Positions 1-64,000 of a stretch of DNA of 64,000 nucleotides are shown one piece after another. A program made the position numbers and the translations under genes. Each line of letters opens with the position of its first letter. Position 1 is the first letter of the stretch. Source of the stretch: Mycobacteroides salmoniphilum. Its GTDB lineage: Bacteria; Actinomycetota; Actinomycetes; Mycobacteriales; Mycobacteriaceae. The stretch lies in NCBI RefSeq assembly GCF_004924335.1, contig NZ_CP024633.1, positions 930,001 through 994,000 on the forward strand, read 5' to 3'. The notes under the pieces are model-generated. The model was not told where the DNA came from, did no database searches, and saw only the letters and a program-made list of their open reading frames with translations.

Positions 1-1
1 C

Positions 2-871
2 GATCCGGGGGCATTACCGGATATCGGCGATGTGGTCGACGCCGTGCTCAACCACACCGGGTATCGATATGAACTGGAGAACAGCAGCGACCCCCAGGAG
101 CTGGCACGTCTCGATAACCTCAACGAATTGGTCAGCGTCGCACACGAATTCAGTGCGGATGCGGCAAATGCCCAGGCAGCTGGGGAAGACCTGCCGGTCG
201 ACGACGAGGATGTCGGCGCGCCCCCGGGGAGTCTCGAGGCGTTCCTGGAGCGGGTGTCGCTGGTCGCCGATGCCGACGAGCTGCCCGAATCGACCGCCGG
301 TGTGGTCACGATGATGACTCTGCACACCGCCAAGGGGCTGGAGTTCCCGGTGGTCTTCGTGACCGGCTGGGAGGACGGCATGTTCCCGCACATGCGTGCC
401 CTCGGCGATCCGGTGGAGCTGGCCGAGGAACGTCGACTTGCCTACGTCGGGATCACGCGGGCGCGTCAGCGGCTATATCTGAGCCGGGCCAAGGTGCGCT
501 CGTCGTGGGGGCAGCCCATGATGAACCCGGAATCGCGCTTCCTGCAAGAGATTCCGCAAGATCTGATCGAATGGCGGCGCACCGATCCGCTGCCAGGGCG
601 CATCGCGACCGGCGCCGGAAGCTACGGCGGCGGGGGCTATGGGTCCAGTGGATCACGCGGAGGCGGCGGCTCGCTGGGTGCTCCGTCCAAAAAGCGCACC
701 AAGCCGCTGCTGGTGCTGGAGCCCGGTGATCGGGTGAGCCACGACAAGTACGGGCTGGGCAAGGTCATGGAGGTGACTGGTGTCGGCGAGAGCGCCACAT
801 CGCTCATCGACTTCGGCAGCGACGGGCGCGTGAAGCTGATGCACAACTTCGCGCCCGTGCAAAAGCTTTAG
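2..871 (+). CDS. uvrD1: ATP-dependent DNA helicase UvrD1/PcrA, C-terminal part (5' end outside window)
   Basis: This is the last 289 residues of a superfamily 1 3'-5' DNA helicase used in nucleotide excision repair; the reading frame is open from base 2, so the gene starts before the window. Visible motifs are TLHTAKGLEFPVVF (motif V region, about residues 99-112) and YVGITRARQRLYLS (motif VI, arginine finger region). After them come a Gly/Ser-rich linker (about residues 200-225) and a C-terminal Tudor-like module containing PGDRVSHDKYGLGKV, as in mycobacterial UvrD1, where it binds RNA polymerase. The next gene, an M23 peptidase on the opposite strand, is also the neighbour of uvrD1 in M. 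tuberculosis (Rv0949/Rv0950c), which supports UvrD1 over UvrD2. Confidence 0.93.
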   Translation, partial: DPGALPDIGDVVDAVLNHTGYRYELENSSDPQELARLDNLNELVSVAHEFSADAANAQAAGEDLPVDDEDVGAPPGSLEAFLERVSLVADADELPESTAGVVTMMTLHTAKGLEFPVVFVTGWEDGMFPHMRALGDPVELAEERRLAYVGITRARQRLYLSRAKVRSSWGQPMMNPESRFLQEIPQDLIEWRRTDPLPGRIATGAGSYGGGGYGSSGSRGGGGSLGAPSKKRTKPLLVLEPGDRVSHDKYGLGKVMEVTGVGESATSLIDFGSDGRVKLMHNFAPVQKL

Positions 872-877
872 AACAAA

Positions 878-915
878 AACGCCGAGCGTGAGCGGCGCTG
901 CTCACACTCGGCGTT
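878..915. terminator. bidirectional stem-loop between uvrD1 and the M23 peptidase
   Basis: The left arm AACGCCGAGCGTGAGC (878-893) pairs with GCTCACACTCGGCGTT (900-915), giving a stem of about 15 bp with one mismatch. It starts 6 bases after the uvrD1 stop and ends 11 bases before the stop of the convergent gene. An A-run precedes it, which reads as a U-run on the minus strand. Confidence 0.75.
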
Positions 916-926
916 GAAAGCTATGA

Positions 927-2018
927 CTAGTCGCCGAAGCGGCTGAAAGTGATGCCCTTGTTGGCCAACCAGCCCTGCGGGTCGATGCGCTGCGAACCGC
1001 CCAGCAGCACTTCGAAGTGCAGATGCGGACCGGTCGAGTTGCCGCGGTTGCCGATGGTGGCGATGCGGTCACCCGCCATCACCCGCTGACCCACCGATAC
1101 TTCCCAGGTGTTGATGTGGCCGTACAGGGTCACGGTGCCATCCGAATGGCGGATCTTGACCCAGGCGCCGTAACCCGCGGTGGGACCCGTCGCGATGACG
1201 ACACCATCGGCGGCTGCCACGATCGGAGTGCCGATGCTGTTGGCGATGTCGATGCCGCCGTGCAGGGCGCCCCAGCGGTATCCGAAGCCGGAGGTGAAGG
1301 TGCCGTTCGCGGGCATCACGAAGCGTGGAGCCAGCAGACGCTTCTCGCGGTCCGCACGCTCGGAAGCGAAGGCCGTGGCCTTCGCCAGCTGCTCGTCGGT
1401 GATCGAGGTGTCGGTGGCCAGCGGAGCGGAGATCAACTGCGGTCCGTGGGTGGCCATCACCGCTGCGGAGGTGCCCAACGCGAGGCTGTGACGATCCGCG
1501 GCCGTCGCGGCGTCGTGCTCACTGAGCGCGCTGTACCCGGCGGCCGCAGCGGCACCGGCGGCCATGGCTGCCAGGGCGATGCGCGTCTTGCCTACCTGGC
1601 CGATCTCGCGGCGGCGGTGTGCGCCTCCGCTGCTGATCCTGGGCAGCTTGTCGGTGGGGGTGTCGCGAGGGTCTCTGGTGCGTGCGGCAGAAGCGGCGAA
1701 CCAGTCCGCGGTGGCCTCGATGGAGGCGCGGATCCGGTCGGCCTCGTCGGTGTCTTCTTCCCAGTCCTGCTCGATTTGGGCCAGAGCGGCCTGGTGCTCC
1801 GTCTCGGCGCCCTCTTCCGGGGCGTCCTCGTAGACGTCGTAATCCTCAAGCTCGGGGCGATCCAGCGCGTCCTTCAGGCCGAACTCGTCGATCGGCACGA
1901 TGTTGGTGATCTCGTTCTCACTCGGTGCCGCGCTTCGATCACCACGCGTGCGTGTCGTTCGATGCTGTGTCAATACCCTGCCAGTCTTCCGTTCGGCGTC
2001 ACGACGTAGCGTGACCAA
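927..2018 (-). CDS. membrane-anchored M23 (LytM) family peptidase
   Basis: This is a 363-residue protein matching the M. tuberculosis Rv0950c position and architecture. An acidic cytoplasmic N-terminal region (about 1-140) is followed by one hydrophobic segment (about 146-166, rich in Ala/Gly), a linker, and a C-terminal LytM/M23 domain. The metal-binding motifs are complete: H-G-G-I-D in ALHGGIDIANS and HLHFEV near the C terminus, so an active zinc endopeptidase acting on peptidoglycan cross-links is expected. The start is GTG at 2018; no ATG lies nearby. The gene is divergent from sucC over a 364-bp region that holds a CRP-like site and a hairpin element in what would be its leader. The precise cleavage target is not known. 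Confidence 0.9.
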   Translation of the reverse strand: MVTLRRDAERKTGRVLTQHRTTRTRGDRSAAPSENEITNIVPIDEFGLKDALDRPELEDYDVYEDAPEEGAETEHQAALAQIEQDWEEDTDEADRIRASIEATADWFAASAARTRDPRDTPTDKLPRISSGGAHRRREIGQVGKTRIALAAMAAGAAAAAGYSALSEHDAATAADRHSLALGTSAAVMATHGPQLISAPLATDTSITDEQLAKATAFASERADREKRLLAPRFVMPANGTFTSGFGYRWGALHGGIDIANSIGTPIVAAADGVVIATGPTAGYGAWVKIRHSDGTVTLYGHINTWEVSVGQRVMAGDRIATIGNRGNSTGPHLHFEVLLGGSQRIDPQGWLANKGITFSRFGD

Positions 2019-2093
2019 AACGTGATCTAACCCAAGAGAAGGTAACGGTTGGGCAAGGGGAGTCGCAACTCAATGCGCGGAAACGCATATAAA

Positions 2094-2109
2094 TGTGACT
2101 TGTGTCACG
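2094..2109. promoter_or_regulatory. CRP (Rv3676-type) binding site
   Basis: The bases TGTGACTTGTGTCACG fit the mycobacterial CRP consensus YGTGA-N6-TCACR exactly. The site is centred about 84 bp upstream of the M23 peptidase start and about 280 bp upstream of sucC, so control of the peptidase is more likely. It is seen directly; binding is inferred. Confidence 0.7.
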
Positions 2110-2130
2110 AAGTCGCTGATAGGGCTCCCA

Positions 2131-2164
2131 AGCCCCGGCAACGTTGCCGAATCTCGCCGGGGCT
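2131..2164 (-). promoter_or_regulatory. mutually exclusive hairpins in the M23 peptidase 5' region
   Basis: AGCCCCGGC (2131-2139) and GCCGGGGCT (2156-2164) can form a 9-bp stem. The overlapping perfect palindrome CGGCAACGTTGCCG (2136-2149) competes for the left arm. If the peptidase transcript starts upstream, its leader (113-146 nt before the start codon) could switch between the two folds. The rest of 2019-2382 holds the CRP-like site, presumed promoters for both genes and no convincing ORF. Confidence 0.35.
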
Positions 2165-2382
2165 ACCTCACCACAGATCACGGGCGTATGGCGACCCCCC
2201 GTGACCGAACTGAAACCGGTTACAGACGCGATCGAGTCCTGCCAGCGGGTGGCCGTCCGGTGAATTCTATGAGTGACCAGGTGGTGAATTCGGCCACTTA
2301 CTCAGAAGTAGTGACGGGCCCCGCTGTGGCCTTGGCTACAGTCCGTAGTGCAATAGTGCCGATCGAAGATGAGGGCTAGTAG

Positions 2383-3546
2383 ATGGATCTTTTCGAGTAC
2401 CAGGCCAAGGAGCTGTTCGCTAAGCACAACGTGCCGACGACGCCGGGCCGGGTTACCACCACCGCCGAGGATGCCAAGGCGATCGCCGAGGAAATCGGCA
2501 AGCCGGTGATGATCAAGGCGCAGGTCAAGGTTGGTGGACGTGGCAAGGCAGGTGGCGTGAAGTACGCCGCCACTCCCGATGACGCTTTTACGCACGCGCA
2601 GAACATCCTGGGCCTGGACATCAAGGGCCACATCGTCAAGAAGATCCTCGTCGCCGAGGCCAGCGATATCGCCGAGGAGTACTACATCTCCTTCCTGCTG
2701 GACCGCGCTAACCGCACCTACCTGGCCATGTGCTCGGTCGAGGGTGGCGTGGAGATCGAGGTGACCGCCGAGGAGAACCCCGACGCGCTGGCCAAGGTGC
2801 CGGTCGACGCCGTCAAGGGCGTCGATCTGGCTCTGGCTCGTGAGATCGCCGAGAAGGGCAAGCTGCCCGCCCAGGTGCTGGATGCCGCCGCGGTAACCAT
2901 CCAGAAGCTGTGGGAGGTGTTCGTCGGTGAGGACGCCACCCTGGTTGAGGTCAACCCGCTGGTGCGTACCCCCGATGATCAGATCCTGGCTCTGGACGGC
3001 AAGGTCACCCTGGACGGCAACGCCGACTTCCGTCAGCCCGGCCACGCCGAGTTCGAGGACAAGGACTCCACCGATCCGCTGGAGCTCAAGGCCAAGGAGC
3101 ACGACCTCAACTACGTCAAGCTTGACGGCCAGGTCGGCATCATCGGCAACGGCGCGGGTCTGGTCATGTCGACTCTCGACGTGGTCGCCTACGCCGGCGA
3201 GAACCACGGCGGCGTGAAGCCCGCGAACTTCCTGGACATCGGCGGTGGCGCCTCGGCCGAGGTCATGGCCGCCGGTCTCGACGTCATCCTGGGTGATTCG
3301 CAGGTCAAGAGTGTCTTCGTGAACGTGTTCGGTGGCATCACCGCGTGTGACGCGGTGGCCAACGGCATCGTCGGCGCCCTGAAGACTCTCGGTGACACGG
3401 CCAGCAAGCCGCTCGTGGTCCGTCTCGACGGCAACAAGGTCGATGAGGGACGCGCGATCCTGGCCGAGTTCAACCATCCGCTGGTCATCCAGGCCGAGAC
3501 CATGGACGCCGGTGCTGACAAGGCCGCCGAACTGGCGAGCAAGTAA
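2383..3546 (+). CDS. sucC: succinyl-CoA synthetase (ADP-forming) beta subunit
   Basis: The 387-residue subunit with the ATP-grasp domain converts succinyl-CoA, ADP and Pi to succinate, CoA and ATP together with SucD in the TCA cycle. The N terminus [18 protein letters not shown] is typical of SucC, and [13 protein letters not shown] forms part of the nucleotide-binding region. The C-terminal CoA-ligase domain contains [12 protein letters not shown] and [10 protein letters not shown]. Length and start (ATG at 2383, after GAGGG) match the family. It is 14 bases upstream of sucD, so the two are an operon. Long antisense ORFs over this gene are artefacts of high third-position GC. Confidence 0.98.
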
Positions 3547-3560
3547 GGGAGCTTGAATCA

Positions 3561-4463
<903 letters not shown>

Positions 4464-4476
4464 CGGGTTACGTACG

Positions 4477-4512
4477 CAAGGGCCCCGACCGGTTTTCCGG
4501 TCGGGGCCCTTG
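4477..4512 (+). terminator. sucCD transcription terminator hairpin
   Basis: A perfect 16-bp stem with a TTTT loop (arms 4477-4492 and 4497-4512) starts 14 bases after the sucD stop. There is no long T-run, as is common for mycobacterial hairpin terminators. The rest of the 4464-4729 gap shows nothing I can name. Confidence 0.8.
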
Positions 4513-4729
4513 TCGTTTCGCCGTTATCGTGTCGCGCTGATGCTCAGGCTCGGTGAGGTCGGCATTCTGGCCGAAATCGCGCCTCCGGTAGCACCTTTCG
4601 CCTGCCTGGAGTCGTCGAATCTACTGTCAGGCGATATCGGGTTTCGTTCAGTGAGATTGTGTGACCTACGCATGAACAATCGGAGGACGGGGCATCGGCG
4701 CTCCTGGTGACCGGCTACCTTCTCGGTTC

Positions 4730-5332
4730 GTGGGCCTCTCGTTCGACACATCCGGTCTGGTGCCGAGCGTTGATGGCTGGTACGACCCGGCGACCGGTGA
4801 TCAGTTCTGGGTCTCGGATTCGCGAGGCCCCTATCTGTCAGTGCCGCTGGAGGATCTGAGCGTGGTGCGCCGTGCGCTCGTCGAGGCGGTACTCGCGCGG
4901 CGCGCGGGAGTCATCGAGGCCTACATTGTTGGCGTCGACACGCTCCCGGGGCTGCTGTACGTGGTGAAGGTTCCGAAAGCTGATGCCCCGCAGGGCCTCA
5001 CCTTCATGGCATCGATAGTGGTTCCGCGTGCGCATTCGTACGCGATGGTCTGCGGGGCATTCGCGGAGGGGCCGGTGACCGGGGTGCGCGAGGCGACCGT
5101 GCTGGAAGAGCTGCTGGCGGTTGGCGATCCGTCATCGCGCATGTGGCCCCCACACCCGTACGCGCCCGATCTCGAGCCGGGCATTCCGTACAACATCGCC
5201 GACGAAATACGTTGGGACGATAAGTTTCCCGATCATCCGCTGTCACGCCTACGTCAATGGGTGGCAAGGGTGACGCCCACCATCAGAGTGGGACAGAAAT
5301 TCGCCGCCTTGCCGCCGTTCTCCGTGCACTAG
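4730..5332 (+). CDS. hypothetical protein, 200 aa
   Basis: I do not recognise a family. The protein has no signal peptide or membrane segment and looks soluble, with a mixed alpha/beta composition (FWVSDSRGPYLSVPLEDLSVVRRALVEA is split here only by its turns). A central stretch around PKADAPQGLTFMASIVVPRAHSYAMVCG could be a beta-sheet core, and a Pro-rich part follows (MWPPHPYAPDLEPGIPYN). The start is GTG at 4730 with a poor ribosome site, so the N terminus is uncertain. It converges with the F420-type oxidoreductase gene, overlapping by 4 bp (stops interlocked in CTAG). GC-rich codon use matches the neighbours, which supports a real gene. Confidence 0.7.
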   Translation: MGLSFDTSGLVPSVDGWYDPATGDQFWVSDSRGPYLSVPLEDLSVVRRALVEAVLARRAGVIEAYIVGVDTLPGLLYVVKVPKADAPQGLTFMASIVVPRAHSYAMVCGAFAEGPVTGVREATVLEELLAVGDPSSRMWPPHPYAPDLEPGIPYNIADEIRWDDKFPDHPLSRLRQWVARVTPTIRVGQKFAALPPFSVH

Positions 5333-6177
5333 GCGAATGCTGCGAGTTTTCCGGACAATCGTTCGATGTATGCCCGTACCTCGTCCTCGGAGCGATCAGG
5401 CATCCCGAAGATCGCCTCGGTGACACCCAGCTCGCGCCATGCGGCGAGCTGCTCGGGGTCCGGCTTGCCCGCCAGCACGTAGATCAACGGGTCGCCCGCA
5501 CGGCCTGCCGCCGCCCATTTCTCCTTGAGTGCCACGATCTTGCCGGTGATGTCCTCGTCGCGCGGGGTGGACATCCAGCCGTCGGCGTTCTTGGCGATCC
5601 ATGTGAAGTTCTTCTCGGTGCCGCCCGCACCCACGATCACCGGCACATGCTTCTGCACCGTCTTGGGCCAGGCCCAGCTGGGGCCGAAGTTGACGAATTC
5701 GCCTGAATAACTGGCCTCTTCGTTCTCCCAGAGCCTGCGCATCGCCTCGATGTACTCGCGCAGCATGGTGCGGCGACGGCCGGCGGGAACGTTGTGGTCG
5801 GCCAGCTCGTCGGTGTTCCAGCCGTATCCGACGCCGACGGTGACCCGGCCGCCACTCATGTGATCAAGGGTGGCAATCGATTTGGCGAGGGTGATGGGAT
5901 CGTGCTCTACAGGGATCGCGACCGCGGTGGCCAGCCGGATCTTCGACGTCACCGCGCACGCAGCGCCGAGGGATACCCACGGATCCAGGGTGCGCATATA
6001 GCGGTCGTCGGGTAGTTCCGCGCCGCCGGTGCCGGGGTGTGCGGCCTCGCGCTTGATCGGGATATGAGTGTGTTCGGGAACGTAGAAGGTGCTGAACCCG
6101 CCGTCCTCGGCCGCCTTGGCGGCGATGTCCGGCGAGATGCCGCGGTCACTGGTGAACAGCACGAGCCCGTAGTCCAT
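5329..6177 (-). CDS. LLM-class F420-dependent oxidoreductase (Rv0953c-like)
   Basis: This 282-residue luciferase-like protein has a TIM-barrel fold and is expected to use coenzyme F420. Hallmarks are FYVPEHTHIP near the N terminus, RLATAVAIPVEHDPITLAKSIATLDHMSGGR and GVGYGWNTDEL, all close to M. tuberculosis Rv0953c. I chose ATG at 6177 (MDYGLVLFTSDRG) rather than an upstream in-frame start at 6246, because the family begins there and the extra residues look like untranslated promoter. A KstR-type palindrome sits 9-22 bp upstream of that ATG, which suggests repression as part of sterol catabolism control. The substrate is unknown. Confidence 0.88.
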   Translation of the reverse strand: MDYGLVLFTSDRGISPDIAAKAAEDGGFSTFYVPEHTHIPIKREAAHPGTGGAELPDDRYMRTLDPWVSLGAACAVTSKIRLATAVAIPVEHDPITLAKSIATLDHMSGGRVTVGVGYGWNTDELADHNVPAGRRRTMLREYIEAMRRLWENEEASYSGEFVNFGPSWAWPKTVQKHVPVIVGAGGTEKNFTWIAKNADGWMSTPRDEDITGKIVALKEKWAAAGRAGDPLIYVLAGKPDPEQLAAWRELGVTEAIFGMPDRSEDEVRAYIERLSGKLAAFA

Positions 6178-6185
6178 CCACCAAT

Positions 6186-6199
6186 TAGAACGTGTTCCA
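6186..6199. promoter_or_regulatory. KstR-like operator
   Basis: TAGAACGTGTTCCA matches the KstR motif TNNAACNNGTTNNA at every fixed position. It lies just upstream of the start codon of the LLM oxidoreductase (6177) and about 100 bp from the divergent sfnG-like start. The motif match is seen; KstR control is inferred. Confidence 0.6.
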
Positions 6200-6296
6200 G
6201 TTTTGTTGTCGAGAGTGGGGGCTACATCGTGCCGGGAACGGATCACGGTGAGTAAGACGGATGACCGCCCAAAGGGTTCGCTGTTTGCATACCTCC

Positions 6297-7418
6297 ATGA
6301 CGACCGAACGGATATCTGACCACGTCACATTCGCGTACTGGGTCCCCAACGTCAGCGGTGGGCTGGTCACCAGCACCATTGAGCAGCGCACGGACTGGGG
6401 TTACGACTACAACGTCGCCCTGGCGCGCACGGCAGAGAACAACGGTTTCGAATATGCGCTCACGCAGGTGCGTTACGAGGCCAGCTACGGCGCCGAGTAC
6501 CAACACGAATCCACCAGCTTCTCCCTTGCCCTGCTGCTGGCCACCGAGCGACTCAAGGTGATCGCCGCCGTTCATCCGGGGCTCTGGCAGCCAGGTGTGC
6601 TCGCCAAGCTGGGCGCGACTGCCGACCACCTGTCGGGCGGTCGCTTCGCCGTCAACGTGGTTTCCGGATGGTTCAAGGACGAGTTCACCCACTTGGGCGA
6701 ACCCTGGTTGGAGCACGACGAGCGGTATCGGCGAAGCGGCGAATTTCTCCAGGTGTTGCGCAAGATCTGGACCGAGGATGACGTCGACTTCCGGGGCGAC
6801 TTCTATCGGATCCACGACTTCACGCTGAAACCGAAGCCGCTGCACACCCCGGAGCTGTTCCAGGGCGGCAACTCGACGGCCGCGCGCCGCAACGGCGGTT
6901 TGTACTCCGACTGGTACTTCTCCAACGGCAAGGACTTCGCCGGTATCACGGACCAGATCGTGGAGGTCCGGGATCACGCTCGAACCGTCGGCCGCGAGGT
7001 CAACGTGGGGCTCAACGGTTTCATCATCGCCAGAGATACCGAGGCCGAAGCGCGCGAGGTATTGCGGGAGATCGTCGCGAAGGCCAACCGCCCCGCGGTG
7101 GAAGGTTTCCGCGCGGCCGTTCAGCAGGCCGGCTCGGCCACAGGAGACAAGAAGGGAATGTGGGCGGATTCCTCGTTCGAGGACCTTGTGCAATACAACG
7201 ACGGATTCCGCACCCAGCTCATCGGCACCCCAGAACAGATCGCCGAGCGGATTGTTGCCTATCGGCGGCGGGGTGTGGACCTGATCCTGGGTGGCTTCCT
7301 GCACTTCCAGGAGGAGATCGAATACTTCGGCGCCAAGGTGCTGCCACTGGTCCGCGAGATCGAGGCGGCCGATGCTCAGGAAACCCACAGCGAATATCGC
7401 GTACCGGTTTTGAGCTAA
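6297..7418 (+). CDS. FMNH2-dependent monooxygenase, dimethylsulfone monooxygenase (SfnG) type
   Basis: This is a 373-residue luciferase-like monooxygenase of the SsuD/SfnG group, which needs reduced FMN from a partner reductase to oxidise small sulfur compounds. FAYWVPNVSGGLVTSTIEQR and YDYNVALARTAENNGFEYAL at the N terminus, the GRFAVNVVSGWFKDEF block and FQGGNSTAARRNGGLYSDW are characteristic of SfnG proteins. I chose ATG at 6297 (MTTERISDHV); the ORF can be extended to 6261 but without family support. No sulfonate transporter or flavin reductase is adjacent, so a role in sulfur scavenging is by family only. It is divergent from the F420-type gene. Confidence 0.85.
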   Translation: MTTERISDHVTFAYWVPNVSGGLVTSTIEQRTDWGYDYNVALARTAENNGFEYALTQVRYEASYGAEYQHESTSFSLALLLATERLKVIAAVHPGLWQPGVLAKLGATADHLSGGRFAVNVVSGWFKDEFTHLGEPWLEHDERYRRSGEFLQVLRKIWTEDDVDFRGDFYRIHDFTLKPKPLHTPELFQGGNSTAARRNGGLYSDWYFSNGKDFAGITDQIVEVRDHARTVGREVNVGLNGFIIARDTEAEAREVLREIVAKANRPAVEGFRAAVQQAGSATGDKKGMWADSSFEDLVQYNDGFRTQLIGTPEQIAERIVAYRRRGVDLILGGFLHFQEEIEYFGAKVLPLVREIEAADAQETHSEYRVPVLS

Positions 7419-7450
7419 CCGATGCGCCTCGGCCGCGTCTCGGCTTGTCC

Positions 7451-7468
7451 TTGCCCCAGCCGGGGCAA
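7451..7468 (+). terminator. small hairpin downstream of the sfnG-like gene
   Basis: TTGCCCC and GGGGCAA form a 7-bp stem with a 4-base loop in the 115-bp gap before the DUF5336 gene. It could be a weak terminator or part of the next promoter. Confidence 0.4.
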
Positions 7469-7533
7469 CGGTGCAGTAGCGTGGAGGCGATCCACCCCGA
7501 GACCACGACCGAAACCGTGATGTAGGAGATGTA

Positions 7534-8547
7534 ATGACGTATTCGACCGGTGGGCCCGGATACCAGCCCGCGCAGCCGTCCAATCCGTACGGCACCCCGT
7601 CCTTTGTGGCCGAGCCCAACACGGGCGCGCTAGGGGTTTACCTGCCCGGTGGTGTCTTGGTGCTCAGCCTGATCGGCTTCATCGCCGGTTTCGGGCCGTT
7701 TTACACCGGGAAGGCCAGCTCGGGGACGTCGGGAAGCTTCGGCGGGTTCGACCTCCTGGCCTTGTCGCCGGTCTTCGGCTTCGCGCAGTTCGCTCTGCTG
7801 ATCGCGGGTCTGACCGCGGGTGTCTCGCTCCTGTCCGGCAAGGACGACAAGCAAGCTCCCGTCGCAATCCTGTCGATCGTCGGATTCCTCTTCGTGCTCG
7901 GTGGTCTGTTCGGCAACCCGTTCGCGGCCGCCTTCGGTGAGGTCGGTATCGGGTGGGGCCTGATCACGCTCGCGGTGGTGTCCGGCCTGCAGGCCGCGAC
8001 CGCTGTCTACGCCCTGCTCAGTGAGGTGGGCGTCGTCAAGGCCAAGACTGCTTCTCCGGCGACCAACCCGTTCGGCAGCCAGTACCAGACGCAGCAGGGC
8101 CAGTACTACACCCCGCCGCAGCAGCCGCAGCAGCAGCTTCCCAAGCAGGGGCAGGGCTACGGCCAGGCCGGTGCTCAGGGCTACGGCCAGCAGCAGGGCT
8201 ATGGCCAGCAGGCCGCTCAGAGCTACGGCCAGGCCGGTGCTCAGGGTTACGGCCAGCAGCAGCCCGCTCCCGCCGCGCCACCGTCGTACGGCGGCGGCTA
8301 CGGCCAGCAGCCGCAGTCGGCGCCTCCGACTCCGCCGCAGGGCTTCAGCAGTACCGGGTTCACCCCGCCGTCAGCACAGCCGACCCAGCAGGCCGGATCG
8401 TCACAGCCGACCCAGCAGTACCCCACCTTTGGCGGGGCCAGCGGTCAGGCTCCCGGTGGTGAGCAGCAGGGCGGCGCCGCTACCGGCGGTGGCTCGGCCT
8501 CTGCCAGCGGTGACGATCTGTTCGGCACCTCTCGTCCCTCCAACTAG
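7534..8547 (+). CDS. DUF5336 four-helix membrane protein with Gln/Gly/Tyr-rich tail (Rv0954-like, 34 kDa antigen homologue)
   Basis: This 337-residue protein has a short Pro/Tyr-rich N terminus and about four hydrophobic segments (roughly residues 33-55, 75-97, 108-128, 137-165). A long low-complexity C-terminal tail (about 185-337) is built of GYGQ, AGAQ and PTQQ repeats. Position before perM and domain layout match M. tuberculosis Rv0954, which has been reported as part of the cell-division network. The tail resembles intrinsically disordered, condensate-prone sequences; this is inference. The start ATG at 7534 follows AGGAGAT. A 42-bp DNA unit is duplicated in the tail, so the repeat number may vary between strains. 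Confidence 0.88.
   Translation: MTYSTGGPGYQPAQPSNPYGTPSFVAEPNTGALGVYLPGGVLVLSLIGFIAGFGPFYTGKASSGTSGSFGGFDLLALSPVFGFAQFALLIAGLTAGVSLLSGKDDKQAPVAILSIVGFLFVLGGLFGNPFAAAFGEVGIGWGLITLAVVSGLQAATAVYALLSEVGVVKAKTASPATNPFGSQYQTQQGQYYTPPQQPQQQLPKQGQGYGQAGAQGYGQQQGYGQQAAQSYGQAGAQGYGQQQPAPAAPPSYGGGYGQQPQSAPPTPPQGFSSTGFTPPSAQPTQQAGSSQPTQQYPTFGGASGQAPGGEQQGGAATGGGSASASGDDLFGTSRPSN
8156..8263 (+). repeat. 66-bp-offset tandem repeat encoding GYGQ(A)GAQGYGQQQ units
   Basis: The 42 bases at 8156-8197 recur at 8222-8263 with one mismatch, and partial GGCTAYGGCCAGCAG units lie between them. The repeat is in frame (22 codons), so changes in copy number would keep the tail open. Confidence 0.8.
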
Positions 8548-8573
8548 ACGGTGTTTACTGCCGTGATCGGCGC

Positions 8574-9857
8574 GTGAATCAAACCTCGCGCGCCAATCCC
8601 GCACAGGCTCGCGCACTGCTGACGGTTGCCTTTGGCCCGTCAGCAGTTGCGTTGGTCATCATTGCGGCAATCGTCTTGGTGCAGTTGGTGATTGCCAACA
8701 GCGATATGACGGGGACGTTCGGTGCAGTGGCCAGCATGTGGCTGGGCACCCATCTGGTACCGATATCAATCGGTGGGCGAGTCATCGAGGTACTGCCGCT
8801 CTTGCCGACGGCCGCGATGGTGTGGGGTGTTGCCCGAACCGTCGCCTCGACAATCGCACCCACGGCTTCCTGGTACGTGATCCGGTGGGTGATCGCCTCG
8901 GCACTGGCCGGCCCGCTCCTGATGACGGCGATATCGCTGGCGATCATTCATGACGCGTCGACGGTGCTGACGCAGCTGCAATCGCCGAATGCCTTGCGCG
9001 CGTTCGGTTCTGTCCTCGGTGTTCACGCGACCGGTGCAATTGCCGGCGTCTTACTGCGGGTTGGCAGGCGGCTCATAGCGGTCTTGCAGCTGCCGTCGTG
9101 GCCGACGGAGGCCGCCCGTGGCGCCGTCGCCGGGGTGCTCGCGCTGTTCGGGCTGTCCGCTGCCGTGACGGCGGGGTCGCTGGTGGTCCACTGGGCGACG
9201 ATGGATCAGCTGTATTCGGTCACCAACGATTTTGTAGGTCAGCTGAGCCTGACACTGTTGGCGCTCCTCTACGCGCCCAACGTCATTCTGGGTGCATGCG
9301 CGCTGGCGGTCGGATCCAGTGCAAATGTCGGCACCGCGGCCTTCAGTGCGTTCGCGGTGTTCGGCGGCCAGCTGCCGGCGGTGCCGATTCTCGCGGCCGT
9401 TCCCACGCCACCGCTCGGCCCCGCATGGGTGGCACTCATGATTATCGGTGCGGTGTCCGGGGTGGCCGTGGGCCAGCAATGCGCACGCCGACCCGCGCCA
9501 TGGCCCACCGCGATCCACAAAGTGGTCACGGCGGCACTTCTGGCCGCAACATTCCTGGCGATCGTCGGAAAGCTCGCTGGCGGACAGCTGGGGAACTTCG
9601 GACGGCTGGGCATCGACCAGGGCACGTTCGGCCCCGGTGTGTTCTTCTGGTTCCTGGTCATCGGCCTATTGACGGTGTTCATGTTGGGTGGAGCCACCCG
9701 TCTCCCGGCCAAGGCGCGGCCGGAACCGGAACGTGAGCCCGCGCCGGAACCGGAAAGCGGTCCCGAACCGGAAAGCGATCCCGAACCGGAACCCGTAACA
9801 GAACCGGAGCCCGGCCCCGAGAGCGACTCCAGCGACCCTCCGGATCCGGCCACGTGA
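8574..9857 (+). CDS. perM: cell-division membrane protein PerM (DUF6350)
   Basis: This 427-residue integral membrane protein has about nine hydrophobic helices between residues 15 and 375, followed by an acidic Pro-Glu repeat tail (residues about 380-427, PEPE and PEPES units). It matches M. tuberculosis Rv0955 (PerM), a divisome-associated protein that stabilises FtsB and is needed for persistence in mice. The GTG start at 8574 has a weak ribosome site and lies 26 bp after the DUF5336 gene. Its stop overlaps the purN start (GTGA), so translation is probably coupled. The pairing of a divisome gene with purine synthesis genes is conserved in mycobacteria. Confidence 0.88.
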   Translation: MNQTSRANPAQARALLTVAFGPSAVALVIIAAIVLVQLVIANSDMTGTFGAVASMWLGTHLVPISIGGRVIEVLPLLPTAAMVWGVARTVASTIAPTASWYVIRWVIASALAGPLLMTAISLAIIHDASTVLTQLQSPNALRAFGSVLGVHATGAIAGVLLRVGRRLIAVLQLPSWPTEAARGAVAGVLALFGLSAAVTAGSLVVHWATMDQLYSVTNDFVGQLSLTLLALLYAPNVILGACALAVGSSANVGTAAFSAFAVFGGQLPAVPILAAVPTPPLGPAWVALMIIGAVSGVAVGQQCARRPAPWPTAIHKVVTAALLAATFLAIVGKLAGGQLGNFGRLGIDQGTFGPGVFFWFLVIGLLTVFMLGGATRLPAKARPEPEREPAPEPESGPEPESDPEPEPVTEPEPGPESDSSDPPDPAT

Positions 9858-10552
9858 CCAGCCCGGCTACGCTCAGCGGCGTGTCGGTGTCGGATTCTCT
9901 TCGCGCAAGCGGCTCATCGGAGCCCCAGCAAGTCGTTGAGATTGCCCCGTCTGCCCCTGCGCGCGTCGTGGTGCTGGCTTCCGGTACGGGAACCCTCCTG
10001 CGCTCCCTGCTCGACGCGGCCACGGGTGACTTCCCGGCTCGGATCGTCGCCGTAGGCACCGACCGGCAATGCGATGCCGTCGATATCGCCGCGGGCGCGC
10101 AGCTTCCTAGCTACACCGTGCGGCTCGGTGAGTACGGCACCCGCGAACATTGGGACGCCGCGATCACCGAGGCCACCGCCGCGCACCGGCCCGATCTGGT
10201 GGTATCGGCCGGATTCATGAAGATTCTTGGACCACAGTTTCTTTCGCAGTTCTTGGGTCGGGTCATCAACACGCACCCCGCGCTGCTGCCGTCCTTTCCG
10301 GGCGCGCACGCCGTGCCCGAAGCCCTGGCGCATGGGGTCAAGGTCACTGGCTGCACGGTGCACCTGGTCGACGCCGGGATGGATACCGGCCCGATCCTTG
10401 CGCAGCAGGCCGTCCCCGTTCATGGGGATGACGACGAGGCGAGCCTGCATGAACGCATCAAGGTGGTGGAACGGACGCTGCTGGTAGATGTGCTGGCCGC
10501 GGTGGCCACCAGAGGTTTGACATGGAACGGAAGAAGGGCCTCCATCAAGTGA
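9854..10552 (+). CDS. purN: phosphoribosylglycinamide formyltransferase
   Basis: PurN transfers a formyl group from 10-formyl-THF to GAR in the third step of purine synthesis. It is 232 residues from GTG at 9854. The N-terminal [18 protein letters not shown] phosphate-binding loop is clear. The catalytic region [21 protein letters not shown] contains the Asn/His pair, and the conserved Asp lies in [13 protein letters not shown]. The first 30 or so residues are not conserved, so GTG at 9881 is an alternative start. Overlaps with perM (4 bp) and purH (4 bp) show a coupled operon. Confidence 0.94.
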
Positions 10553-12102
10553 GTACGCAGCGACCCGTACGGCGGGCATTGATCAGCGTCTACGACAAGA
10601 CCGGATTGGAAGAGCTCGCTAGCGGTTTGCACGCCGCCGGTGTGGAACTGGTGTCCACCGGATCTACCGCGAAAACCATTGCCGCCGCGTCAATTCCGGT
10701 GACACCGGTGGAAGAGGTGACCGGGTTTCCGGAGGTGCTGGATGGCCGGGTGAAGACCTTGCATCCGCACGTGCACGCCGGCGTCTTGGCCGATACCCGC
10801 CGAGAGGAACACCTCACCCAACTCGAGGAGCTGGGCGTCAAGGGTTTTGAACTGGTGGTGGTCAACCTGTACCCGTTTGCCGCCACGGTCGCCTCGGGTG
10901 CCTCCGAGGACGAATGCGTCGAACAAATCGACATTGGTGGCCCCTCGATGGTGCGCGCCGCTGCCAAAAACCACCCGAGCGTGGCGGTGGTCGTCGACCC
11001 CGCCGCATACGGTGACGTGCTGGCCGCCGTCGATGCCGGGGGGTTCACCCTGGAGGCACGGAAGGTGCTGGCGGCCAAGGCGTTCCGTCACACTGCCGAG
11101 TACGACGTGGCTGTGGCCGGCTGGCTGTCGGCTGTCGCGGAGCCTGAGGGCGCGGAATTGCCGGCGTGGATCGGTGGGACGTGGAACCGCTCGGCGGTGC
11201 TGCGCTATGGCGAGAACCCGCACCAGCAGGCGGCCTTGTACACCGGCGCCACGGGGCACGGCTTGGCGCAAGCCGAGCAGCTGCACGGAAAAGAGATGTC
11301 GTACAACAACTACACGGATGCCGATGCCGCCTGGCGTGCCGCGTGGGACCAGGACAAGGCCTGTGCGGCCATCATCAAACATGCCAACCCGTGCGGTATC
11401 GCTGTGTCGGACATATCGATTGCGGACGCGCACCTCAAGGCCCACGAATGCGATCCGTTGAGCGCTTTCGGCGGGGTGATAGCCGTCAACCGTGAGGTGA
11501 GTGTGGAGATGGCCGAGCGGGTCGCCGACATCTTCACCGAGGTGATTGTCGCGCCGGGGTACGCAGATGGCGCGGTGGAGGTGCTGAGCCGCAAGAAGAA
11601 CGTGCGTCTGCTGCGTGTGGCCCAGTCGCAGTCCGGGCGCACCGAGTGGCGACACATCAGTGGTGGTCTGCTGGTGCAGGAGCGCGACGCGCTCCACGCC
11701 GAGGGCGATGACCCGGTCAACTGGACGTTGGTCGCCGGCACTGCCGCGGACGAGGATACGTTGGCGGACTTGGTGTTCGCCTGGAAGGTCGGGCGGGCCG
11801 TCAAGTCCAACGCGATCGTCGTCGCCTCCGGCGGCGCCACCATCGGTGTCGGTATGGGACAGGTCAACCGCGTCGACGCCGCGCGCTTGGCGGTCTCGCG
11901 GGGTGGGGATCGAGTCTCCGGTGCGGTCGCGTCTTCGGATGCGTTCTTTCCCTTCCCAGACGGCCTGGAGGTGCTGACGGAGGCCGGAGTGCGCGCCGTC
12001 GTGCATCCGGGTGGGTCGATGCGCGATGAGCTGGTGACCGATGCCGCCAAGGCCGCGGGAATCACGTTGTACACCACCGGAGCACGCCACTTTGCCCACT
12101 AG
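10549..12102 (+). CDS. purH: bifunctional AICAR transformylase/IMP cyclohydrolase
   Basis: PurH carries out the last two steps of IMP synthesis: AICAR formylation and ring closure. The N-terminal cyclohydrolase (MGS-like) domain contains [15 protein letters not shown] and STGSTAKTI. The C-terminal transformylase domain carries [11 protein letters not shown] and a C-terminal HPGGSMRD motif. I chose GTG at 10549, overlapping the purN stop as GTGA with GGAAGAAGG 11 bases upstream, giving [16 protein letters not shown] and 517 residues. ATG at 10522 would add nine residues. The final stop is 22 bp before the ABC transporter gene. Confidence 0.95.
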
Positions 12103-12124
12103 GGTGCATTAAGAGGGAGAGCCA

Positions 12125-13972
12125 ATGGTTCAGCCCAGTTTGGATTGGCCGGGCGAGCCATTGCGCTCGCTGGTGTGGACGCTGCAGGCCTGGGTGATCA
12201 CCATGGTGATCTTCCTTGCGGTGGCGTTCGCCATCGCTCGCTTCACCCAATGGGGACAACAGTTCTGGCGGGTCAACGCGCCCTTCTTCTGGGGACGCGA
12301 GACCTGGCGCACGTGGGCGCTGGTGGCGTTCATGATGTGGCACACCGTGTACATGGCGCGCGTGACGGTCATCTTCACGTACCAGTACAAGGACCTGATG
12401 AATGCATTGCAGGTCGGTTCGGAGGCGCTCGTCACTCATGACTCCGGACTGCTGGCGGACGCGCGTCAGGCGTTTTTCACGTCATTCGCGATCAGCGGAG
12501 TGTTGGTAGTACTCACCGTGACGTACACGGTGGTGGATCTCTTCCTGCGGAGAGTTCTCGCCATCCGGTGGCGGGTATGGCTCAACACGCGGCTCGTTGA
12601 CGACTGGATGAGCAAGGATGCGTTCTACCGCAACCGTTTTCTGGACACTCCGGTGGAGAACCCGGACCAGCGAATCCAGATTGATATCGAGACGCACACC
12701 ACCAAGTCGGTGGATTTGGTTCTCGGCGCGGTGAACAAGACGCTGCTGATTGTCATGTTTACCGGGGTGCTCTGGCAGCTCTCGGGTCCGTTGTTGTTGT
12801 GGGGAGTCGAGATCCCGCGCGCCATGGTGTTCATCGCGTTCGTCTTCTCGATCACCGTGACGGTCCTTGCGTTCTGGATCGGCCGGCCGTTGGTGCGGCT
12901 GAATTTCTTGAACGAACGATTCAGCGCGAGTTTCCGTTATGCGTTGGTGCGCTTGCGCGACAGCGCGGAGCGCGTGGCGTTCTACCGTGGCGGCGAGCGT
13001 GAACGCAGACTGCTGCATGCACGCTTCGCCGACATCATCGCCAACATGTGGCGGATCGTCTTCGCGCAGCTGCGACTAAACGGCTGGAATCGCGGTGTCG
13101 GCGATGTGACGACGGGGATGATCCCCTACATCGTGCAGGCGCCGCGGTTCTTTACCGGGCAGATCAAGGTGGGAGACCTGCTGCAGACTGTCGCGGCCTT
13201 TGGAAGTGTCTGCGGCGCAATGTCCTTCTTCCGGGACAGCTATGACGAATTCACCGTCTATCGGGCCGCGCTCATGCGTATCGACCAGATGCTCGACAGC
13301 GATCACCGCGCGCGCGAACTGGCACGGATTGACGTGACCGAGGTGGATGATGCCCTGATCCTCACCGATGTCGATGTCCGAGATCTGCAGGGACTGGACA
13401 TGATCGCGGACCTGAGCCTCGAGCTGACCGCGGGTGGCAGTGTCGTCGTCAAGGGCCCATCGGGATGCGGGAAGACCACCCTGCTGCGCAGCCTGGCGCA
13501 GCTGTGGCCACAGGCCACGGGCTTGGTCGCCCGTCCTGACGGGTGGGCGACTCTGTTCCTGCCGCAGCTGCCGTACCTGCCGTTGGGCAACCTACGCGAG
13601 ACCGTGGTGTATCCGCTTCCGGTGGAGGATGTTTCGGACGAGAAGCTGGTACAGGCTTTGCGTGATGTCTCGCTGGGGCACTTGACCGAGCGGTTGGACG
13701 AGGAAGCCGACTGGGCGGCCGTGCTCTCGCTGGGCGAGCAGCAGCGGGTGTCCTTCGTGCGGGTGCTGCTGGTACGCCCGACGGTGGTGTTCCTCGATGA
13801 GTCGACCTCGGCCCTGGATGAGGGGCTGGAGGACGCGATGTATGCGCTGGTGCGGGAACGGCTACCCGACTGCGTGGTGTTCAGCGTGGGGCATAGGTCG
13901 ACGATCGACCGTCACCACCAGTCGCGGTTGCAGCTGACGGGCAGCGGCGCATGGGAGCTCTCACCGGTGTGA
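12125..13972 (+). CDS. BacA/SbmA-type ABC transporter, permease fused to ATPase (Rv1819c-like)
   Basis: This 615-residue protein has about six membrane helices (residues 15-330) in an SbmA/BacA-type membrane domain, then an ABC ATPase. Walker A GPSGCGKTT begins at Gly444, the signature SLGEQ at Ser535, and Walker B ends with Asp558-Glu559. The residues NPDQRIQIDIE and FRYALVRLRDSAERVAFYRG match M. tuberculosis BacA (Rv1819c), an importer of cobalamin and hydrophilic peptides such as bleomycin. The start ATG at 12125 follows GAGGGAGA. It lies 159 bp upstream of a 25-codon ORF and a JmjC oxygenase on the same strand, so a peptide substrate is worth considering. It may be a paralogue rather than the orthologue of bacA. 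Confidence 0.87.
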   Translation: MVQPSLDWPGEPLRSLVWTLQAWVITMVIFLAVAFAIARFTQWGQQFWRVNAPFFWGRETWRTWALVAFMMWHTVYMARVTVIFTYQYKDLMNALQVGSEALVTHDSGLLADARQAFFTSFAISGVLVVLTVTYTVVDLFLRRVLAIRWRVWLNTRLVDDWMSKDAFYRNRFLDTPVENPDQRIQIDIETHTTKSVDLVLGAVNKTLLIVMFTGVLWQLSGPLLLWGVEIPRAMVFIAFVFSITVTVLAFWIGRPLVRLNFLNERFSASFRYALVRLRDSAERVAFYRGGERERRLLHARFADIIANMWRIVFAQLRLNGWNRGVGDVTTGMIPYIVQAPRFFTGQIKVGDLLQTVAAFGSVCGAMSFFRDSYDEFTVYRAALMRIDQMLDSDHRARELARIDVTEVDDALILTDVDVRDLQGLDMIADLSLELTAGGSVVVKGPSGCGKTTLLRSLAQLWPQATGLVARPDGWATLFLPQLPYLPLGNLRETVVYPLPVEDVSDEKLVQALRDVSLGHLTERLDEEADWAAVLSLGEQQRVSFVRVLLVRPTVVFLDESTSALDEGLEDAMYALVRERLPDCVVFSVGHRSTIDRHHQSRLQLTGSGAWELSPV

Positions 13973-14131
13973 ATCGTCCCGGGTGGGAACTTTTGGCTAC
14001 GGCCGTACGACTGATCTAGTGACGGCGCCTGCGGGTTGGGCGTGCGTCCACCGCAGTGGCTCCATGCGACGGATGCCACCACGGTGCTTCTGATGAGTTG
14101 GGCAGTTAACCGTTGAATGAAAGGAACCGCC

Positions 14132-14209
14132 ATGCGCGATATCGCTGTTGAGATCGTTGTCGAGGACGATGAAATCGTCACCGCGACGGAAATGGTTGCC
14201 AGCCACTAA
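14132..14209 (+). CDS. 25-residue peptide, candidate RiPP-like precursor
   Basis: This ORF has an ATG start preceded by AAAGGAACC at a good distance (7-8 bases) and ends in TAA. The peptide is acidic and beta-branched-rich: it begins MRDIAVEIVVEDDE and ends TEMVASH. There are no cysteines. It is followed after 71 bp by a JmjC/cupin oxygenase gene and preceded by a BacA-type peptide transporter gene. The organisation resembles a short precursor gene next to its modifying enzyme. I know no named family for it. It could instead be a regulatory leader ORF for the oxygenase. Confidence 0.5.
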   Translation: MRDIAVEIVVEDDEIVTATEMVASH

Positions 14210-14280
14210 GAGTGGACGTCGGGCGTGCGTGGCCATCCCACTGGCCGCGCACGCCCGTACGCAAGCACGGAGGCAAAACA

Positions 14281-15513
14281 GTGTTCGTCCATGACCCCCG
14301 CTGGCGCCAGTTCGTCGCGGACTGGGCTCCTCGCTATGAAGAAACGGTCTTCATTCCCGAGCTGGTGCCGGACCAGAGCGCGATCGCCGAGCGGATAGCG
14401 GCGGCAGTGACTTCAGCAACCACCGCCGACGGAAAAGGATTGCGACTGCGCGCATTCCGGGGCAGCGAGTTCGACTTCAAGCTCACTGAGCGGCTCTCAC
14501 GCAGCGCGCCGCGAGGCGTGCAGTCCCTGACCGAGTGGCTCGCCGATAACGCCGACGATCGCCCGGCATGCGTCGCCATCAACGACGTCTCCTCGTGGGA
14601 TCTGGGTCTTGCCGCGTTGGCCCAGGCCGTGGTGGGGAGCCTTGTCCCGGACCGAGACCTGGTGTCCGGCGCCGATATCTACACCTTCGTCGCCGATGTG
14701 GAATGGACACCTTTCGGAGTTCACAAGGACGATGAGCCATCACTGATTTTCCACCTGGGTCCGGGTGTCAAGGAACTCTGGGTGTGGCCCGCGGACGGAA
14801 TTGACCAACATCAGTTGTTCGAGAACCCGTCATTGGGCAAGGTCTCGTTTGACTTCGACCGATTGCTTCCCGGCGCGAGTCGCTACATCCTGCGCCCGGG
14901 CGACTTCGTGTGCATTCCCCGTGGGCGCTACCACCTTTTCCGTAATGTGGGTCCCTCGGTGTTCCTGGGCGTCACGCTCTTCCCGCCAAACATCCGAAAA
15001 TCATTTTCGGACTTGATGATCGACCACTTTGGTGCTCGGCTCGATGCGGCGGGCGAGCCGCGCAGCTTCGACGATGTCCGTCAGGTCGTGATGGAGACGC
15101 TCCGCGACCCCGAGGCGATGTCCGGATTGGCGACAACCATGGAACTGGCGGCGGCGAAACAGCGCACCGCCGGGTATCTGCGGGCACCGAAGGTGGTGGC
15201 TTTGCGCGGCGGTGATCCTCCCGTTGGGGCCACCTTCGGCTGGGCGTATCCCGGAGTGGTGCAATCAATCGCGGCTGCGGATCGGACCCACCTGGTGGCC
15301 CGTGGTCGCGCTATCGCGTTCGGTGGCGTGGTGAACCTTGACGGACTCTTAGCACTGGCCGGGGAGTTCACCGCGACTGATCTTGACGCAGTACTAGCGG
15401 AACTGGATATCGACCGGCGCCATCAGGTTGTGAATGCACTGTGGCGCTTCGGCGCTCTGGATCTTGTTAGCGCTCTTCCAGCGACTCGCGCCGCTTGCGC
15501 CGCTTCCGCTTGA
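14281..15513 (+). CDS. JmjC/cupin-fold Fe(II)/2-oxoglutarate-dependent oxygenase
   Basis: This 410-residue protein starts at GTG 14281, seven bases after GGAGG. The double-stranded beta-helix carries the HxD...H iron triad: His148 and Asp150 in FGVHKDDEPS, and His218 in RGRYHLFRNVG. PGDFVCIPRGRYH is typical of cupin-like JmjC hydroxylases that act on protein or peptide side chains. The C-terminal 130 residues (VNLDGLLALAGEFTATDLDAVL and onward) look helical and winged-helix-like, as in ribosomal oxygenases, and may bind substrate. The preceding 25-codon ORF is the natural candidate substrate. The 3' end overlaps the convergent DUF1707 gene by 47 bp. Confidence 0.8.
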   Translation: MFVHDPRWRQFVADWAPRYEETVFIPELVPDQSAIAERIAAAVTSATTADGKGLRLRAFRGSEFDFKLTERLSRSAPRGVQSLTEWLADNADDRPACVAINDVSSWDLGLAALAQAVVGSLVPDRDLVSGADIYTFVADVEWTPFGVHKDDEPSLIFHLGPGVKELWVWPADGIDQHQLFENPSLGKVSFDFDRLLPGASRYILRPGDFVCIPRGRYHLFRNVGPSVFLGVTLFPPNIRKSFSDLMIDHFGARLDAAGEPRSFDDVRQVVMETLRDPEAMSGLATTMELAAAKQRTAGYLRAPKVVALRGGDPPVGATFGWAYPGVVQSIAAADRTHLVARGRAIAFGGVVNLDGLLALAGEFTATDLDAVLAELDIDRRHQVVNALWRFGALDLVSALPATRAACAASA

Positions 15514-16069
15514 CGTTCACGCCGCCCCACAGTGAGAACCCTGTGACCGTCACGTGCGGGGCACCCTCTACGCCCCTGCCGCTCGCTGAGTGATCGAAGC
15601 CACCCATCACCGCGACGCCCGTGACGTCCACGTTGAGCTCGGGCGGTAAGAGGATGGTCTGGCCGCCCATGATGGAGAAGGAACGGATCTCCACCTCCTT
15701 GGAGGTGAAGTCGGCGTAGCGCAGGTCCAGCACGCCGCCACCCCAGAGCGCGAATGAGGTGAGCTTGCTGGGCACGTTCCAGCGGCCGCGTCGTTCAAAT
15801 CCGCTCATGATTGCCATCAGCACCGTCGAGGGGGCGGGCTTGCTGTCTTGACCGCGAACTTGAGAAGTAGCAACCGCGGGCAGATCCGCGCTGAGCTGAT
15901 CAAGCTCACCGTATGTATTTGCCGAGTACACCTTCGTGAGGCGCTCCTCGAACTCAGAGAGCTCCAGCCGACCCTGCGCGGCAGCGTCGGATAACAGCTG
16001 TGCGACGCGCATGCGATCGGCGTCTGCGGCCCGCATCGATGCGGTAACCCGCTCAGGGAGGTTGCTCAT
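15467..16069 (-). CDS. DUF1707 and LiaF-like domain protein (Rv0966c-like)
   Basis: This 200-residue protein has an N-terminal DUF1707 segment with RAADADRMRVAQLLSDAAAQGRL and LSEFEERL. A beta-helical C-terminal domain follows, with repeated LWGG, IMGG and VMGG turns like the cell-wall-stress LiaF/DUF2154 group, and then a very basic tail (KRKRRKRR). No membrane helix or signal is visible. Its place next to echA7 matches Rv0966c-Rv0971c in M. tuberculosis, although csoR and ctpV are missing here. I chose ATG at 16069; a GTG lies one codon upstream. Its 3' end overlaps the JmjC gene. Confidence 0.82.
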   Translation of the reverse strand: MSNLPERVTASMRAADADRMRVAQLLSDAAAQGRLELSEFEERLTKVYSANTYGELDQLSADLPAVATSQVRGQDSKPAPSTVLMAIMSGFERRGRWNVPSKLTSFALWGGGVLDLRYADFTSKEVEIRSFSIMGGQTILLPPELNVDVTGVAVMGGFDHSASGRGVEGAPHVTVTGFSLWGGVNVKRKRRKRRESLEER

Positions 16070-16129
16070 CACCGCCGAGCCTACGACGAACGGCGCTTAA
16101 AGGCACGCGGTTCATTAGTGTTGCTCAGC

Positions 16130-16147
16130 GCACTACACGCGTAGTGC
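16130..16147. terminator. small inverted repeat downstream of echA7
   Basis: GCACTAC and GTAGTGC form a 7-bp stem with a 4-base loop. It lies between the echA7 stop (16156) and the DUF1707 start (16069) and could end the acyl-CoA operon or act as an operator for the next gene. Confidence 0.35.
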
Positions 16148-16155
16148 CGTCTGGT

Positions 16156-16944
16156 TCACACCTGCCAGGCGGGTGGACGCTTCTGCAGGAACGCCAGCAT
16201 GCCCTCCTGCGCCTCGGGAGACACGAACAAACGCGCGGAGGTTTCCGTCAACTCGACTGCACGCGCGTCGAAATCGGCGAGGATCGGCGCGGTGGTGAGT
16301 CTCTTCGACTCGGCCAGCCCTTGCGGCGAACCGAGCGCGATGTCATCCACTAACGACGTGACCGAGGCCTCGACTGCCTCGGGACTGTCGACGGACGTGG
16401 TCACCAAACCGATCTCCGCGGCCACCCGTGCGTCGAACCTCTCGCCGGTAACGAAGTAGCGCGCGGCCGCCCGGCCGGTGAGCCGGGGCAGCAGCGTCAG
16501 CGAGATGATCGACGGCGCGACTCCGATGCGTGCCTCGGTCAGTGCGAAGGTGCTGTCGGGTCCCGCTACCGCGATATCCGCCGCACCCACCAGACCGAAG
16601 CCGCCGGCGCGCACATGGCCGTTGACGGCGATGATGACGGGCAGGGACAGCTCAAGAATGTCGCGCAAGAGCGCGGTGAGTTGGCCGGCCCGATCCTTGG
16701 CGACATCTTGGGGTGAACCCTCCGAGGCCTCGCTCAGATCGGCGCCCGCGCAGAAGGTGTTGCCGGTGTGGCTGAGCACTACGGCGCGCACGGTCTTGTC
16801 GGCAGCGGCGCGCCGCAGTCCCTCGCGCAGTTGCCGCACCAACCCGCTGGACAACGCGTTGCGGTTGTGTGGTGAGTCGAGCGTCAGGCGGGCGGCACGG
16901 CCCTCCACCTCGTACTGGACCAGGGTCTCAGATTCTTTCGCCAT
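16156..16944 (-). CDS. echA7: enoyl-CoA hydratase/isomerase family protein
   Basis: This 262-residue crotonase-fold protein is the last gene of a six-gene acyl-CoA operon. HTGNTFCAGADLSE forms the first oxyanion-hole loop, and HVRAGGFGLVGAADIAVAG the second. The usual first catalytic Glu in that loop is replaced (GGFGLV), while Glu in FALTEARIG is kept, as in LiuC/AtuE-type hydratases. It matches Rv0971c by neighbours. It probably hydrates an unsaturated carboxylated acyl-CoA made by the AccA2/AccD2 carboxylase; this is inference from context. The gene follows fadE12 after 18 bp. Confidence 0.9.
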   Translation of the reverse strand: MAKESETLVQYEVEGRAARLTLDSPHNRNALSSGLVRQLREGLRRAAADKTVRAVVLSHTGNTFCAGADLSEASEGSPQDVAKDRAGQLTALLRDILELSLPVIIAVNGHVRAGGFGLVGAADIAVAGPDSTFALTEARIGVAPSIISLTLLPRLTGRAAARYFVTGERFDARVAAEIGLVTTSVDSPEAVEASVTSLVDDIALGSPQGLAESKRLTTAPILADFDARAVELTETSARLFVSPEAQEGMLAFLQKRPPAWQV

Positions 16945-16962
16945 TCGGCCGGACCTTTCCTT

Positions 16963-18132
16963 CTAGTACGAGCGGGGTAGGCCGAGGGACGTCTGCGCCA
17001 CGAAGTTGAGGATCATCTCCCGGCTCACCGGGGCGATACGCCCGAAGCGCGACAGATTCAGCAGGGGTGCCACGGCGTACTCGGAGGTCAAACCGTTGCC
17101 GCCCAAGGACTGCACGGCACGGTCGGCGGCGCGGCAGGCCACGTCTGCTGCGGCGTATTTGGCCATGTTGGCCGCCTCCGCGGCGCCCCAGTCGTCGCCG
17201 CAGTCATACAGGGTGGCGGCCTTCTGCATCATGAGCTTGGCCAGTTCCAGCTCGACCTTGATCTCGGCGAGCGGGTGCGCGATGGCCTGATGTGCGCCGA
17301 TCGGGGTCTTCCACACCTGGCGGGTCTTGACGTAGTCGGTGGCCTTGTTCAGTGCGAGCCGGGTGAGGCCAACTCCACTGGCAGCGCCCATGATTCGCTC
17401 GGGGTTCAAACCGGCGAACAGCTGCATGAGTGCGGCGTCCTCGGAGCCGACGAGCGCATTGCCGGGCACCCGTACATCGTCGAGGAACACCTGGAACTGT
17501 CGCTCCGGGAGGGTGAGCTCCATATCGATGGGCGTGTACTCGAACCCCTTGGTGTCGGTGGGCACCACGAATAGGGCCGGCTTGAGCTTGCCGGTCTTGG
17601 CCTCCTCGGTGCGCGCCACCACCAGTACGGCGTTGGCCTGGTCGACACCGGAGATGAAGACCTTGCGCCCGTTGAGGATCCAGTCACCACCGTCGCGCTT
17701 GGCGGTGGTGATGATGTTGTGCGAGTTCGAGCCGGCGTCGGGTTCGGTGATGGCGAACGCCATGGTGAAGGTGCCATCGGCCATCGAGGGCAGCCAGTTC
17801 TTCTTCTGCTCGTCGGTGCCGTAGCGGGCGATGATGGTGGCGTTGATGGCAGGGGACACCACCATCATCAGCAGCGGGCACCCGGCCGCCGAGAGCTCCT
17901 CGAACACGAGCCCAAGCTCGTACATGCCGGCACCGCCGCCGCCGTACTCCTCCGGGATGTTCACTCCCAAGAAGCCGAGCTTTCCTGCCTCATCCCACAA
18001 CTCGGTCAGGGGAGCGTGAGTCTTGGACTTCTCCAGGTAGTACTCGTGGCCGTAGTTGCCGGTGAGCGAGGCCACCGCTTGCCGCAGCGCCTTGCGCTCA
18101 TCGGACTCGACGTACGGATTGGTGACGGTCAT
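16963..18132 (-). CDS. fadE12: acyl-CoA dehydrogenase
   Basis: This 389-residue FAD-dependent acyl-CoA dehydrogenase introduces an alpha-beta double bond. Family blocks include MAFAITEPDAGSNSHNI, RVPGNALVGSEDAALMQLF and QSLGGNGLTSEYAVAPLLN. The canonical YEGTSEI catalytic segment near the C terminus is replaced by RIAPVSREMIL, which keeps a Glu at about the expected place. It overlaps accA2 by 4 bp and precedes echA7 by 18 bp. The locus position identifies it as the Rv0972c homologue. Its substrate is unknown and could be a branched or isoprenoid acyl-CoA. Confidence 0.9.
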   Translation of the reverse strand: MTVTNPYVESDERKALRQAVASLTGNYGHEYYLEKSKTHAPLTELWDEAGKLGFLGVNIPEEYGGGGAGMYELGLVFEELSAAGCPLLMMVVSPAINATIIARYGTDEQKKNWLPSMADGTFTMAFAITEPDAGSNSHNIITTAKRDGGDWILNGRKVFISGVDQANAVLVVARTEEAKTGKLKPALFVVPTDTKGFEYTPIDMELTLPERQFQVFLDDVRVPGNALVGSEDAALMQLFAGLNPERIMGAASGVGLTRLALNKATDYVKTRQVWKTPIGAHQAIAHPLAEIKVELELAKLMMQKAATLYDCGDDWGAAEAANMAKYAAADVACRAADRAVQSLGGNGLTSEYAVAPLLNLSRFGRIAPVSREMILNFVAQTSLGLPRSY

Positions 18133-20120
18133 GACTCTCCTTCGTTGGCGGCCAACTGGGCCAGTACGGTACCTAGCTCGACCTGTTGTCCGGGTTCGAC
18201 ATTGAGGATCTCGATGACGCCGTCGGCGGGGGCGACGATGGTGTGTTCCATCTTCATGGCCTCCAACCAGACGATCGGCGTCCCTGCTGTGACGGTGTCT
18301 CCGACCGCGGCACCCAGTCGCAGCACCACACCCGGCATTGGCGCGATGAGCGAGCCCGCCGCAACCTCAGTGCTGGGATCGGTGAACCTGGGCACCACAG
18401 TCAGCGCCACCGGGCCCAGCGGTGAGTCGACGTCGACGGTTTCGCCGTAGCGTGCGACGTCGAAACCCCGCCGGACGCCGTCGATCACCAGTGCTACGTG
18501 ATCCGGTGTCGCCGAGACCAGTTCGATGGCGGGCCAATCTCCGTCGAGTTCCAGCCCGGCGCGGGTCAGGCGGTAGCGCACGCTATGGACGGCTTCGCTG
18601 CTTTCGCGATACTCCTTGGTCTGGTAGCCAGATGCCAGATTGCGCCATCCACTGGGCAGATCCGCGCAGACAACGGCATGTGCCCGGTTGGCGGCGGCAT
18701 CGGCAAGTGCTGCCGCGAGCGCTGAATACTGGTGCGCCGCTTCGTCGGCCAGGGGCTTGGACAGGACGTCGAGCCCATGCTTGTCCAGGAAGGATGTGTC
18801 GGTGTCTCCGGCGAGGAACGCCGGATGCCGCAACACGTTGACCAGCAGGTCGCGATTGGTGGTCAGGCCATGCAGGCGAGTGCGTTCCAATGTCGACGCC
18901 AGCAGCCGGGAAGCTTCGGTGCGCGTGGGTGCCACCGTGATGACCTTGGCGAGCATCGGGTCGTAGTGCACCGACACCACGCTGCCGTCGACGATGGTCG
19001 AGTCCAGGCGTACCCCGTTGCGCCCCGGGTGTCCGGGCACATGGAATTCCGCGGAGGCGCCTGGGATGTCAAACGTGTGCACGGTGCCGCTTTGTGGCTG
19101 CCACCCGGCCGCGGGATTCTCCGCGTACAAGCGCGCCTCAATCGAATGGCCATGAATGGCAGGCGGTTCGGCGGGAAGCTTGCCGCCCTCTGCCACCTGG
19201 ATCTGCAATGCGACCAGGTCCAGACCTGTGGTGCACTCGGTGACCGGATGCTCCACTTGCAGGCGTGTGTTCATTTCCAGGAAGAAGAACTCGCCGTTCT
19301 CAGTGGCCAGGAACTCCATGGTCCCCGCGCCCGCATAGCCGATGGTCGCCGCGGCGGTGCGTGACGCCTCGAAGAGCTGCTCCCGCATGCCGTCGATTCG
19401 GGTCACCAAGGGGGAGGGTGCCTCTTCGATGACCTTCTGGTGGCGGCGCTGGATGGAGCACTCGCGCTCACCCACGGCCCACACTGTGCCGTGAGTGTCG
19501 GCCATCACCTGCACTTCGATGTGTCGACCGGTGCCCAGGTAGCGCTCGCAGAAGACTGTCGGGTCCCCGAACGCCGATTGGGCCTCCCGCTGTGCGGCAG
19601 CGATTTCGGCGGAGAGCTTGTCGAGCTCTGCAACGATCCGCATGCCGCGGCCACCGCCACCGGCGGAGGCCTTGACGAGCACCGGGAGTTGATCGGCGGT
19701 GACGGTATCCGGGTCGAGCTGTCCCAGCACCGGTACTCCGGCGGCGTCCATGAGTTTTTTGGACTCGATCTTCGAGCCCATCGACTCGATGGCCGTGACC
19801 GGCGGGCCGATCCAGGTGAGGCCGGCATCGGCCACCGCACGAGCGAAATCGGCATTCTCGGAAAGAAATCCGTAGCCGGGGTGGATGGCGTCGGCGCCGG
19901 TGGCCTTGGCCGCCGCGATGATCAGCTCACCGCGCAGATAGGTCTCGGCGCTGGACGTGCCGGGTAGGTGGACCGCGGCGTCGGCCTCGGAGACATGCGG
20001 GCTGTCGGCGTCGGCGTCGGAATACACGGCGACCGTGCCAAGCCCCAGCTTGCGACAGGTGGCGAAGACGCGGCGGGCGATCTCGCCGCGGTTGGCCACC
20101 AGAACAGAGGTGATAGTCAT
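18129..20120 (-). CDS. accA2: acyl-CoA carboxylase alpha subunit (biotin carboxylase and biotin carrier)
   Basis: This 663-residue protein joins biotin carboxylase and biotin carboxyl carrier domains. The N terminus VLVANRGEIARRVFATCRKLG and the ATP-grasp residues KASAGGGGRGMR are typical, and FLEMNTRLQVEHPVTE is the carboxylase signature. The biotinylation motif EAMKMEH lies in the last 50 residues. It pairs with AccD2, 12 bp upstream in the same operon. In M. tuberculosis AccA2/AccD2 (Rv0973c/Rv0974c) has no firmly known substrate; gene context here suggests a methylcrotonyl- or geranyl-CoA carboxylase-like role. The start ATG at 20120 is clear. Confidence 0.95.
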   Translation of the reverse strand: MTITSVLVANRGEIARRVFATCRKLGLGTVAVYSDADADSPHVSEADAAVHLPGTSSAETYLRGELIIAAAKATGADAIHPGYGFLSENADFARAVADAGLTWIGPPVTAIESMGSKIESKKLMDAAGVPVLGQLDPDTVTADQLPVLVKASAGGGGRGMRIVAELDKLSAEIAAAQREAQSAFGDPTVFCERYLGTGRHIEVQVMADTHGTVWAVGERECSIQRRHQKVIEEAPSPLVTRIDGMREQLFEASRTAAATIGYAGAGTMEFLATENGEFFFLEMNTRLQVEHPVTECTTGLDLVALQIQVAEGGKLPAEPPAIHGHSIEARLYAENPAAGWQPQSGTVHTFDIPGASAEFHVPGHPGRNGVRLDSTIVDGSVVSVHYDPMLAKVITVAPTRTEASRLLASTLERTRLHGLTTNRDLLVNVLRHPAFLAGDTDTSFLDKHGLDVLSKPLADEAAHQYSALAAALADAAANRAHAVVCADLPSGWRNLASGYQTKEYRESSEAVHSVRYRLTRAGLELDGDWPAIELVSATPDHVALVIDGVRRGFDVARYGETVDVDSPLGPVALTVVPRFTDPSTEVAAGSLIAPMPGVVLRLGAAVGDTVTAGTPIVWLEAMKMEHTIVAPADGVIEILNVEPGQQVELGTVLAQLAANEGES

Positions 20121-20132
20121 TTAACTCTTACC

Positions 20133-21728
20133 TCACATCCGGAAGACGCCGAAGTTCGACGTCCCCTCGATTGGTCCATTGGCGATGGCGGACAGGCACA
20201 TACCGAGCACGGCCCGGGTATCGCGGGGGTCGATGACCCCGTCGTCATACAGGCGGCCGGACATGAACATGGGCAGCGACTCGGCTTCGATCTGGGCCTC
20301 GATGGCTGCCTTCATCGCGGCGTCCGCGTCCTCGTTGACGGCCTGGCCCCGTGCCACCGCGGCGGCACGGCTCACGATGGAGATGACGCCCGCCAGTTGG
20401 GTACCGCCCATGACCGCCGACTTGGCGCTGGGCCACGCGAACAGGAACCGGGGGTCGTAAGCGCGTCCGCACATGCCGTAATGGCCGGCTCCGTATGAGG
20501 CGCCGACAATCAGCGACAGATGCGGCACGGTGGAGTTGGACACGGCGTTGATCATCATCGACCCGTGCTTGATCATGCCGCCCTCTTCGTACTCCTTGCC
20601 CACCATGTACCCGGTGGTGTTGTGCACGAACAGAAGTGGCGTGTTGGTCTGGTTGGCCAGCTGAATGAACTGGGTGGCCTTCTGTGCTTCCTCGCTGAAC
20701 AGCACGCCGCGCGCGTTGGCGAGGACGCCGATCGGGTATCCGTGTAGACGTGCCCATCCGGTCACCAATGACGACCCGTACTGCTCTTTGAACTCGTCGA
20801 ATTCCGAACCATCGACGATCCGCGCGATGACCTCACGCGGATCGAACGGGATGCGCAGATCTCCCGGGACGATGCCGATGAGCTCTTCCTGATCGGCGAT
20901 CGGTTCGACCACTGCGGCGGGCTTGGGGCCCTTCTTGACCCAGTTCAGGCGCGAGACGATCTGTCGCCCGAGTCGTACGGCGTCCTGCTCGTCCACTGCC
21001 AGGTAATCGCCCAAACCGGAGACGCGGGAGTGCATTTCCGCGCCACCGAGGGATTCGTCATCGGACTCCTCACCCGTCGCCATCTTGACGAGGGGGGGAC
21101 CGGCCAGAAATACCTTCGAGCGTTCCTTGATCATCACGACGTGATCGGACATTCCGGGGATGTAGGCGCCGCCGGCGGTCGAGTTCCCGAACACCAGGGC
21201 GATCGTCGGTATGCCGGCCGCTGAAAGCCGCGTGAGATCGCGGAACATCTGCCCGCCGGGAACGAACACTTCCTTCTGAGTGGGTAGGTCCGCGCCCCCA
21301 GACTCCACCAGCGAGATCACGGGTAGGCGGTTCTTGAAGGCAATATCGTTGGCCCGCAGCACCTTACGGAGTGTCCAGGGGTTGCTGGTGCCGCCCTTAA
21401 CGGTGGGGTCGTTGGCCACGATCATGCACTCGACGCCCTCGACCACGCCGATGCCGGTGACCAGCGAGGCGCCGACGGTGAAATCGCTGCCCCATGCCGC
21501 CAGCGGGCACAGCTCCAGGAACGGGGAGTCGGGGTCGATCAAGAGCTCGATGCGCTCACGTGCCAGCAGCTTGCCGCGTTCATGGTGGCGGGCAACGTAT
21601 TTATCGCCTCCACCGGCGAGTGCCTTCGCGGTTTCGGCGTTGACCTCGGCCAGTTTGGTCGCCATCGCCTCGGCGGCGGCGAGGTACTCGGGAGAGTTGG
21701 TGTTGACGGTGGTACGCAGGATCGTCAC
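20133..21728 (-). CDS. accD2: acyl-CoA carboxylase carboxyltransferase (beta) subunit
   Basis: This 531-residue carboxyltransferase transfers CO2 from carboxybiotin to an acyl-CoA. The paired crotonase-like halves contain RHHERGKLLARERIELLIDP and the oxyanion segments GNSTAGGAYIPGMSD and GASYGAGHYGMCGRAYDPRF. I chose GTG at 21728 (translated MTILRTTVNTNSPEYL), overlapping the fadE13 stop as GTGA. A much longer ORF reading to 22085 runs across fadE13 and is not the gene. The closest well-studied relatives are methylcrotonyl-CoA and geranyl-CoA carboxylase beta chains (LiuB/AtuC). Confidence 0.94.
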   Translation of the reverse strand: MTILRTTVNTNSPEYLAAAEAMATKLAEVNAETAKALAGGGDKYVARHHERGKLLARERIELLIDPDSPFLELCPLAAWGSDFTVGASLVTGIGVVEGVECMIVANDPTVKGGTSNPWTLRKVLRANDIAFKNRLPVISLVESGGADLPTQKEVFVPGGQMFRDLTRLSAAGIPTIALVFGNSTAGGAYIPGMSDHVVMIKERSKVFLAGPPLVKMATGEESDDESLGGAEMHSRVSGLGDYLAVDEQDAVRLGRQIVSRLNWVKKGPKPAAVVEPIADQEELIGIVPGDLRIPFDPREVIARIVDGSEFDEFKEQYGSSLVTGWARLHGYPIGVLANARGVLFSEEAQKATQFIQLANQTNTPLLFVHNTTGYMVGKEYEEGGMIKHGSMMINAVSNSTVPHLSLIVGASYGAGHYGMCGRAYDPRFLFAWPSAKSAVMGGTQLAGVISIVSRAAAVARGQAVNEDADAAMKAAIEAQIEAESLPMFMSGRLYDDGVIDPRDTRAVLGMCLSAIANGPIEGTSNFGVFRM

Positions 21729-22873
21729 GACTGGTACCCCAGGAGCTTGGCTGCCAGCGAGGTGAGGATCTCGGTGGTGCCGCCACCGATCCCGATGATG
21801 CGCATATCGCGGTACTGCCGTTCGATTTCGCTCTCGGTCATGTAGCCCATGCCGCCGAACAGCTGGACTCCCTGATTGGCCACCCACTCGCCGGCCTCGA
21901 CGGCGGTGTTCTTGGCGAAGCAGACCTCGGCGATGAGATTGGTCTCGCCCGCGATCGCGCGGTCCACCAGGACATGCGTGTAGACCCGTGCGACATCGAC
22001 CCTGCGTGCCATCTCCGTCAGAGTGTTTTGTACGGACTGGCGGGAGATGAGTGGACGCCCGAAGGTCTCCCGATTCCTGCACCATTCCACTGTCAGGTCA
22101 AGGCAGCGCTGAGCACTCGAATATGCCTGGGCAGCAAGGCCGATCCGCTCTGACACGAAGGCACCGGCGATCTGCGCGAAGCCGGTGTTCTCGCCACCCA
22201 CCAGGTTCTCGGCGGGCACTCGTGCATCGGTGAAGGACAGCTCGGCGGTATCCGAGGAGCGCCATCCCATCTTGTCGAGCTTGCGTGTGACGTCAAATCC
22301 GGGGGTGTCCTTGTCGATCAACAGCAGCGAGACCCCTGCCGCGCCCGGTCCACCGGTACGCACCGCGGTCACCACATAGTCGGCGCGCACGCCGGAGGTG
22401 ATGAAGGTCTTGGCGCCGTTGACGATGTAGTGATCGCCGTCCCGCTTGGCCGAGGTGGTCAGATGCCCGACGTCGGATCCGCCGCCGGGTTCGGTGATGG
22501 CCAGTGAGCCAATGAGATCGCCCGCCAGGGTGGGCTTTACGTAGCTTTCGATGAGCCGCTGATCACCCGAGGCGATGATGTGCGGCGTGGAGATGCCGCA
22601 GGTGAACAGGGAGGCGAACACGCCGCCGGGCACACCGGCGTAATGCAGCTCTTCGCACACGATCACCGGGTCGATGGCATCACCGCCGCCGCCGCCGACT
22701 TCCTCGGGTGCACCGGGACCCAGCAGGCCCAGATCGCCCGCCTTGCGGTGCAATTCACGAGGAATTAGTCCCTCGCGCTCCCACTCGTTGGCATGCGGCA
22801 GAATCTCGCGCTCGGCGAAATCACGCACCGTCTCCCGGAGCGCCTTGCGTTCCGGGCTGTTCCACTGACTCAT
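21725..22873 (-). CDS. fadE13: acyl-CoA dehydrogenase
   Basis: This 382-residue acyl-CoA dehydrogenase resembles citronellyl-CoA and isovaleryl-type enzymes. LAITEPGGGSDVGHLTTSAKR, RVPAENLVGGENTGFAQI and GGMGYMTESEIERQYRDMR are visible. The C-terminal IGIGGGTTEILTSLAAKLLGY keeps the catalytic Glu in a TTEI context, unlike FadE12. It overlaps the upstream AtuA-like gene and the downstream accD2 by 4 bp each, so expression is translationally coupled. It matches Rv0975c by order. Two dehydrogenases in one carboxylase operon suggest a branched substrate oxidised twice. Confidence 0.92.
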   Translation of the reverse strand: MSQWNSPERKALRETVRDFAEREILPHANEWEREGLIPRELHRKAGDLGLLGPGAPEEVGGGGGDAIDPVIVCEELHYAGVPGGVFASLFTCGISTPHIIASGDQRLIESYVKPTLAGDLIGSLAITEPGGGSDVGHLTTSAKRDGDHYIVNGAKTFITSGVRADYVVTAVRTGGPGAAGVSLLLIDKDTPGFDVTRKLDKMGWRSSDTAELSFTDARVPAENLVGGENTGFAQIAGAFVSERIGLAAQAYSSAQRCLDLTVEWCRNRETFGRPLISRQSVQNTLTEMARRVDVARVYTHVLVDRAIAGETNLIAEVCFAKNTAVEAGEWVANQGVQLFGGMGYMTESEIERQYRDMRIIGIGGGTTEILTSLAAKLLGYQS

Positions 22874-24588
22874 TTGGTGCCTTCCAGCAGGGTTTCGGGG
22901 ATGTCGATCTCACGCGAACGCAGCCATTCGCCAATACCTTTGGCCTGCGGGTCAAAGCGGGCCTGATAAGCCACTCCCTTGCCGAGGATGCCCTGGATGA
23001 CGAAGTTCACGGCCCGCAGCTTGGGCAGCAGGTAGCGCGCCACCTCCAACTGCTCGGTCTCCGGCAGCAGCTCCCGCAGCGCGTCGATAGTCAAAGCATG
23101 CGCAAGCCAACGGTATTCCTCATCCGTGCGTACCCAGACGCCCACGTTCGCACTGCCGCCCTTGTCGCCGCTACGGGCACCCGCAAGGATGCCCAAGGGG
23201 GCGCGGCGTACCGGCCCGGGCGGGAGCGGCTCGGGCAGTGCTGCCGCTGGGGCATCGGCGAGCGGCAGTGTCTGCGCCGCCTGTGCGATATCGATCCGGG
23301 AACCGTCGGCGAGGACCGCGACATGCGGAACCTTTTCCGCAGGAACGTATCCCGGAGTGAACACGCCGTACGGCTCGCCATCCTTGGGGGGTGTGGTGAC
23401 GTGGAAGCCCGGGTAGCTCGCCAGAGCGAGCTCCACCGCGGCGTTGGAGAACTGACGGCCAACCTTATTCGGGTCGGAATCACGCACCATCACATGGAGC
23501 AGGGCGCTGGCCGCCTGCTCGGTGTCGGCGTTCGGGTGGTCGGTACGCCCCAGGGTCCACTGGATGTCCTGCGGAGCGCCCGAGGGGGAAGACAGGGCAG
23601 ACTCAAGCTGCTTGCGGGTCAGGTCGGCCTTGGCGTCGATGTCCAGCCCGGTCAGTACGAAGGTCATCTGATTACGGAAGCCGCCCAATGCGTTCAGCGA
23701 CACCTTGAGGTCCGGTGGGGGTGCCTCGCCCGTCACGCCCGAGACGCGCACCCGGTCCGGACCTTCCCGGGCCAGCTCGATGCTGTCGATGCGGGTAGTC
23801 ACATCCGGGTTGGCGTACCGGGCCCCGGTGATCTCGTAGAGCAGCTGCGCGGTCACGGTGCCCACGCTGACCGCACCGCTGGTACCTGCGTGCTTGGTGA
23901 TGACCGACGATCCGTCCTCATATACCTCGGCCAGCGGGAACCCGGCACGCGAGAGGTCGGGGATCTCGGTGAAGAAGGCGTAGTTGCCTCCGGTGGCCTG
24001 GGTGCCACACTCGATGATGTGCCCGGCCGCGACAGCGCCGGCGAGCTTGTCGTAGTCGTCGCGGCGCCAGCCGAAGTGTGCGGCGGCGGGGCCGACGATC
24101 ACGGAGGCATCGGTGACGCGACCGGTGACCACGATGTTGGCGCCGGAGTTGAGGCATTCCACGATGCCCCAGGCGCCGAGATAGGCATTGGCGGTGAGTG
24201 GAGATCCCAGTCCGAGCTCTGCGGCGCGGGGCAGCAGATCGTCACCTTCGACATGAGCGACCTTGGCCGGGACACCCAGTTTTTCCGCGAGTGTGCGGAT
24301 GGCGTCCGCTAGACCCGCGGGGTTGAGGCCGCCGGCGTTGGCGACGATCGTGACACCCTTGTCCTGAGCCAGCCCAAGGCACTGCTCGAGCTGACGCAGA
24401 AAGGTCTTGGCGTAGCCGCGTTCGGGGGCCTTGGCGCGATCTCGACCGAGGATGAGCATCGTCAGTTCGGCCAGATAGTCGCCGGTCAGATAGTCGAGTT
24501 CACCGCCGGTGAGCATCTCGTGCATGGCCGATATTCGGTCACCGTAGAAGCCTGAACAGTTCCCAATTCTTACCGGCGCGGTGGTCAC
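22870..24588 (-). CDS. AtuA-like protein (DUF1446, acyclic terpene utilisation family)
   Basis: This 572-residue protein matches Rv0976c and the AtuA family of Pseudomonas terpene-catabolism clusters. RIGNCSGFYGDRISAM, the GGELDYLTGDYLAELTM segment and TGRVTDASVIVGPAAAHFGW are typical. The C-terminal GARSGDKGGSANVGVWVRT belongs to a second domain often fused to it. The biochemical role of AtuA is not established. As first gene of a co-directional operon with two acyl-CoA dehydrogenases, a biotin-dependent carboxylase and a hydratase, it supports an atu/liu-like pathway. The start ATG is at 24588; the upstream region has a 20-bp palindrome. Confidence 0.88.
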   Translation of the reverse strand: MTTAPVRIGNCSGFYGDRISAMHEMLTGGELDYLTGDYLAELTMLILGRDRAKAPERGYAKTFLRQLEQCLGLAQDKGVTIVANAGGLNPAGLADAIRTLAEKLGVPAKVAHVEGDDLLPRAAELGLGSPLTANAYLGAWGIVECLNSGANIVVTGRVTDASVIVGPAAAHFGWRRDDYDKLAGAVAAGHIIECGTQATGGNYAFFTEIPDLSRAGFPLAEVYEDGSSVITKHAGTSGAVSVGTVTAQLLYEITGARYANPDVTTRIDSIELAREGPDRVRVSGVTGEAPPPDLKVSLNALGGFRNQMTFVLTGLDIDAKADLTRKQLESALSSPSGAPQDIQWTLGRTDHPNADTEQAASALLHVMVRDSDPNKVGRQFSNAAVELALASYPGFHVTTPPKDGEPYGVFTPGYVPAEKVPHVAVLADGSRIDIAQAAQTLPLADAPAAALPEPLPPGPVRRAPLGILAGARSGDKGGSANVGVWVRTDEEYRWLAHALTIDALRELLPETEQLEVARYLLPKLRAVNFVIQGILGKGVAYQARFDPQAKGIGEWLRSREIDIPETLLEGTK

Positions 24589-24664
24589 AGTGGTCCTCTC
24601 GAGGTCGGCGTCGACTGCTCGTGCGCTGCTAAATTACCCCACCCGCCCAAACGTCAATCTGTGG

Positions 24665-24684
24665 GGCCAACCAAGTGGTTGGCC
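24665..24684. promoter_or_regulatory. perfect 20-bp palindrome upstream of the acyl-CoA carboxylase operon
   Basis: GGCCAACCA-AG-TGGTTGGCC lies 77-96 bp upstream of the AtuA-like start codon. There is no T-run, so an operator (for example for a TetR or GntR repressor) is more likely than a terminator. No regulator gene is adjacent. Apart from this and the rpmF ribosome site, the 24589-24900 gap shows nothing I can name. Confidence 0.6.
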
Positions 24685-24900
24685 GAGCAGGATTCCCCGC
24701 ACAGACACGACGGTTCTGGTGGCGCGATGCGATACGAAACCGCCACTACGCGGCATGTCGGCCTGGATCAATCAGGGCAAATTTGCAGCTCATGTGAGCC
24801 ACCGGCTATCGTGTGTTGATTGTCGCTCGCTGCGCCCAACATGCTGGCGCGGCGCGGGCGAATGACACAGAAACCTGAGAAATAAGGAGAGGGCGCGACC

Positions 24901-25074
24901 ATGGCCGTCCCCAAGCGGAGAATGTCCCGCTCGAATACCCGTAGCCGGCGCGCGCAGTGGAAGGCGACCGCCACTGAGCTGGTCAATGTCACTGTCGGCG
25001 GACAGAACCACAAGGTTCCCCGTCGCCTGCTCAAGGCTGCCCGCCTCGGGCTCATCGATTTCGACCGTCGCTGA
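24901..25074 (+). CDS. rpmF: 50S ribosomal protein L32
   Basis: This is a 57-residue basic ribosomal protein with the typical N terminus [20 protein letters not shown]. It lacks the paired CxxC zinc motif, so it is the zinc-independent form seen in mycobacteria. The ATG is eight bases after AAGGAGAG. It sits before mprA as in M. tuberculosis (Rv0979A region). It is too short for standard ORF cut-offs but is unmistakable. Confidence 0.97.
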
Positions 25075-25090
25075 ACGCTGCGAGGCCTGA

Positions 25091-25118
25091 TTCTCAGGCT
25101 TCCTCAGTAATATCTCAG
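25091..25118 (+). promoter_or_regulatory. MprA-type direct-repeat box upstream of mprA
   Basis: Three CTCAG cores, in TTCTCAG, TTCCTCAG and TATCTCAG, occur at 25093, 25103 and 25114, spaced 10 and 11 bp (one helical turn). This fits the loosely conserved direct repeats bound by MprA and suggests autoregulation. The mprA start is 24 bp downstream. Confidence 0.65.
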
Positions 25119-25141
25119 CCGCACGGTTAACACTGGTCCCT

Positions 25142-25828
25142 GTGCGAATTCTTGTAGTCGATGACGACCGTGCCGTGCGCGAGTCGTTGCGGCGGTCCCT
25201 GTCCTTCAATGGGTATTCGGTGGATCTCGCCGAGGATGGCGTCGATGCGCTGAACGTCATCGCCAACGACCGGCCAGATGCGTTGGTGCTCGACGTGATG
25301 ATGCCCAAGCTCGACGGCCTCGAGGTGTGCCGTCGCTTGCGCAGCACGGGAGACGATCTGCCGATCCTGGTGCTCACTGCGCGGGACTCGGTCTCGGAGC
25401 GAGTGGCCGGCCTCGACGCGGGTGCAGACGATTACCTCCCCAAGCCCTTCGCGCTTGAGGAACTCCTGGCCCGGATGCGAGCTCTGCTGCGTCGGACCAC
25501 CATCGACGAATCGGCCGACGCTGCCACGTTGAGCTTCGGCGACCTCACGCTCGACCCCATCACCCGCGAGGTGTACCGCGGCACTCGGTCGATCAGCCTG
25601 ACTCGCACCGAGTTCGCGCTGCTGGAAATGCTCATGGCCAACCCCCGTCGGGTGCTGACGCGCAGTCGCATCCTCGAAGAGGTGTGGGGGTTCGACTTCC
25701 CGACGTCCGGCAATGCACTTGAGGTGTACGTCGGCTATCTGCGGCGCAAGACGGAAGCCGAGGGAGAGCTCAGACTCATCCACACCGTCCGCGGTGTCGG
25801 CTATGTGCTGCGGGAGACCCCTCCGTAA
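25142..25828 (+). CDS. mprA: two-component response regulator MprA
   Basis: This 228-residue OmpR-family regulator has an N-terminal receiver domain with the acidic pocket Asp7-Asp9, a phosphoacceptor Asp51 in ALVLDVMMP and the Lys in YLPKPF. The C-terminal winged helix carries [12 protein letters not shown] and the recognition region [18 protein letters not shown]. It is nearly identical in motif order to M. tuberculosis MprA (Rv0981), which controls the envelope-stress response, sigE, sigB and pepD. The GTG start at 25142 is supported by the conserved MRILVVDDD. It is 5 bp before mprB and follows an MprA-type box. Confidence 0.97.
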
Positions 25829-25833
25829 TCCCC

Positions 25834-27384
25834 ATGGCGACATTACGAATGCGCAGACCTAGCTCTGCACTGTTCTCTCCGCTGCGGGCAACCAGCTCAT
25901 CGGTATCGCTGCGTTGGCGGGTGATGCTGCTCGCGATGTCGATGGTGGCGATGGTCGTGGTGCTGATGGCCGTCGCGTCATACCTGTTGGTATCCACTGC
26001 GTTGTATCGCGACGTCGACAAGCAGCTCAATGATCGCGCCAACTTGCTCATCGGCAGCGGGCTGCTGTCGGTGGATCCGCGTCGGGCCATCGAGGGCACC
26101 GCGTACTCGGCCGATGTCAACGCCAAGTTGATCTTCCCGGGGCTGATCACCTTCTCGGCGACCCAGCAGGGACAGACCATTCCCTACGGCGCACCCGAGC
26201 AGGCGGTAACCCGCGGCGAGCTGGAGCAGTCGCTGCGCACCGTCAATCACCAACGCGTGCTTGCTCTTCGGCTCGACAACGGCAGCACGCTGATCATGGC
26301 GAAATCGCTCGACCCCACCGATACGGTGCTGCGGCGACTGGGCTGGGTGTTGCTGATCGTCGGCGGAGTGGGTGTCGCGGTGGCGGCCGCGGCCGGCGCA
26401 GTGGTCGCCGGTACCGGGTTGCGGCCGGTGGCCAGGCTGACCGACGCCGCTGAACGAGTGGCCCGAACCGACGACCTGCGACCCATTGCCGTCACGGGCA
26501 GTGACGAATTGGCGCGACTCACCATCAGTTTCAACACGATGCTGCGTGCCCTGGCAGAGTCGCGAGACCGCCAGGCGCGGTTGGTGACGGATGCGGGCCA
26601 TGAGCTGCGTACACCGCTGACCTCGCTGCGCACCAATACCGAGCTATTGATGGCCGCCATGCAACCGGGTGCCCCGCGTCTGCCCGACGAGGAGATGGAG
26701 GCGCTGCAACTCGATGTGATCGCCCAAATCGAAGAATTGTCCACACTGGTGGGCGATTTGGTTGATCTCGCGCGAGGCGACGGTGCCGACATCGTGCACG
26801 AGCCGGTCGACATGGTCGAGGTGGTGGAGGGTGCGCTGGAACGAGTTCGACGCCGCCGCAACGACATCGAATTTGACGTCGTCATGCAGCCGTGGCAGGT
26901 CTACGGAGACGCGGCGGGACTGTCACGAGCGGTTCTCAATCTGCTCGACAACGCCGCGAAGTGGAGCCCATCGGGCACCACGGTGTCCGTGCGGCTGGCC
27001 CAGGTTGACGCTGCGCACGCCGAGCTGGTGATCTCCGATCGCGGTCCCGGGATCCCGCCCGCCGAACGAGATCTGGTCTTCGAGCGGTTCTATCGCGCCA
27101 CCCCGGCCCGGGGAATGCCGGGCTCCGGTTTGGGGTTGGCCATCGTGAAACAGGTTGTCCTGAAACATGGTGGCGCCATCAAGGTCGAGGAGACGGAGTC
27201 CGGTGCGGTGGTCGACGGTAACCCGGCCCCGGGTACGTCCATGCACGTACTGCTTCCGGGCAGGCCGGGACCGGTCAGGTCGCCAAGTATGGGGGACACG
27301 ACTGGCCGCCGGAACTCTGTGCCAAACGAGAGGGAGATCTCAGTGGATTCTCAGTCCCCTCCGGCAGCGTGGCACCCGAGCTAG
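25834..27384 (+). CDS. mprB: sensor histidine kinase MprB
   Basis: This 516-residue membrane histidine kinase has two transmembrane helices (about residues 28-52 and 167-195) flanking an extracytoplasmic sensor, then HAMP and HisKA domains. The phospho-accepting His256 lies in DAGHELRTPL, and the ATPase domain has N-box NLLDNAAKWS, G1 SDRGPGIP and G2 GSGLGLAIVKQ. It senses surface stress with DnaK in the M. tuberculosis model and phosphorylates MprA. The start ATG at 25834 is just after mprA. An MprA-type box for pepD lies inside its last 50 bases. Confidence 0.97.
   Translation: MATLRMRRPSSALFSPLRATSSSVSLRWRVMLLAMSMVAMVVVLMAVASYLLVSTALYRDVDKQLNDRANLLIGSGLLSVDPRRAIEGTAYSADVNAKLIFPGLITFSATQQGQTIPYGAPEQAVTRGELEQSLRTVNHQRVLALRLDNGSTLIMAKSLDPTDTVLRRLGWVLLIVGGVGVAVAAAAGAVVAGTGLRPVARLTDAAERVARTDDLRPIAVTGSDELARLTISFNTMLRALAESRDRQARLVTDAGHELRTPLTSLRTNTELLMAAMQPGAPRLPDEEMEALQLDVIAQIEELSTLVGDLVDLARGDGADIVHEPVDMVEVVEGALERVRRRRNDIEFDVVMQPWQVYGDAAGLSRAVLNLLDNAAKWSPSGTTVSVRLAQVDAAHAELVISDRGPGIPPAERDLVFERFYRATPARGMPGSGLGLAIVKQVVLKHGGAIKVEETESGAVVDGNPAPGTSMHVLLPGRPGPVRSPSMGDTTGRRNSVPNEREISVDSQSPPAAWHPS
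27337..27354 (+). promoter_or_regulatory. MprA-type box upstream of pepD
   Basis: ATCTCAG-TGG-ATTCTCAG gives two CTCAG cores 11 bp apart (27339 and 27350) inside the 3' end of mprB, 72 bp before the pepD start. MprA is known to control pepD directly in M. tuberculosis. Confidence 0.65.
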
Positions 27385-27425
27385 TCGATCGTGAACGCCT
27401 ATGAAGGACGTGTGAGGAAGTTCCT

Positions 27426-28733
27426 ATGACTAACGACCCCCACGGCAGCTGGTCCTACCGGCCGTCCGGCCCTTACTCCGGACAACACGGGCATCAAGCT
27501 CCGACACACCATGCCCAGGCGGGTCACCAGTATCAGGGGCAGGCGTACGGCTACCCGTCTGCGCCGCCGAGCCCGCAGCGCCCCGCTCCGCAGCAGTCTC
27601 CAGCGCCGCGGGGCAGGCGCAGCGGCGGGCTCGTGGTGGGTGCTGTCGTTCTGGCTCTGGTCTCCGGTGGTCTGGGCGGGACGGTGGGCGCGGTCGTTGC
27701 CGACCGCCAGCACCGGGCACCCGTCGTCACCGGTGGCAGCACCGGCCTGACCCCCATCTCGCCGGGGCGTTCGTCTGCCGCCCAGCCGGTCGCCTCGTTG
27801 CCCGCGGGATCCGTAGAACAGGTTGCGGCCAAGGTACTTCCGAGCGTCGTGAAGCTGGAAACGATCATGGGTCGTTCGAGCGAAGAGGGATCTGGGGTAA
27901 TCCTCTCTGCCGATGGTCTGGTGCTCACCAACGCGCACGTCGTCCAGGCGGCGGGGGAGCCCGGCGCCAAGACCACCGCCACCATCGCGGGCGGCAAGAA
28001 CTCGCCTTTCACCGTGGTTGGCATCGATCCCGCCACCGACATCGCCGTGATCCGGATCACCGGCGCCTCGGGCCTGACACCCGTCGCACTGGGGTCGTCG
28101 GCGAATCTGGTTGTGGGCCAGTCGGTTGTCGCGATCGGTTCGCCGCTGGGCCTGGACGGCACGGTGACCACTGGCATCGTCAGCTCGCTGAATCGCCCGG
28201 TGTTCACGGCGGGACAGGCAGGCAATCAGGACACCGTGCTGGACGCGATCCAGACCGATGCCGCCATTAACCCGGGTAACTCCGGTGGCGCGCTGGTCAA
28301 CTTGAACGGCGAGCTGGTGGGAATCAACTCCGCCATCGCGACCATGGGTGGCGATTCCAGTGGCGAGACGCAGGGCGGATCGATCGGCCTGGGCTTTGCG
28401 ATTCCGGTCGATCAGGCCAAGCGGATCGCCGATCAGCTGGTCGCCAGCGGCCACGCCACCCACGCCTCCCTGGGGGTGCGGGTTGGCAACGATAAAGAGA
28501 TCCAGGGAGCCAGGATCGTCGAGGTGGTTGCCGGGGGAGCTGCCGAGAAGGCCGGGATACCCAACGGTGCGGTCGTCACAAAGGTAGACAACCGCCCGGT
28601 GAACAGCGCCGACGGTCTTGTGGCGGCGGTGCGCTCCAAGGCGCCGGGAGACAAGGTGACGCTGACGTTTACCGATGGCAACGGTGGGCCGGAGAAGACC
28701 GCCGACGTGATACTGGGGGAGGTCGCCCGATGA
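27426..28733 (+). CDS. pepD: HtrA-like serine protease PepD
   Basis: This 435-residue trypsin-like protease and chaperone guards the cell envelope. Residues 1-65 form a Pro/Gln/His-rich cytoplasmic tail, then one membrane helix (about 68-92). The catalytic triad is His171 (LTNAHVV), Asp205 (ATDIAVI) and Ser286 (NPGNSGGALV). One PDZ domain follows (about 350-425), containing SLGVRVGNDKEIQGARIVE. The start ATG at 27426 follows AGGAAG. It is the third gene of mprAB-pepD-moaB2, overlapping moaB2 by 4 bp, and is expected to be induced through MprA. Confidence 0.96.
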   Translation: MTNDPHGSWSYRPSGPYSGQHGHQAPTHHAQAGHQYQGQAYGYPSAPPSPQRPAPQQSPAPRGRRSGGLVVGAVVLALVSGGLGGTVGAVVADRQHRAPVVTGGSTGLTPISPGRSSAAQPVASLPAGSVEQVAAKVLPSVVKLETIMGRSSEEGSGVILSADGLVLTNAHVVQAAGEPGAKTTATIAGGKNSPFTVVGIDPATDIAVIRITGASGLTPVALGSSANLVVGQSVVAIGSPLGLDGTVTTGIVSSLNRPVFTAGQAGNQDTVLDAIQTDAAINPGNSGGALVNLNGELVGINSAIATMGGDSSGETQGGSIGLGFAIPVDQAKRIADQLVASGHATHASLGVRVGNDKEIQGARIVEVVAGGAAEKAGIPNGAVVTKVDNRPVNSADGLVAAVRSKAPGDKVTLTFTDGNGGPEKTADVILGEVAR

Positions 28734-29266
28734 CCCAGATGTCCGTGCGAGCCGTTACGGTTGCTTCCATGACTGAGCTTGAGGTGGGACCGGTGGGGCG
28801 ATCTCTGGTCGTCATAGTCAACGACAGGACAGCCCACGGCGACCAGGACACCAGTGGTCCGCTGGTCACCGAGCTGCTCTCGGAGGCGGGAATCGTCGTC
28901 GACGGTGTGGTGGCAGTCGAGGGGGACCTGGCCGAGATTCAGAACGCCGTCAATATGGCGGTCATCGGCGGTGTGGACCTGGTGGTGACCGTGGGTGGCA
29001 CCGGTGTCACCCCACGCGATGTGACTCCCGAGGCCACTGCGCCGCTTCTCGACCGTGAGCTGCTCGGCATCGCCGAGGCCATCCGGTCGTCGGGGCTGGC
29101 CGCGGGAGTCACCGAGGCGGGTCTGTCACGCGGAGTGGCGGGTATTTCGGGCAGCACCCTGGTGGTCAACATCGCGGGCACACGCGCCGCGGTGCGCGAT
29201 GGGATGGCCACGGTGACACCGATGGCGATTCAGATCATCGAGCAGCTATCCAGCCTGGAGATCTGA
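28730..29266 (+). CDS. moaB2: molybdenum cofactor biosynthesis protein MoaB2/MogA family
   Basis: This 178-residue protein binds molybdopterin and matches Rv0984. The core motifs are TVGGTGVTPRDVTPEAT, in the MPT-binding loop, and GISGSTLVVNIAGTRAAV. ATG at 28730 overlaps the pepD stop (ATGA), which favours this start; the first 13 residues are not conserved, and ATG at 28769 is an alternative. Its presence in the stress operon is conserved in mycobacteria without a clear reason. A small ORF begins 4 bp after its stop. Confidence 0.9.
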   Translation: MTQMSVRAVTVASMTELEVGPVGRSLVVIVNDRTAHGDQDTSGPLVTELLSEAGIVVDGVVAVEGDLAEIQNAVNMAVIGGVDLVVTVGGTGVTPRDVTPEATAPLLDRELLGIAEAIRSSGLAAGVTEAGLSRGVAGISGSTLVVNIAGTRAAVRDGMATVTPMAIQIIEQLSSLEI

Positions 29267-29270
29267 GCGG

Positions 29271-29474
29271 GTGCAGGCTCCCGAGGGCCGCGGTTGTGAC
29301 CTTCGCCACAAAAGTGGCGAGGAGGGAACAAGCGCCAGCAATGCGGATATCGACCGGATCTTCGGTCAAGCCGAGCCGTCGCTGGGTCCAGATGAACGCG
29401 ATGTGAACGATTCGCGCGGCGTGCACGAAAGTGATCAGTGGTTGCGCGATAACGTTCCGCCCCATCACGGCTAA
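29271..29474 (+). CDS. small hydrophilic protein ending WLRDNVPPHHG
   Basis: This is a possible 67-residue protein starting at GTG 29271, four bases after moaB2, with GGAG ten bases upstream. The N-terminal half is variable in look; the C-terminal half (ADIDRIFGQAEPSLGPDE, then SDQWLRDNVPPHHG) resembles small actinobacterial proteins that end in W-L-x(3)-x-P-P-H-[HW]. That resemblance comes from memory of such tails, not from a search. Function is unknown. It would be the last gene of the mprA operon. Confidence 0.45.
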   Translation: MQAPEGRGCDLRHKSGEEGTSASNADIDRIFGQAEPSLGPDERDVNDSRGVHESDQWLRDNVPPHHG

Positions 29475-29777
29475 GGAATTCCCGCATATCGAACGCGTAA
29501 ATCCGGCAGGTCGCCAAGCGTGGATACCCGTTCGGGGTGTCGGTTCCCTCGCGGTGCGCGAATGTTTCCCAGCAAATCGCTCGTTCACCCAATTGTTAAC
29601 CCGGTGATGTCTTGGGTTTGGCTAACTTCCGGTTCACAGGCGTGCCCGAGGTCGGGTGAGTCGACTTCGACCAGAACGAGTGTTCAGATTGCCGCGCCGT
29701 CACCGTGCTGATATCGTCCTTCTGTCCGTCGCTTAGGAAATTCTCATGTTCGCCATGAGGGGACTGTTAGGAACAGA
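29475..29777. other. gene-free leader/promoter region of the first porin gene
   Basis: These 303 bases hold no credible ORF. A short inverted repeat CTCATG-TTCGC-CATGAG (29743-29759) lies just before the porin ribosome site. Long untranslated leaders are known for MspA-type porins, so the promoter is probably in this stretch. Confidence 0.5.
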
Positions 29778-30449
29778 ATGAAGCTGTTGAGCAAGGTATC
29801 GGGCTGGGCTCGCCACGGTCTGTTGGCGGTTGGCGCCCTAGTCATGACTCTGGTTGCTCTCTTTGCGACGGCGGCGACGGCTCATGCGGGTTTGGATGAT
29901 GAGCTGACCCTGGTTGATGGCAAGGGACGGACGCTGCGGATTCAGCAGTGGGACACCTTCTTGAACGGTGTGTTCCCGCTGGACCGCAACCGCCTGACGC
30001 GTGAGTGGTTCCATTCGGGCCGCGCGGTCTACGAGGTGACCGGTCCGGGTGCCGATGCGTTCGAGGGCACTCTGGAGTTGGGCTATCAGGTGGGTTACCC
30101 CTGGTCGCTGGGCGTGGGGCTGAACTTCAACTACACGACGCCGAATACCTCGATTCTTTACGGTATTCCGAACGCCTTCGGTGGCACCCCGGAAGCCTCG
30201 TATGTGCAGACCACCAACCTGCTGCCCTCTGCTGGCATCAATGTTGACCTGGGCAACGGCCCCGGTATCCAGGAGGTCGCGACGTTCTCGGTGGCGATCG
30301 CGGGCCCCAAGGGTGCGGTCGCGGTCAGTAACGCGCACGGCACGGTGACCGACGCCGCCGGTGGTGTGCTGCTGCGGCCATACGCACGACTGATCAGCTC
30401 GGCCGGTGACAGCGTCACCACCTACGGCGAAACCTGGGACATGAAGTAG
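29778..30449 (+). CDS. MspA-family outer-membrane porin, copy 1
   Basis: This 223-residue porin precursor has a signal peptide cut after ATAHA, giving a mature protein that begins GLDDELTLVDGKG. It forms octameric mycomembrane channels for small hydrophilic solutes. FLNGVFPLDRNRLTREWFHSG and LGNGPGIQEVATFSV are diagnostic of MspA. The constriction-loop segment of MspA (ILIDDGD, with Asp90/Asp91) is replaced here by NTSILYGIPNA, which has no acidic residue. The mature part is almost identical to copy 3 at 31458, while the signal peptides differ. The location between moaB2 and mscL matches the porin locus of the abscessus-chelonae group. Confidence 0.93.
   Translation: MKLLSKVSGWARHGLLAVGALVMTLVALFATAATAHAGLDDELTLVDGKGRTLRIQQWDTFLNGVFPLDRNRLTREWFHSGRAVYEVTGPGADAFEGTLELGYQVGYPWSLGVGLNFNYTTPNTSILYGIPNAFGGTPEASYVQTTNLLPSAGINVDLGNGPGIQEVATFSVAIAGPKGAVAVSNAHGTVTDAAGGVLLRPYARLISSAGDSVTTYGETWDMK
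29888..30446 (+). repeat. direct repeat with 31568-32126 (porin mature regions)
   Basis: About 560 bp recur at an exact offset of 1680 bp. Differences cluster in 30026-30065 (about 12 changes), and only a single change is seen across roughly 30066-30443. The signal-peptide parts do not match. This mosaic pattern points to recent gene conversion or duplication. Confidence 0.85.
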
Positions 30450-30560
30450 CGAATCTTCGCTGACGTCTGGACAACAAGCGTTTCCACCTAAGGCTTTCTT
30501 CTGCGGGATTGACGGCCTCACCTAGGGCGGGGCGTCATCTCGCGATCAAGGGGATCTCTT

Positions 30561-31214
30561 GTGCGACGTGATGTGCGCCGGTCGCTCGAATGTGTAGCTA
30601 CGGTGTTTATTCTTTGTGCGATGGTATTCACCATCATGGGGACTGCGCATGCGGGTTTGGACGATGAGCTGACCCTGGTTGAAGGCAAAGGGGTGGACGC
30701 TGCGGATTCAGCAGTGGGACACCTTATGAATGGGTGTTTCCGCTCGACCGCAACCGCCTGACGCGTGAGTGGTTCCATTCGGGCCGTGCGGTTTACGAGG
30801 TGACAGGTTCGGGGGCAGGCACAATTGAGGGCACCCTGGAATTGGGTTACCAGGTGGGCTATCCGTGGTCGCTGGGTGTGGGGCTGAACGTCAACGACAC
30901 GTCGCCGAATGTCTCGGTGCTGCACGGCATACCCAACGCCTTCGGGGGAAATCCCGAGGCCTCGTATGTGTGCAAACCATCAACCTGCTGGCGTCGCCTG
31001 GTATCAACGTTGACCTGGGTAATGGCCCCGGTATCCACGAGGTGGCGACGTGTTCGGTTGCGGTGGCCGGCGCCAAGGGTGCGGTCGCGGTGCCCCATGC
31101 ACACGGGACGGTATCCGGGGCGGCCTGCGGGCGCCGTGAGGTCCTTGTGCATGCTTGCTAAGCGGTGCCGGAGACAGCGTCACCACGTATGGCGAGACCC
31201 GGGATATGCGGTAG
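30561..31214 (+). pseudogene. MspA-family porin, copy 2, frameshifted
   Basis: A GTG start and signal-like region lead into AHAGLDDELTLVEGKG, after which the frame is lost. Compared with copies 1 and 3 there is one extra base at about 30690, a net loss of two bases at about 30725, two extra bases near 30970 and more damage near 31120-31150. Porin fragments FPLDRNRLTREWFHSG, INVDLGNGPGI and AGDSVTTYGE follow in different frames up to a TAG at 31212. Several independent indels and substitutions indicate an old inactivation rather than a sequencing error. Confidence 0.85.
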
Positions 31215-31457
31215 TCGCCATTGCTTAATGGGTGCGCTGACGTAGCACACGGCACAGTATTGGACGCCATGCACAGTAAATGGCGTCGCGCAGCAAAAAG
31301 CGCTGTGTATCTGCTGTGAGTTAGCCTGCCAGAAACATTCGGGAAACTCAGAAAGATGATTTGGCCGTTACGTTTGGCCCGCCTGAGCAACAATGTGGTC
31401 CTGGCGAAGTAGGCATTTGCCGCGGCGTACATCCGCCCTGAGAATTGAGGGAACTAA

Positions 31458-32129
31458 ATGAGAACAGTTGGCATCTGGCAGGTCATGCACAACACCCTCA
31501 TGCGATTGATGCTCGTCGTCGCCGGTGTGGTTGGCCTGGCGGTCATCGGGGCGGGTACCGCGACGGCGGGTTTGGATGATGAGCTGACCCTGGTTGATGG
31601 CAAGGGACGGACGCTGCGGATTCAGCAGTGGGACACCTTCTTGAACGGTGTGTTCCCGCTGGACCGCAACCGCCTGACGCGTGAGTGGTTCCATTCGGGC
31701 CGCGCTGCGTATGAGGTGACGGGTCCGGCGGCTGACACGTTTGAAGGCACTCTGGAGTTGGGCTATCAGGTGGGTTACCCCTGGTCGCTGGGCGTGGGGC
31801 TGAACTTCAACTACACGACGCCGAATACCTCGATTCTTTACGGTATTCCGAACGCCTTCGGTGGCACCCCGGAAGCCTCGTATGTGCAGACCACCAACCT
31901 GCTGCCCTCTGCTGGCATCAATGTTGACCTGGGCAACGGCCCCGGTATCCAGGAGGTCGCGACGTTCTCGGTGGCGATCGCGGGCCCCAAGGGTGCGGTC
32001 GCGGTCAGTAACGCGCACGGCACGGTGACCGGCGCCGCCGGTGGTGTGCTGCTGCGGCCATACGCACGACTGATCAGCTCGGCCGGTGACAGCGTCACCA
32101 CCTACGGCGAAACCTGGGACATGAAATAA
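31458..32129 (+). CDS. MspA-family outer-membrane porin, copy 3
   Basis: This 223-residue porin has a different signal peptide from copy 1 (MRTVGIWQVMHNTLMR, then a hydrophobic core, cut after TATA) but nearly the same mature chain. Mature differences from copy 1 are few: RAAYEVTGPAADTFEG instead of RAVYEVTGPGADAFEG, and one Gly/Asp change near HGTVTGAAGG. The acidic constriction pair of MspA is missing here too. The ATG follows GAGGGAACTAA. It ends 26 bp before the convergent mscL. Separate promoters are likely, giving separately controlled copies of one pore. Confidence 0.93.
   Translation: MRTVGIWQVMHNTLMRLMLVVAGVVGLAVIGAGTATAGLDDELTLVDGKGRTLRIQQWDTFLNGVFPLDRNRLTREWFHSGRAAYEVTGPAADTFEGTLELGYQVGYPWSLGVGLNFNYTTPNTSILYGIPNAFGGTPEASYVQTTNLLPSAGINVDLGNGPGIQEVATFSVAIAGPKGAVAVSNAHGTVTGAAGGVLLRPYARLISSAGDSVTTYGETWDMK
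31568..32126 (+). repeat. direct repeat with 29888-30446 (porin mature regions)
   Basis: This is the second copy of the near-identical porin segment; see the entry at 29888. Recombination between the two would delete 1680 bp and remove the pseudogene, leaving a single porin. Confidence 0.85.
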
Positions 32130-32155
32130 CCGCCCCGGCGGGCCGGGCAGAAGGG

Positions 32156-32551
32156 CTAGGACGCCTTCTTCTGCTCGGCCAGCAGGTCGCGAATCTCGAC
32201 GAGTAGCTCTGCTTCGGTTGCCGCCGCGGGGTCCTCGCCGGACTTGGCCAGGCGATTCTTGAGCGTGTTGTAGGGCAGGACGACCACGAAGTAGACAACC
32301 GCCGCGATCAGGATGAAGTTGATGGTTGCGGTGATCAAGACATTGAAGTCCAGATACTGCCCGCCGCCGATGCTGACTCTGAGCGCAGGATGATCCGAAT
32401 CGGGACCGGTGCCAATCCGATTGATCAACGGCTGAATGATGGCGTCGCTGAACTTGGTGACCACCGCGGTGAAGGCCGCGCCGATGACCACAGCGACCGC
32501 GAGGTCAATGACGTTGCCGCGCAGCAAGAAATCTCTGAATCCTTTGAGCAT
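32156..32551 (-). CDS. mscL: large-conductance mechanosensitive channel
   Basis: This 131-residue channel opens under membrane tension to release solutes during osmotic downshock. The amphipathic N terminus [31 protein letters not shown] runs into TM1, written here only to mark the family start. TM2 ([21 protein letters not shown]) and a charged C-terminal helix ([15 protein letters not shown]) follow. It is about 20 residues shorter than the M. tuberculosis protein at its C terminus. It lies 9 bp after the SAF-domain gene in the same direction. Confidence 0.96.
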
Positions 32552-32560
32552 GGTCTGACA

Positions 32561-33235
32561 CTAACGCAAGGTCAGCGTTACCGCCTGCACTAGCGCGATC
32601 GCGGCGACGCGATTTGCCTGCTGTGGCGGCAATGCGACCATTACCACCCGCTGCGTCCCAACGCCTTTGGTGGCAGGTTTCGGCGACACCAACACGACCA
32701 CGGCTCCGGTAGCCAGCACGGCGGCCTCGGGTGGTGTGGCGTCTGGCGCACCCGGTCCGTGGTCGGCCACGGTGAGGATGTCGACGATATCTCCGGTGCG
32801 GATCATGTCGAGGGTCGCGGCGTCGTCCAGTGGTACCGGGACGATGCGCGCGTCCCCGCCGGCCGCCGACTCGGCCAATCGCGGGCTCAATACCCGTAAA
32901 TCGGTCAGCATTTCCCCGCGACGAACCGGCCCGGCCAGCGTCGCTCCCACGACGGTTCCGGTATTGGTGCTGGCCCCCTCGGGAAGAATTGTCGTGGAAC
33001 GCTTTTCAAGTCGGACGTCGTCGCCGGTCAGGATCGTGCCGGGCAGTAGGTCATGGACGGCCACCACCACGTCAGTGCGATCGCTGGCCGGGTCCGGGCG
33101 AAATGCCAAGACCGCCGCGAACAGCACCAAGATCGCCGCGGCGAGCCGCCGGGCCAACGCTGTCCGTGCCCAATCGGGGCGAAGTGCTGTCGATATGCGC
33201 TGCAGCACAGTGGGATCGAGGGGCGAACGAGCCAT
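32561..33235 (-). CDS. SAF-domain membrane-anchored protein (Rv0990c-like)
   Basis: This 224-residue protein has one N-terminal membrane helix (about residues 31-45, AAAILVLFAAVLAF) followed by a SAF/CpaB-like domain. VVVAVHDLLPGTILTGDDVRL and VGATLAGPVRRGEMLTDLRV are the SAF beta-clip repeats. Such domains occur in Flp pilus assembly CpaB and in periplasmic chaperones. No pilus genes are nearby, so the role is unknown. In M. tuberculosis the counterpart follows the chaperone gene Rv0991c; here too it follows ruc, 63 bp away, and may share its heat-shock control. Confidence 0.8.
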   Translation of the reverse strand: MARSPLDPTVLQRISTALRPDWARTALARRLAAAILVLFAAVLAFRPDPASDRTDVVVAVHDLLPGTILTGDDVRLEKRSTTILPEGASTNTGTVVGATLAGPVRRGEMLTDLRVLSPRLAESAAGGDARIVPVPLDDAATLDMIRTGDIVDILTVADHGPGAPDATPPEAAVLATGAVVVLVSPKPATKGVGTQRVVMVALPPQQANRVAAIALVQAVTLTLR

Positions 33236-33298
33236 GCTTCACGCTAGGACGACATATGTCCCCGCGTCACTAGGCAATGCGCCGCTGTGGATAACTCG

Positions 33299-33625
33299 TC
33301 AGCTGGCGGCGGCGGACGCGGTGGCAGTGGACGTCGAGCCGGAGGAGCTCGATGTCGACGACGAGCTGCTCGCAGAAGTCTCGGACGACGAGGACTTGGA
33401 TTCACTCTTGGCGCCGGAATCACTCTTCGCGGCGGCGTCCACGCTGCCGGAACGGCTGTCGGTGCGGTAGAAGCCGCTGCCCTTGAACACGATGCCCACC
33501 GAGTTGAACAGCTTGCGCAGCTTGCCCGAGCACTTTTGGCACACGGTCAGCGCATCGTCAGTGAACGCCTGGACGATGTCGAACTTGTCGCCACAGTCGG
33601 CACATGCATAGGAATAGGTGGGCAT
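33299..33625 (-). CDS. ruc: FmdB-type zinc-ribbon protein, redox-regulated chaperone Ruc (Rv0991c-like)
   Basis: This 108-residue protein begins MPTYSYACADCGDKFD and carries two Cys pairs (CADC and CQKC), which bind zinc in the reduced state. A Ser-rich, disordered tail of about 55 residues follows. This layout matches M. tuberculosis Rv0991c (Ruc), in which oxidation of the cysteines activates chaperone activity. I chose ATG at 33625 with GGAGG upstream; an ORF extended to 33670 would run into the operator. A perfect CIRCE element lies 39 bp upstream, implying HrcA control and heat-shock induction. Confidence 0.9.
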   Translation of the reverse strand: MPTYSYACADCGDKFDIVQAFTDDALTVCQKCSGKLRKLFNSVGIVFKGSGFYRTDSRSGSVDAAAKSDSGAKSESKSSSSETSASSSSSTSSSSGSTSTATASAAAS

Positions 33626-33663
33626 GGGGGGTCCTCCAGGAACTGACAAGACATGAAACGCCA

Positions 33664-33690
33664 CTGGCACTCTACCGTTTGGAGTGCCAG
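33664..33690. promoter_or_regulatory. CIRCE element (HrcA operator) upstream of ruc
   Basis: CTGGCACTC-N9-GAGTGCCAG is a perfect 9-9-9 inverted repeat and matches the CIRCE core GCACTC-N9-GAGTGC. It lies 39-65 bp upstream of the ruc start. HrcA control of Rv0991c is known in M. tuberculosis. Confidence 0.85.
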
Positions 33691-33715
33691 GTTCGCCACT
33701 GCGCGACCGGGGGAT

Positions 33716-34258
33716 TCAGCCGAGTGTGACCAATCCGTCGGCGGTCAGCGCGTGAGTTACCGGCACATCGTGTGGGCCTGCCGGAATGTCGTCGAGCACC
33801 TCGCCGGTGTACAGCGGCGAAATCAGGGCGATCGAGGGCGCGGCGAACCCCAATGATCGGTCGTAGTACCCAGCACCTCGGCCCAGTCGGTTGCCTCGCT
33901 TATCCACGGCAAGTGCCGGGATCAACACCAACTCGGCGTCGGCGAGGGTGGCCGGACCGAACACCGGCGGTGCCGGTTCTCGCAGGCCAAAGGGGGCGTC
34001 CACCAGACCTCCCGGTCGGTACTGGCCCCAGGTCAGCGCCGCCGGAGTCCCGGTCTCGTCGTTGCGTGCGACCGGCAGCAGAACCTGGACGCCGCGGGCT
34101 ATCAGGGCGTCGAGCATCTCCACCGACCCGGGCTCAGATCCCACCGGCACATAGGCGGCCACCACCGAAAGCCCCGAGGCCGCCGTCACGACATGCGCGG
34201 TGAGCGCATCGTTCTGTATTTCGCGGTCGGCACGCGACATCGCCCGTCGTGCCTGCAC
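33716..34258 (-). CDS. 5-formyltetrahydrofolate cyclo-ligase
   Basis: This enzyme converts 5-formyl-THF to 5,10-methenyl-THF with ATP. LIPALAVDKRGNRLGRGAGYYDRSL holds the ATP-binding signature, and AAYVPVGSEPGS the folate region. From GTG at 34258 it is 180 residues, but the conserved family N terminus (ALRQQIVQARRAMS) extends upstream of that GTG into codons without ATG, GTG or TTG. A CTG at 34273 or a non-standard codon near a GGAGAAC sequence may be the true start. It matches Rv0992c by position, divergent from galU. Confidence 0.88.
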   Translation of the reverse strand: MQARRAMSRADREIQNDALTAHVVTAASGLSVVAAYVPVGSEPGSVEMLDALIARGVQVLLPVARNDETGTPAALTWGQYRPGGLVDAPFGLREPAPPVFGPATLADAELVLIPALAVDKRGNRLGRGAGYYDRSLGFAAPSIALISPLYTGEVLDDIPAGPHDVPVTHALTADGLVTLG

Positions 34259-34368
34259 AATCTGTTGCCGCAGGGCGTTCTTGATGTTCTCCGGGGTGCT
34301 CTGGGGGTCGCCGATTCCGTGACGGTACCGCCTTACCCACGCAATCCCGTGGTCAGTGGTTAGGGTGA

Positions 34369-35304
34369 GTGGCTATGACGGCCCCTGACGTGTCCATCCC
34401 GCGCACCGCCGTGGTGCCCGCTGCAGGTCTGGGCACCCGGTTTCTACCGGCCACCAAGACCGTGCCCAAGGAACTACTGCCGGTGGTCGACACCCCGGGG
34501 ATCGAGCTGGTGGCTGAGGAAGCCGCCGAGGCCGGCGCCGAACGTCTGGTGATCGTCACATCGGAGGGCAAGGACGGCGTCGTCGCGCATTTCGTTGAGG
34601 ACTTGGTGCTTGAGGGCACGCTCGAGGACCGCGGGAAGCACGCCATGCTCGCGAAAGTGCGCCGAGCGCCCGGCCTCATCAAGGTGCAGTCGGTGGTTCA
34701 GGCCGAGCCGCTTGGCCTCGGACACGCCGTGGGCTGCGTGGAGTCGGTTCTTGACGACGATGAGGACGCCATCGCGGTGCTGCTGCCCGATGACCTGGTG
34801 TGGCCGCGGGGAGTGTTGGTGACGATGGCCAAGGTCCGGGCCAAGCGTGGCGGCTCTGTGCTCTGCGCCATCGAGGTGCCGCCCGAGGAGATCAGTTCCT
34901 ACGGCGCGTTTGACGTCGAGATTGTTCCGGATGCTGCCAACCCAAATGTGTTGCGCGTCAAGGGGATGGTGGAGAAGCCGAAGGTCGAGGATGCCCCGTC
35001 GAACTACGCGGCGGCCGGACGCTACCTGCTGGACCGGGTGATTTTCGACGCGCTCAAGCGGATCCCGCGGGGTGCGGGCGGCGAGCTACAGCTCACCGAT
35101 GCCATCGCGCTGTTGATCGATGAGGGACATCCGGTGCACGTCGTCGTGCACCGCGGATCCCGACACGACCTGGGAAATCCCGGCGGCTATCTCAAGGCTG
35201 CTGTTGACTTTGCGTTGGACCGCGACGATTACGGTCCGGGCTTGCGGAAGTGGCTGGTCGAACGGCTGGGTCAGGGGCCGACCACGCTGCCGGATTCGGA
35301 GTAA
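34369..35304 (+). CDS. galU: UTP-glucose-1-phosphate uridylyltransferase
   Basis: This 311-residue nucleotidyltransferase makes UDP-glucose for trehalose, glycans and arabinogalactan precursors. VVPAAGLGTRFLPATKTVPKELLPV is the nucleotide-binding signature, and FVEDLVLEG and LGLGHAVGCVESVL are further GalU blocks. Start choices are GTG 34369 and ATG 34375. It is divergent from the cyclo-ligase gene and 11 bp upstream of moeA1, so it probably leads the galU-moeA1-rimJ operon, as in M. tuberculosis (Rv0993-Rv0995). Confidence 0.95.
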   Translation: MAMTAPDVSIPRTAVVPAAGLGTRFLPATKTVPKELLPVVDTPGIELVAEEAAEAGAERLVIVTSEGKDGVVAHFVEDLVLEGTLEDRGKHAMLAKVRRAPGLIKVQSVVQAEPLGLGHAVGCVESVLDDDEDAIAVLLPDDLVWPRGVLVTMAKVRAKRGGSVLCAIEVPPEEISSYGAFDVEIVPDAANPNVLRVKGMVEKPKVEDAPSNYAAAGRYLLDRVIFDALKRIPRGAGGELQLTDAIALLIDEGHPVHVVVHRGSRHDLGNPGGYLKAAVDFALDRDDYGPGLRKWLVERLGQGPTTLPDSE

Positions 35305-35315
35305 GAAAGGCACCA

Positions 35316-36623
35316 GTGCGTTCGGTCGAGGAGCAGCAGGCCAAAGTGACGGCGGCTGCGGTCGCGCCGCGCCCGGTTCGGGTGGCGATCGCCGAGTCCC
35401 AGGGTTTGTTGTGCGCCGAGGAAGTGGTGACCGTTCGGCCGTTGCCCGGGTTCGACCAGGCCGCCATTGACGGATATGCCGTGCGCAGCGTAGACGTGCA
35501 GGCCGCCGGTGGCGTGGTGCGCGTGATCAGCCCGGGTGAGGGCGGTAGTCCGGACGAGGAAGACGACGTCGAGGAATCCAGCGGCGAGATCGGAACGGTC
35601 GAGCTACCCGTTGTCGGCACGGTGCGGGTAGGGGAGCGCACGCCCACCCGGCTGCAACCCCGTCAGGCGGTGCGGGTGCAGACCGGCGCTCCGATGCCTA
35701 CCTTGGCGGACGCGGTCCTGCCGTTGCGCTGGTCCGAGGGCGGCGAGTCGCGGGTCAAGGTGCTGCGCGCGGTGCGTTCGGGTGACTACGTGCGGCGCAC
35801 CGGTGATGACGTGCAACCCGGTGATGTCGCCGTGCGTGCGGGCACCATCATCGGCGCAGCCCAGGTCGGGCTGCTGGCTGCGGTGGGACGCGATCGGGTG
35901 CTGGTGCATCCGAGACCTCGGCTGTCGGTGATCAGTGTGGGTGGCGAGCTTGTCGACGTGGACCGCACGCCGGGGAACGGTCAGGTGTACGACGTGAACT
36001 CCTATGCGCTGGCGGCCGCGGCCCGCGATGCGGGCGCCGATGTGAACCGGGTTGGCATCATCAGCGCGGATCCCGCCGCATTCCGCGAGGTGCTTGAGGG
36101 GCAGCTGAACCGGGCAGAGGTCGTCGTGGTCTCCGGTGCTGTCGGTGGTGCCGCTGCCGAGGGGATTCGCGAGGCTCTTTCGGCGCTGGGCGATATGGAG
36201 GTTGGGCGAGTTGCCATGCATCCGGGCTCGGTGCAGGGCTTCGGTCAGCTGGGCCGTGACGCGGTGCCGACCTTCCTGCTGCCCGCGAACCCGGTCGGTG
36301 CCTTGGTGGTCTTCGAGGTGATGGTGCGGCCGCTGATCCGGTTGGCCCTGGGGCGCCGGCACGCGCAGCGCCGAATTGTGCGGGCGCGCACCGTGTCTCC
36401 TATTACCTCTATTGCTGGACGCAAAGGTTTTCTGCGCGGTCAGCTGATGCGTGATCAGGACACCGGAGAGTATCTGGTGCAGATTCTGGGTGCGCCGGGT
36501 GCGTCCTCGCACCTTCTTGCGACGCTCGCCGAGGCGAATTGCCTCGTGATCGTGCCCGCCGAAGTGGAACAAGTCCGTACCGGGGAGATCGTCGAGGTCG
36601 CGTTCCTGGCGCAGCGCGGATGA
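35316..36623 (+). CDS. moeA1: MoeA-family molybdopterin molybdenumtransferase / gephyrin-like division protein Glp
   Basis: This 435-residue protein has a MoeA fold. GFDQAAIDGYAVRSVDVQ is the domain I/III start, TGAPMPTLADAVLPL the cofactor-site region, and VVVVSGAVGGAAAEGIREAL the MPT-binding domain, with a GG-for-GG(V/T)S-type change. In Corynebacterium the homologue at this locus (Glp) binds FtsZ and a membrane receptor, GlpR, whose gene lies two genes on; the same order occurs here. I chose GTG at 35316 (MRSVEEQQAKV), five bases after AAAGG; a longer ORF from 35250 would run into galU. Molybdenum-cofactor and division roles are both possible. Confidence 0.9.
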   Translation: MRSVEEQQAKVTAAAVAPRPVRVAIAESQGLLCAEEVVTVRPLPGFDQAAIDGYAVRSVDVQAAGGVVRVISPGEGGSPDEEDDVEESSGEIGTVELPVVGTVRVGERTPTRLQPRQAVRVQTGAPMPTLADAVLPLRWSEGGESRVKVLRAVRSGDYVRRTGDDVQPGDVAVRAGTIIGAAQVGLLAAVGRDRVLVHPRPRLSVISVGGELVDVDRTPGNGQVYDVNSYALAAAARDAGADVNRVGIISADPAAFREVLEGQLNRAEVVVVSGAVGGAAAEGIREALSALGDMEVGRVAMHPGSVQGFGQLGRDAVPTFLLPANPVGALVVFEVMVRPLIRLALGRRHAQRRIVRARTVSPITSIAGRKGFLRGQLMRDQDTGEYLVQILGAPGASSHLLATLAEANCLVIVPAEVEQVRTGEIVEVAFLAQRG

Positions 36624-37273
36624 GCGTCTGGCGTCAGGAGAGTGCTCATCCCGGTTGGCCGATGTCGCTCGGGAAACTGCGGGTGCCTGCCGGGGTGGTC
36701 TCTGTGCGGCCCATCCGATTGCGGGATGGAATGGCGTGGAGCCGGGCGCGGCTGGCCGACCAGTCCCATCTGCAACCGTGGGAACCGTCCTCGGAGGTCG
36801 ATTGGATGGCGCGCCACGGCGTGTCGTCGTGGCCCGCACTGTGTTCGGGTCTGCGGGCCGAGGCCCGTAAGGGGCGGATGATTCCGTGCGCGATCGAACT
36901 GAATGGTCATTTCGTCGGGCAGCTGACGATCGGCAACATCGCGCACGGCGCGCTGCGTTCGGCGTGGATCGGGTACTGGGTGGTCAGCACGGTGACCCGG
37001 CAAGGAGTGGCGACCGCGGCACTCGCGCTGGGGCTCGATCACTGTTTCGGGCCCGTCACCCTGCACCGGGTGGAGGCAACGGTGCGACCGGAAAACGGGG
37101 CCAGCCGTGCGGTGCTGTCGAAGGTGGGCTTTCGCGAGGAGGGGCTGCTCAGGCGGTACCTCGACGTTGACGGCGCCTGGCGTGATCACCTCTTGGTGGC
37201 GATGACGGTCGAAGAGGTGCGAGGTTCGGTGGCCGCGATGCTGGTGCGTTCCGGAAACGCCACCTGGGTCTGA
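36620..37273 (+). CDS. rimJ: GNAT-family ribosomal-protein-alanine acetyltransferase RimJ-like
   Basis: This 217-residue acetyltransferase of the RimJ/RimL group matches Rv0995. SVRPIRLRDGMAWSRARL starts the GNAT fold, the acetyl-CoA site is in VVSTVTRQGVATAAL, and RVEATVRPENGASRAVLSKVGF is the family motif. I chose ATG at 36620, which overlaps the moeA1 stop as ATGA. The likely substrate is an N-terminal alanine of a ribosomal protein, by family only. Its place between glp and glpR is conserved in Corynebacteriales. Confidence 0.9.
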   Translation: MSVWRQESAHPGWPMSLGKLRVPAGVVSVRPIRLRDGMAWSRARLADQSHLQPWEPSSEVDWMARHGVSSWPALCSGLRAEARKGRMIPCAIELNGHFVGQLTIGNIAHGALRSAWIGYWVVSTVTRQGVATAALALGLDHCFGPVTLHRVEATVRPENGASRAVLSKVGFREEGLLRRYLDVDGAWRDHLLVAMTVEEVRGSVAAMLVRSGNATWV

Positions 37274-37549
37274 GCTCGCCCAGATTCTCTCCACGAGCTG
37301 CCCGACCCCCCCTTGCGGTGAGTCTGGGTCTCGCGACGCTTTGGGGTGGAAAGCCGTCGTGAGGCGCGGGCTCGCCAGATATTTATGAGACAGATGTGAC
37401 TATTGGGGCCTGTGAGGCTTGCCCCTGTAGAATTACAGGTGTGTAATTGGTATCGGCGCGCCTCATAGCGTGCGCAGATCGCCAACCTAGCCTTGACCTG
37501 AGGCTTAGGCGCAGGCACACCTGACGCGCGCAGAAAGGAGCAGGCCGAC

Positions 37550-38548
37550 ATGCCGAGCATCCCCCAATCGGTGTTGTGGATCGGACTGGTCGTGCTGTGG
37601 CTGTTCGTCCTGGTGCCGATGCTGATCAACAAGCGTGACGTGGTGAAGCGCACGAGTGACGTCGCCCTGGCGACGCGGGTCCTCAACGGAAAAGCCGCCA
37701 AGCTGCTGCGCCGCACCGGCCCCGCTGCCGGTCACCGGAGCGATCCAGACTTCCGTCGTGAAGACATCGACGAACTCGAGGATGAGGACGACGAAGACTC
37801 GACCGGAGTGATCGCGAGTGCGCCCACCGAGGAAGACAAGGACGCCGCGCAGGCCGTGAAGGCCATGGCGGTGCGCAAGGTTCGTCCCGAGAAGATCGAG
37901 AGCGACGACCCCGTCGACGTCGATGTCGTCGACGAAGATGCGACCGCATTGCCGGCCGGTGAGGCCGCGCTGTCCGATGACCTCGAGGATTTGGAGGAGG
38001 CGCCCGTCGCCGACGCCGATTCGGGCACCTACGAGTATGTCGACGACACCTCAGGTCTGACCATTCCCGCCGAATCGACGCGGGAACGGCACCAGGCGCC
38101 GCCGATGTACAGCTCGTCGCGTCGCCGCCGGTTTGACCCCGACACCATGGCCAAGGAGAACGCGCGCAAGTTCGCGTTCCGCAAGCGTGTGCTGATCGGT
38201 CTGGTCGCGGCCGTGAGCATCGCCGGTGTGGTGGCCGCGACGGCAACCAGCACTGCGTGGTGGGCATGCGGCGCGCTGGCCGTGATGGCGGCGCTATACC
38301 TGGGCTATCTGCGCCGTCAGACCCGCATCGAGGAGCAGCTGCGTCGTCGTCGTGCGGCGCGGTACCAGCGAGCGCGTGTGGTCGGGGTGGAGAACGTCGC
38401 GGACCGCGAGCTCGATGTGGTTCCGCAGCGCCTGCGCCGTCCAGGAGCGGCCGTCCTCGAAATCGACGACGAGGACCCGGTTTTCGAGCACCTGGATTAC
38501 TACGACGAGCCGCGGCGGTACCGCATGCCGCATGCTGTGGGCCAGTAG
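37550..38548 (+). CDS. glpR: GlpR-like membrane protein (Rv0996-like)
   Basis: This 332-residue protein begins with a membrane helix (residues about 6-26, SVLWIGLVVLWLFVLVPMLI). Then comes a highly acidic disordered region (about 60-165, with DELEDEDDED and DVDVVDEDA runs), a basic stretch, a second hydrophobic hairpin (about 205-250) and a basic, Tyr-rich C terminus. Position and architecture match Rv0996 and corynebacterial GlpR, the membrane receptor that recruits the gephyrin-like Glp to the division site. The function in mycobacteria is inferred. The start ATG at 37550 follows AAAGGAGC. The 276-bp gap upstream suggests its own promoter. Confidence 0.8.
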   Translation: MPSIPQSVLWIGLVVLWLFVLVPMLINKRDVVKRTSDVALATRVLNGKAAKLLRRTGPAAGHRSDPDFRREDIDELEDEDDEDSTGVIASAPTEEDKDAAQAVKAMAVRKVRPEKIESDDPVDVDVVDEDATALPAGEAALSDDLEDLEEAPVADADSGTYEYVDDTSGLTIPAESTRERHQAPPMYSSSRRRRFDPDTMAKENARKFAFRKRVLIGLVAAVSIAGVVAATATSTAWWACGALAVMAALYLGYLRRQTRIEEQLRRRRAARYQRARVVGVENVADRELDVVPQRLRRPGAAVLEIDDEDPVFEHLDYYDEPRRYRMPHAVGQ

Positions 38549-38597
38549 ATATCCAATTCGGTCTGACGCGGGACGGCTGGTAAGGTCTTAGCGTCTT

Positions 38598-38670
38598 GGG
38601 GCTATAGCGCAGTTGGTAGCGCGTCTCGTTCGCATCGAGAAGGTCGGGAGTTCGATTCTCCCTAGCTCCA
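38598..38670 (+). tRNA. tRNA-Ala (anticodon CGC)
   Basis: A 73-nt cloverleaf: the acceptor stem GGGGCTA pairs with TAGCTCC (one G-T pair), the discriminator is A, and the T-arm contains GGTTCGATTC-like GAGTTCGATTC. The anticodon arm is TCTCG-TTCGCAT-CGAGA, giving anticodon CGC, which reads GCG (Ala). CCA is not encoded. Confidence 0.95.
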
Positions 38671-38675
38671 CAAAG

Positions 38676-38699
38676 AACCCCCGCTTGTCGGGGGTTTTT
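38676..38699 (+). terminator. Rho-independent terminator after tRNA-Ala
   Basis: AACCCCCG-CTTGT-CGGGGGTT followed by TTT forms a canonical hairpin with a T-run, six bases after the tRNA. Confidence 0.9.
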
Positions 38700-38732
38700 C
38701 GTTACCGTGAGATGCGCGAGACGGAGCTCAGT

Positions 38733-38957
38733 TCACTCGGCGGATTCATCGGGTGACTCGGGCTCGTCGCGCGGTTTCGCGGTGCGGCCCGGGTTGCCGA
38801 TACGGCGGTTGAGCGCATACACAGGAGCTGCCGCCCGGGCCACCAACGGCGGTATCGCCTGTCGTGCCCTGCGGGTATTGAAGAGCCCAGCGTTCATGCC
38901 GATACCGATAAAGGTCATCGCCACGATCACTGCTATCCCGACGAACGTTGTCGTCAT
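38733..38957 (-). CDS. small membrane protein, 74 aa
   Basis: This 74-residue protein starts at ATG 38957 (MTTTFVGIAVIVAMTFIGIG). It has one N-terminal membrane helix (about 4-25) followed by a basic, Pro-rich tail ending EPESPDESAE. I do not recognise a family. The frame is open far upstream, but the extra part lies opposite and out of frame with the next gene and is not credible. It is downstream of a three-helix membrane protein on the same strand, so the two may be co-transcribed. Confidence 0.6.
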   Translation of the reverse strand: MTTTFVGIAVIVAMTFIGIGMNAGLFNTRRARQAIPPLVARAAAPVYALNRRIGNPGRTAKPRDEPESPDESAE

Positions 38958-39015
38958 ACGCCCCACAGTATCGTCAAGCGCTGACCTGTGCTTCGAGGCT
39001 GTGACGTGGGAGATC

Positions 39016-39291
39016 TCAAGACCGGGAGAGGCGCCGCGCGCCCAGCCAGCCAACGCCTGCCACCGCCGCCGGGACCCCGAATACCGCCAGCAACACCGGG
39101 AGTTCCTCGGCGGCGCCGTACCCTGCCTCGAAGACGCCCACTCCCATGTTGAACACGGCAACGCCGGCCCAGGCAACCAAGAAGTGCGTGACGGCTGTCT
39201 GTATGCCGATCTTTTTGACCAGCGCACCGACGGCAAGAAACGCCAGTGCTGCGACAACGCCGACGATGATGATGATCGCGGTCCGGCTCAT
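39016..39291 (-). CDS. small three-helix membrane protein, 91 aa
   Basis: Starting at ATG 39291 (MSRTAIIIIVGVVAALAFLA), this protein has three hydrophobic segments (about 4-24, 34-52 and 63-84). I do not recognise a named family. The N-terminal extension in the same frame (to 39396) is Pro/Ser/His-rich and has no support. It lies 16 bp downstream of the AraC regulator gene on the same strand, which suggests joint transcription. Confidence 0.6.
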   Translation of the reverse strand: MSRTAIIIIVGVVAALAFLAVGALVKKIGIQTAVTHFLVAWAGVAVFNMGVGVFEAGYGAAEELPVLLAVFGVPAAVAGVGWLGARRLSRS

Positions 39292-39307
39292 AGCGGTGAA
39301 CTCTAGG

Positions 39308-40063
39308 TCATCGGATGCTGGATGGGGCAATCTCGAATGTTCTGGTGAAGGCGTAGGAGAATGCGGCGGGCGTGGCGTAGCCGAGCCGCCCCGCAACCTG
39401 GGTTACCGAGTGCTGCCTCAGCAGCGGAACCGCTGCCAGCAGCCGTGCTCGGAGACGCCAGGCCGCTGGGCTTATCCCCACTTCTCCTCGGAAGCGGCGA
39501 CTCAGCGAGCGCTCGCTGGTGTTCAGCCGGTGCGCCCATTGGGCATTGGATACCGAGACTTCCGGTGCCTCGAGGTAGTGCCGACACAGCTCAGCTAGGT
39601 CCGGTGACCGCGGTATGTCGACATGCAAGGGCAGCGCGGTGAAGGACGCCAGCTCATGGAGTAGCAGTGTGGTGAGTGCTCCGTCGCGTCCCGAGCGGTC
39701 GTAGTCGGCGGCTAGATCTGCTGCCGCGCTGAGTAGTTCGTGCATCATCGGCCCGACGTCGACCACCACGCACGACGACGGCCACCACGGAACGGCCGAC
39801 GGCTCGATGTAGAGGCTGCCGGTGCGTACGTCCAGCATCCGCACTCGATGGCGGGTGCGTGCCGGGATCATGACGGCGCGACGCGTGGGCACCGTCCAGG
39901 TACCGGCGTCGGTGTCCACGATCATCGTTCCCGTGGTTCCGTAGAGGAACTGTGCCCGCCGATGCTCATGCCAATCCAGCAGCTGTCCGTTGGTGTAGTC
40001 GGTGGCGATCGGCAGCACATCGTGGGGCAGGTGGTCGACGTCGGCGAGCGGGACATTCCGCAT
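39308..40063 (-). CDS. AraC-family regulator with N-terminal cupin domain
   Basis: This 251-residue regulator has an N-terminal cupin/AraC-binding domain (LDWHEHRRAQFLYGTTGTM, VPTRRAVMIPARTRHRVRML) and two C-terminal helix-turn-helix motifs (SVSNAQWAHRLNTSERSLSR and SVTQVAGRLGYATPAAFSYAF). I chose ATG at 40063 because the cupin begins there; a longer frame would read through the divergent promoter and transporter gene. It is divergent from a TauE/SafE exporter across a 14-bp inverted repeat and probably controls that gene. The effector is unknown. Confidence 0.88.
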   Translation of the reverse strand: MRNVPLADVDHLPHDVLPIATDYTNGQLLDWHEHRRAQFLYGTTGTMIVDTDAGTWTVPTRRAVMIPARTRHRVRMLDVRTGSLYIEPSAVPWWPSSCVVVDVGPMMHELLSAAADLAADYDRSGRDGALTTLLLHELASFTALPLHVDIPRSPDLAELCRHYLEAPEVSVSNAQWAHRLNTSERSLSRRFRGEVGISPAAWRLRARLLAAVPLLRQHSVTQVAGRLGYATPAAFSYAFTRTFEIAPSSIR

Positions 40064-40078
40064 CTGATCAGGATATGG

Positions 40079-40117
40079 CCGACAATCGAATGAATTGAGC
40101 AAGCATTCGATTGTCGG
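40079..40117. promoter_or_regulatory. 14-bp inverted repeat between AraC regulator and TauE/SafE exporter
   Basis: CCGACAATCGAATG (40079-40092) and CATTCGATTGTCGG (40104-40117) are perfect inverted arms with an 11-bp spacer in the 82-bp divergent intergenic region. It is a strong candidate operator for the AraC protein. Confidence 0.75.
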
Positions 40118-40145
40118 AAGGGCGGCCGCCGGCTGGACTGGTCGC

Positions 40146-40949
40146 ATGAGCGTGATCGTGTTGGTGGTGATCGGAGTTCTTACGGGGCTCACCACGGTGC
40201 TATTCGGCTTCGGCGGCGGATTTGTCACCGTCCCGGTGATCGTCTGGGTCGACGGCGCGTTGGGTGGAGCGGCGACGGTGGTGGCCGTGGCGACCTCCAC
40301 GGTCGTCATGGTGGTCAACGCGGCAGCTGCCACTGCCGCGACCTCGCGAGCCACGTTGGCGCACTTGCGAAGTGCGGTGGCAGTCATCGCCTTGCTGGGG
40401 TGCGGGGGTGCTCTCGGAGCGGGACTGGCCAGGCTGGCGCCTCCGTACCTCACCACATGGGGATTCGTGGCCTATCTGGTGATCACGATCGCCGACGTGT
40501 TGCTGCGCCCCGGATTCCTGCGCCACCCGACCACGATCGACGGCCCTGCACGCGAGTTCGCCATCTCGCCCGTGCTGGGCGTCCCCATCGGTGCGGTCGC
40601 CTCATTCCTGGGGGTGGGCGGCAGCGTGATGACGGTTCCCTTGCTGCGCCGCAGTGGCCAGCAAATGAGCATGGCTACCGCACTCGCGAATCCGTTGACG
40701 CTGGCGATCAGCGTGCCGGCGTTGGCGATCTTTCTCACCAGTACGTCGGCCGCGGTCACGGGTGGGCCATACTTTGTCGGTGCGGTGGATTTCCGCTCTG
40801 CTGCAGCGCTTCTCATCGGCGCGCTGCCGTTGGTGGTCTGGCTGCGGCGGCGGCCGCCCCGGCTCCCCGACACCGCGCACGCCTGGGCATATGTCGGCCT
40901 GCTGATCACGTCAGCCGTTGCCATGGTGCTGTCACCCGGTGCGTTGTAA
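40146..40949 (+). CDS. TauE/SafE-family membrane exporter
   Basis: This 267-residue protein has eight or so membrane helices. The family repeats GFGGGFVTVPVIVW (N-terminal half) and GVGGSVMTVPLLRRSGQ (C-terminal half) are clear. The family exports sulfite, sulfonates or organosulfur compounds, but specificity cannot be read from the sequence. I chose ATG at 40146 (MSVIVLVVIGVLTG); a TTG at 40095 in the same frame falls inside the inverted repeat. It is probably regulated by the divergent AraC gene. Confidence 0.88.
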   Translation: MSVIVLVVIGVLTGLTTVLFGFGGGFVTVPVIVWVDGALGGAATVVAVATSTVVMVVNAAAATAATSRATLAHLRSAVAVIALLGCGGALGAGLARLAPPYLTTWGFVAYLVITIADVLLRPGFLRHPTTIDGPAREFAISPVLGVPIGAVASFLGVGGSVMTVPLLRRSGQQMSMATALANPLTLAISVPALAIFLTSTSAAVTGGPYFVGAVDFRSAAALLIGALPLVVWLRRRPPRLPDTAHAWAYVGLLITSAVAMVLSPGAL

Positions 40950-40971
40950 CGCGCCCCGTAGCGTCGTGGGC

Positions 40972-41700
40972 ATGGTGTCCCCCGACCTGCAACAGCTCGC
41001 CCCGTCTCTGTATCGCCTGCGTATTCCGGGCGGTCAGGCACATCTGCTGAACTGCTATCTCTGGCTAGGGCGCGACGGGGTGACGCTCGTCGATACCGGG
41101 TGGTCAGACAGCGCGGCATTGATCGAACAAGCGCTGCGTAGTCTCGGCAGGAACCGTGCGGACGTCACGCGGATCGTGCTCACGCACTTTCACGAGGACC
41201 ACGTCGGGGCCGCCGCGGAGATCGCCTCCTGGTCGCAGGCCGAAGTGATTGCGGGGGAGGCTGACTCAACCTTCGTCACGGGAGAGGGCCGCGGTCCGCT
41301 GCCCGTGTTGACCGACGGAGAGCGGGCCCTGCATCCGGGATTCGAGGAGCCGCCGCATGGACCGGCCTGCCGCGTCGATTACCCGGCGATGGATGGCGAC
41401 GTCCTGGACTTCGCGGGCGGCACGCGCGTCATCGTGGTGCCGGGCCACACCCCGGGCAGCATCGCGCTCTACTTGCCTGCGGCCGACGCCGTGCTGACGG
41501 GTGATGCGGTGGCCGAGTTCAACGGGCAGGTAATCCTCGGGGTGTTCAACTCCGATAGAGATGCCGCGGCCAAGTCGTTGACCAGACTGGCCGCTACCGG
41601 CGCCAAGATCGCGGGTTTCGGCCACGGTGAGGCCGTCCTGGAGAACGCCGCAGCCCTGATCGCGGCGGCCGTGGACGTCTTCGCCCCTGACTTCACCTGA
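40972..41700 (+). CDS. metallo-beta-lactamase-fold hydrolase
   Basis: This 242-residue soluble hydrolase has all dinuclear metal ligands: THFHEDHVGAA (HxHxDH), His in PGHTPGS, Asp in TGDAVAE and His in GFGHGEAV. The GloB/lactonase-like pattern suggests a thioester or lactone substrate, but none can be assigned. ATG at 40972 is used; the upstream in-frame residues are Cys/His-rich and not family-like. It lies 22 bp after the exporter gene in the same direction, so the two may share a transcript. Confidence 0.88.
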   Translation: MVSPDLQQLAPSLYRLRIPGGQAHLLNCYLWLGRDGVTLVDTGWSDSAALIEQALRSLGRNRADVTRIVLTHFHEDHVGAAAEIASWSQAEVIAGEADSTFVTGEGRGPLPVLTDGERALHPGFEEPPHGPACRVDYPAMDGDVLDFAGGTRVIVVPGHTPGSIALYLPAADAVLTGDAVAEFNGQVILGVFNSDRDAAAKSLTRLAATGAKIAGFGHGEAVLENAAALIAAAVDVFAPDFT

Positions 41701-41751
41701 TCGTCCCCAAATACCCAGGGATTTCCCAGGTTGACCCTTCACAATCTTCAG

Positions 41752-42387
41752 ATGGCGCGGACAGCATGGGTCGGATCGGGCCTCCTCGCACTTGTCGCGG
41801 TTGCCGGCTGCTCTCATCCGGCCAGTCCGGTCACCTCGGAAACATCTGCTCCTGAAGTGACCGACCTCAAAGTCAGTGCCGCTGCGGCGGATTCACTGTT
41901 CGCGGGACTTGATGAGATCAAGTCTTTGGGCTTCCCGACGGCAGATAAGACACAGACCGACTCAGAGCCGATCTATGGGCCCGCCGTGGACCCCGCGGAC
42001 CCGTGCGGGCTATTGCATGCGACGTCACAGGGCGACTTGGGCGATGGTTGGCAGGCATTCCGCCAACTCAATGTCGGCAGCACGACCGACCCGCACCAGA
42101 TGCTGCACGAGGCCATCGCGATCTATCCCGACAAGCCCGCTGCCCAATCGGAATTCCGTCGACTGACAGAGGCATTCACCAAGTGCAGGGCGCAATCGCC
42201 CAACGCGTATGCCTTCGGCATGCGTAACCCGATCACGATCACGTGGGCCGATAGCACCGGCGCCACGCGCGTTCACACCACGGGCAACGTGGTGTACGGG
42301 GTGACCTCCACGGGTGCCGCCGACAACGCCGAGGTCGCCGGTCAGGTCGCCAACCAGTTGAAGACGAACATCATCGACCCTGCTTAG
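41752..42387 (+). CDS. putative lipoprotein with PknH-like sensor domain
   Basis: This 211-residue protein has a lipoprotein signal (GLLALVAVAGC, lipobox VAGC at about residues 17-20), so it should be anchored on the outer face of the membrane. The C-terminal domain resembles the extracellular PknH-like sensor domain (PADPCGLLHATSQGDLG, QSEFRRLTEAFTKCRAQSP), with two cysteines that may form a disulfide. I chose ATG at 41752; a TTG at 41731 would add seven residues. The ligand is unknown. It is 29 bp upstream of the steroid-reductase-like gene. Confidence 0.75.
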   Translation: MARTAWVGSGLLALVAVAGCSHPASPVTSETSAPEVTDLKVSAAAADSLFAGLDEIKSLGFPTADKTQTDSEPIYGPAVDPADPCGLLHATSQGDLGDGWQAFRQLNVGSTTDPHQMLHEAIAIYPDKPAAQSEFRRLTEAFTKCRAQSPNAYAFGMRNPITITWADSTGATRVHTTGNVVYGVTSTGAADNAEVAGQVANQLKTNIIDPA

Positions 42388-42416
42388 AACCACCGTTCAC
42401 TCGGTACTGTCCCGGT

Positions 42417-43178
42417 GTGCTTACAGAGCTGTATCACGGTGCGATCATCTTCTTGGTAATCCTGGCCGTCGTCACCTTCGTCAGTGGCTTCTGGTTCACC
42501 AATCCCTACGGCCGGTTCGCTAAACCGGACGAGAGGTTCACCGCCCCCGCCAAGATCGGTTGGCTGATCTTCGAATGCCCGCAGTGGTGGGCGTTCACGG
42601 TCACCTTCTGGATCGTCGCGCATCACCACGGCGCACCGGCGCTCGTGCTGTACGTCCTGTGGCAGTGTCACTACCTGTATCGCGGACTGATCTATCCGCT
42701 CTCCCGCAAGGGCAGTGGAAAACGCTTCCCCTACAGCGGCATCGCGTTCGGCTTCGTCTTCAACGCGGTCAATGGTTTCGCCAACGGATACGCCGTCGCG
42801 TTCGCCACGCATCTGCAGAGCTCCGCCTGGTTCACCGACCCCCGGTTCATCCTCGGCCTGCTTGTCGCGGTCACCGGTTGGCTCGTGAACTTCCAGGCCG
42901 ACCGGATTCTGATCAATCTGCGGGCCGACGGTTTCGATGGCTACCGCATTCCGTACGGCGGCGCGTTCCGGTGGGTGTCGGCCGCCAACTACTTTGGCGA
43001 GATCATCCTCTGGGCGGGCTGGGCGCTGATGGCGTGGACGCTGCCCGGGCTGATTTTCGTGCTGTTCTCGATCGCCAATCTCCTGCCGAGGGCGCTTTCG
43101 ATCCATCGGTGGTACCGCGAGACGTTCTCCGACGAGTACCCGCGCGAACGCAAAGCCATCGTTCCCGGGCTGCTGTAG
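42417..43178 (+). CDS. steroid 5-alpha-reductase-like integral membrane protein
   Basis: This 253-residue protein has about six membrane helices. The C-terminal part (GGAFRWVSAANYFGEIILW, then HRWYRETFSDEYPRERKAIVPGLL in two parts) carries the signature of 3-oxo-5-alpha-steroid 4-dehydrogenases, which use NADPH to reduce a steroid or lipid double bond. The start is GTG 42417. In a mycobacterium a sterol intermediate is a reasonable substrate, but this is inference. It lies 29 bp after a lipoprotein gene. Confidence 0.82.
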   Translation: MLTELYHGAIIFLVILAVVTFVSGFWFTNPYGRFAKPDERFTAPAKIGWLIFECPQWWAFTVTFWIVAHHHGAPALVLYVLWQCHYLYRGLIYPLSRKGSGKRFPYSGIAFGFVFNAVNGFANGYAVAFATHLQSSAWFTDPRFILGLLVAVTGWLVNFQADRILINLRADGFDGYRIPYGGAFRWVSAANYFGEIILWAGWALMAWTLPGLIFVLFSIANLLPRALSIHRWYRETFSDEYPRERKAIVPGLL

Positions 43179-43225
43179 GGGACCTAAGCCCTGAGTTTTA
43201 CGCACTACTTCAAAACGTAAGCGAT

Positions 43226-43248
43226 TCGTGTAACACTGAGTTACACGA
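43226..43248. promoter_or_regulatory. TetR-type operator upstream of the COG3687 gene
   Basis: TCGTGTAAC-ACTGA-GTTACACGA is a perfect 9-bp inverted repeat with a 5-bp spacer, 21 bp before the start codon at 43270. It has the shape of TetR-family operators in mycobacteria. No regulator gene is adjacent. Confidence 0.7.
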
Positions 43249-43269
43249 TCAATGGAGAGGTGGTGCGAC

Positions 43270-44163
43270 ATGGCTGCTCCGGTAACGGCCTCATACCCGA
43301 AGACTCGACGCATCAGATTTTGGTTTGGTGACCCGGTCCCCATGCGAAGGCACTTCGCCGACAATGACATCGCCTTGAGCCATGTGCTGGCGGGCGCCTC
43401 CGCGGTGTTCCCGCCGGGGGAGGAGTTCTTCGTCCGATCGGTGCGTCGCTACGCCGACAGGATCACCGAGCCGACGCTCAAGAAACGTGTCGCCGGCTTC
43501 ATCGGTCAGGAAGTCACTCACGGTCTGCACCATCGCGAGCTCAACGAGAAGCTCACGGAAATGGGCTACCGCAGCAAGATGGTCGAGACGATAGGTCGGC
43601 GCTCCGGCAGGATCGAAGACCTCGTCGACAAGTACCTGCCCGATATGGACCGCCTCAAGTACGTCCGGCTGACCATGCTGGCCGCTACTGCCGCGCTCGA
43701 GCACTACACCGCGGTTCTTGCCGAGCGCCTGCTGGAAAGCGGGGAGCTGCAAGACATGGTGACCGACGACGAGGTGCGGAATCTGTTGTACTGGCACGCC
43801 ATCGAGGAGCTGGAGCACAAGTCGGTCGCCTTCGACGTCTACCGTGCGGTCGGCGGGCCCGAATGGCTACGGCGTGCCGTGATGGCCGTCATCTGGACGG
43901 GGACGGTGCCGTTCGCCACCGCGGGCTCGTGGTTCTCGATCGTGTGGAGTGATCCGGACGGCCGGCGCCAGCCCGGGCGGGTGCTTCGCGAAACGATCGG
44001 GCTGGTCCAGGGGCCGCTGCTGAATGACGGCATGATCGGCAGGCTGGCCGTCTATATGAAGAAGGGCTTCCACCCCGACGATCTCGACACCGATGCGCTC
44101 CTGGACCGGTGGAGCGCCGAACTGTTCGGCGCCGAGGGCACTCTGGTCGATCATTTGAAGTAG
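43270..44163 (+). CDS. ferritin-like metal-dependent hydrolase (COG3687/PF10118)
   Basis: This 297-residue protein is of the predicted metal-dependent hydrolase family. A helical bundle carries likely di-metal ligands in FIGQEVTHGLHHRELNE, ALEHYTAVLAE and YWHAIEELEHKSVAFD. The N terminus KTRRIRFWFGDPVPMRRHFAD is typical. The start ATG at 43270 follows GAGAGGTGG. No verified reaction is known to me for the family. A perfect TetR-type palindrome just upstream suggests induction by a small molecule, perhaps a fatty acid or sterol-like compound. A long hairpin follows the stop. Confidence 0.85.
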   Translation: MAAPVTASYPKTRRIRFWFGDPVPMRRHFADNDIALSHVLAGASAVFPPGEEFFVRSVRRYADRITEPTLKKRVAGFIGQEVTHGLHHRELNEKLTEMGYRSKMVETIGRRSGRIEDLVDKYLPDMDRLKYVRLTMLAATAALEHYTAVLAERLLESGELQDMVTDDEVRNLLYWHAIEELEHKSVAFDVYRAVGGPEWLRRAVMAVIWTGTVPFATAGSWFSIVWSDPDGRRQPGRVLRETIGLVQGPLLNDGMIGRLAVYMKKGFHPDDLDTDALLDRWSAELFGAEGTLVDHLK

Positions 44164-44168
44164 AGACA

Positions 44169-44201
44169 ACAATGCCCCGGGCTTGTGGCCCGGGGCATTG
44201 T
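44169..44201. terminator. bidirectional terminator hairpin
   Basis: ACAATGCCCCGGGC (44169-44182) and GCCCGGGGCATTGT (44188-44201) form a perfect 14-bp stem with a 5-base loop between convergent genes ending at 44163 and 44218. Confidence 0.88.
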
Positions 44202-44217
44202 CAGGTTACCGCTGTGT

Positions 44218-44529
44218 TCAGCAGCTCAGCGCGACATGCGCGACCTTGCGATCGACTGTCGGCACCGTGGTGGGGTTGTTGCGCACATCACGTGCCGCTT
44301 GCACGTTGTTGACGGGCGACTCCTGTGTCACCGATTCGACGGTGCACTTGGTCAGGTCACCGGCGCCCGTCTTGGAGACGATCACTCGGTACCCGTTGGA
44401 CTTGAGGTCATTGATGACGGCGCTGGCGTCGCCCGATCCCGTTGGTCCGGCGAGCGCGACACTCGCCGATCCTAGCGATGCACCGATGATGCCAGCTGCG
44501 GCAATACCTGCAAATAACAATTTCTTCAC
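44218..44529 (-). CDS. small secreted protein, 103 aa
   Basis: The protein has an N-terminal signal peptide (MKKLLFAGIAAAGIIGASLG, cut near VALA) and a mature chain of about 76 residues with two cysteines (LTKCTV and the C-terminal LSC), likely a disulfide. DASAVINDLKSNGYRVIVSK aligns with its neighbour at 44800-45123, so the two are tandem paralogues. I do not know a function; similar short secreted proteins are common in mycobacteria. The ATG at 44529 follows AGGAGTG. Confidence 0.8.
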   Translation of the reverse strand: MKKLLFAGIAAAGIIGASLGSASVALAGPTGSGDASAVINDLKSNGYRVIVSKTGAGDLTKCTVESVTQESPVNNVQAARDVRNNPTTVPTVDRKVAHVALSC

Positions 44530-44785
44530 GATTTCACTCCTCTCGCCTCGTTCCTCGTGGCCTACGTGTTACGCGAATGTGTCCGCATACCACACAAAGA
44601 CCCAATCCCCGACTCGCTGAATCATCAACGTTCGTGAATCTGTCCAGTCCAACGCGGTAATACTCGGAATGATTCCCGCTCGGCGAAATTAACGTCAAAT
44701 TCACAGCGGGGTCTGCGCGGGCTCTTAGGTGGACGGCCTAGCAGGACCCGCGAGCGCGCAGCACTCAGCGAACTGGCAAATCAGA

Positions 44786-44804
44786 TTAGGTAAGGCTAAC
44801 TAGA
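44786..44804. promoter_or_regulatory. iron-box-like sequence (IdeR/DtxR type)
   Basis: TTAGGTAAGGCTAACTAGA matches 15 of 19 positions of the IdeR consensus TTAGGTTAGGCTAACCTAA. It overlaps the stop codon of the 44800-45123 gene and lies about 257 bp upstream of the 44529 start. The rest of the 44530-44799 gap holds no ORF. Confidence 0.4.
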
Positions 44805-45123
44805 CGTTGCAGTTAAGGGAGATGTACACCAATTTGTGGTCAAGCACCCGGACCGGCAGCACCAGCCACTTGCCGCTGGGCATCCAGGTGCGCTGATACT
44901 CGGTGCGATAGACATCCTGCCCGTTGCGGATGTTGGACACCGTGCACTTGTTGGTCGGGGCGGAACCGTTTCGGTCGATGATGACCTGGTAGCCCTGTGA
45001 CTGGTACTGGTTGATGACCGACTGTGCGTCATCGGCGAGTGCCGTCCCGGGGGTGAGGGCCATCAGCGCTCCGACGCCCACTGCCGTCAGACACAACCGA
45101 CTCAGCCTAACCACCGTCTTCAT
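44800..45123 (-). CDS. small secreted protein, 107 aa (paralogue of 44218-44529)
   Basis: The signal peptide (MKTVVRLSRLCLTAVGVGAL, cut after TALA) is followed by a mature chain beginning DDAQSVINQYQSQGYQVIID, aligned with the neighbouring secreted protein. The two mature cysteines (TNKCTVSN and SLNCNV) are at equivalent places, and the C terminus contains YISLNC. Function is unknown. It is upstream of its paralogue on the same strand, but a 270-bp gap suggests separate transcription. Confidence 0.8.
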   Translation of the reverse strand: MKTVVRLSRLCLTAVGVGALMALTPGTALADDAQSVINQYQSQGYQVIIDRNGSAPTNKCTVSNIRNGQDVYRTEYQRTWMPSGKWLVLPVRVLDHKLVYISLNCNV

Positions 45124-45219
45124 CTCACACCGTCCTCACAGTTTTTAACTCTTGGCCACACAGACATTGTTCCCTATAGGTGCCATCGATTTTTCGGTCC
45201 GAATCGATACAGTGGCCGG

Positions 45220-45906
45220 GTGTTGAAGCCGGTGACCGTCAAGAGCTGGGGAATCTGGGCCACCTGTGCGCTTGCGCTCGTCGTGCCGGGTTGCAGTCGA
45301 ACCGTCCAGGACCCCGTCAATCACAACGTCAAGATCGGAAACATCGCCGCGCTGAAGAGTCAGTTCGGGCCGGAGTTCGCGATCAAGACGATGGAACCAG
45401 CGGGGATGGACCCCCGGCTGCTCTCGCCCGCGCCGCTGCCGCCCGGGATGACGGTGGACCCCGCGGGCTGTGCCAAGTACAGCGGTGGCAGTGCGGTGCC
45501 GGCCGGACTCAAGGGGAACATGGCCGCGCTCACCGCCACCGGTGCGGGAAATCAGTACGTGGCGGTTGCGGTGGAAACCTCCCAGGAGGTCCCCTTCGAT
45601 CCTGCTGTGTCGGAGGAATGTAAGAAGGTCGGTTTTCGCGGTAACGGCATCGTGGGACAGACCGAGGTAGTGGACGCGCCGGCCATCGACGGTGCGCGCA
45701 CGCTCGGCATGAAGCGTGATGTGCTCAGTGGCACGTCGGGCAGGGCCATCGGCCAGGAGGTGCTGAACTACTCGGCATATCTTGGCCGCTACATGGTGGT
45801 GGTTACGGTCAGTCCGGTCGCGGTGGGGAAGGTTCCGCCGGCGCCGCCCGATGGCAAGCGCGCATCGGATCTGCTGGTCAAGGCGGTAGCCGCCGTCCGT
45901 TCCTAA
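45220..45906 (+). CDS. DUF5642-type lipoprotein
   Basis: This 228-residue lipoprotein has a signal peptide ending in lipobox VPGC (Cys25). The soluble domain includes MDPRLLSPAPLPPGMTVDPAGC and YSAYLGRYMVVVTVSPV, like the mycobacterial DUF5642 group related to PknH-type sensor lipoproteins. The start is GTG at 45220. It converges with the AlkB-like gene with a 4-bp overlap of stops. The ligand or partner is unknown. A 7-bp inverted repeat (ATCGATT...AATCGAT, 45185-45208) lies just upstream. Confidence 0.75.
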   Translation: MLKPVTVKSWGIWATCALALVVPGCSRTVQDPVNHNVKIGNIAALKSQFGPEFAIKTMEPAGMDPRLLSPAPLPPGMTVDPAGCAKYSGGSAVPAGLKGNMAALTATGAGNQYVAVAVETSQEVPFDPAVSEECKKVGFRGNGIVGQTEVVDAPAIDGARTLGMKRDVLSGTSGRAIGQEVLNYSAYLGRYMVVVTVSPVAVGKVPPAPPDGKRASDLLVKAVAAVRS

Positions 45907-46514
45907 CGCACGTCGCGGGGCCGGTACTGCAGGCTGATGCGCGGGCCCACAGGTTTGGACGTCTTCGGGATCGCGTGCTCCCACGTGCGTTGGCAGGTGC
46001 CGCCCATCACCAAAAGATCGCCATGGCCCACGTTGATGCGGATCGAGTCGCCGCCGAGCCGCGGCCGCAGCGCGAAAGTGCGCGTGGCGCCGATGCTGAC
46101 GATCGCCACCATGGTGTCTTCGCGTAGGCCGCGACCGATGGTGTCGCCGTGCCAGGCGACGCTGTCGGTGCCGTCGCGGTACTGGCATAGACCTACCGTG
46201 GTGAACTGCTCACCGAGTTCGGCGGTGTACTGCCCGTTGAGGCGCTCGCAGATGCTTTCCAGTACCGGATGCGGCGGGGGGCCGACGGTCAGATCATGGA
46301 AGCTGACCAGTCGGGGAACGTCGAGGGTGCGGTCGTACATGCGGCGGCGTTCGGCACGCCACGGCACCTGTGTCAACAGCTGACCCAGGAGATTATCCGC
46401 GCGGCCAAGCCATTCATGGTGCACCTCAAGCCAGGCTCCACCGGCCAATTCGCGGCGCGGGACTGGTGGTGCGCCAAACAGGGATGCCTGCACAGTGTGT
46501 GGAGAGGCGGTCAC
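45903..46514 (-). CDS. AlkB-like 2OG-Fe(II) dioxygenase (Rv1000c-like)
   Basis: This 203-residue protein resembles AlkB-family dealkylases that repair alkylated DNA or RNA. The iron site is HxD...H: AWHGDTIGR and TWEHAIPK, with the 2-oxoglutarate Arg in PRISLQYRPR. VSIGATRTFALRP and GDLLVMGGTCQ are typical AlkB strands. The start is GTG at 46514. It is divergent from arcA, as in M. tuberculosis. Nucleic-acid repair is likely, but the exact substrate is not shown. Confidence 0.88.
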   Translation of the reverse strand: MTASPHTVQASLFGAPPVPRRELAGGAWLEVHHEWLGRADNLLGQLLTQVPWRAERRRMYDRTLDVPRLVSFHDLTVGPPPHPVLESICERLNGQYTAELGEQFTTVGLCQYRDGTDSVAWHGDTIGRGLREDTMVAIVSIGATRTFALRPRLGGDSIRINVGHGDLLVMGGTCQRTWEHAIPKTSKPVGPRISLQYRPRDVR

Positions 46515-46567
46515 ACCCCCATGCTATCGCACACATGTTCGATTGCACGGCAAGCTAGCGTCTTCTC

Positions 46568-47782
46568 ATGACGGATGCTCCAGTGCTGGGTGCCAATTCA
46601 GAGGTGGGACGGCTGCGGGCGGTCGTGTTGCACCGGCCCGGTGACGAGCTCAAGCGGCTCACTCCGCGCAACAATGACCAACTGCTGTTCGACGGACTGC
46701 CCTGGGTGGCGCGTGCCCAGGAGGAGCATGATGCCTTCGCCGAGGTACTGCGTTCGCGCGGTGTTGAGGTGCTGCTGCTCTCCGAATTGTTGCGCGAGGC
46801 GCTGGCCAGTGGCGCTGCCCGGGTGCAGGGCATATCGGCCGCGGTCAGCGCGCGCAGGCTGGGCTATGCGCTGGCACAAGATCTTTCGGAGTACCTGCGG
46901 TCGCTGGAAGCCGCGGACCTTGCCTACGTGCTGATGTGTGGGATGACGTTCGACGAGCTGCCTGTGGGAGGCAAGGTGGCGCAGCCGTCCCTGGTGCGGA
47001 CCATGCACCACGGATCGGATTTCGTCATCGAGCCGCTGCCGAATCTGCTGTTCACCCGCGATTCGTCGTTTTGGATCGGCCGCAAGTTCGCGATCACCTC
47101 GCTGGCGCTGCCGGCACGGGTGCGCGAGACCTCGCTCACCGACCTGATCTATGCCCATCACCCGAGATTCCTCGGAGTGCGCCGGGCCTACGAGTCACAT
47201 TCGGCCCCCGTCGAGGGTGGCGACGTGCTGCTGCTGGGGCCCGGGGTGGTGGCGGTCGGCGTGGGGGAGCGCACCACTCCCGCCGGTGCGGAAGCCTTGG
47301 CGCGCAGCCTGTTCGACGACGATCTGGCCCACACCGTGCTCGCGGTGCCCATCGCGCAGGAACGTGCGTCCATGCACCTGGACACCGTGTGCACCATGGT
47401 CGATACCGATGCCGTCGTGATGTATCCGGCGATTCAGGATTCATTGTCGGCATTCACCATTCGTCGCTCCGACAGCGGGGTCAGCATCTCGGGTTCAGAT
47501 CCATTCGTGGAGGCGGCGGCCGATGCGATGGGCATCGGCAAGCTGCGGGTCATTGATACCGGGCTGGATCCGGTCACCGCCGAACGCGAGCAGTGGGACG
47601 ACGGCAACAACACCCTGGCGCTGGCTCCCGGTGTGGTCGTCGCCTATGAACGCAATGTGGAAACCAACGCGCGCCTGGAGGCTTCGGGTGTTGAGGTGCT
47701 AGCCATCTCGGCGTCGGAACTGGGTACCGGCCGGGGTGGGCCGCGCTGTATGTCCTGCCCAGTATCGCGCGACCTTCTCTAG
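46568..47782 (+). CDS. arcA: arginine deiminase
   Basis: This 404-residue enzyme converts arginine to citrulline and ammonia. The Asp/His/Cys active-site motifs are visible: [13 protein letters not shown] (guanidinium binding), [12 protein letters not shown], and the C-terminal nucleophile in [15 protein letters not shown]. No arcB or arcC genes follow, so this is a stand-alone deiminase as in M. tuberculosis (Rv1001), where it aids acid or low-oxygen survival by inference. The gene ends in a 4-bp stop overlap with pmt. Confidence 0.95.
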
Positions 47783-49320
47783 CGCCAGCTGGGCAGCCAC
47801 ATTTCCATGTTCCACATGAATGGTGAGATCGCGGCACCGGTGAGTATCGGATACAGCCACGCGAAGTTGGTCACCACAACCGCCAGATAGAACGTTGCGA
47901 TGAACATTCGCAATGTTTTTCGCTCCGGGTTGGCCACCGGCTTGCGTAGGAAGTCGCCGATGATGAACGCGATCATCATCACCAGGAATGGCACCATCGG
48001 GGTGGCATAGAAGAAGTACATCTGCCGATCGATGTTGCCGAACCAGGGCAGCCACCCCGCGCAGTAGCCGACCAGTGCGGCGGCGTATCGCCAGTCGCGA
48101 CGGACCACCGTCGCCCAGGTGGCCCACAGCAACACCGGAACCGCAAGCCACCAGATGGCCGGGGTGCCCACCAACAACACTGCGCGCACACAGGAATTGG
48201 CGCCGCAGCCGGGAATGTTCTTGTCCTCGATGGCGTAGAGCAGGGGGCGCAGCGACATCGGCCACGTCCACGGCTTGGACTCCCACGGATGGTGATTGCC
48301 GTTGGCATTGGTCAGCGTCGAATGGAATGTGTAGACGCTGTGCGTGTAGTACCAGAGCGATCGAAGGGCGTCGGGCACCCAACTGCCGACCCCGATTTGG
48401 CGTCCCTCGGCATGCCTGTTGATGCCCGTCTCGGAGGCGAACCACGACCAGTACGAGGCCATGTACACGACGAACGGAATGACCAGCAAGGCATACAGAG
48501 CCGGTCCCAGATCGCGTACCGCGGTGCCGGCCCATGGCCGCTGCACCCCGTACGCGCGCCGTGCGGCGATGTCGAATGCGATGCACAGCACTCCGAAGAA
48601 CGCGACGAAATACAGCCCCGACCACTTTGTGCCGCAGGCCAATCCGAGCAGAATCCCGGCACCGAAACGCCACCAGCGCACGCCCAGGCGCGGACCCCAT
48701 ACGGTCTCGCCGATCCGCCCGTCGAGGTAGGCGTTGTACTGCCGTTCCCGAACCTGATCCCGGTCGACGATCAGTGCACCGAAGGCGGCCACCACGAAGA
48801 GCGCCTGATACACGTCAAGCAGTGCGGTGCGCGCGGTGACGAAGCTAACCCCGTCCGCGATCAGCAGCACCCCTGCGATGGCGCCCACCATGGTGGACCG
48901 GCTGATCCGCCGGGCGATTCGGGCGACCAGCAGCACCAGGATGGTGCCTGAGAGCGCGGCGGCGAATCGCCAGCCGAACGAGTTGTATCCGAAGAGCCAT
49001 TCGCCGATGGCGATCATCTGCTTGCCGACGGGCGGGTGCACGACGAGCCCGTAGCCGGGATTGTCCTCGACGCCGTTGGTGGCGACTTGCCAGCCCTGCG
49101 GCACGTAGTGCTTCTCGTCGAAGACGGGGGTACCGCGATCGGTGAGTGCACCGACATTGATGAACCGGGTGAGCGCCGCGATTGCGGTGATGACGGCGGT
49201 CATCACCCAGCCCTGGAACCGGTCGGTGGGTCCGAAGTCCGCGGGCGGTATCCGGGGTCCTGGCGACTGGAGATCCGACTCGGCTGCCGAGGTAGGCGGC
49301 AGGGTTGCGGGCACGGTCAC
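47779..49320 (-). CDS. pmt: protein O-mannosyltransferase
   Basis: This GT39-type membrane enzyme transfers mannose from polyprenyl-phosphate-mannose to secreted proteins. [17 protein letters not shown] holds the catalytic Asp-Glu, followed by [13 protein letters not shown]. About ten membrane helices follow, and [15 protein letters not shown] lies near the C terminus. I chose GTG at 49320 (513 residues) because the M. tuberculosis protein starts here; a longer frame to 49431 (550 residues) overlaps the divergent rsmI start. It matches Rv1002c. Confidence 0.92.
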
Positions 49321-49403
49321 ACGGTCGATCGTAGGGGAGGACCCGAGACCGGCATCGTGGTGCGGCGGGCGAGCGGCAGGGGGCCGGGACTTAGTCTTGC
49401 GGG

Positions 49404-50237
49404 ATGGGGAACTTGCTGCTGGCGGCGACACCGCTAGGGGAGCCCGGGGATGCCTCGCCCCGATTGCGTGAGGCGCTGGCCAAGACGGCGGTGGTGGCCG
49501 CCGAGGACACCCGTCGTGTTCGGGCGCTTGCCAAATCGCTGGATGTGCAGATCAGCGGGCAGATCATCAGTTTCTACGACCAGAATGAGGCCAGCCGTAT
49601 CGAGCCGCTGCTGGCCGATCTGGAGGCCGGGTACGACGTGCTGGTGGTGACCGACGCCGGGATGCCGTCGATCAGCGACCCGGGGTATCGCTTGGTGGCC
49701 GCCTGTGTGAAACAGGGGATACCGATCAAGTGTCTTCCCGGGCCATCGGCGGTGACGACGGCGTTGGCCGTCTCGGGGCTCCCGGTGGACCGTTTCTGTT
49801 TCGAGGGATTCGCACCCCGTAAACAGGGGGCGCGGAGGCGCTGGCTTGCCGAGCTGGTGGCCGAACCCCGTACCTGTGTGTTCTTCGAGTCGCCGCGACG
49901 GCTGGGGGAGACCCTGGCCGATGCGGTGGAGGTGCTGGGGCCGGAACGCCGCGCCGCGGTATGTCGTGAGCTGACCAAGACTTATGAAGAGGTGTTGCGA
50001 GGCACTCTGCGCGAGTTGGCTGTCTGGGCCGAGGGTGACGTGCTCGGAGAGATCACGGTGGTGCTCGACGGCGGTCGCCCCGCCGTCCCCGAGATCGAAA
50101 CCCTGGTGGCCAGGGTGGAAGAGCTGATGGACGACGGTATGGGGTTGCGGGAGTCCTGCGCGATGGCGATCGGCGAATCCGGCGCGACGCTGTCGAGGCG
50201 CGATCTCTACGACGCGGTGGTCAAAGCACGGGCTTGA
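49404..50237 (+). CDS. rsmI: 16S rRNA 2'-O-methyltransferase (C1402)
   Basis: This 277-residue SAM-dependent methyltransferase modifies cytidine 1402 of 16S rRNA. The N terminus GNLLLAATPLGEPGDASPR, AAEDTRRVRALAKSL, VVTDAGMPSISDPGYRLVAAC and GPSAVTTALAVSGLPVDRFCFEGF are RsmI blocks. It matches Rv1003 in order. The ATG at 49404 is preceded by GGG; it is divergent from pmt and overlaps the convergent pabB by 17 bp. Confidence 0.95.
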   Translation: MGNLLLAATPLGEPGDASPRLREALAKTAVVAAEDTRRVRALAKSLDVQISGQIISFYDQNEASRIEPLLADLEAGYDVLVVTDAGMPSISDPGYRLVAACVKQGIPIKCLPGPSAVTTALAVSGLPVDRFCFEGFAPRKQGARRRWLAELVAEPRTCVFFESPRRLGETLADAVEVLGPERRAAVCRELTKTYEEVLRGTLRELAVWAEGDVLGEITVVLDGGRPAVPEIETLVARVEELMDDGMGLRESCAMAIGESGATLSRRDLYDAVVKARA

Positions 50238-51504
50238 GTGCCGCGATCGCGGTGAGGTCGACCGTGGCGGCCGCCTTGTGCAGACACTCCTGCCACTCCG
50301 CGTCGATATCGGAGTCGGCGGTGATACCGCCTCCCACACCGAGTACCGCGGTGCCGTCGGGTGCGATCTCCACGGTGCGGATCGCGACGTTGAGCTCTAG
50401 ACCGGCCGCGGGAGAGAGCATGCCGACGGTGCCGCAGTACACCCCGCGGTGATCCGATTCCCATTGGCGCAGTAGTTGGCGTGCACGCGTTTTGGGCGTT
50501 CCGGTTACCGAGGCTGGTGGGAACGTGGCGGCCAATAGGTCACCGGCGGTGGCCTCCAAAGGCACCTGGGCGGCGACAGTGGACACCAGATGCCACACAC
50601 CGGGTGCCGGGTGAACGGCGAGAAGCTCGGGAACGGTGACGGTTCCGATGACGGCGATGCGCCCGAGGTCGTTGCGCACCAGATCGGTGATCATGACGTT
50701 CTCGGCGACGTCCTTGACCGAGGTCAACAGTGCGGCGGGGTCCTCGGTCGCGGCCAGGGTGCCCTTGATGGGGCTGGATCGGACGTCGGTGCCGTTGCGC
50801 CGCAAGAACAATTCGGGTGACAACGAGGCCACGGCGCCCCAGGCGCCGGAGACGAATGCGGCGCGGTCCGGTGCGGTCTGGGTGATCGCGTCGGCGAAGA
50901 AGTCCAAGGGGTCGCCCGCCAGTGCGCCGCGGAACTGCGTGCACACACAGGCCTGGTAGACCTCCCCGGCGGCGATGGCCTCCAGGCAGCGGCTGACGGC
51001 AACGCGGTGATGCTCACGGTCGGGAGCCGTCCAGTCGATGAACCACGGCGCAGGATCGCGGGGGTGGGTCAGTGCCTGGAGTATCCACTCCGGACATTCC
51101 TCATTCAGAAGGCTTTCGTACCACCAGCATTCGTTGTCATCTAGCCGCAGCACCGCATTGGTCCAGCCGCCGGCGGCGGCCGGGAGTCGTCGAGCGTGGC
51201 CGTCGGCGGTCAGGTCCGGATATCCGAGGAAGCCGATCCAGCCACCGCCCACCGTGCCCGGTGGAACAGAGTCCACATGAGAAGTCTTGCTGCTGAACGC
51301 TTGTCGTGGCAGCACCGGGTGCGCGGACAGCGACGGGGAGATGATCGCCCGCGAATCGAACCAGGATCCGATCAAGGCGGCGGGTGCCGGTCGTCCCGTC
51401 GCGCGGGTGGCACCGGCAAGGGCGCGCAGCACGACCGACGGCGCACCGAGGTCGCCGAGCCGCTGGACGCGCACGGTGCAGTGCTCTTCGCGCAAGCGGC
51501 TCAT
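50221..51504 (-). CDS. pabB: aminodeoxychorismate synthase component I
   Basis: This 427-residue chorismate-utilising enzyme makes 4-amino-4-deoxychorismate for folate. The C-terminal chorismate domain has SSPIKGTLAATED, ENVMITDLVRNDLGRIA, FPPASVTGTPKTRA and YCGTVGMLSPA. The N-terminal domain contains a lid region (VGGGWIGFLGYPD). It matches Rv1005c. The start ATG at 51504 follows CTAGGACG. The glutamine amidotransferase subunit is elsewhere. The 3' end overlaps rsmI. Confidence 0.93.
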   Translation of the reverse strand: MSRLREEHCTVRVQRLGDLGAPSVVLRALAGATRATGRPAPAALIGSWFDSRAIISPSLSAHPVLPRQAFSSKTSHVDSVPPGTVGGGWIGFLGYPDLTADGHARRLPAAAGGWTNAVLRLDDNECWWYESLLNEECPEWILQALTHPRDPAPWFIDWTAPDREHHRVAVSRCLEAIAAGEVYQACVCTQFRGALAGDPLDFFADAITQTAPDRAAFVSGAWGAVASLSPELFLRRNGTDVRSSPIKGTLAATEDPAALLTSVKDVAENVMITDLVRNDLGRIAVIGTVTVPELLAVHPAPGVWHLVSTVAAQVPLEATAGDLLAATFPPASVTGTPKTRARQLLRQWESDHRGVYCGTVGMLSPAAGLELNVAIRTVEIAPDGTAVLGVGGGITADSDIDAEWQECLHKAAATVDLTAIAALKPVL

Positions 51505-51508
51505 CGTC

Positions 51509-52327
51509 CTAGTTTCGCAGACCCTTCACCAGGATCGCGCGGGTGTACAGCAGTGAGAAGCCCTGGCGCTGGGTGTTCTGCTGGGACTTCGACCCAGGCT
51601 GGGTGGTCACCACCGCCAGGTCCGCGCCCTCGCGGGCGGCCTCGTGAAGTCGGGTGGTCAGCAGTGCCGTCTGAATACCGCGCCGGCGGTGTGGGGCGGA
51701 GGTCGCCGCACCGTTGAGCTGGGCCACCCCGTCGAGGATGCGCATGCTTGCGCCGCCGGCGACAGCGCCCTCGCGCAGGGCGATGTATCGCTGCTCGCCC
51801 TGCACCGTGGACAGTGCGGCGATCGCGCGGGAAAGTACCTCGCGCGGAAATGATTCGTGAGAGGCCACGCCTTGGTCATCGGGTACCGCGAACCCGTCGA
51901 CGATCACGTCGAGCCAGCTGGCCAGCTCATCGGTCTCGCTGTGACGCACCGTGATGCCGTCGGGAATCGCCGGCGCTGGGGCATCGGCCAGGGGGAGTCC
52001 GAGGACATCCTCGAAAGACACCAGCAGGTAGCCCCGTGCGGTGAGCAGCTCACAGATCGCGGGATCGGCCAGGCTCGCGATTTCGGCCTGCACCGGGGTA
52101 TCCCGTTCGGCGAACTTCCGCTCGACCGCGTCGAGGTCGGATTCGCTTGGTACACCGCTGAACCCGAGTCCGGCGAGCTTGTTCATCGGTGAGTCCGGTC
52201 CGGCGTATGACGCGACGCCCCCGGCCAGTGGTATCACCAGACCGCCATCGCACCTCGCGGTTCCCGCCGCGATGGTGTCGGCTTCGGCACGTTCAATGCG
52301 CGCGGCAGTTTCGATATCACAGAACAC
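51509..52327 (-). CDS. GNAT-family N-acetyltransferase
   Basis: This 272-residue protein has a C-terminal GNAT domain with the acetyl-CoA loop SAPHRRRGIQTALLTTRL and a terminal PGSKSQQNTQRQGFSLLYTR motif. The N-terminal half is less clear and may be a degenerate second GNAT domain. The start is GTG at 52327. The substrate is unknown. It is upstream of pabB on the same strand with only 4 bp between them, so the two may be co-transcribed. Confidence 0.8.
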   Translation of the reverse strand: MFCDIETAARIERAEADTIAAGTARCDGGLVIPLAGGVASYAGPDSPMNKLAGLGFSGVPSESDLDAVERKFAERDTPVQAEIASLADPAICELLTARGYLLVSFEDVLGLPLADAPAPAIPDGITVRHSETDELASWLDVIVDGFAVPDDQGVASHESFPREVLSRAIAALSTVQGEQRYIALREGAVAGGASMRILDGVAQLNGAATSAPHRRRGIQTALLTTRLHEAAREGADLAVVTTQPGSKSQQNTQRQGFSLLYTRAILVKGLRN

Positions 52328-52369
52328 GCGGGTGATTGTGTCCGATGAACCGCCCGGACCGCCACCGGG

Positions 52370-53275
52370 TTATCTGCTGATGTGACGCGCTGTTTCGGCT
52401 GTGGCCAGCTTGTCGGGGTTGCGGATCGCGAAAACGTGCGCGACCTTGCCGTCCGTGATCGAGACGGCCAGCACGGCGTCGAGACGTCCTTCGCTGTAGA
52501 TCAGCAGGGCAGGCGTGCTGTTGTAGGTGCTCAGCTCCATGCGGACATCGGGGAACGAGGCGGCCGCTCGCGAAAGTCCGATGGCGACGCGTGCCACTCT
52601 GTCGGCCCCGTAGACCGGACGCCGTGCGGCACTGACCTTGCCGCCGCCGTCAGATGTCCACACCGCGTCGGGGGCAAGCATTTCCACCAACGCGTCGACG
52701 TCACCGCCCGCCGCGGCCAGCAGGAACTTGGTGGTCAGTTCTTCGGCCTGCTGGTCGGTGGGGGTGAACCGGCGCCGTCGCGACTGCACATGCTCTCGGG
52801 CGCGGTGTGCCATCTGACGCACCGCGGACTCCGATTTGCACACGGTGGAAGCAATGTCGGCGTAGTCGAAGCCGAAGACCTCCCGCATGACGAACACGGC
52901 GCGCTCATCCGGTGCCAGGGTTTCCAGCACCACGAGCATCGCCATCGACACCGACTCGGCCAGGACCACGTCGGTCGAGGCGTCCGCGGCGTCGCCGTCG
53001 AAGGTCACCCGCACCGGCTCGGGTAGCCATGGCCCCACGTATTCCTCGCGCCGACGGCTATTGGCGCGCAAGGTGTTCAGTGATTGGCGGCTGACGATCT
53101 GCGCCAGGTAGGCCTTGGTATCGGTGACCGTGTTCAGATCCACCTGCGCCCATCGCAGATAACTCTCCTGCAGTACGTCATCGGCCTCCGTGGCGGAGCC
53201 CAGCATTTCGTACGCGATGGTGAACAGCAGCGGGCGCAGGTGGGTGAACAGCTCGGCGTGAGCGGCGTCGGACAC
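52370..53275 (-). CDS. ECF41-group sigma factor with C-terminal SnoaL-like domain
   Basis: This 301-residue sigma factor has sigma2 (LFTIAYEMLGSATEADDVLQESYLRW) and sigma4 (EVFGFDYADIASTVCKSESAVRQMAHRAR) regions, shown in parts. A SnoaL-like C-terminal domain follows. The ECF41 signatures are present: WLPEP in the linker, a DGGGK motif (DGGGR-like), and NPDKL near the end. This group has no anti-sigma factor; the C-terminal domain regulates activity. It lies directly downstream of an oxidoreductase gene, the usual ECF41 partner. The start is GTG at 53275. Confidence 0.9.
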   Translation of the reverse strand: MSDAAHAELFTHLRPLLFTIAYEMLGSATEADDVLQESYLRWAQVDLNTVTDTKAYLAQIVSRQSLNTLRANSRRREEYVGPWLPEPVRVTFDGDAADASTDVVLAESVSMAMLVVLETLAPDERAVFVMREVFGFDYADIASTVCKSESAVRQMAHRAREHVQSRRRRFTPTDQQAEELTTKFLLAAAGGDVDALVEMLAPDAVWTSDGGGKVSAARRPVYGADRVARVAIGLSRAAASFPDVRMELSTYNSTPALLIYSEGRLDAVLAVSITDGKVAHVFAIRNPDKLATAETARHISR

Positions 53276-53277
53276 CG

Positions 53278-54435
53278 CTACGCCTGCGCCTTGAGGGCTT
53301 CGGCGCGCTTGCCGCCCTGCGGCCAGTAATAGGCCTTCGGATGCTTGGCGGCCTGTTTCAGAAAGTAAACCGTTCCACGGCAGACCATTTCCTTGATCGC
53401 TGCACCAGTCCGGCCGCCGATGAATAGCTTGCGCGGTGTGTCGTCGGCACGTGATGTCTGGATGACGGCGGCACGACGTCCGATGCTGACGTTCTGCCCG
53501 ACGAAGATCTGTCCGCCCTCCACCGGCTGCAGCCCGTCCACTAATGCCAGCACAGTCTTGACCGCCCGCGCGGCCAGCGGACCGGCAGCTTGGCAGCTCA
53601 TCCGCAGCGGCACGCCTGAGGGGCTGGCCGCGTCACCGGCCGCGACGATGCGGGGATGGTCGACACTGACCAGCGTCTCATCGGTGAGCAGTCGCCCCAG
53701 TGCGTCTGTCCGCAGTCCGCTGTCGGCGGCCAGCCGCGGTACGCCGAATCCTGCGGTCCACACCGTCAGCGCGCTCGGCAGTTCGCGTCCATCGGACAGC
53801 GTCACGGTGTCCTCGTCGACCCCGACGACCGTGGCGGGCACCAGCACCTCGACGCCCAACTTTTCCAGCTGCGTGGCGGCCGCGCGCCGGGCCGGTTCTC
53901 CGATCGAGGGCAACAGTTGCGTACCGCAGACCAGGGTTACCCGACGGCCCGCTTCGGCGAGTTCTCCGGCCAGCTCCACACCGGTAAGGCCCGCACCGAC
54001 GACCACGATCGGCGCCTCGGGGGCCAGTTGCTCATAGCGGGCCCGTACCTGCTGGGCGTGTTCGAGCTCGTTGATGGACAACGCGTGTTCTGCGACGCCC
54101 GGGGTTGTGGAGGTGCTTGCGGTACTGCCCACGGCGTAAACGAGATAGTCGTAGGGCAGCACCGCACCCGAGGCGAGTTCCAGCTTTTGGGCGCCGGCAT
54201 CGATATGGGTGACCTTGTCGACCACGAGGCGGACGGCCGGGTTGAGCAGCTGCTCGTAATCGACCGTCGCACCCCGGTTGCCCGCGACCAGTTGGTGCAG
54301 GCGGATCCGTTCGACGAAATGCGGTCGCGGGTTGACGAGGGTCACGGTCAGGTTCTTGTTGGCCAGCAATTGGTTGGCCGCCAGGGTTCCCGCGTAGCCG
54401 CCGCCGATCACGGTCACTGTGGTGGTCTCGGTCAT
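53278..54435 (-). CDS. FAD/NAD(P)-dependent oxidoreductase (NDH-2-like), ECF41 partner
   Basis: This 385-residue flavoprotein has the FAD motif VTVIGGGYAGTLAANQLL, the NAD motif VVVGAGLTGVELAGELAEAG and a second FAD block VAAGDAASPSG. It lacks the obvious C-terminal membrane helix of respiratory NDH-2, so the acceptor is uncertain. ECF41 sigma genes usually sit next to a carboxymuconolactone decarboxylase, oxidoreductase or epimerase; this is the oxidoreductase type. The ATG at 54435 follows GGAAG. Its promoter region contains an ECF41-type promoter and a CRP-like site. Confidence 0.9.
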   Translation of the reverse strand: MTETTTVTVIGGGYAGTLAANQLLANKNLTVTLVNPRPHFVERIRLHQLVAGNRGATVDYEQLLNPAVRLVVDKVTHIDAGAQKLELASGAVLPYDYLVYAVGSTASTSTTPGVAEHALSINELEHAQQVRARYEQLAPEAPIVVVGAGLTGVELAGELAEAGRRVTLVCGTQLLPSIGEPARRAAATQLEKLGVEVLVPATVVGVDEDTVTLSDGRELPSALTVWTAGFGVPRLAADSGLRTDALGRLLTDETLVSVDHPRIVAAGDAASPSGVPLRMSCQAAGPLAARAVKTVLALVDGLQPVEGGQIFVGQNVSIGRRAAVIQTSRADDTPRKLFIGGRTGAAIKEMVCRGTVYFLKQAAKHPKAYYWPQGGKRAEALKAQA

Positions 54436-54470
54436 TTCGGTGACTTCCTTTCAGTCGCTGATGCCCTTAA

Positions 54471-54497
54471 GACACCAGCGCGATGAAATCTGTGACA
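54471..54497 (-). promoter_or_regulatory. ECF41-type promoter upstream of the oxidoreductase-sigma operon
   Basis: On the minus strand TGTCACA (54497-54491), 16 bases, then TGTC (54474-54471). The ECF41 consensus is TGTCACA-N16-CGTC, so only one base differs. It lies 36 bp before the start codon at 54435, which suggests autoregulation. Confidence 0.75.
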
Positions 54498-54500
54498 GAC

Positions 54501-54516
54501 CGTGACCGGGATCACG
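54501..54516. promoter_or_regulatory. CRP-like site next to the ECF41 promoter
   Basis: CGTGACCGGGATCACG fits YGTGA-N6-TCACR exactly. It ends 3 bp from the -35 element of the ECF41-type promoter and 7 bp from the metG stop, so it could activate the sigma operon. Confidence 0.6.
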
Positions 54517-54522
54517 TGTGGC

Positions 54523-56097
54523 CTACTTGGGCACCTGATACTTCGGGAACACGCCCGTCGGCGCGGGCAGGCTCACGCCGGCCTTCAGCCGGGTCCCGAT
54601 GGCGGCGAAGTCTCGCTGATCTTCGGCCTGGCCCAACAGGTCCAACAGTGTGGCCGCGGAGTCGGGCATCACCGGCTGCACCAGCAGCGCGACAACCCGC
54701 ACCACCTCCAGCGTGGTGTACAGGACGGTGCCGAATCGCTGTTGGTCCGCCGCGTCATCGCTCTTACCCAGTACCCATGGCTCCTGGGCGGAGAAGTAGC
54801 GGTTACTCGCGCTCAGCACCTGCCATATCGCCTCAAGGGCGAGATGCATCGCGGGCACCTCGAAGTGCGCGCGCGCCTGTTCTAACAGGCTGTCAGCGGC
54901 GGTGAGCAGCTCGGTGTCCTCGGCGGTGTATTCGCCAGGCTCCGGGACGATTCCGCCCAGGTTCTTGGCCACCATCGACAACGAGCGTTGCGCCAGGTTG
55001 CCCAGCTCGTTGGCCAGATCGGCGTTGATCCGCCCGATCAAGCCGTCTTCGGTGTAACTGCCGTCCTGGCCGAACGGAACCTCACGCAGCAGGAAGTACC
55101 GCACCTGGTCCAGCCCGAAATGATCGATCAGATCGACTGGGTTCACGACATTGCCGATCGACTTGCTCATCTTCTCGCCCTTGTTGGTGAGGAAGCCGTG
55201 CGCGAAAACCCGTTTCGGTAGCTCGATTCCGGCCGACATCAGGAACGCCGGCCAGTACACGGTGTGGAACCGGATGATGTCCTTGCCGATCATGTGCACG
55301 TTGGCCGGCCAGTACCGCTGGAACAGCTCCGAGTCCGTGTCGGGGTAACCGGCGCCGGTCAGATAGTTGGTGAGGGCGTCCACCCACACGTACATGACGT
55401 GGTCGGGATGGTCGGGTACCTGCACCCCCCAGTCGAAGGTGGTCCGGGAGATGGACAGATCGCGCAGGCCACCCGAGACAAAGCTGACGACCTCGTTGCG
55501 CCGTACTACCGGGCCGATGAATTCCGGATGTGCCTCGTAATGCGCCAGCAGTTTGTCCTGGTACGCCGACAGCCTGAAGAAGTAGGAATGCTCTTCGGTC
55601 CACTCGACCGGGGTGCCGCTCTCCGTGGCGGTGCGGGTCCCGTCGGGGGCGACCGTGGTCTCGGCGTCCGCGTAGTACGCCTCGTCGCGCACCGAGTACC
55701 ACCCCGAGTAGGTGTCTAGATAGATGTCACCGCTATCGGCCATCCTGCGCCAGATGGCCTTGGATGCCTCGTGGTGATCGGGGTCGGTGGTGCGGATGAA
55801 CCGGTCGAAGGAGATGTTGAGCTTGCGCTGCAGTGCCTCGAAGACATCGGAATTGCGACGCGCGAGCTGCGCCGTCGGGATTCCCGCCGCGGTGGCCGCC
55901 TGCGCCACCTTCAAGCCGTGCTCGTCGGTGCCGGTGAGGTACCGCACGTCGAAGCCGTCCAGCCGCTTGAAGCGGGCGACGGCATCGGTCGCGACGTACT
56001 CGTACGCGTGCCCGATGTGGGGTTCACCGTTCGGGTACGCGATGGCGGTGGTGATGTAGAAGGGGTCAGAAGAGTTCGGCACAGATGATTCAGGCAT
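54523..56097 (-). CDS. metG: methionyl-tRNA synthetase
   Basis: This 524-residue class I synthetase charges tRNA-Met. The HIGH motif is in [14 protein letters not shown] and KMSKS in [14 protein letters not shown]. The C-terminal anticodon-binding helical domain is present, without the EMAP-like extension found in some bacteria. I chose ATG at 56097 ([13 protein letters not shown]); a frame extending to 56397 runs into tatD on the other strand. It matches Rv1007c. It is divergent from tatD with 31 bp between the starts. Confidence 0.95.
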
Positions 56098-56128
56098 GGT
56101 CTGAGCAACTTTATAGACTGGTGTTCTG

Positions 56129-57004
56129 ATGACGCCCGGCAATAAGAGGCAAGCCCCGCCCGATCCCGAGCCGCTCGCACCTCTCATCGATGCCCACACC
56201 CATCTGGATGCGTGCGGTGCGGTCACCGGCGAGGACGTGCGCGTCATCGTCGACCGTGCCGAGTCCGTCGGCGTGGGGCGCGTGGTGACAGTGGCCGACG
56301 ACCTGGAGTCGGCCCGGTGGGCGGTGTCGGCCGCTACCGGAGATCCGCGGGTGTACGCCGCTGTCGCCTTGCATCCCACCCGCGCGGGCGACCTCACCGA
56401 CAGCGCGCGCCAGGAATTGGAAAGGCTGGCCGCACATCCCCGGGTCGTCGCGATCGGGGAGACCGGTCTGGATCTCTATTGGCCGGGCCGATTGGAGGGC
56501 TGCGCGGGGCCGTCGGTTCAGCGCGAGGCATTTGCTTGGCACATTGAGCTGGCTAAGCGGACGGGCAAGCCGCTGATGATTCACAACCGTGATGCCGACG
56601 CCGAAGTGCTCGATGTGCTCAAGTCGGAGGGCGCGCCGCCGTCGGTTATCTTCCACTGCTTTTCATCGGACGCCGAGATGGCGAAGACGTGTGTCGCCGA
56701 GGGCTGGATCCTGAGTTTGTCGGGGACGGTGAGTTTCAAGAACGCGCGGGCGCTACGGGAGGCCGCCGTGCTCATTCCCGACGAACAACTGCTGGTGGAG
56801 ACCGATGCGCCGTACCTGACACCCCATCCGTACCGGGGTGCGCCGAATGAGTCGTACTGCCTGCCGTACACGGTCCGGGCCCTCGCGGAAATAACCGGGC
56901 AACACCCCGAGCGATTAGCGGCGGCATCCACCGCGACGGCATTGAGGGTGTTCAAGATTGTTGATGAGTTGCCTCCGTGCGATGCTTTCGTTACCGTGTC
57001 GTGA
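56129..57004 (+). CDS. tatD: TatD-family metal-dependent DNase/hydrolase
   Basis: This 291-residue TIM-barrel hydrolase matches Rv1008. The metal ligands are visible in [45 protein letters not shown] and [16 protein letters not shown]. TatD proteins are 3'-5' exonucleases that help in DNA damage and degradation. The ATG at 56129 follows TGTTCTG, a weak site, but family length agrees. It precedes rpfB and rsmA in the same direction. Confidence 0.93.
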
Positions 57005-57032
57005 TCAGATCGCCGGGTTTCGTCACCGTTGA

Positions 57033-59068
<2,036 letters not shown>

Positions 59069-59071
59069 GTT

Positions 59072-60556
59072 CTACTTGTCACCGAGGTTGGGCGGGTCGT
59101 CCATCATCGGCGTCTCCGCGATCACCGGATACTGTCCGGTGTAGCCGATTCGCTCACGGGCCAGCTGCATGACGCGTTCCCTGGACAGATACCACCCGAT
59201 GATGAGCAGCGGCGTGAAGATCGCCAGAGCCACTAGATTCCAATAGTTTTCGTAACACATGAGCGCCAGCACCAGCACCAGGAAGACCAGCGTCGAGTAT
59301 CCGGTGTAGGGGGCCCCGGGCATCTGGAACTTGCCGCGCTGCAGGATGCCGCGTTGTGACCATTGGTACAGCCGCAGCTGACAGATGACGATGGTGGCCC
59401 ACGAGGCGATGATTCCGAGCGCGGCCACATCGAGCGCGGTCTCGAAGGCCTTGGCCGGGATGACCATGTTCATGAAGACGCCGACCACGGTGAAGCATGC
59501 GGTGAGCGCGATACCGGCAAAGGGCACGCCGTTGGATGTCATGCGGGACAACAGCTGTGGTGCGCTGCCATTCATGGACATGGATCGCAGAATGCGGCCG
59601 GTGCTGTACAGACCGGCGTTGAGGCTCGACAGTGCGGCGGTCAGCACCACGAAGTTCATGATGTCGCCGGCGTAGGGCAGACCCACTCGGGAAAAGAATG
59701 TCACGAACGGGCTCTCGCCCTCCTTGTAGAGGGTGTACGGCAGCAGCAGCGCGAGCAGAATCAATGAGCCGACGTAGAACACGGCGATGCGGACAATCAC
59801 GGCGTTGATGGCCTTCGGCATGACCTTCTCGGGATTCTCCGTCTCGCCCGCCGCGGTGCCCACCAATTCCACTGAGGCATAAGCAAAGACCACTCCGGAG
59901 GTGACTACCACAAGGGCCAGTAACCCGGTGGGGAAGAGCCCTCCGTTGTCGGCGAGTATCGAGGGCCCGGTGGTGGCACCCTCGACGGTGAACCGCCCCG
60001 CCAAGAACACGATACCGACGATCAAGAAGGCCACCAATGCGATGACCTTGATGAGTGCGGCCCAGAACTCCATCTCGCCGAACAGCTTGACGCTGATCAT
60101 GTTCAGGGTGAGCACGATGACCAGGGCGATCAGTGCGATGGTCCACTGCGGGATGGCCTTGAAGCTGCCCCAGTAGTGCATGTAGAGGGCGATGGCGGTG
60201 ACGTCCACGATCGAGGTGGCGGCCCAGTTGACGAAGTACATCCATCCGGCGACGTAAGCGGCCTTCTCTCCGAGGAATTCGCGCGCGTAAGACACGAAAG
60301 ATCCTGAGGACGGGCGGTGCAGCACCAGCTCGCCCAGGGCGCGCAGCATGAAGAAGACGAACACGCCGCAGACGGCGTAGACGAGCCACAGGCTTGGTCC
60401 GGCCTCGTGTAAACGTTTTCCGGCCCCCATGAACAGGCCGGTGCCGATGGCGCCACCGATTCCGATCATCTGGACTTGGCGGTTCTTCAGGCCCTTGTGA
60501 TATCCCTCGTCCTCGCGCGCGAGGCCCGACGTATCGTAATTAGCTGGAGATGCCAT
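59072..60556 (-). CDS. amino acid permease, L-asparagine permease (AnsP) type
   Basis: This 494-residue APC-superfamily transporter has twelve membrane helices. [38 protein letters not shown] and [18 protein letters not shown] are close to mycobacterial AnsP asparagine permeases. The ATG at 60556 is sound. It is 19 bp downstream of a protein-kinase gene on the same strand, so it may be co-transcribed with, and perhaps modified by, that kinase. It converges with rsmA with 3 bp between stops. Confidence 0.88.
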
Positions 60557-60575
60557 GGGGCGACGGTACCGGGGA

Positions 60576-61385
60576 TTAGGTCATCGCGTGTGTCAAAAGT
60601 GTTATGAACTCCGTACATGTCGGATAGCGGTTTAACGGATCCTTGGCCATGGCCTTGGCGACGATGGAATCGAAAGCTCGTGGGATGTGCTTATGGCGGT
60701 AAGAAATAGGCCAGGGCGTGGCGTTGAGATGCAGGTCGGCGAGCTTCATCGCGGTGCGTGCGGTGAACGGGGGTTTGCCATCGAATAGCTCAACTGCGGT
60801 GCAGGCCAGCGCATACTGATCGGTGGCCGCCGTGACGGGTTGCCCGCGCAGCACCTCGGGCGCGGCGTAGGGCAGAGAGGTTTGTATGACGGGCCGGCGC
60901 GGCCCGTCCGCAAAGACGAGTTCCTGGGCGATGCCGAAATCGGTGAGCACGGCGCTGCCCGAGTGCCTGCGCATGATGTTGGACGGCTTCACATCGCAAT
61001 GCACCACCTGGGCTTCATGGATGTAGTCGAGTGCTCCAGCGATCTGTTGCAGGGCAGACAGTTTGATGGGCATGATCCAGCTCTGATTCGTGCCCACCAA
61101 GTTCTTCGCCGAACCGCCGGTGAGCGCCTCCATGGCCAGCCAGTCCTCACCGCGTTCGTAGACCGTGATGATGCGGGGATGTGAGAACCGTTGGGCCAAC
61201 TCGAATTCTCGGTGCAACCGGTCGATGTTCTCCGGATTTCGATGCCGTTGATCCAGCACCTTCAGCGCGATCGTGAGACCGTCGTCGTCATCGTCACGGT
61301 GCGCGAGGTAGACCTGTGCCGTCCCGCCACGGCCCACAAGGGAGTCGATGACGTAGCCGTTGAATTCGCCACCCGGTACAGGCAT
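60576..61385 (-). CDS. small soluble Ser/Thr protein kinase, non-RD type
   Basis: This 269-residue kinase consists of the catalytic domain only, with no membrane helix or sensor domain. The Gly-loop is GRGGTAQVY, the ATP-binding Lys is Lys42 (IALKVL), the catalytic loop is HCDVKPSN (His129, Cys130, Asp131) and the metal motif is DFG (149-151). Cys replaces the Arg of HRD, so it is a non-RD kinase not expected to need activation-loop phosphorylation. It sits between mmpL and an asparagine-type permease, which may be substrates; this is inference. Confidence 0.88.
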
Positions 61386-61431
61386 GCACCGAGGGTGTCA
61401 CGAGTCACCCAGCGTGGTGGCGGATTTCGGC

Positions 61432-64000
61432 TTAGTACGCGTGTCTGGGGAACTCCGAAGGCGCCCCAGACGCTGGATCTGGTCCCGCACCGACCGGCGC
61501 GGGCGGCGGCGGTACGTCTGTCACCGGTCGCGGTGTTCTCGGCGGGGGCAGCGGCCGGGCGCGCACGTTCAGCGGCCACCAGAACCACCGGCCCAGCAGG
61601 GTCGCGATGGCCGGTGTCATGAAGGAGCGCACCACCAGGGTGTCGAAGAGCAGGCCCAGACCGATGGTGGTACCCACCTGGCCGATGATGGTCAGGTCGC
61701 TGATCGCCATGGCCATCATGGTGAAGGCAAAGACCAGGCCGGCGGAGGTCACCACACTTCCGGTGCCGCCCATCGCCCGAATCATGCCGGTCTTCAAGCC
61801 GCCCGGCAGTTCTTCCTTGAGCCGGGAGACCAGTAGCAGGTTGTAGTCGGAACCCACGGCGAGCAGCACGATGATCGCCATTTGCATGACCATCCAGTGC
61901 AATTCCTGGCCCAAGATGTACTGCCAGATGATGACCGACAAGCCGAACGAGGCGCCCAGGGATAGCAGCACGGTACCGACGATCACCAGCGAGGCCACGA
62001 AGCTTCGCGTGATGAGCAGCATGATCAGGAAGATCAGGCACAGCGCGGAGATGCCGGCGATCATCAGGTCGTATCGCGCGCCGTCGGACATGTCCTTGAA
62101 TGTTGCTGCGGTGCCGCCCAGTTCGATCTTGGCGTCCTCAAGGGGTGTGCCCTTGACGGCCTCGATCGCGGCCAGCTTGATGGGTTCGATATGTGAAAGG
62201 CCTTCGGGCGACGTGGGATCTCCGCGATGCGAGATGATCATGCGCAGCGTCTTGCCGTCGGGGGACAGGAACATCTTGAGACCGCGTTTGAAATCCGGGT
62301 TGTCGAAGATCTCCGGCGGCAGATAGAAGGAGTCGTCGTTCTTGGCCTTGTCGAAGGCCCTGCCCATGGCGGTCGAGTCCTTGCTCGTCTCGTCCTGGAG
62401 GTCGTACATGCCAGCCATGGTGCTGTGCATCGTCAACATCATGGTCTGCATGGATTCCATGAGCGGGATCATGTCCCGCATGTCGGCCACCATCTGGGGC
62501 ATGATGACGTCCATTTTCTCCATGGAGAGGACCATGCCGTCCATGTTCTCGGTGAGCTCGTCGATCTTGTCGAGCACCTCGAAGATCGATCGGAACGCCT
62601 GACAGATCGGGATGTCGAAGCAGTGCTTCTCCCAATAGAAGTAGTTCTTGATGGGGCGGAAGAAGTCGTCGAAGTTCTCGAGGCTGTCCCGCATGTCGTG
62701 GATGGTGCCCTGCAGGTGATGCATGTCGCCGATCATCTGGTGCATGACACCGGTGAGCTCGGTCATGTTGGCGAGCATCTTTTTCATGGTGGAGACCATG
62801 ACGCCCATTTGGTCGGCTTGGACCTTCATATCGGCCATCCGGTCCTTCATCAGCTTCAGGTTCTGAATCTGGCCGACGCCTTGGGCGCTGATGAGGAAGG
62901 GGATGGAGCTGTGTTCGATCGGGGTGCCCTGTGGGCGGGTGATGGCTTGCACGCGTGCGATTCCCGGCACCTTGAACACGGCCTTGGCGAGCTTGTCGAT
63001 GACCAGGAAGTCCGCGGAGTTCCGCATATCGTGATCGGACTCCAGCACCAGCATTTCCGGGTTCATCCGGGCCGGGTCGAAGTGCCGATCGGCGGCCTGG
63101 AAGCCCTGATTCGCCGGAATGTCCTTGGGGATGTACTTCTTGTCGTCGTAGCTGGTCTGGTAGCCGGGCAGCGCTGCCAGTCCGATGATGGCAATCGCCA
63201 TCGAAGCCGCCAGGATCGGGCCGGGCCAGCGCACGATCGCGGCGCCGATGCGGCGCCAGGAGCGAATGCGCATGGCGCGCTTGGGTTCGAATAGCCCGAA
63301 CTTGCTGCCGATGGTGATCAGCGACGGTCCCAGGGTGAGGGCGACGGCTACGGCCGTCAGGACAGCCACGGCGCAGGGCACGCCCATGGTCTGGAAGTAC
63401 GGCATGCGCGTGAAGCTCAGGCAGTACATGGCGCCCGCGATCGTCGATCCCGTGCCCACGATGACATGTGCTGTGCCATGGAACATCTCGTAGTAGGCGG
63501 CTTCGCGATCCAGCCCGTTGACCCGGGCTTCCTGATAGCGACCGATCAGGAAGATCGCATAGTCGGTTCCCGCCGCGATGACTAGCACCACAAGGAGATT
63601 TACCGCGAAGGTGGACAGCCCGATGATGTGGTTGTCGCCGAGTACCGAGATCATTCCGCGTGCGGCACCCAACTGGATACCCACCATGAGGAGCACCATC
63701 AACACGGTGAAGATCGACCGGTAGAAGAACAGCAGCATCACGATGATGACGATGAAGGTCAGCCCGGTGATCTTGATCATGCTGCTGTCGCCGGCATGGG
63801 CCAAGTCGGTCTGTAGCGCGGCGGGACCGGTGACATAGACCTTGAGCCCGTCCGGCATCGGCTTCGCGTTGCCGTGCTCATCCGTCGTCAGTTTCTTGAT
63901 GACGCTGCGGACGGACTCGATCGATTCGTTCGCGAGCGTCTCGCCCATGTCGCCGGCGAGGTTCAGCTGAACATAGGCGGACTTGCCGTCGGTGCTTTGC
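61432..64000 (-). CDS. MmpL-family RND transporter, C-terminal 855 residues (5' end outside window)
   Basis: The gene runs off the window end; the frame is open to 64000, with [18 protein letters not shown] at its upstream visible edge. The visible part has the middle five-helix block ([18 protein letters not shown]) and a large periplasmic domain with a Met-rich coiled-coil insertion (about 430-570) that includes HCFDIPICQ, probably a disulfide. The last membrane block ([19 protein letters not shown]) and a Pro-rich tail follow. The long coiled coil is typical of the MmpL4/MmpL5 (siderophore) cluster. An mmpS partner would lie outside the window. Cargo cannot be assigned. Confidence 0.88.

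Follow-up and report, generated by a model that had tools for sequence, protein, structure and literature searches.

The stretch analyzed here (the window, 64,000 nucleotides of Mycobacteroides salmoniphilum) carries on one strand, in sequence, a BacA-type ABC protein, a 25-codon ORF and a putative Fe(II)/2-oxoglutarate (2OG) oxygenase, which raises the question of whether these genes work together on a modified ribosomal peptide and, if so, which residue is modified. A sequence-only reading had proposed a three-part, RiPP-like cassette. All three ORFs were confirmed (Table 1), as was the composition given for the peptide, which is acidic (4 Glu, 3 Asp, 1 Arg, 1 His), rich in Val and Ile and free of Asn. 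With moderate confidence, we favor a reading in which the peptide and the oxygenase form one conserved unit, the peptide being the likely substrate and its C-terminal His the most likely site of hydroxylation.

Table 1. Positions in the window of the genes and elements discussed in the text
Feature	Position	Strand	Remarks
BacA-type ABC transporter, 615 aa	12125-13972	+	Neighbor of the peptide/oxygenase pair; candidate member only
Promoter-like element, GGGAACTT...CGAC	13985..14011	+	17 bp separate GGGAAC from CGAC; 5' of the peptide gene
AAAGGA	14120-14125	+	Upstream of the peptide ORF
25-codon peptide gene, proposed precursor MRDIAVEIVVEDDEIVTATEMVASH	14132-14209	+	Conserved, mostly synonymous change; adjoins the oxygenase gene
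Last eight peptide-gene codons, TEMVASH-stop	14186..14209	+	Nucleotide-identical in 11 genomes
15-bp RNA hairpin	14221..14256	+	Between peptide and oxygenase genes; covariation
Predicted JmjC-fold (YcfD/NO66/MINA53-like) Fe(II)/2OG oxygenase, 410 aa	14281-15513	+	GTG start; triad His148, Asp150, His218
C-terminal winged-helix domain, residues 310-402	15208..15486	+	Resembles RiPP recognition elements (RREs), weakly

The short peptide gene in Mycobacteroides

The order purH-ABC-peptide-oxygenase-DUF1707-ECH (the names purH and ECH come from the earlier reading and from inspection of the translations) is constant in 11 loci, two contigs being counted twice among them, and in L066; L021 shows the same order plus one extra inserted ORF. 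The peptide is present in 10 of 396 genomes of the same genus, with the oxygenase adjacent in 10/10. Lack of conservation of the short ORF upstream of oxygenase homologues, or lack of conservation at codon level, had been named in advance as grounds for abandoning the proposal, and the opposite was observed: the ORF is retained in each of the 11 distinct genomes of Mycobacteroides type that were aligned (13 rows, less L015 and L016, whose contigs are identical to L004 and L005; one further alignment had 10 rows, L004 being left out too), and across codons 2-25 in these genomes 12 codons are identical, 8 vary only synonymously and 4 show an amino-acid change (D/E twice, T/S/A and A/T), compared with amino-acid changes in 187 of the 410 codon columns of the oxygenase. 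Furthermore, the gene ends in a run of eight identical codons, encoding a C-terminus SH, versus a longest run of two in the oxygenase alignment (p ~8e-5 relative to the oxygenase rate and 0.015 relative to the remaining peptide). The peptide has no family in Pfam or NCBIfam. The short ORF is a real gene that goes with the oxygenase, and the locus shows an arrangement expected of a RiPP system, a short putative precursor gene beside the gene of a modifying enzyme; the two are likely a RiPP-type substrate-enzyme pair, in which the C-terminal His would be beta-hydroxylated.

Related pairs and the proposed modified residue

Homologues of the oxygenase were found at ~40% identity in Streptomyces-type genomes (Streptomyces plasmids and four genomes from one genus, likely Streptomyces) and at ~20% identity on Enterobacterales plasmids. 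In the Streptomyces-type loci the oxygenase match begins ~80-135 bp downstream of a 31-codon gene, whose product follows the pattern ...(V/A)MEI(L/V/I)ED(D/E)N...PR(Q/R)DVGH and which occurs at 6/6 close-homologue loci in seven copies, one locus carrying a tandem pair. All seven copies end in (G/S)His, a count made without presupposing that ending, as some of the Streptomyces-type scans did. On the enterobacterial plasmids, a 57-60-codon gene ending RDR(R/S)DTGH was found in all five loci opened, and a search with this peptide matched five plasmids, those same five; the DT(G/S)H end is present in 12 of 14 enterobacterial-type peptides. Compared with shuffled sequences, the Streptomyces and enterobacterial peptides are similar over their whole length with p values of 0.004 for one enterobacterial type and 0.07 for the other, and over the last five residues with p ~1.5e-4. 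Scans for ORFs ending in His found no peptide gene beside five more distant oxygenase homologues.

The plasmid loci opened comprise 2 of the 11 close Streptomyces records and all 5 enterobacterial ones, as annotated in PLSDB tables that are incomplete. Their cassettes include MFS transporters (6 of 7 loci), GNAT, further oxygenases and, in the enterobacterial ones, arginase. Since the Streptomyces and Enterobacterales pairs are accompanied by another JmjC enzyme, by further tailoring genes and, in most cases, by an MFS transporter, the Mycobacteroides pair would be a minimal version of the same arrangement; a search of the window's genome with that additional JmjC enzyme from Streptomyces, run without a positive control, gave no match.

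These comparisons bear directly on the residue likely to be modified. The pairing of the peptide with the oxygenase, as first proposed, stands, whereas the emphasis then placed on Asp does not: a C-terminal His after a small residue is the sole feature common to all three precursor types, and Asp was rejected as a common target because D3 and D13 vary to Glu and the Mycobacteroides tail contains no Asp. The same observations weigh against a genuine pair in which another residue is oxidized (for example, an Asp, Glu, Val or Met within the invariant VEIVVED or TEMVAS) and the His serves for recognition or later metal binding. This alternative we regard as rather unlikely, even though JmjC hydroxylases modify residues of various kinds, Orn among them, within Mycobacteroides TEMVAS varies no more than the His does, and the Streptomyces and Enterobacterales peptides also share an Asp three residues ahead of the His.

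Transporter, promoter-like element and hairpin

The sequence-only reading had counted the BacA-type transporter as the third member of the cassette, which would move the modified peptide. In its favor, the ABC gene lies upstream in 12 loci, at 159-249 bp from the peptide gene in 10 of 11 genomes, and BacA is described, in the available portion of the report, as importing peptides such as Bac7 (PMC10960864). However, an ABC homologue (E<=1e-100) was found in 25/25 same-genus genomes sampled, only one of which, the window's own, gave an oxygenase match, while 24 had none, so that the transporter is kept well beyond the genomes with the peptide and oxygenase genes. Besides, in L021 it is parted from the peptide unit by 1177 bp including an unrelated 195-aa ORF, the peptide gene has a separate promoter-like element, which is kept in L021 on the peptide side of that ORF, and the annotations of the seven plasmid loci (tables incomplete) list no ABC gene within the cassettes. 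Mycobacteria commonly carry this BacA-type paralogue, and a three-part cassette is therefore improbable.

No change in GGGAACTT or CGACTGAT is seen across 13 rows (11 distinct genomes), and the promoter-like element may resemble ECF-sigma promoters. Between the peptide and oxygenase genes, 96.4% of the cells of the hairpin are paired, compared with 31-45% in slid controls, and both sides have changed in 7 of 15 pairs; six Streptomyces-type loci have strong hairpins at the equivalent place, according to single-sequence folding. In the 5' UTR, none of 33 predicted pairs shows change on both sides. A 24-codon ORF starting there at GTG 14019 was set aside because L003 and L004 carry a one-base gap in it, and four Rfam matches, far under the gathering scores, were taken as chance.

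An ORF placed directly upstream of the oxygenase, conserved at nucleotide level in its last eight codons and followed by a covarying hairpin, could also be a cis-acting leader peptide or attenuator controlling the oxygenase, with the hairpin as terminator. The enterobacterial peptide gene, however, lies on the opposite strand, ~0.4 kb away from the operon's first gene, in 5/5 loci opened, and therefore is no cis leader there; in addition, one Streptomyces-type locus holds two copies, the endings agree across phyla, and partial terminators behind the precursor gene are common in RiPP operons. We thus consider an attenuator quite improbable, and a precursor gene remains our preferred reading of the ORF.

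The oxygenase and its proposed reaction

The triad had been described as intact, and its three residues proved invariant across 13 aligned oxygenases. In sequence searches with the enzyme, Pfam returned Cupin_2 and EAD2 only, both below cut-offs, NCBIfam nothing, and the PDB just two matches (E 0.25 and 0.65). The predicted structure, in turn, resembles YcfD, NO66 (RIOX1) and MINA53 (RIOX2) along its whole length, at 10-16% identity in structural alignments, with a JmjC fold, the HxD...H triad and, after the JmjC domain, a helical region and a winged-helix domain common to these enzymes; in the model, the C-terminal domain is also weakly similar to RREs. The structure alignments held 13 and 12 sequences chosen from more than 40, and one domain comparison covered 12 of 13 loci, L052 being omitted as its frame is not readable as the domain. 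Despite these best structural matches and the shared winged helix, a YcfD-like hydroxylase of ribosomal proteins next to an unrelated small ORF is very improbable, given the patchy distribution of the oxygenase (11/297 same-genus genomes; 8/392 in another genus, four of these distant), the contents of the plasmid cassettes and the genomic pairing with the peptide, which argues against a ribosomal protein substrate and would set this enzyme apart from YcfD, NO66 and MINA53.

For the peptide-oxygenase pair that we favor, the following course can be envisaged. The unit's own promoter would drive both genes, and the hairpin between them would cause more peptide than enzyme to be made. Once translated, the peptide would dock through its acidic, strand-like part (~residues 3-13, DIAVEIVVEDD) on the RRE-like C-terminal domain, and the invariant tail TEMVASH would reach the JmjC active site, where with Fe(II), 2-oxoglutarate and O2 the last His would be hydroxylated. 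The beta position is suggested by analogy with NO66 and MINA53, which beta-hydroxylate His (PMC6182338, available portion). Trimming or export might follow; no protease was recognized in the window from purH to the ECH gene or annotated in the opened cassettes, and a general peptidase could release the core.

The earlier view that no described family combines such parts was too strong, since JmjC enzymes in RiPP pathways have been described. In the biphenomycin pathway, the JmjC ornithine hydroxylases PbsQ and BipG (BpmG is predicted) hydroxylate a residue of the precursor (PMC12257519, PMC12707348, available portions). As proposed here, the oxygenase acts on the ribosomal precursor of its own cluster, and arginase is its neighbor, a feature that recurs in the enterobacterial cassettes. 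Unlike the precursors read here, from which FRF is absent, that of biphenomycin has an FRF core, and the MNIO, B12 radical SAM enzyme and TldD protease of its cluster are not annotated in the stretches opened (for MNIO and B12 radical SAM, within 6-8 kb at seven plasmid loci; tables incomplete). Biphenomycin hydroxylation targets Orn, whereas Arg is absent from the Mycobacteroides tail and what the precursors have in common is the C-terminal His.

The thioamitides share with our prediction the 2OG/Fe(II)-dependent hydroxylation of a ribosomal-peptide His, by the histidine beta-hydroxylases TsaJ and ThoJ. However, TsaJ belongs to PF05721 rather than JmjC, and according to the accessible text the His lies in a C-terminal macrocycle and needs prior bis-N-methylation (PMC8153245). 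Neither YcaO/TfuA genes nor a PF05721 His hydroxylase are annotated in the opened cassettes, and neither the window's oxygenase nor L025, L027 and L023 matched PF05721. Finally, RRE domains fused to JmjC (PF08007) likewise occur in RiPP-like contexts and join a JmjC oxygenase to a winged-helix domain of bbb-aaa type, but these fusions are fish and algal, with bacterial homologues at ~30% identity, and the portion of the report available describes no C-terminal-His precursor (PMC12710340).

JmjC oxygenases and His hydroxylation are thus each known in RiPPs, the former from biphenomycin and the latter from thioamitides. The combination of a C-terminal-His precursor with a JmjC oxygenase was not found in our literature search, which does not establish its absence from print, since the thioamitide paper surfaced only under other wording. 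The pair may represent a branch of modified ribosomal peptides that has received little notice. More tentatively, yet as a serious possibility, Mycobacteroides, Streptomyces and Enterobacterales plasmids might share an undescribed RiPP class, defined by a C-terminal (Gly/Ser)-His precursor tail and by a JmjC oxygenase that is YcfD-like and has a built-in recognition domain, yielding peptides that end in beta-hydroxyhistidine. If so, a beta-hydroxyhistidine end beside acidic or hydroxylated residues would lend itself naturally to metal binding or to action as an antimetabolite. With a single enzyme and a peptide of 25 residues, such a system would rank with the smallest of this type and could easily be reconstituted in E. 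coli. It would further point to the winged-helix domain, whose role is called unclear (PMC6182338, available portion), as a substrate-binding part common to YcfD/NO66-type enzymes and RiPP oxygenases. The oxygenase is also present in the opportunistic pathogen M. abscessus, at 77-79% identity (P0016, P0018, P0019, P0024). Few ribosomal peptide natural products are known from mycobacteria.

The peptide–oxygenase pair in Mycobacteroides

All three ORFs that the sequence-only reading had claimed, encoding an ABC protein, a 25-codon peptide and a JmjC-type oxygenase, were found in the window, which belongs to a 4.78 Mb genome. We consider it very probable that the last two form a real, conserved pair. 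The oxygenase is 98% identical to a Mycobacteroides salmoniphilum protein (P0003), and close forms (79–100% identity) occur in 9 of 297 same-genus genomes sampled, the window's own included; the same sample held a distant fused form (G196, 37% identity) and a doubtful match (G030, E 8e-4). A genome contig scan returned three loci, with L003 as an additional one. Searched with the peptide, 396 same-genus genomes gave matches in 10; these comprise the nine with a close oxygenase plus G1101, which carries the pair as well.

Codon-level conservation of the short ORF beside the oxygenase, a check set by the sequence-only reading, is borne out in 11 distinct genomes: among codons 2–25, 12 columns are identical, 8 vary by synonymous change alone and 4 alter the amino acid. 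Selection seems to act on the ORF as a protein, because so few of its columns change the amino acid, against 187 of 410 in the oxygenase. Its last eight codons (TEMVASH plus stop) are identical in 11/11 genomes, whereas the longest identical run in the oxygenase is two codons (p ~8e-5 relative to the oxygenase rate; p 0.015 relative to the peptide's other codons). In this alignment, such identity exceeds what protein selection needs, and these codons may have an RNA-level role on top of coding.

Features of the window and of related loci
Feature	Sequence	Positions	Strand	Remarks
ABC protein gene	window	12125–13972	+	
Promoter-like element	window	13985–14011		includes GGGAACTT and CGACTGAT
Peptide gene 5' UTR	window	14019–14131		
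Peptide gene	window	14132–14209	+	
Last eight peptide codons	window	14186–14209	+	
Oxygenase gene	window	14281–15513	+	
Oxygenase/DUF1707 gene overlap	window	15467–15513		tail-to-tail, 47 bases
DUF1707 protein gene	window	15467–16072	−	3' of, and convergent with, oxygenase gene
195-aa ORF	L021	6947–7531		possible membrane anchor
Fused oxygenase–JmjC_2 ORF	L023	8508–10334	−	608 aa

Flanking elements and the BacA-type transporter

Both stretches of the promoter-like element are invariant in 13/13 aligned rows, the first starting 147 bases 5' of the peptide gene. The 5' UTR is strongly conserved in sequence in the 11 genomes, and there are no compensatory changes in favour of a fold. The gap between peptide and oxygenase genes holds a 15-bp hairpin with 96.4% of cells paired, against 31–45% in slid controls, and with double changes at seven pairs; as aligned, it is preserved through compensatory change. 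A strong hairpin also occupies the equivalent position in six Streptomyces-type loci. A partial stop at the hairpin, behind the precursor gene, would yield peptide in excess of enzyme.

The sequence-only reading had included the transporter as a third part, a role we regard as improbable. Of solved structures, chain 6tqe_A matches the ABC protein best (E 1.8e-167); we take this chain to be the mycobacterial BacA, Rv1819c. Among 41 genomes, homologues at E<=1e-100 occur in 25/25 of the same genus (two in the window's own) and in 0/16 of other genera, and 24 of the 25 lack an oxygenase match. One genome (G021) has an 82% identical copy, and purH, peptide and oxygenase are all absent from the 12 kb there. 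By these counts the transporter is a neighbour with a distribution of its own. The pair can work without the ABC gene's transcript, since in one locus (L021) the 195-aa ORF separates that gene from the promoter-like element.

Related cassettes and the candidate target residue

Plasmid tblastn returned 30 records, and 31 when a Streptomyces query was used. Plasmids of Streptomyces goshikiensis and S. zaomyceticus share the order LuxR-type regulator, 31-codon gene (missing from the records' gene tables), oxygenase homologue, second cupin (PF08007 JmjC in L025), MFS transporter, 2OG-Fe(II) oxygenase and rsgA. The 31-codon gene recurs in four loci of one genus, likely Streptomyces, with a tandem pair 5' of a single oxygenase in L051; all seven copies end in DVGH. 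In Enterobacterales, four Pantoea plasmids and one from Klebsiella michiganensis carry arginase, the oxygenase homologue and a second cupin (PF08007 in L027); 4/5 also have an MFS transporter, together with a protein that is GNAT-type or hypothetical. Their 57–60-codon peptide gene lies on the opposite strand, ~0.4 kb off; enterobacterial-type peptides end in DT(G/S)H in 12 of 14 cases, with another C-terminus in two.

Each precursor has a hydrophobic-acidic, strand-like stretch (VEIVVEDD in Mycobacteroides, VMEILEDD in Streptomyces, VIVEVKKD in the enterobacterial type) and a C-terminal His preceded by a small residue. Compared with shuffles over the whole length, the Streptomyces peptide resembles the two enterobacterial types at p 0.004 and 0.07 (p ~1.5e-4 for the last five residues with the first type); the Mycobacteroides peptide alone is only weakly similar (p 0.08 and 0.24, and for the two-residue tail p 0.02 and 0.04). 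No enzyme other than the first JmjC protein is seen in every one of the three cassettes, and no residue other than the C-terminal His is common to the three tails; this His would therefore be the simplest oxygenase target. The full reading, His site included, of a minimal RiPP-like system with a YcfD-like JmjC enzyme seems to us somewhat favoured.

PbsQ and BipG are JmjC Orn hydroxylases acting on RiPP precursors (PMC12257519, PMC12707348), the PF05721 enzyme TsaJ of thioamitides hydroxylates a RiPP histidine (PMC8153245), NO66 and MINA53 beta-hydroxylate His of ribosomal proteins (PMC6182338), and JmjC-RRE fusions and bacterial homologues occur in RiPP-like contexts (PMC12710340). In the literature covered, where subscription journals are thinly represented, no description of a C-terminal (G/S)His precursor or of the Mycobacteroides pair was found.

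The fused form of G196 (L023) joins the oxygenase homologue to a JmjC_2 domain in one ORF, surrounded, by reading of translations, by MFS-like, 2OG-oxygenase-like and transposase-like ORFs; a pattern scan of its 19 kb gave no matching peptide. Remoter oxygenase homologues in Nostoc and Streptomyces plasmids (L029, L037, L030, L035, L038) stand beside GLKxG(V/M)RPD-like repeat peptides, for which nothing fitting was found in the part of the literature searched. These peptides look like a distinct guanidine-related ribosomal family. Amidinotransferase, desaturase, DUF3865, arginine deiminase and aminoacyl-tRNA-ligase-like genes are present in L030 and L038, and some of these in L035.
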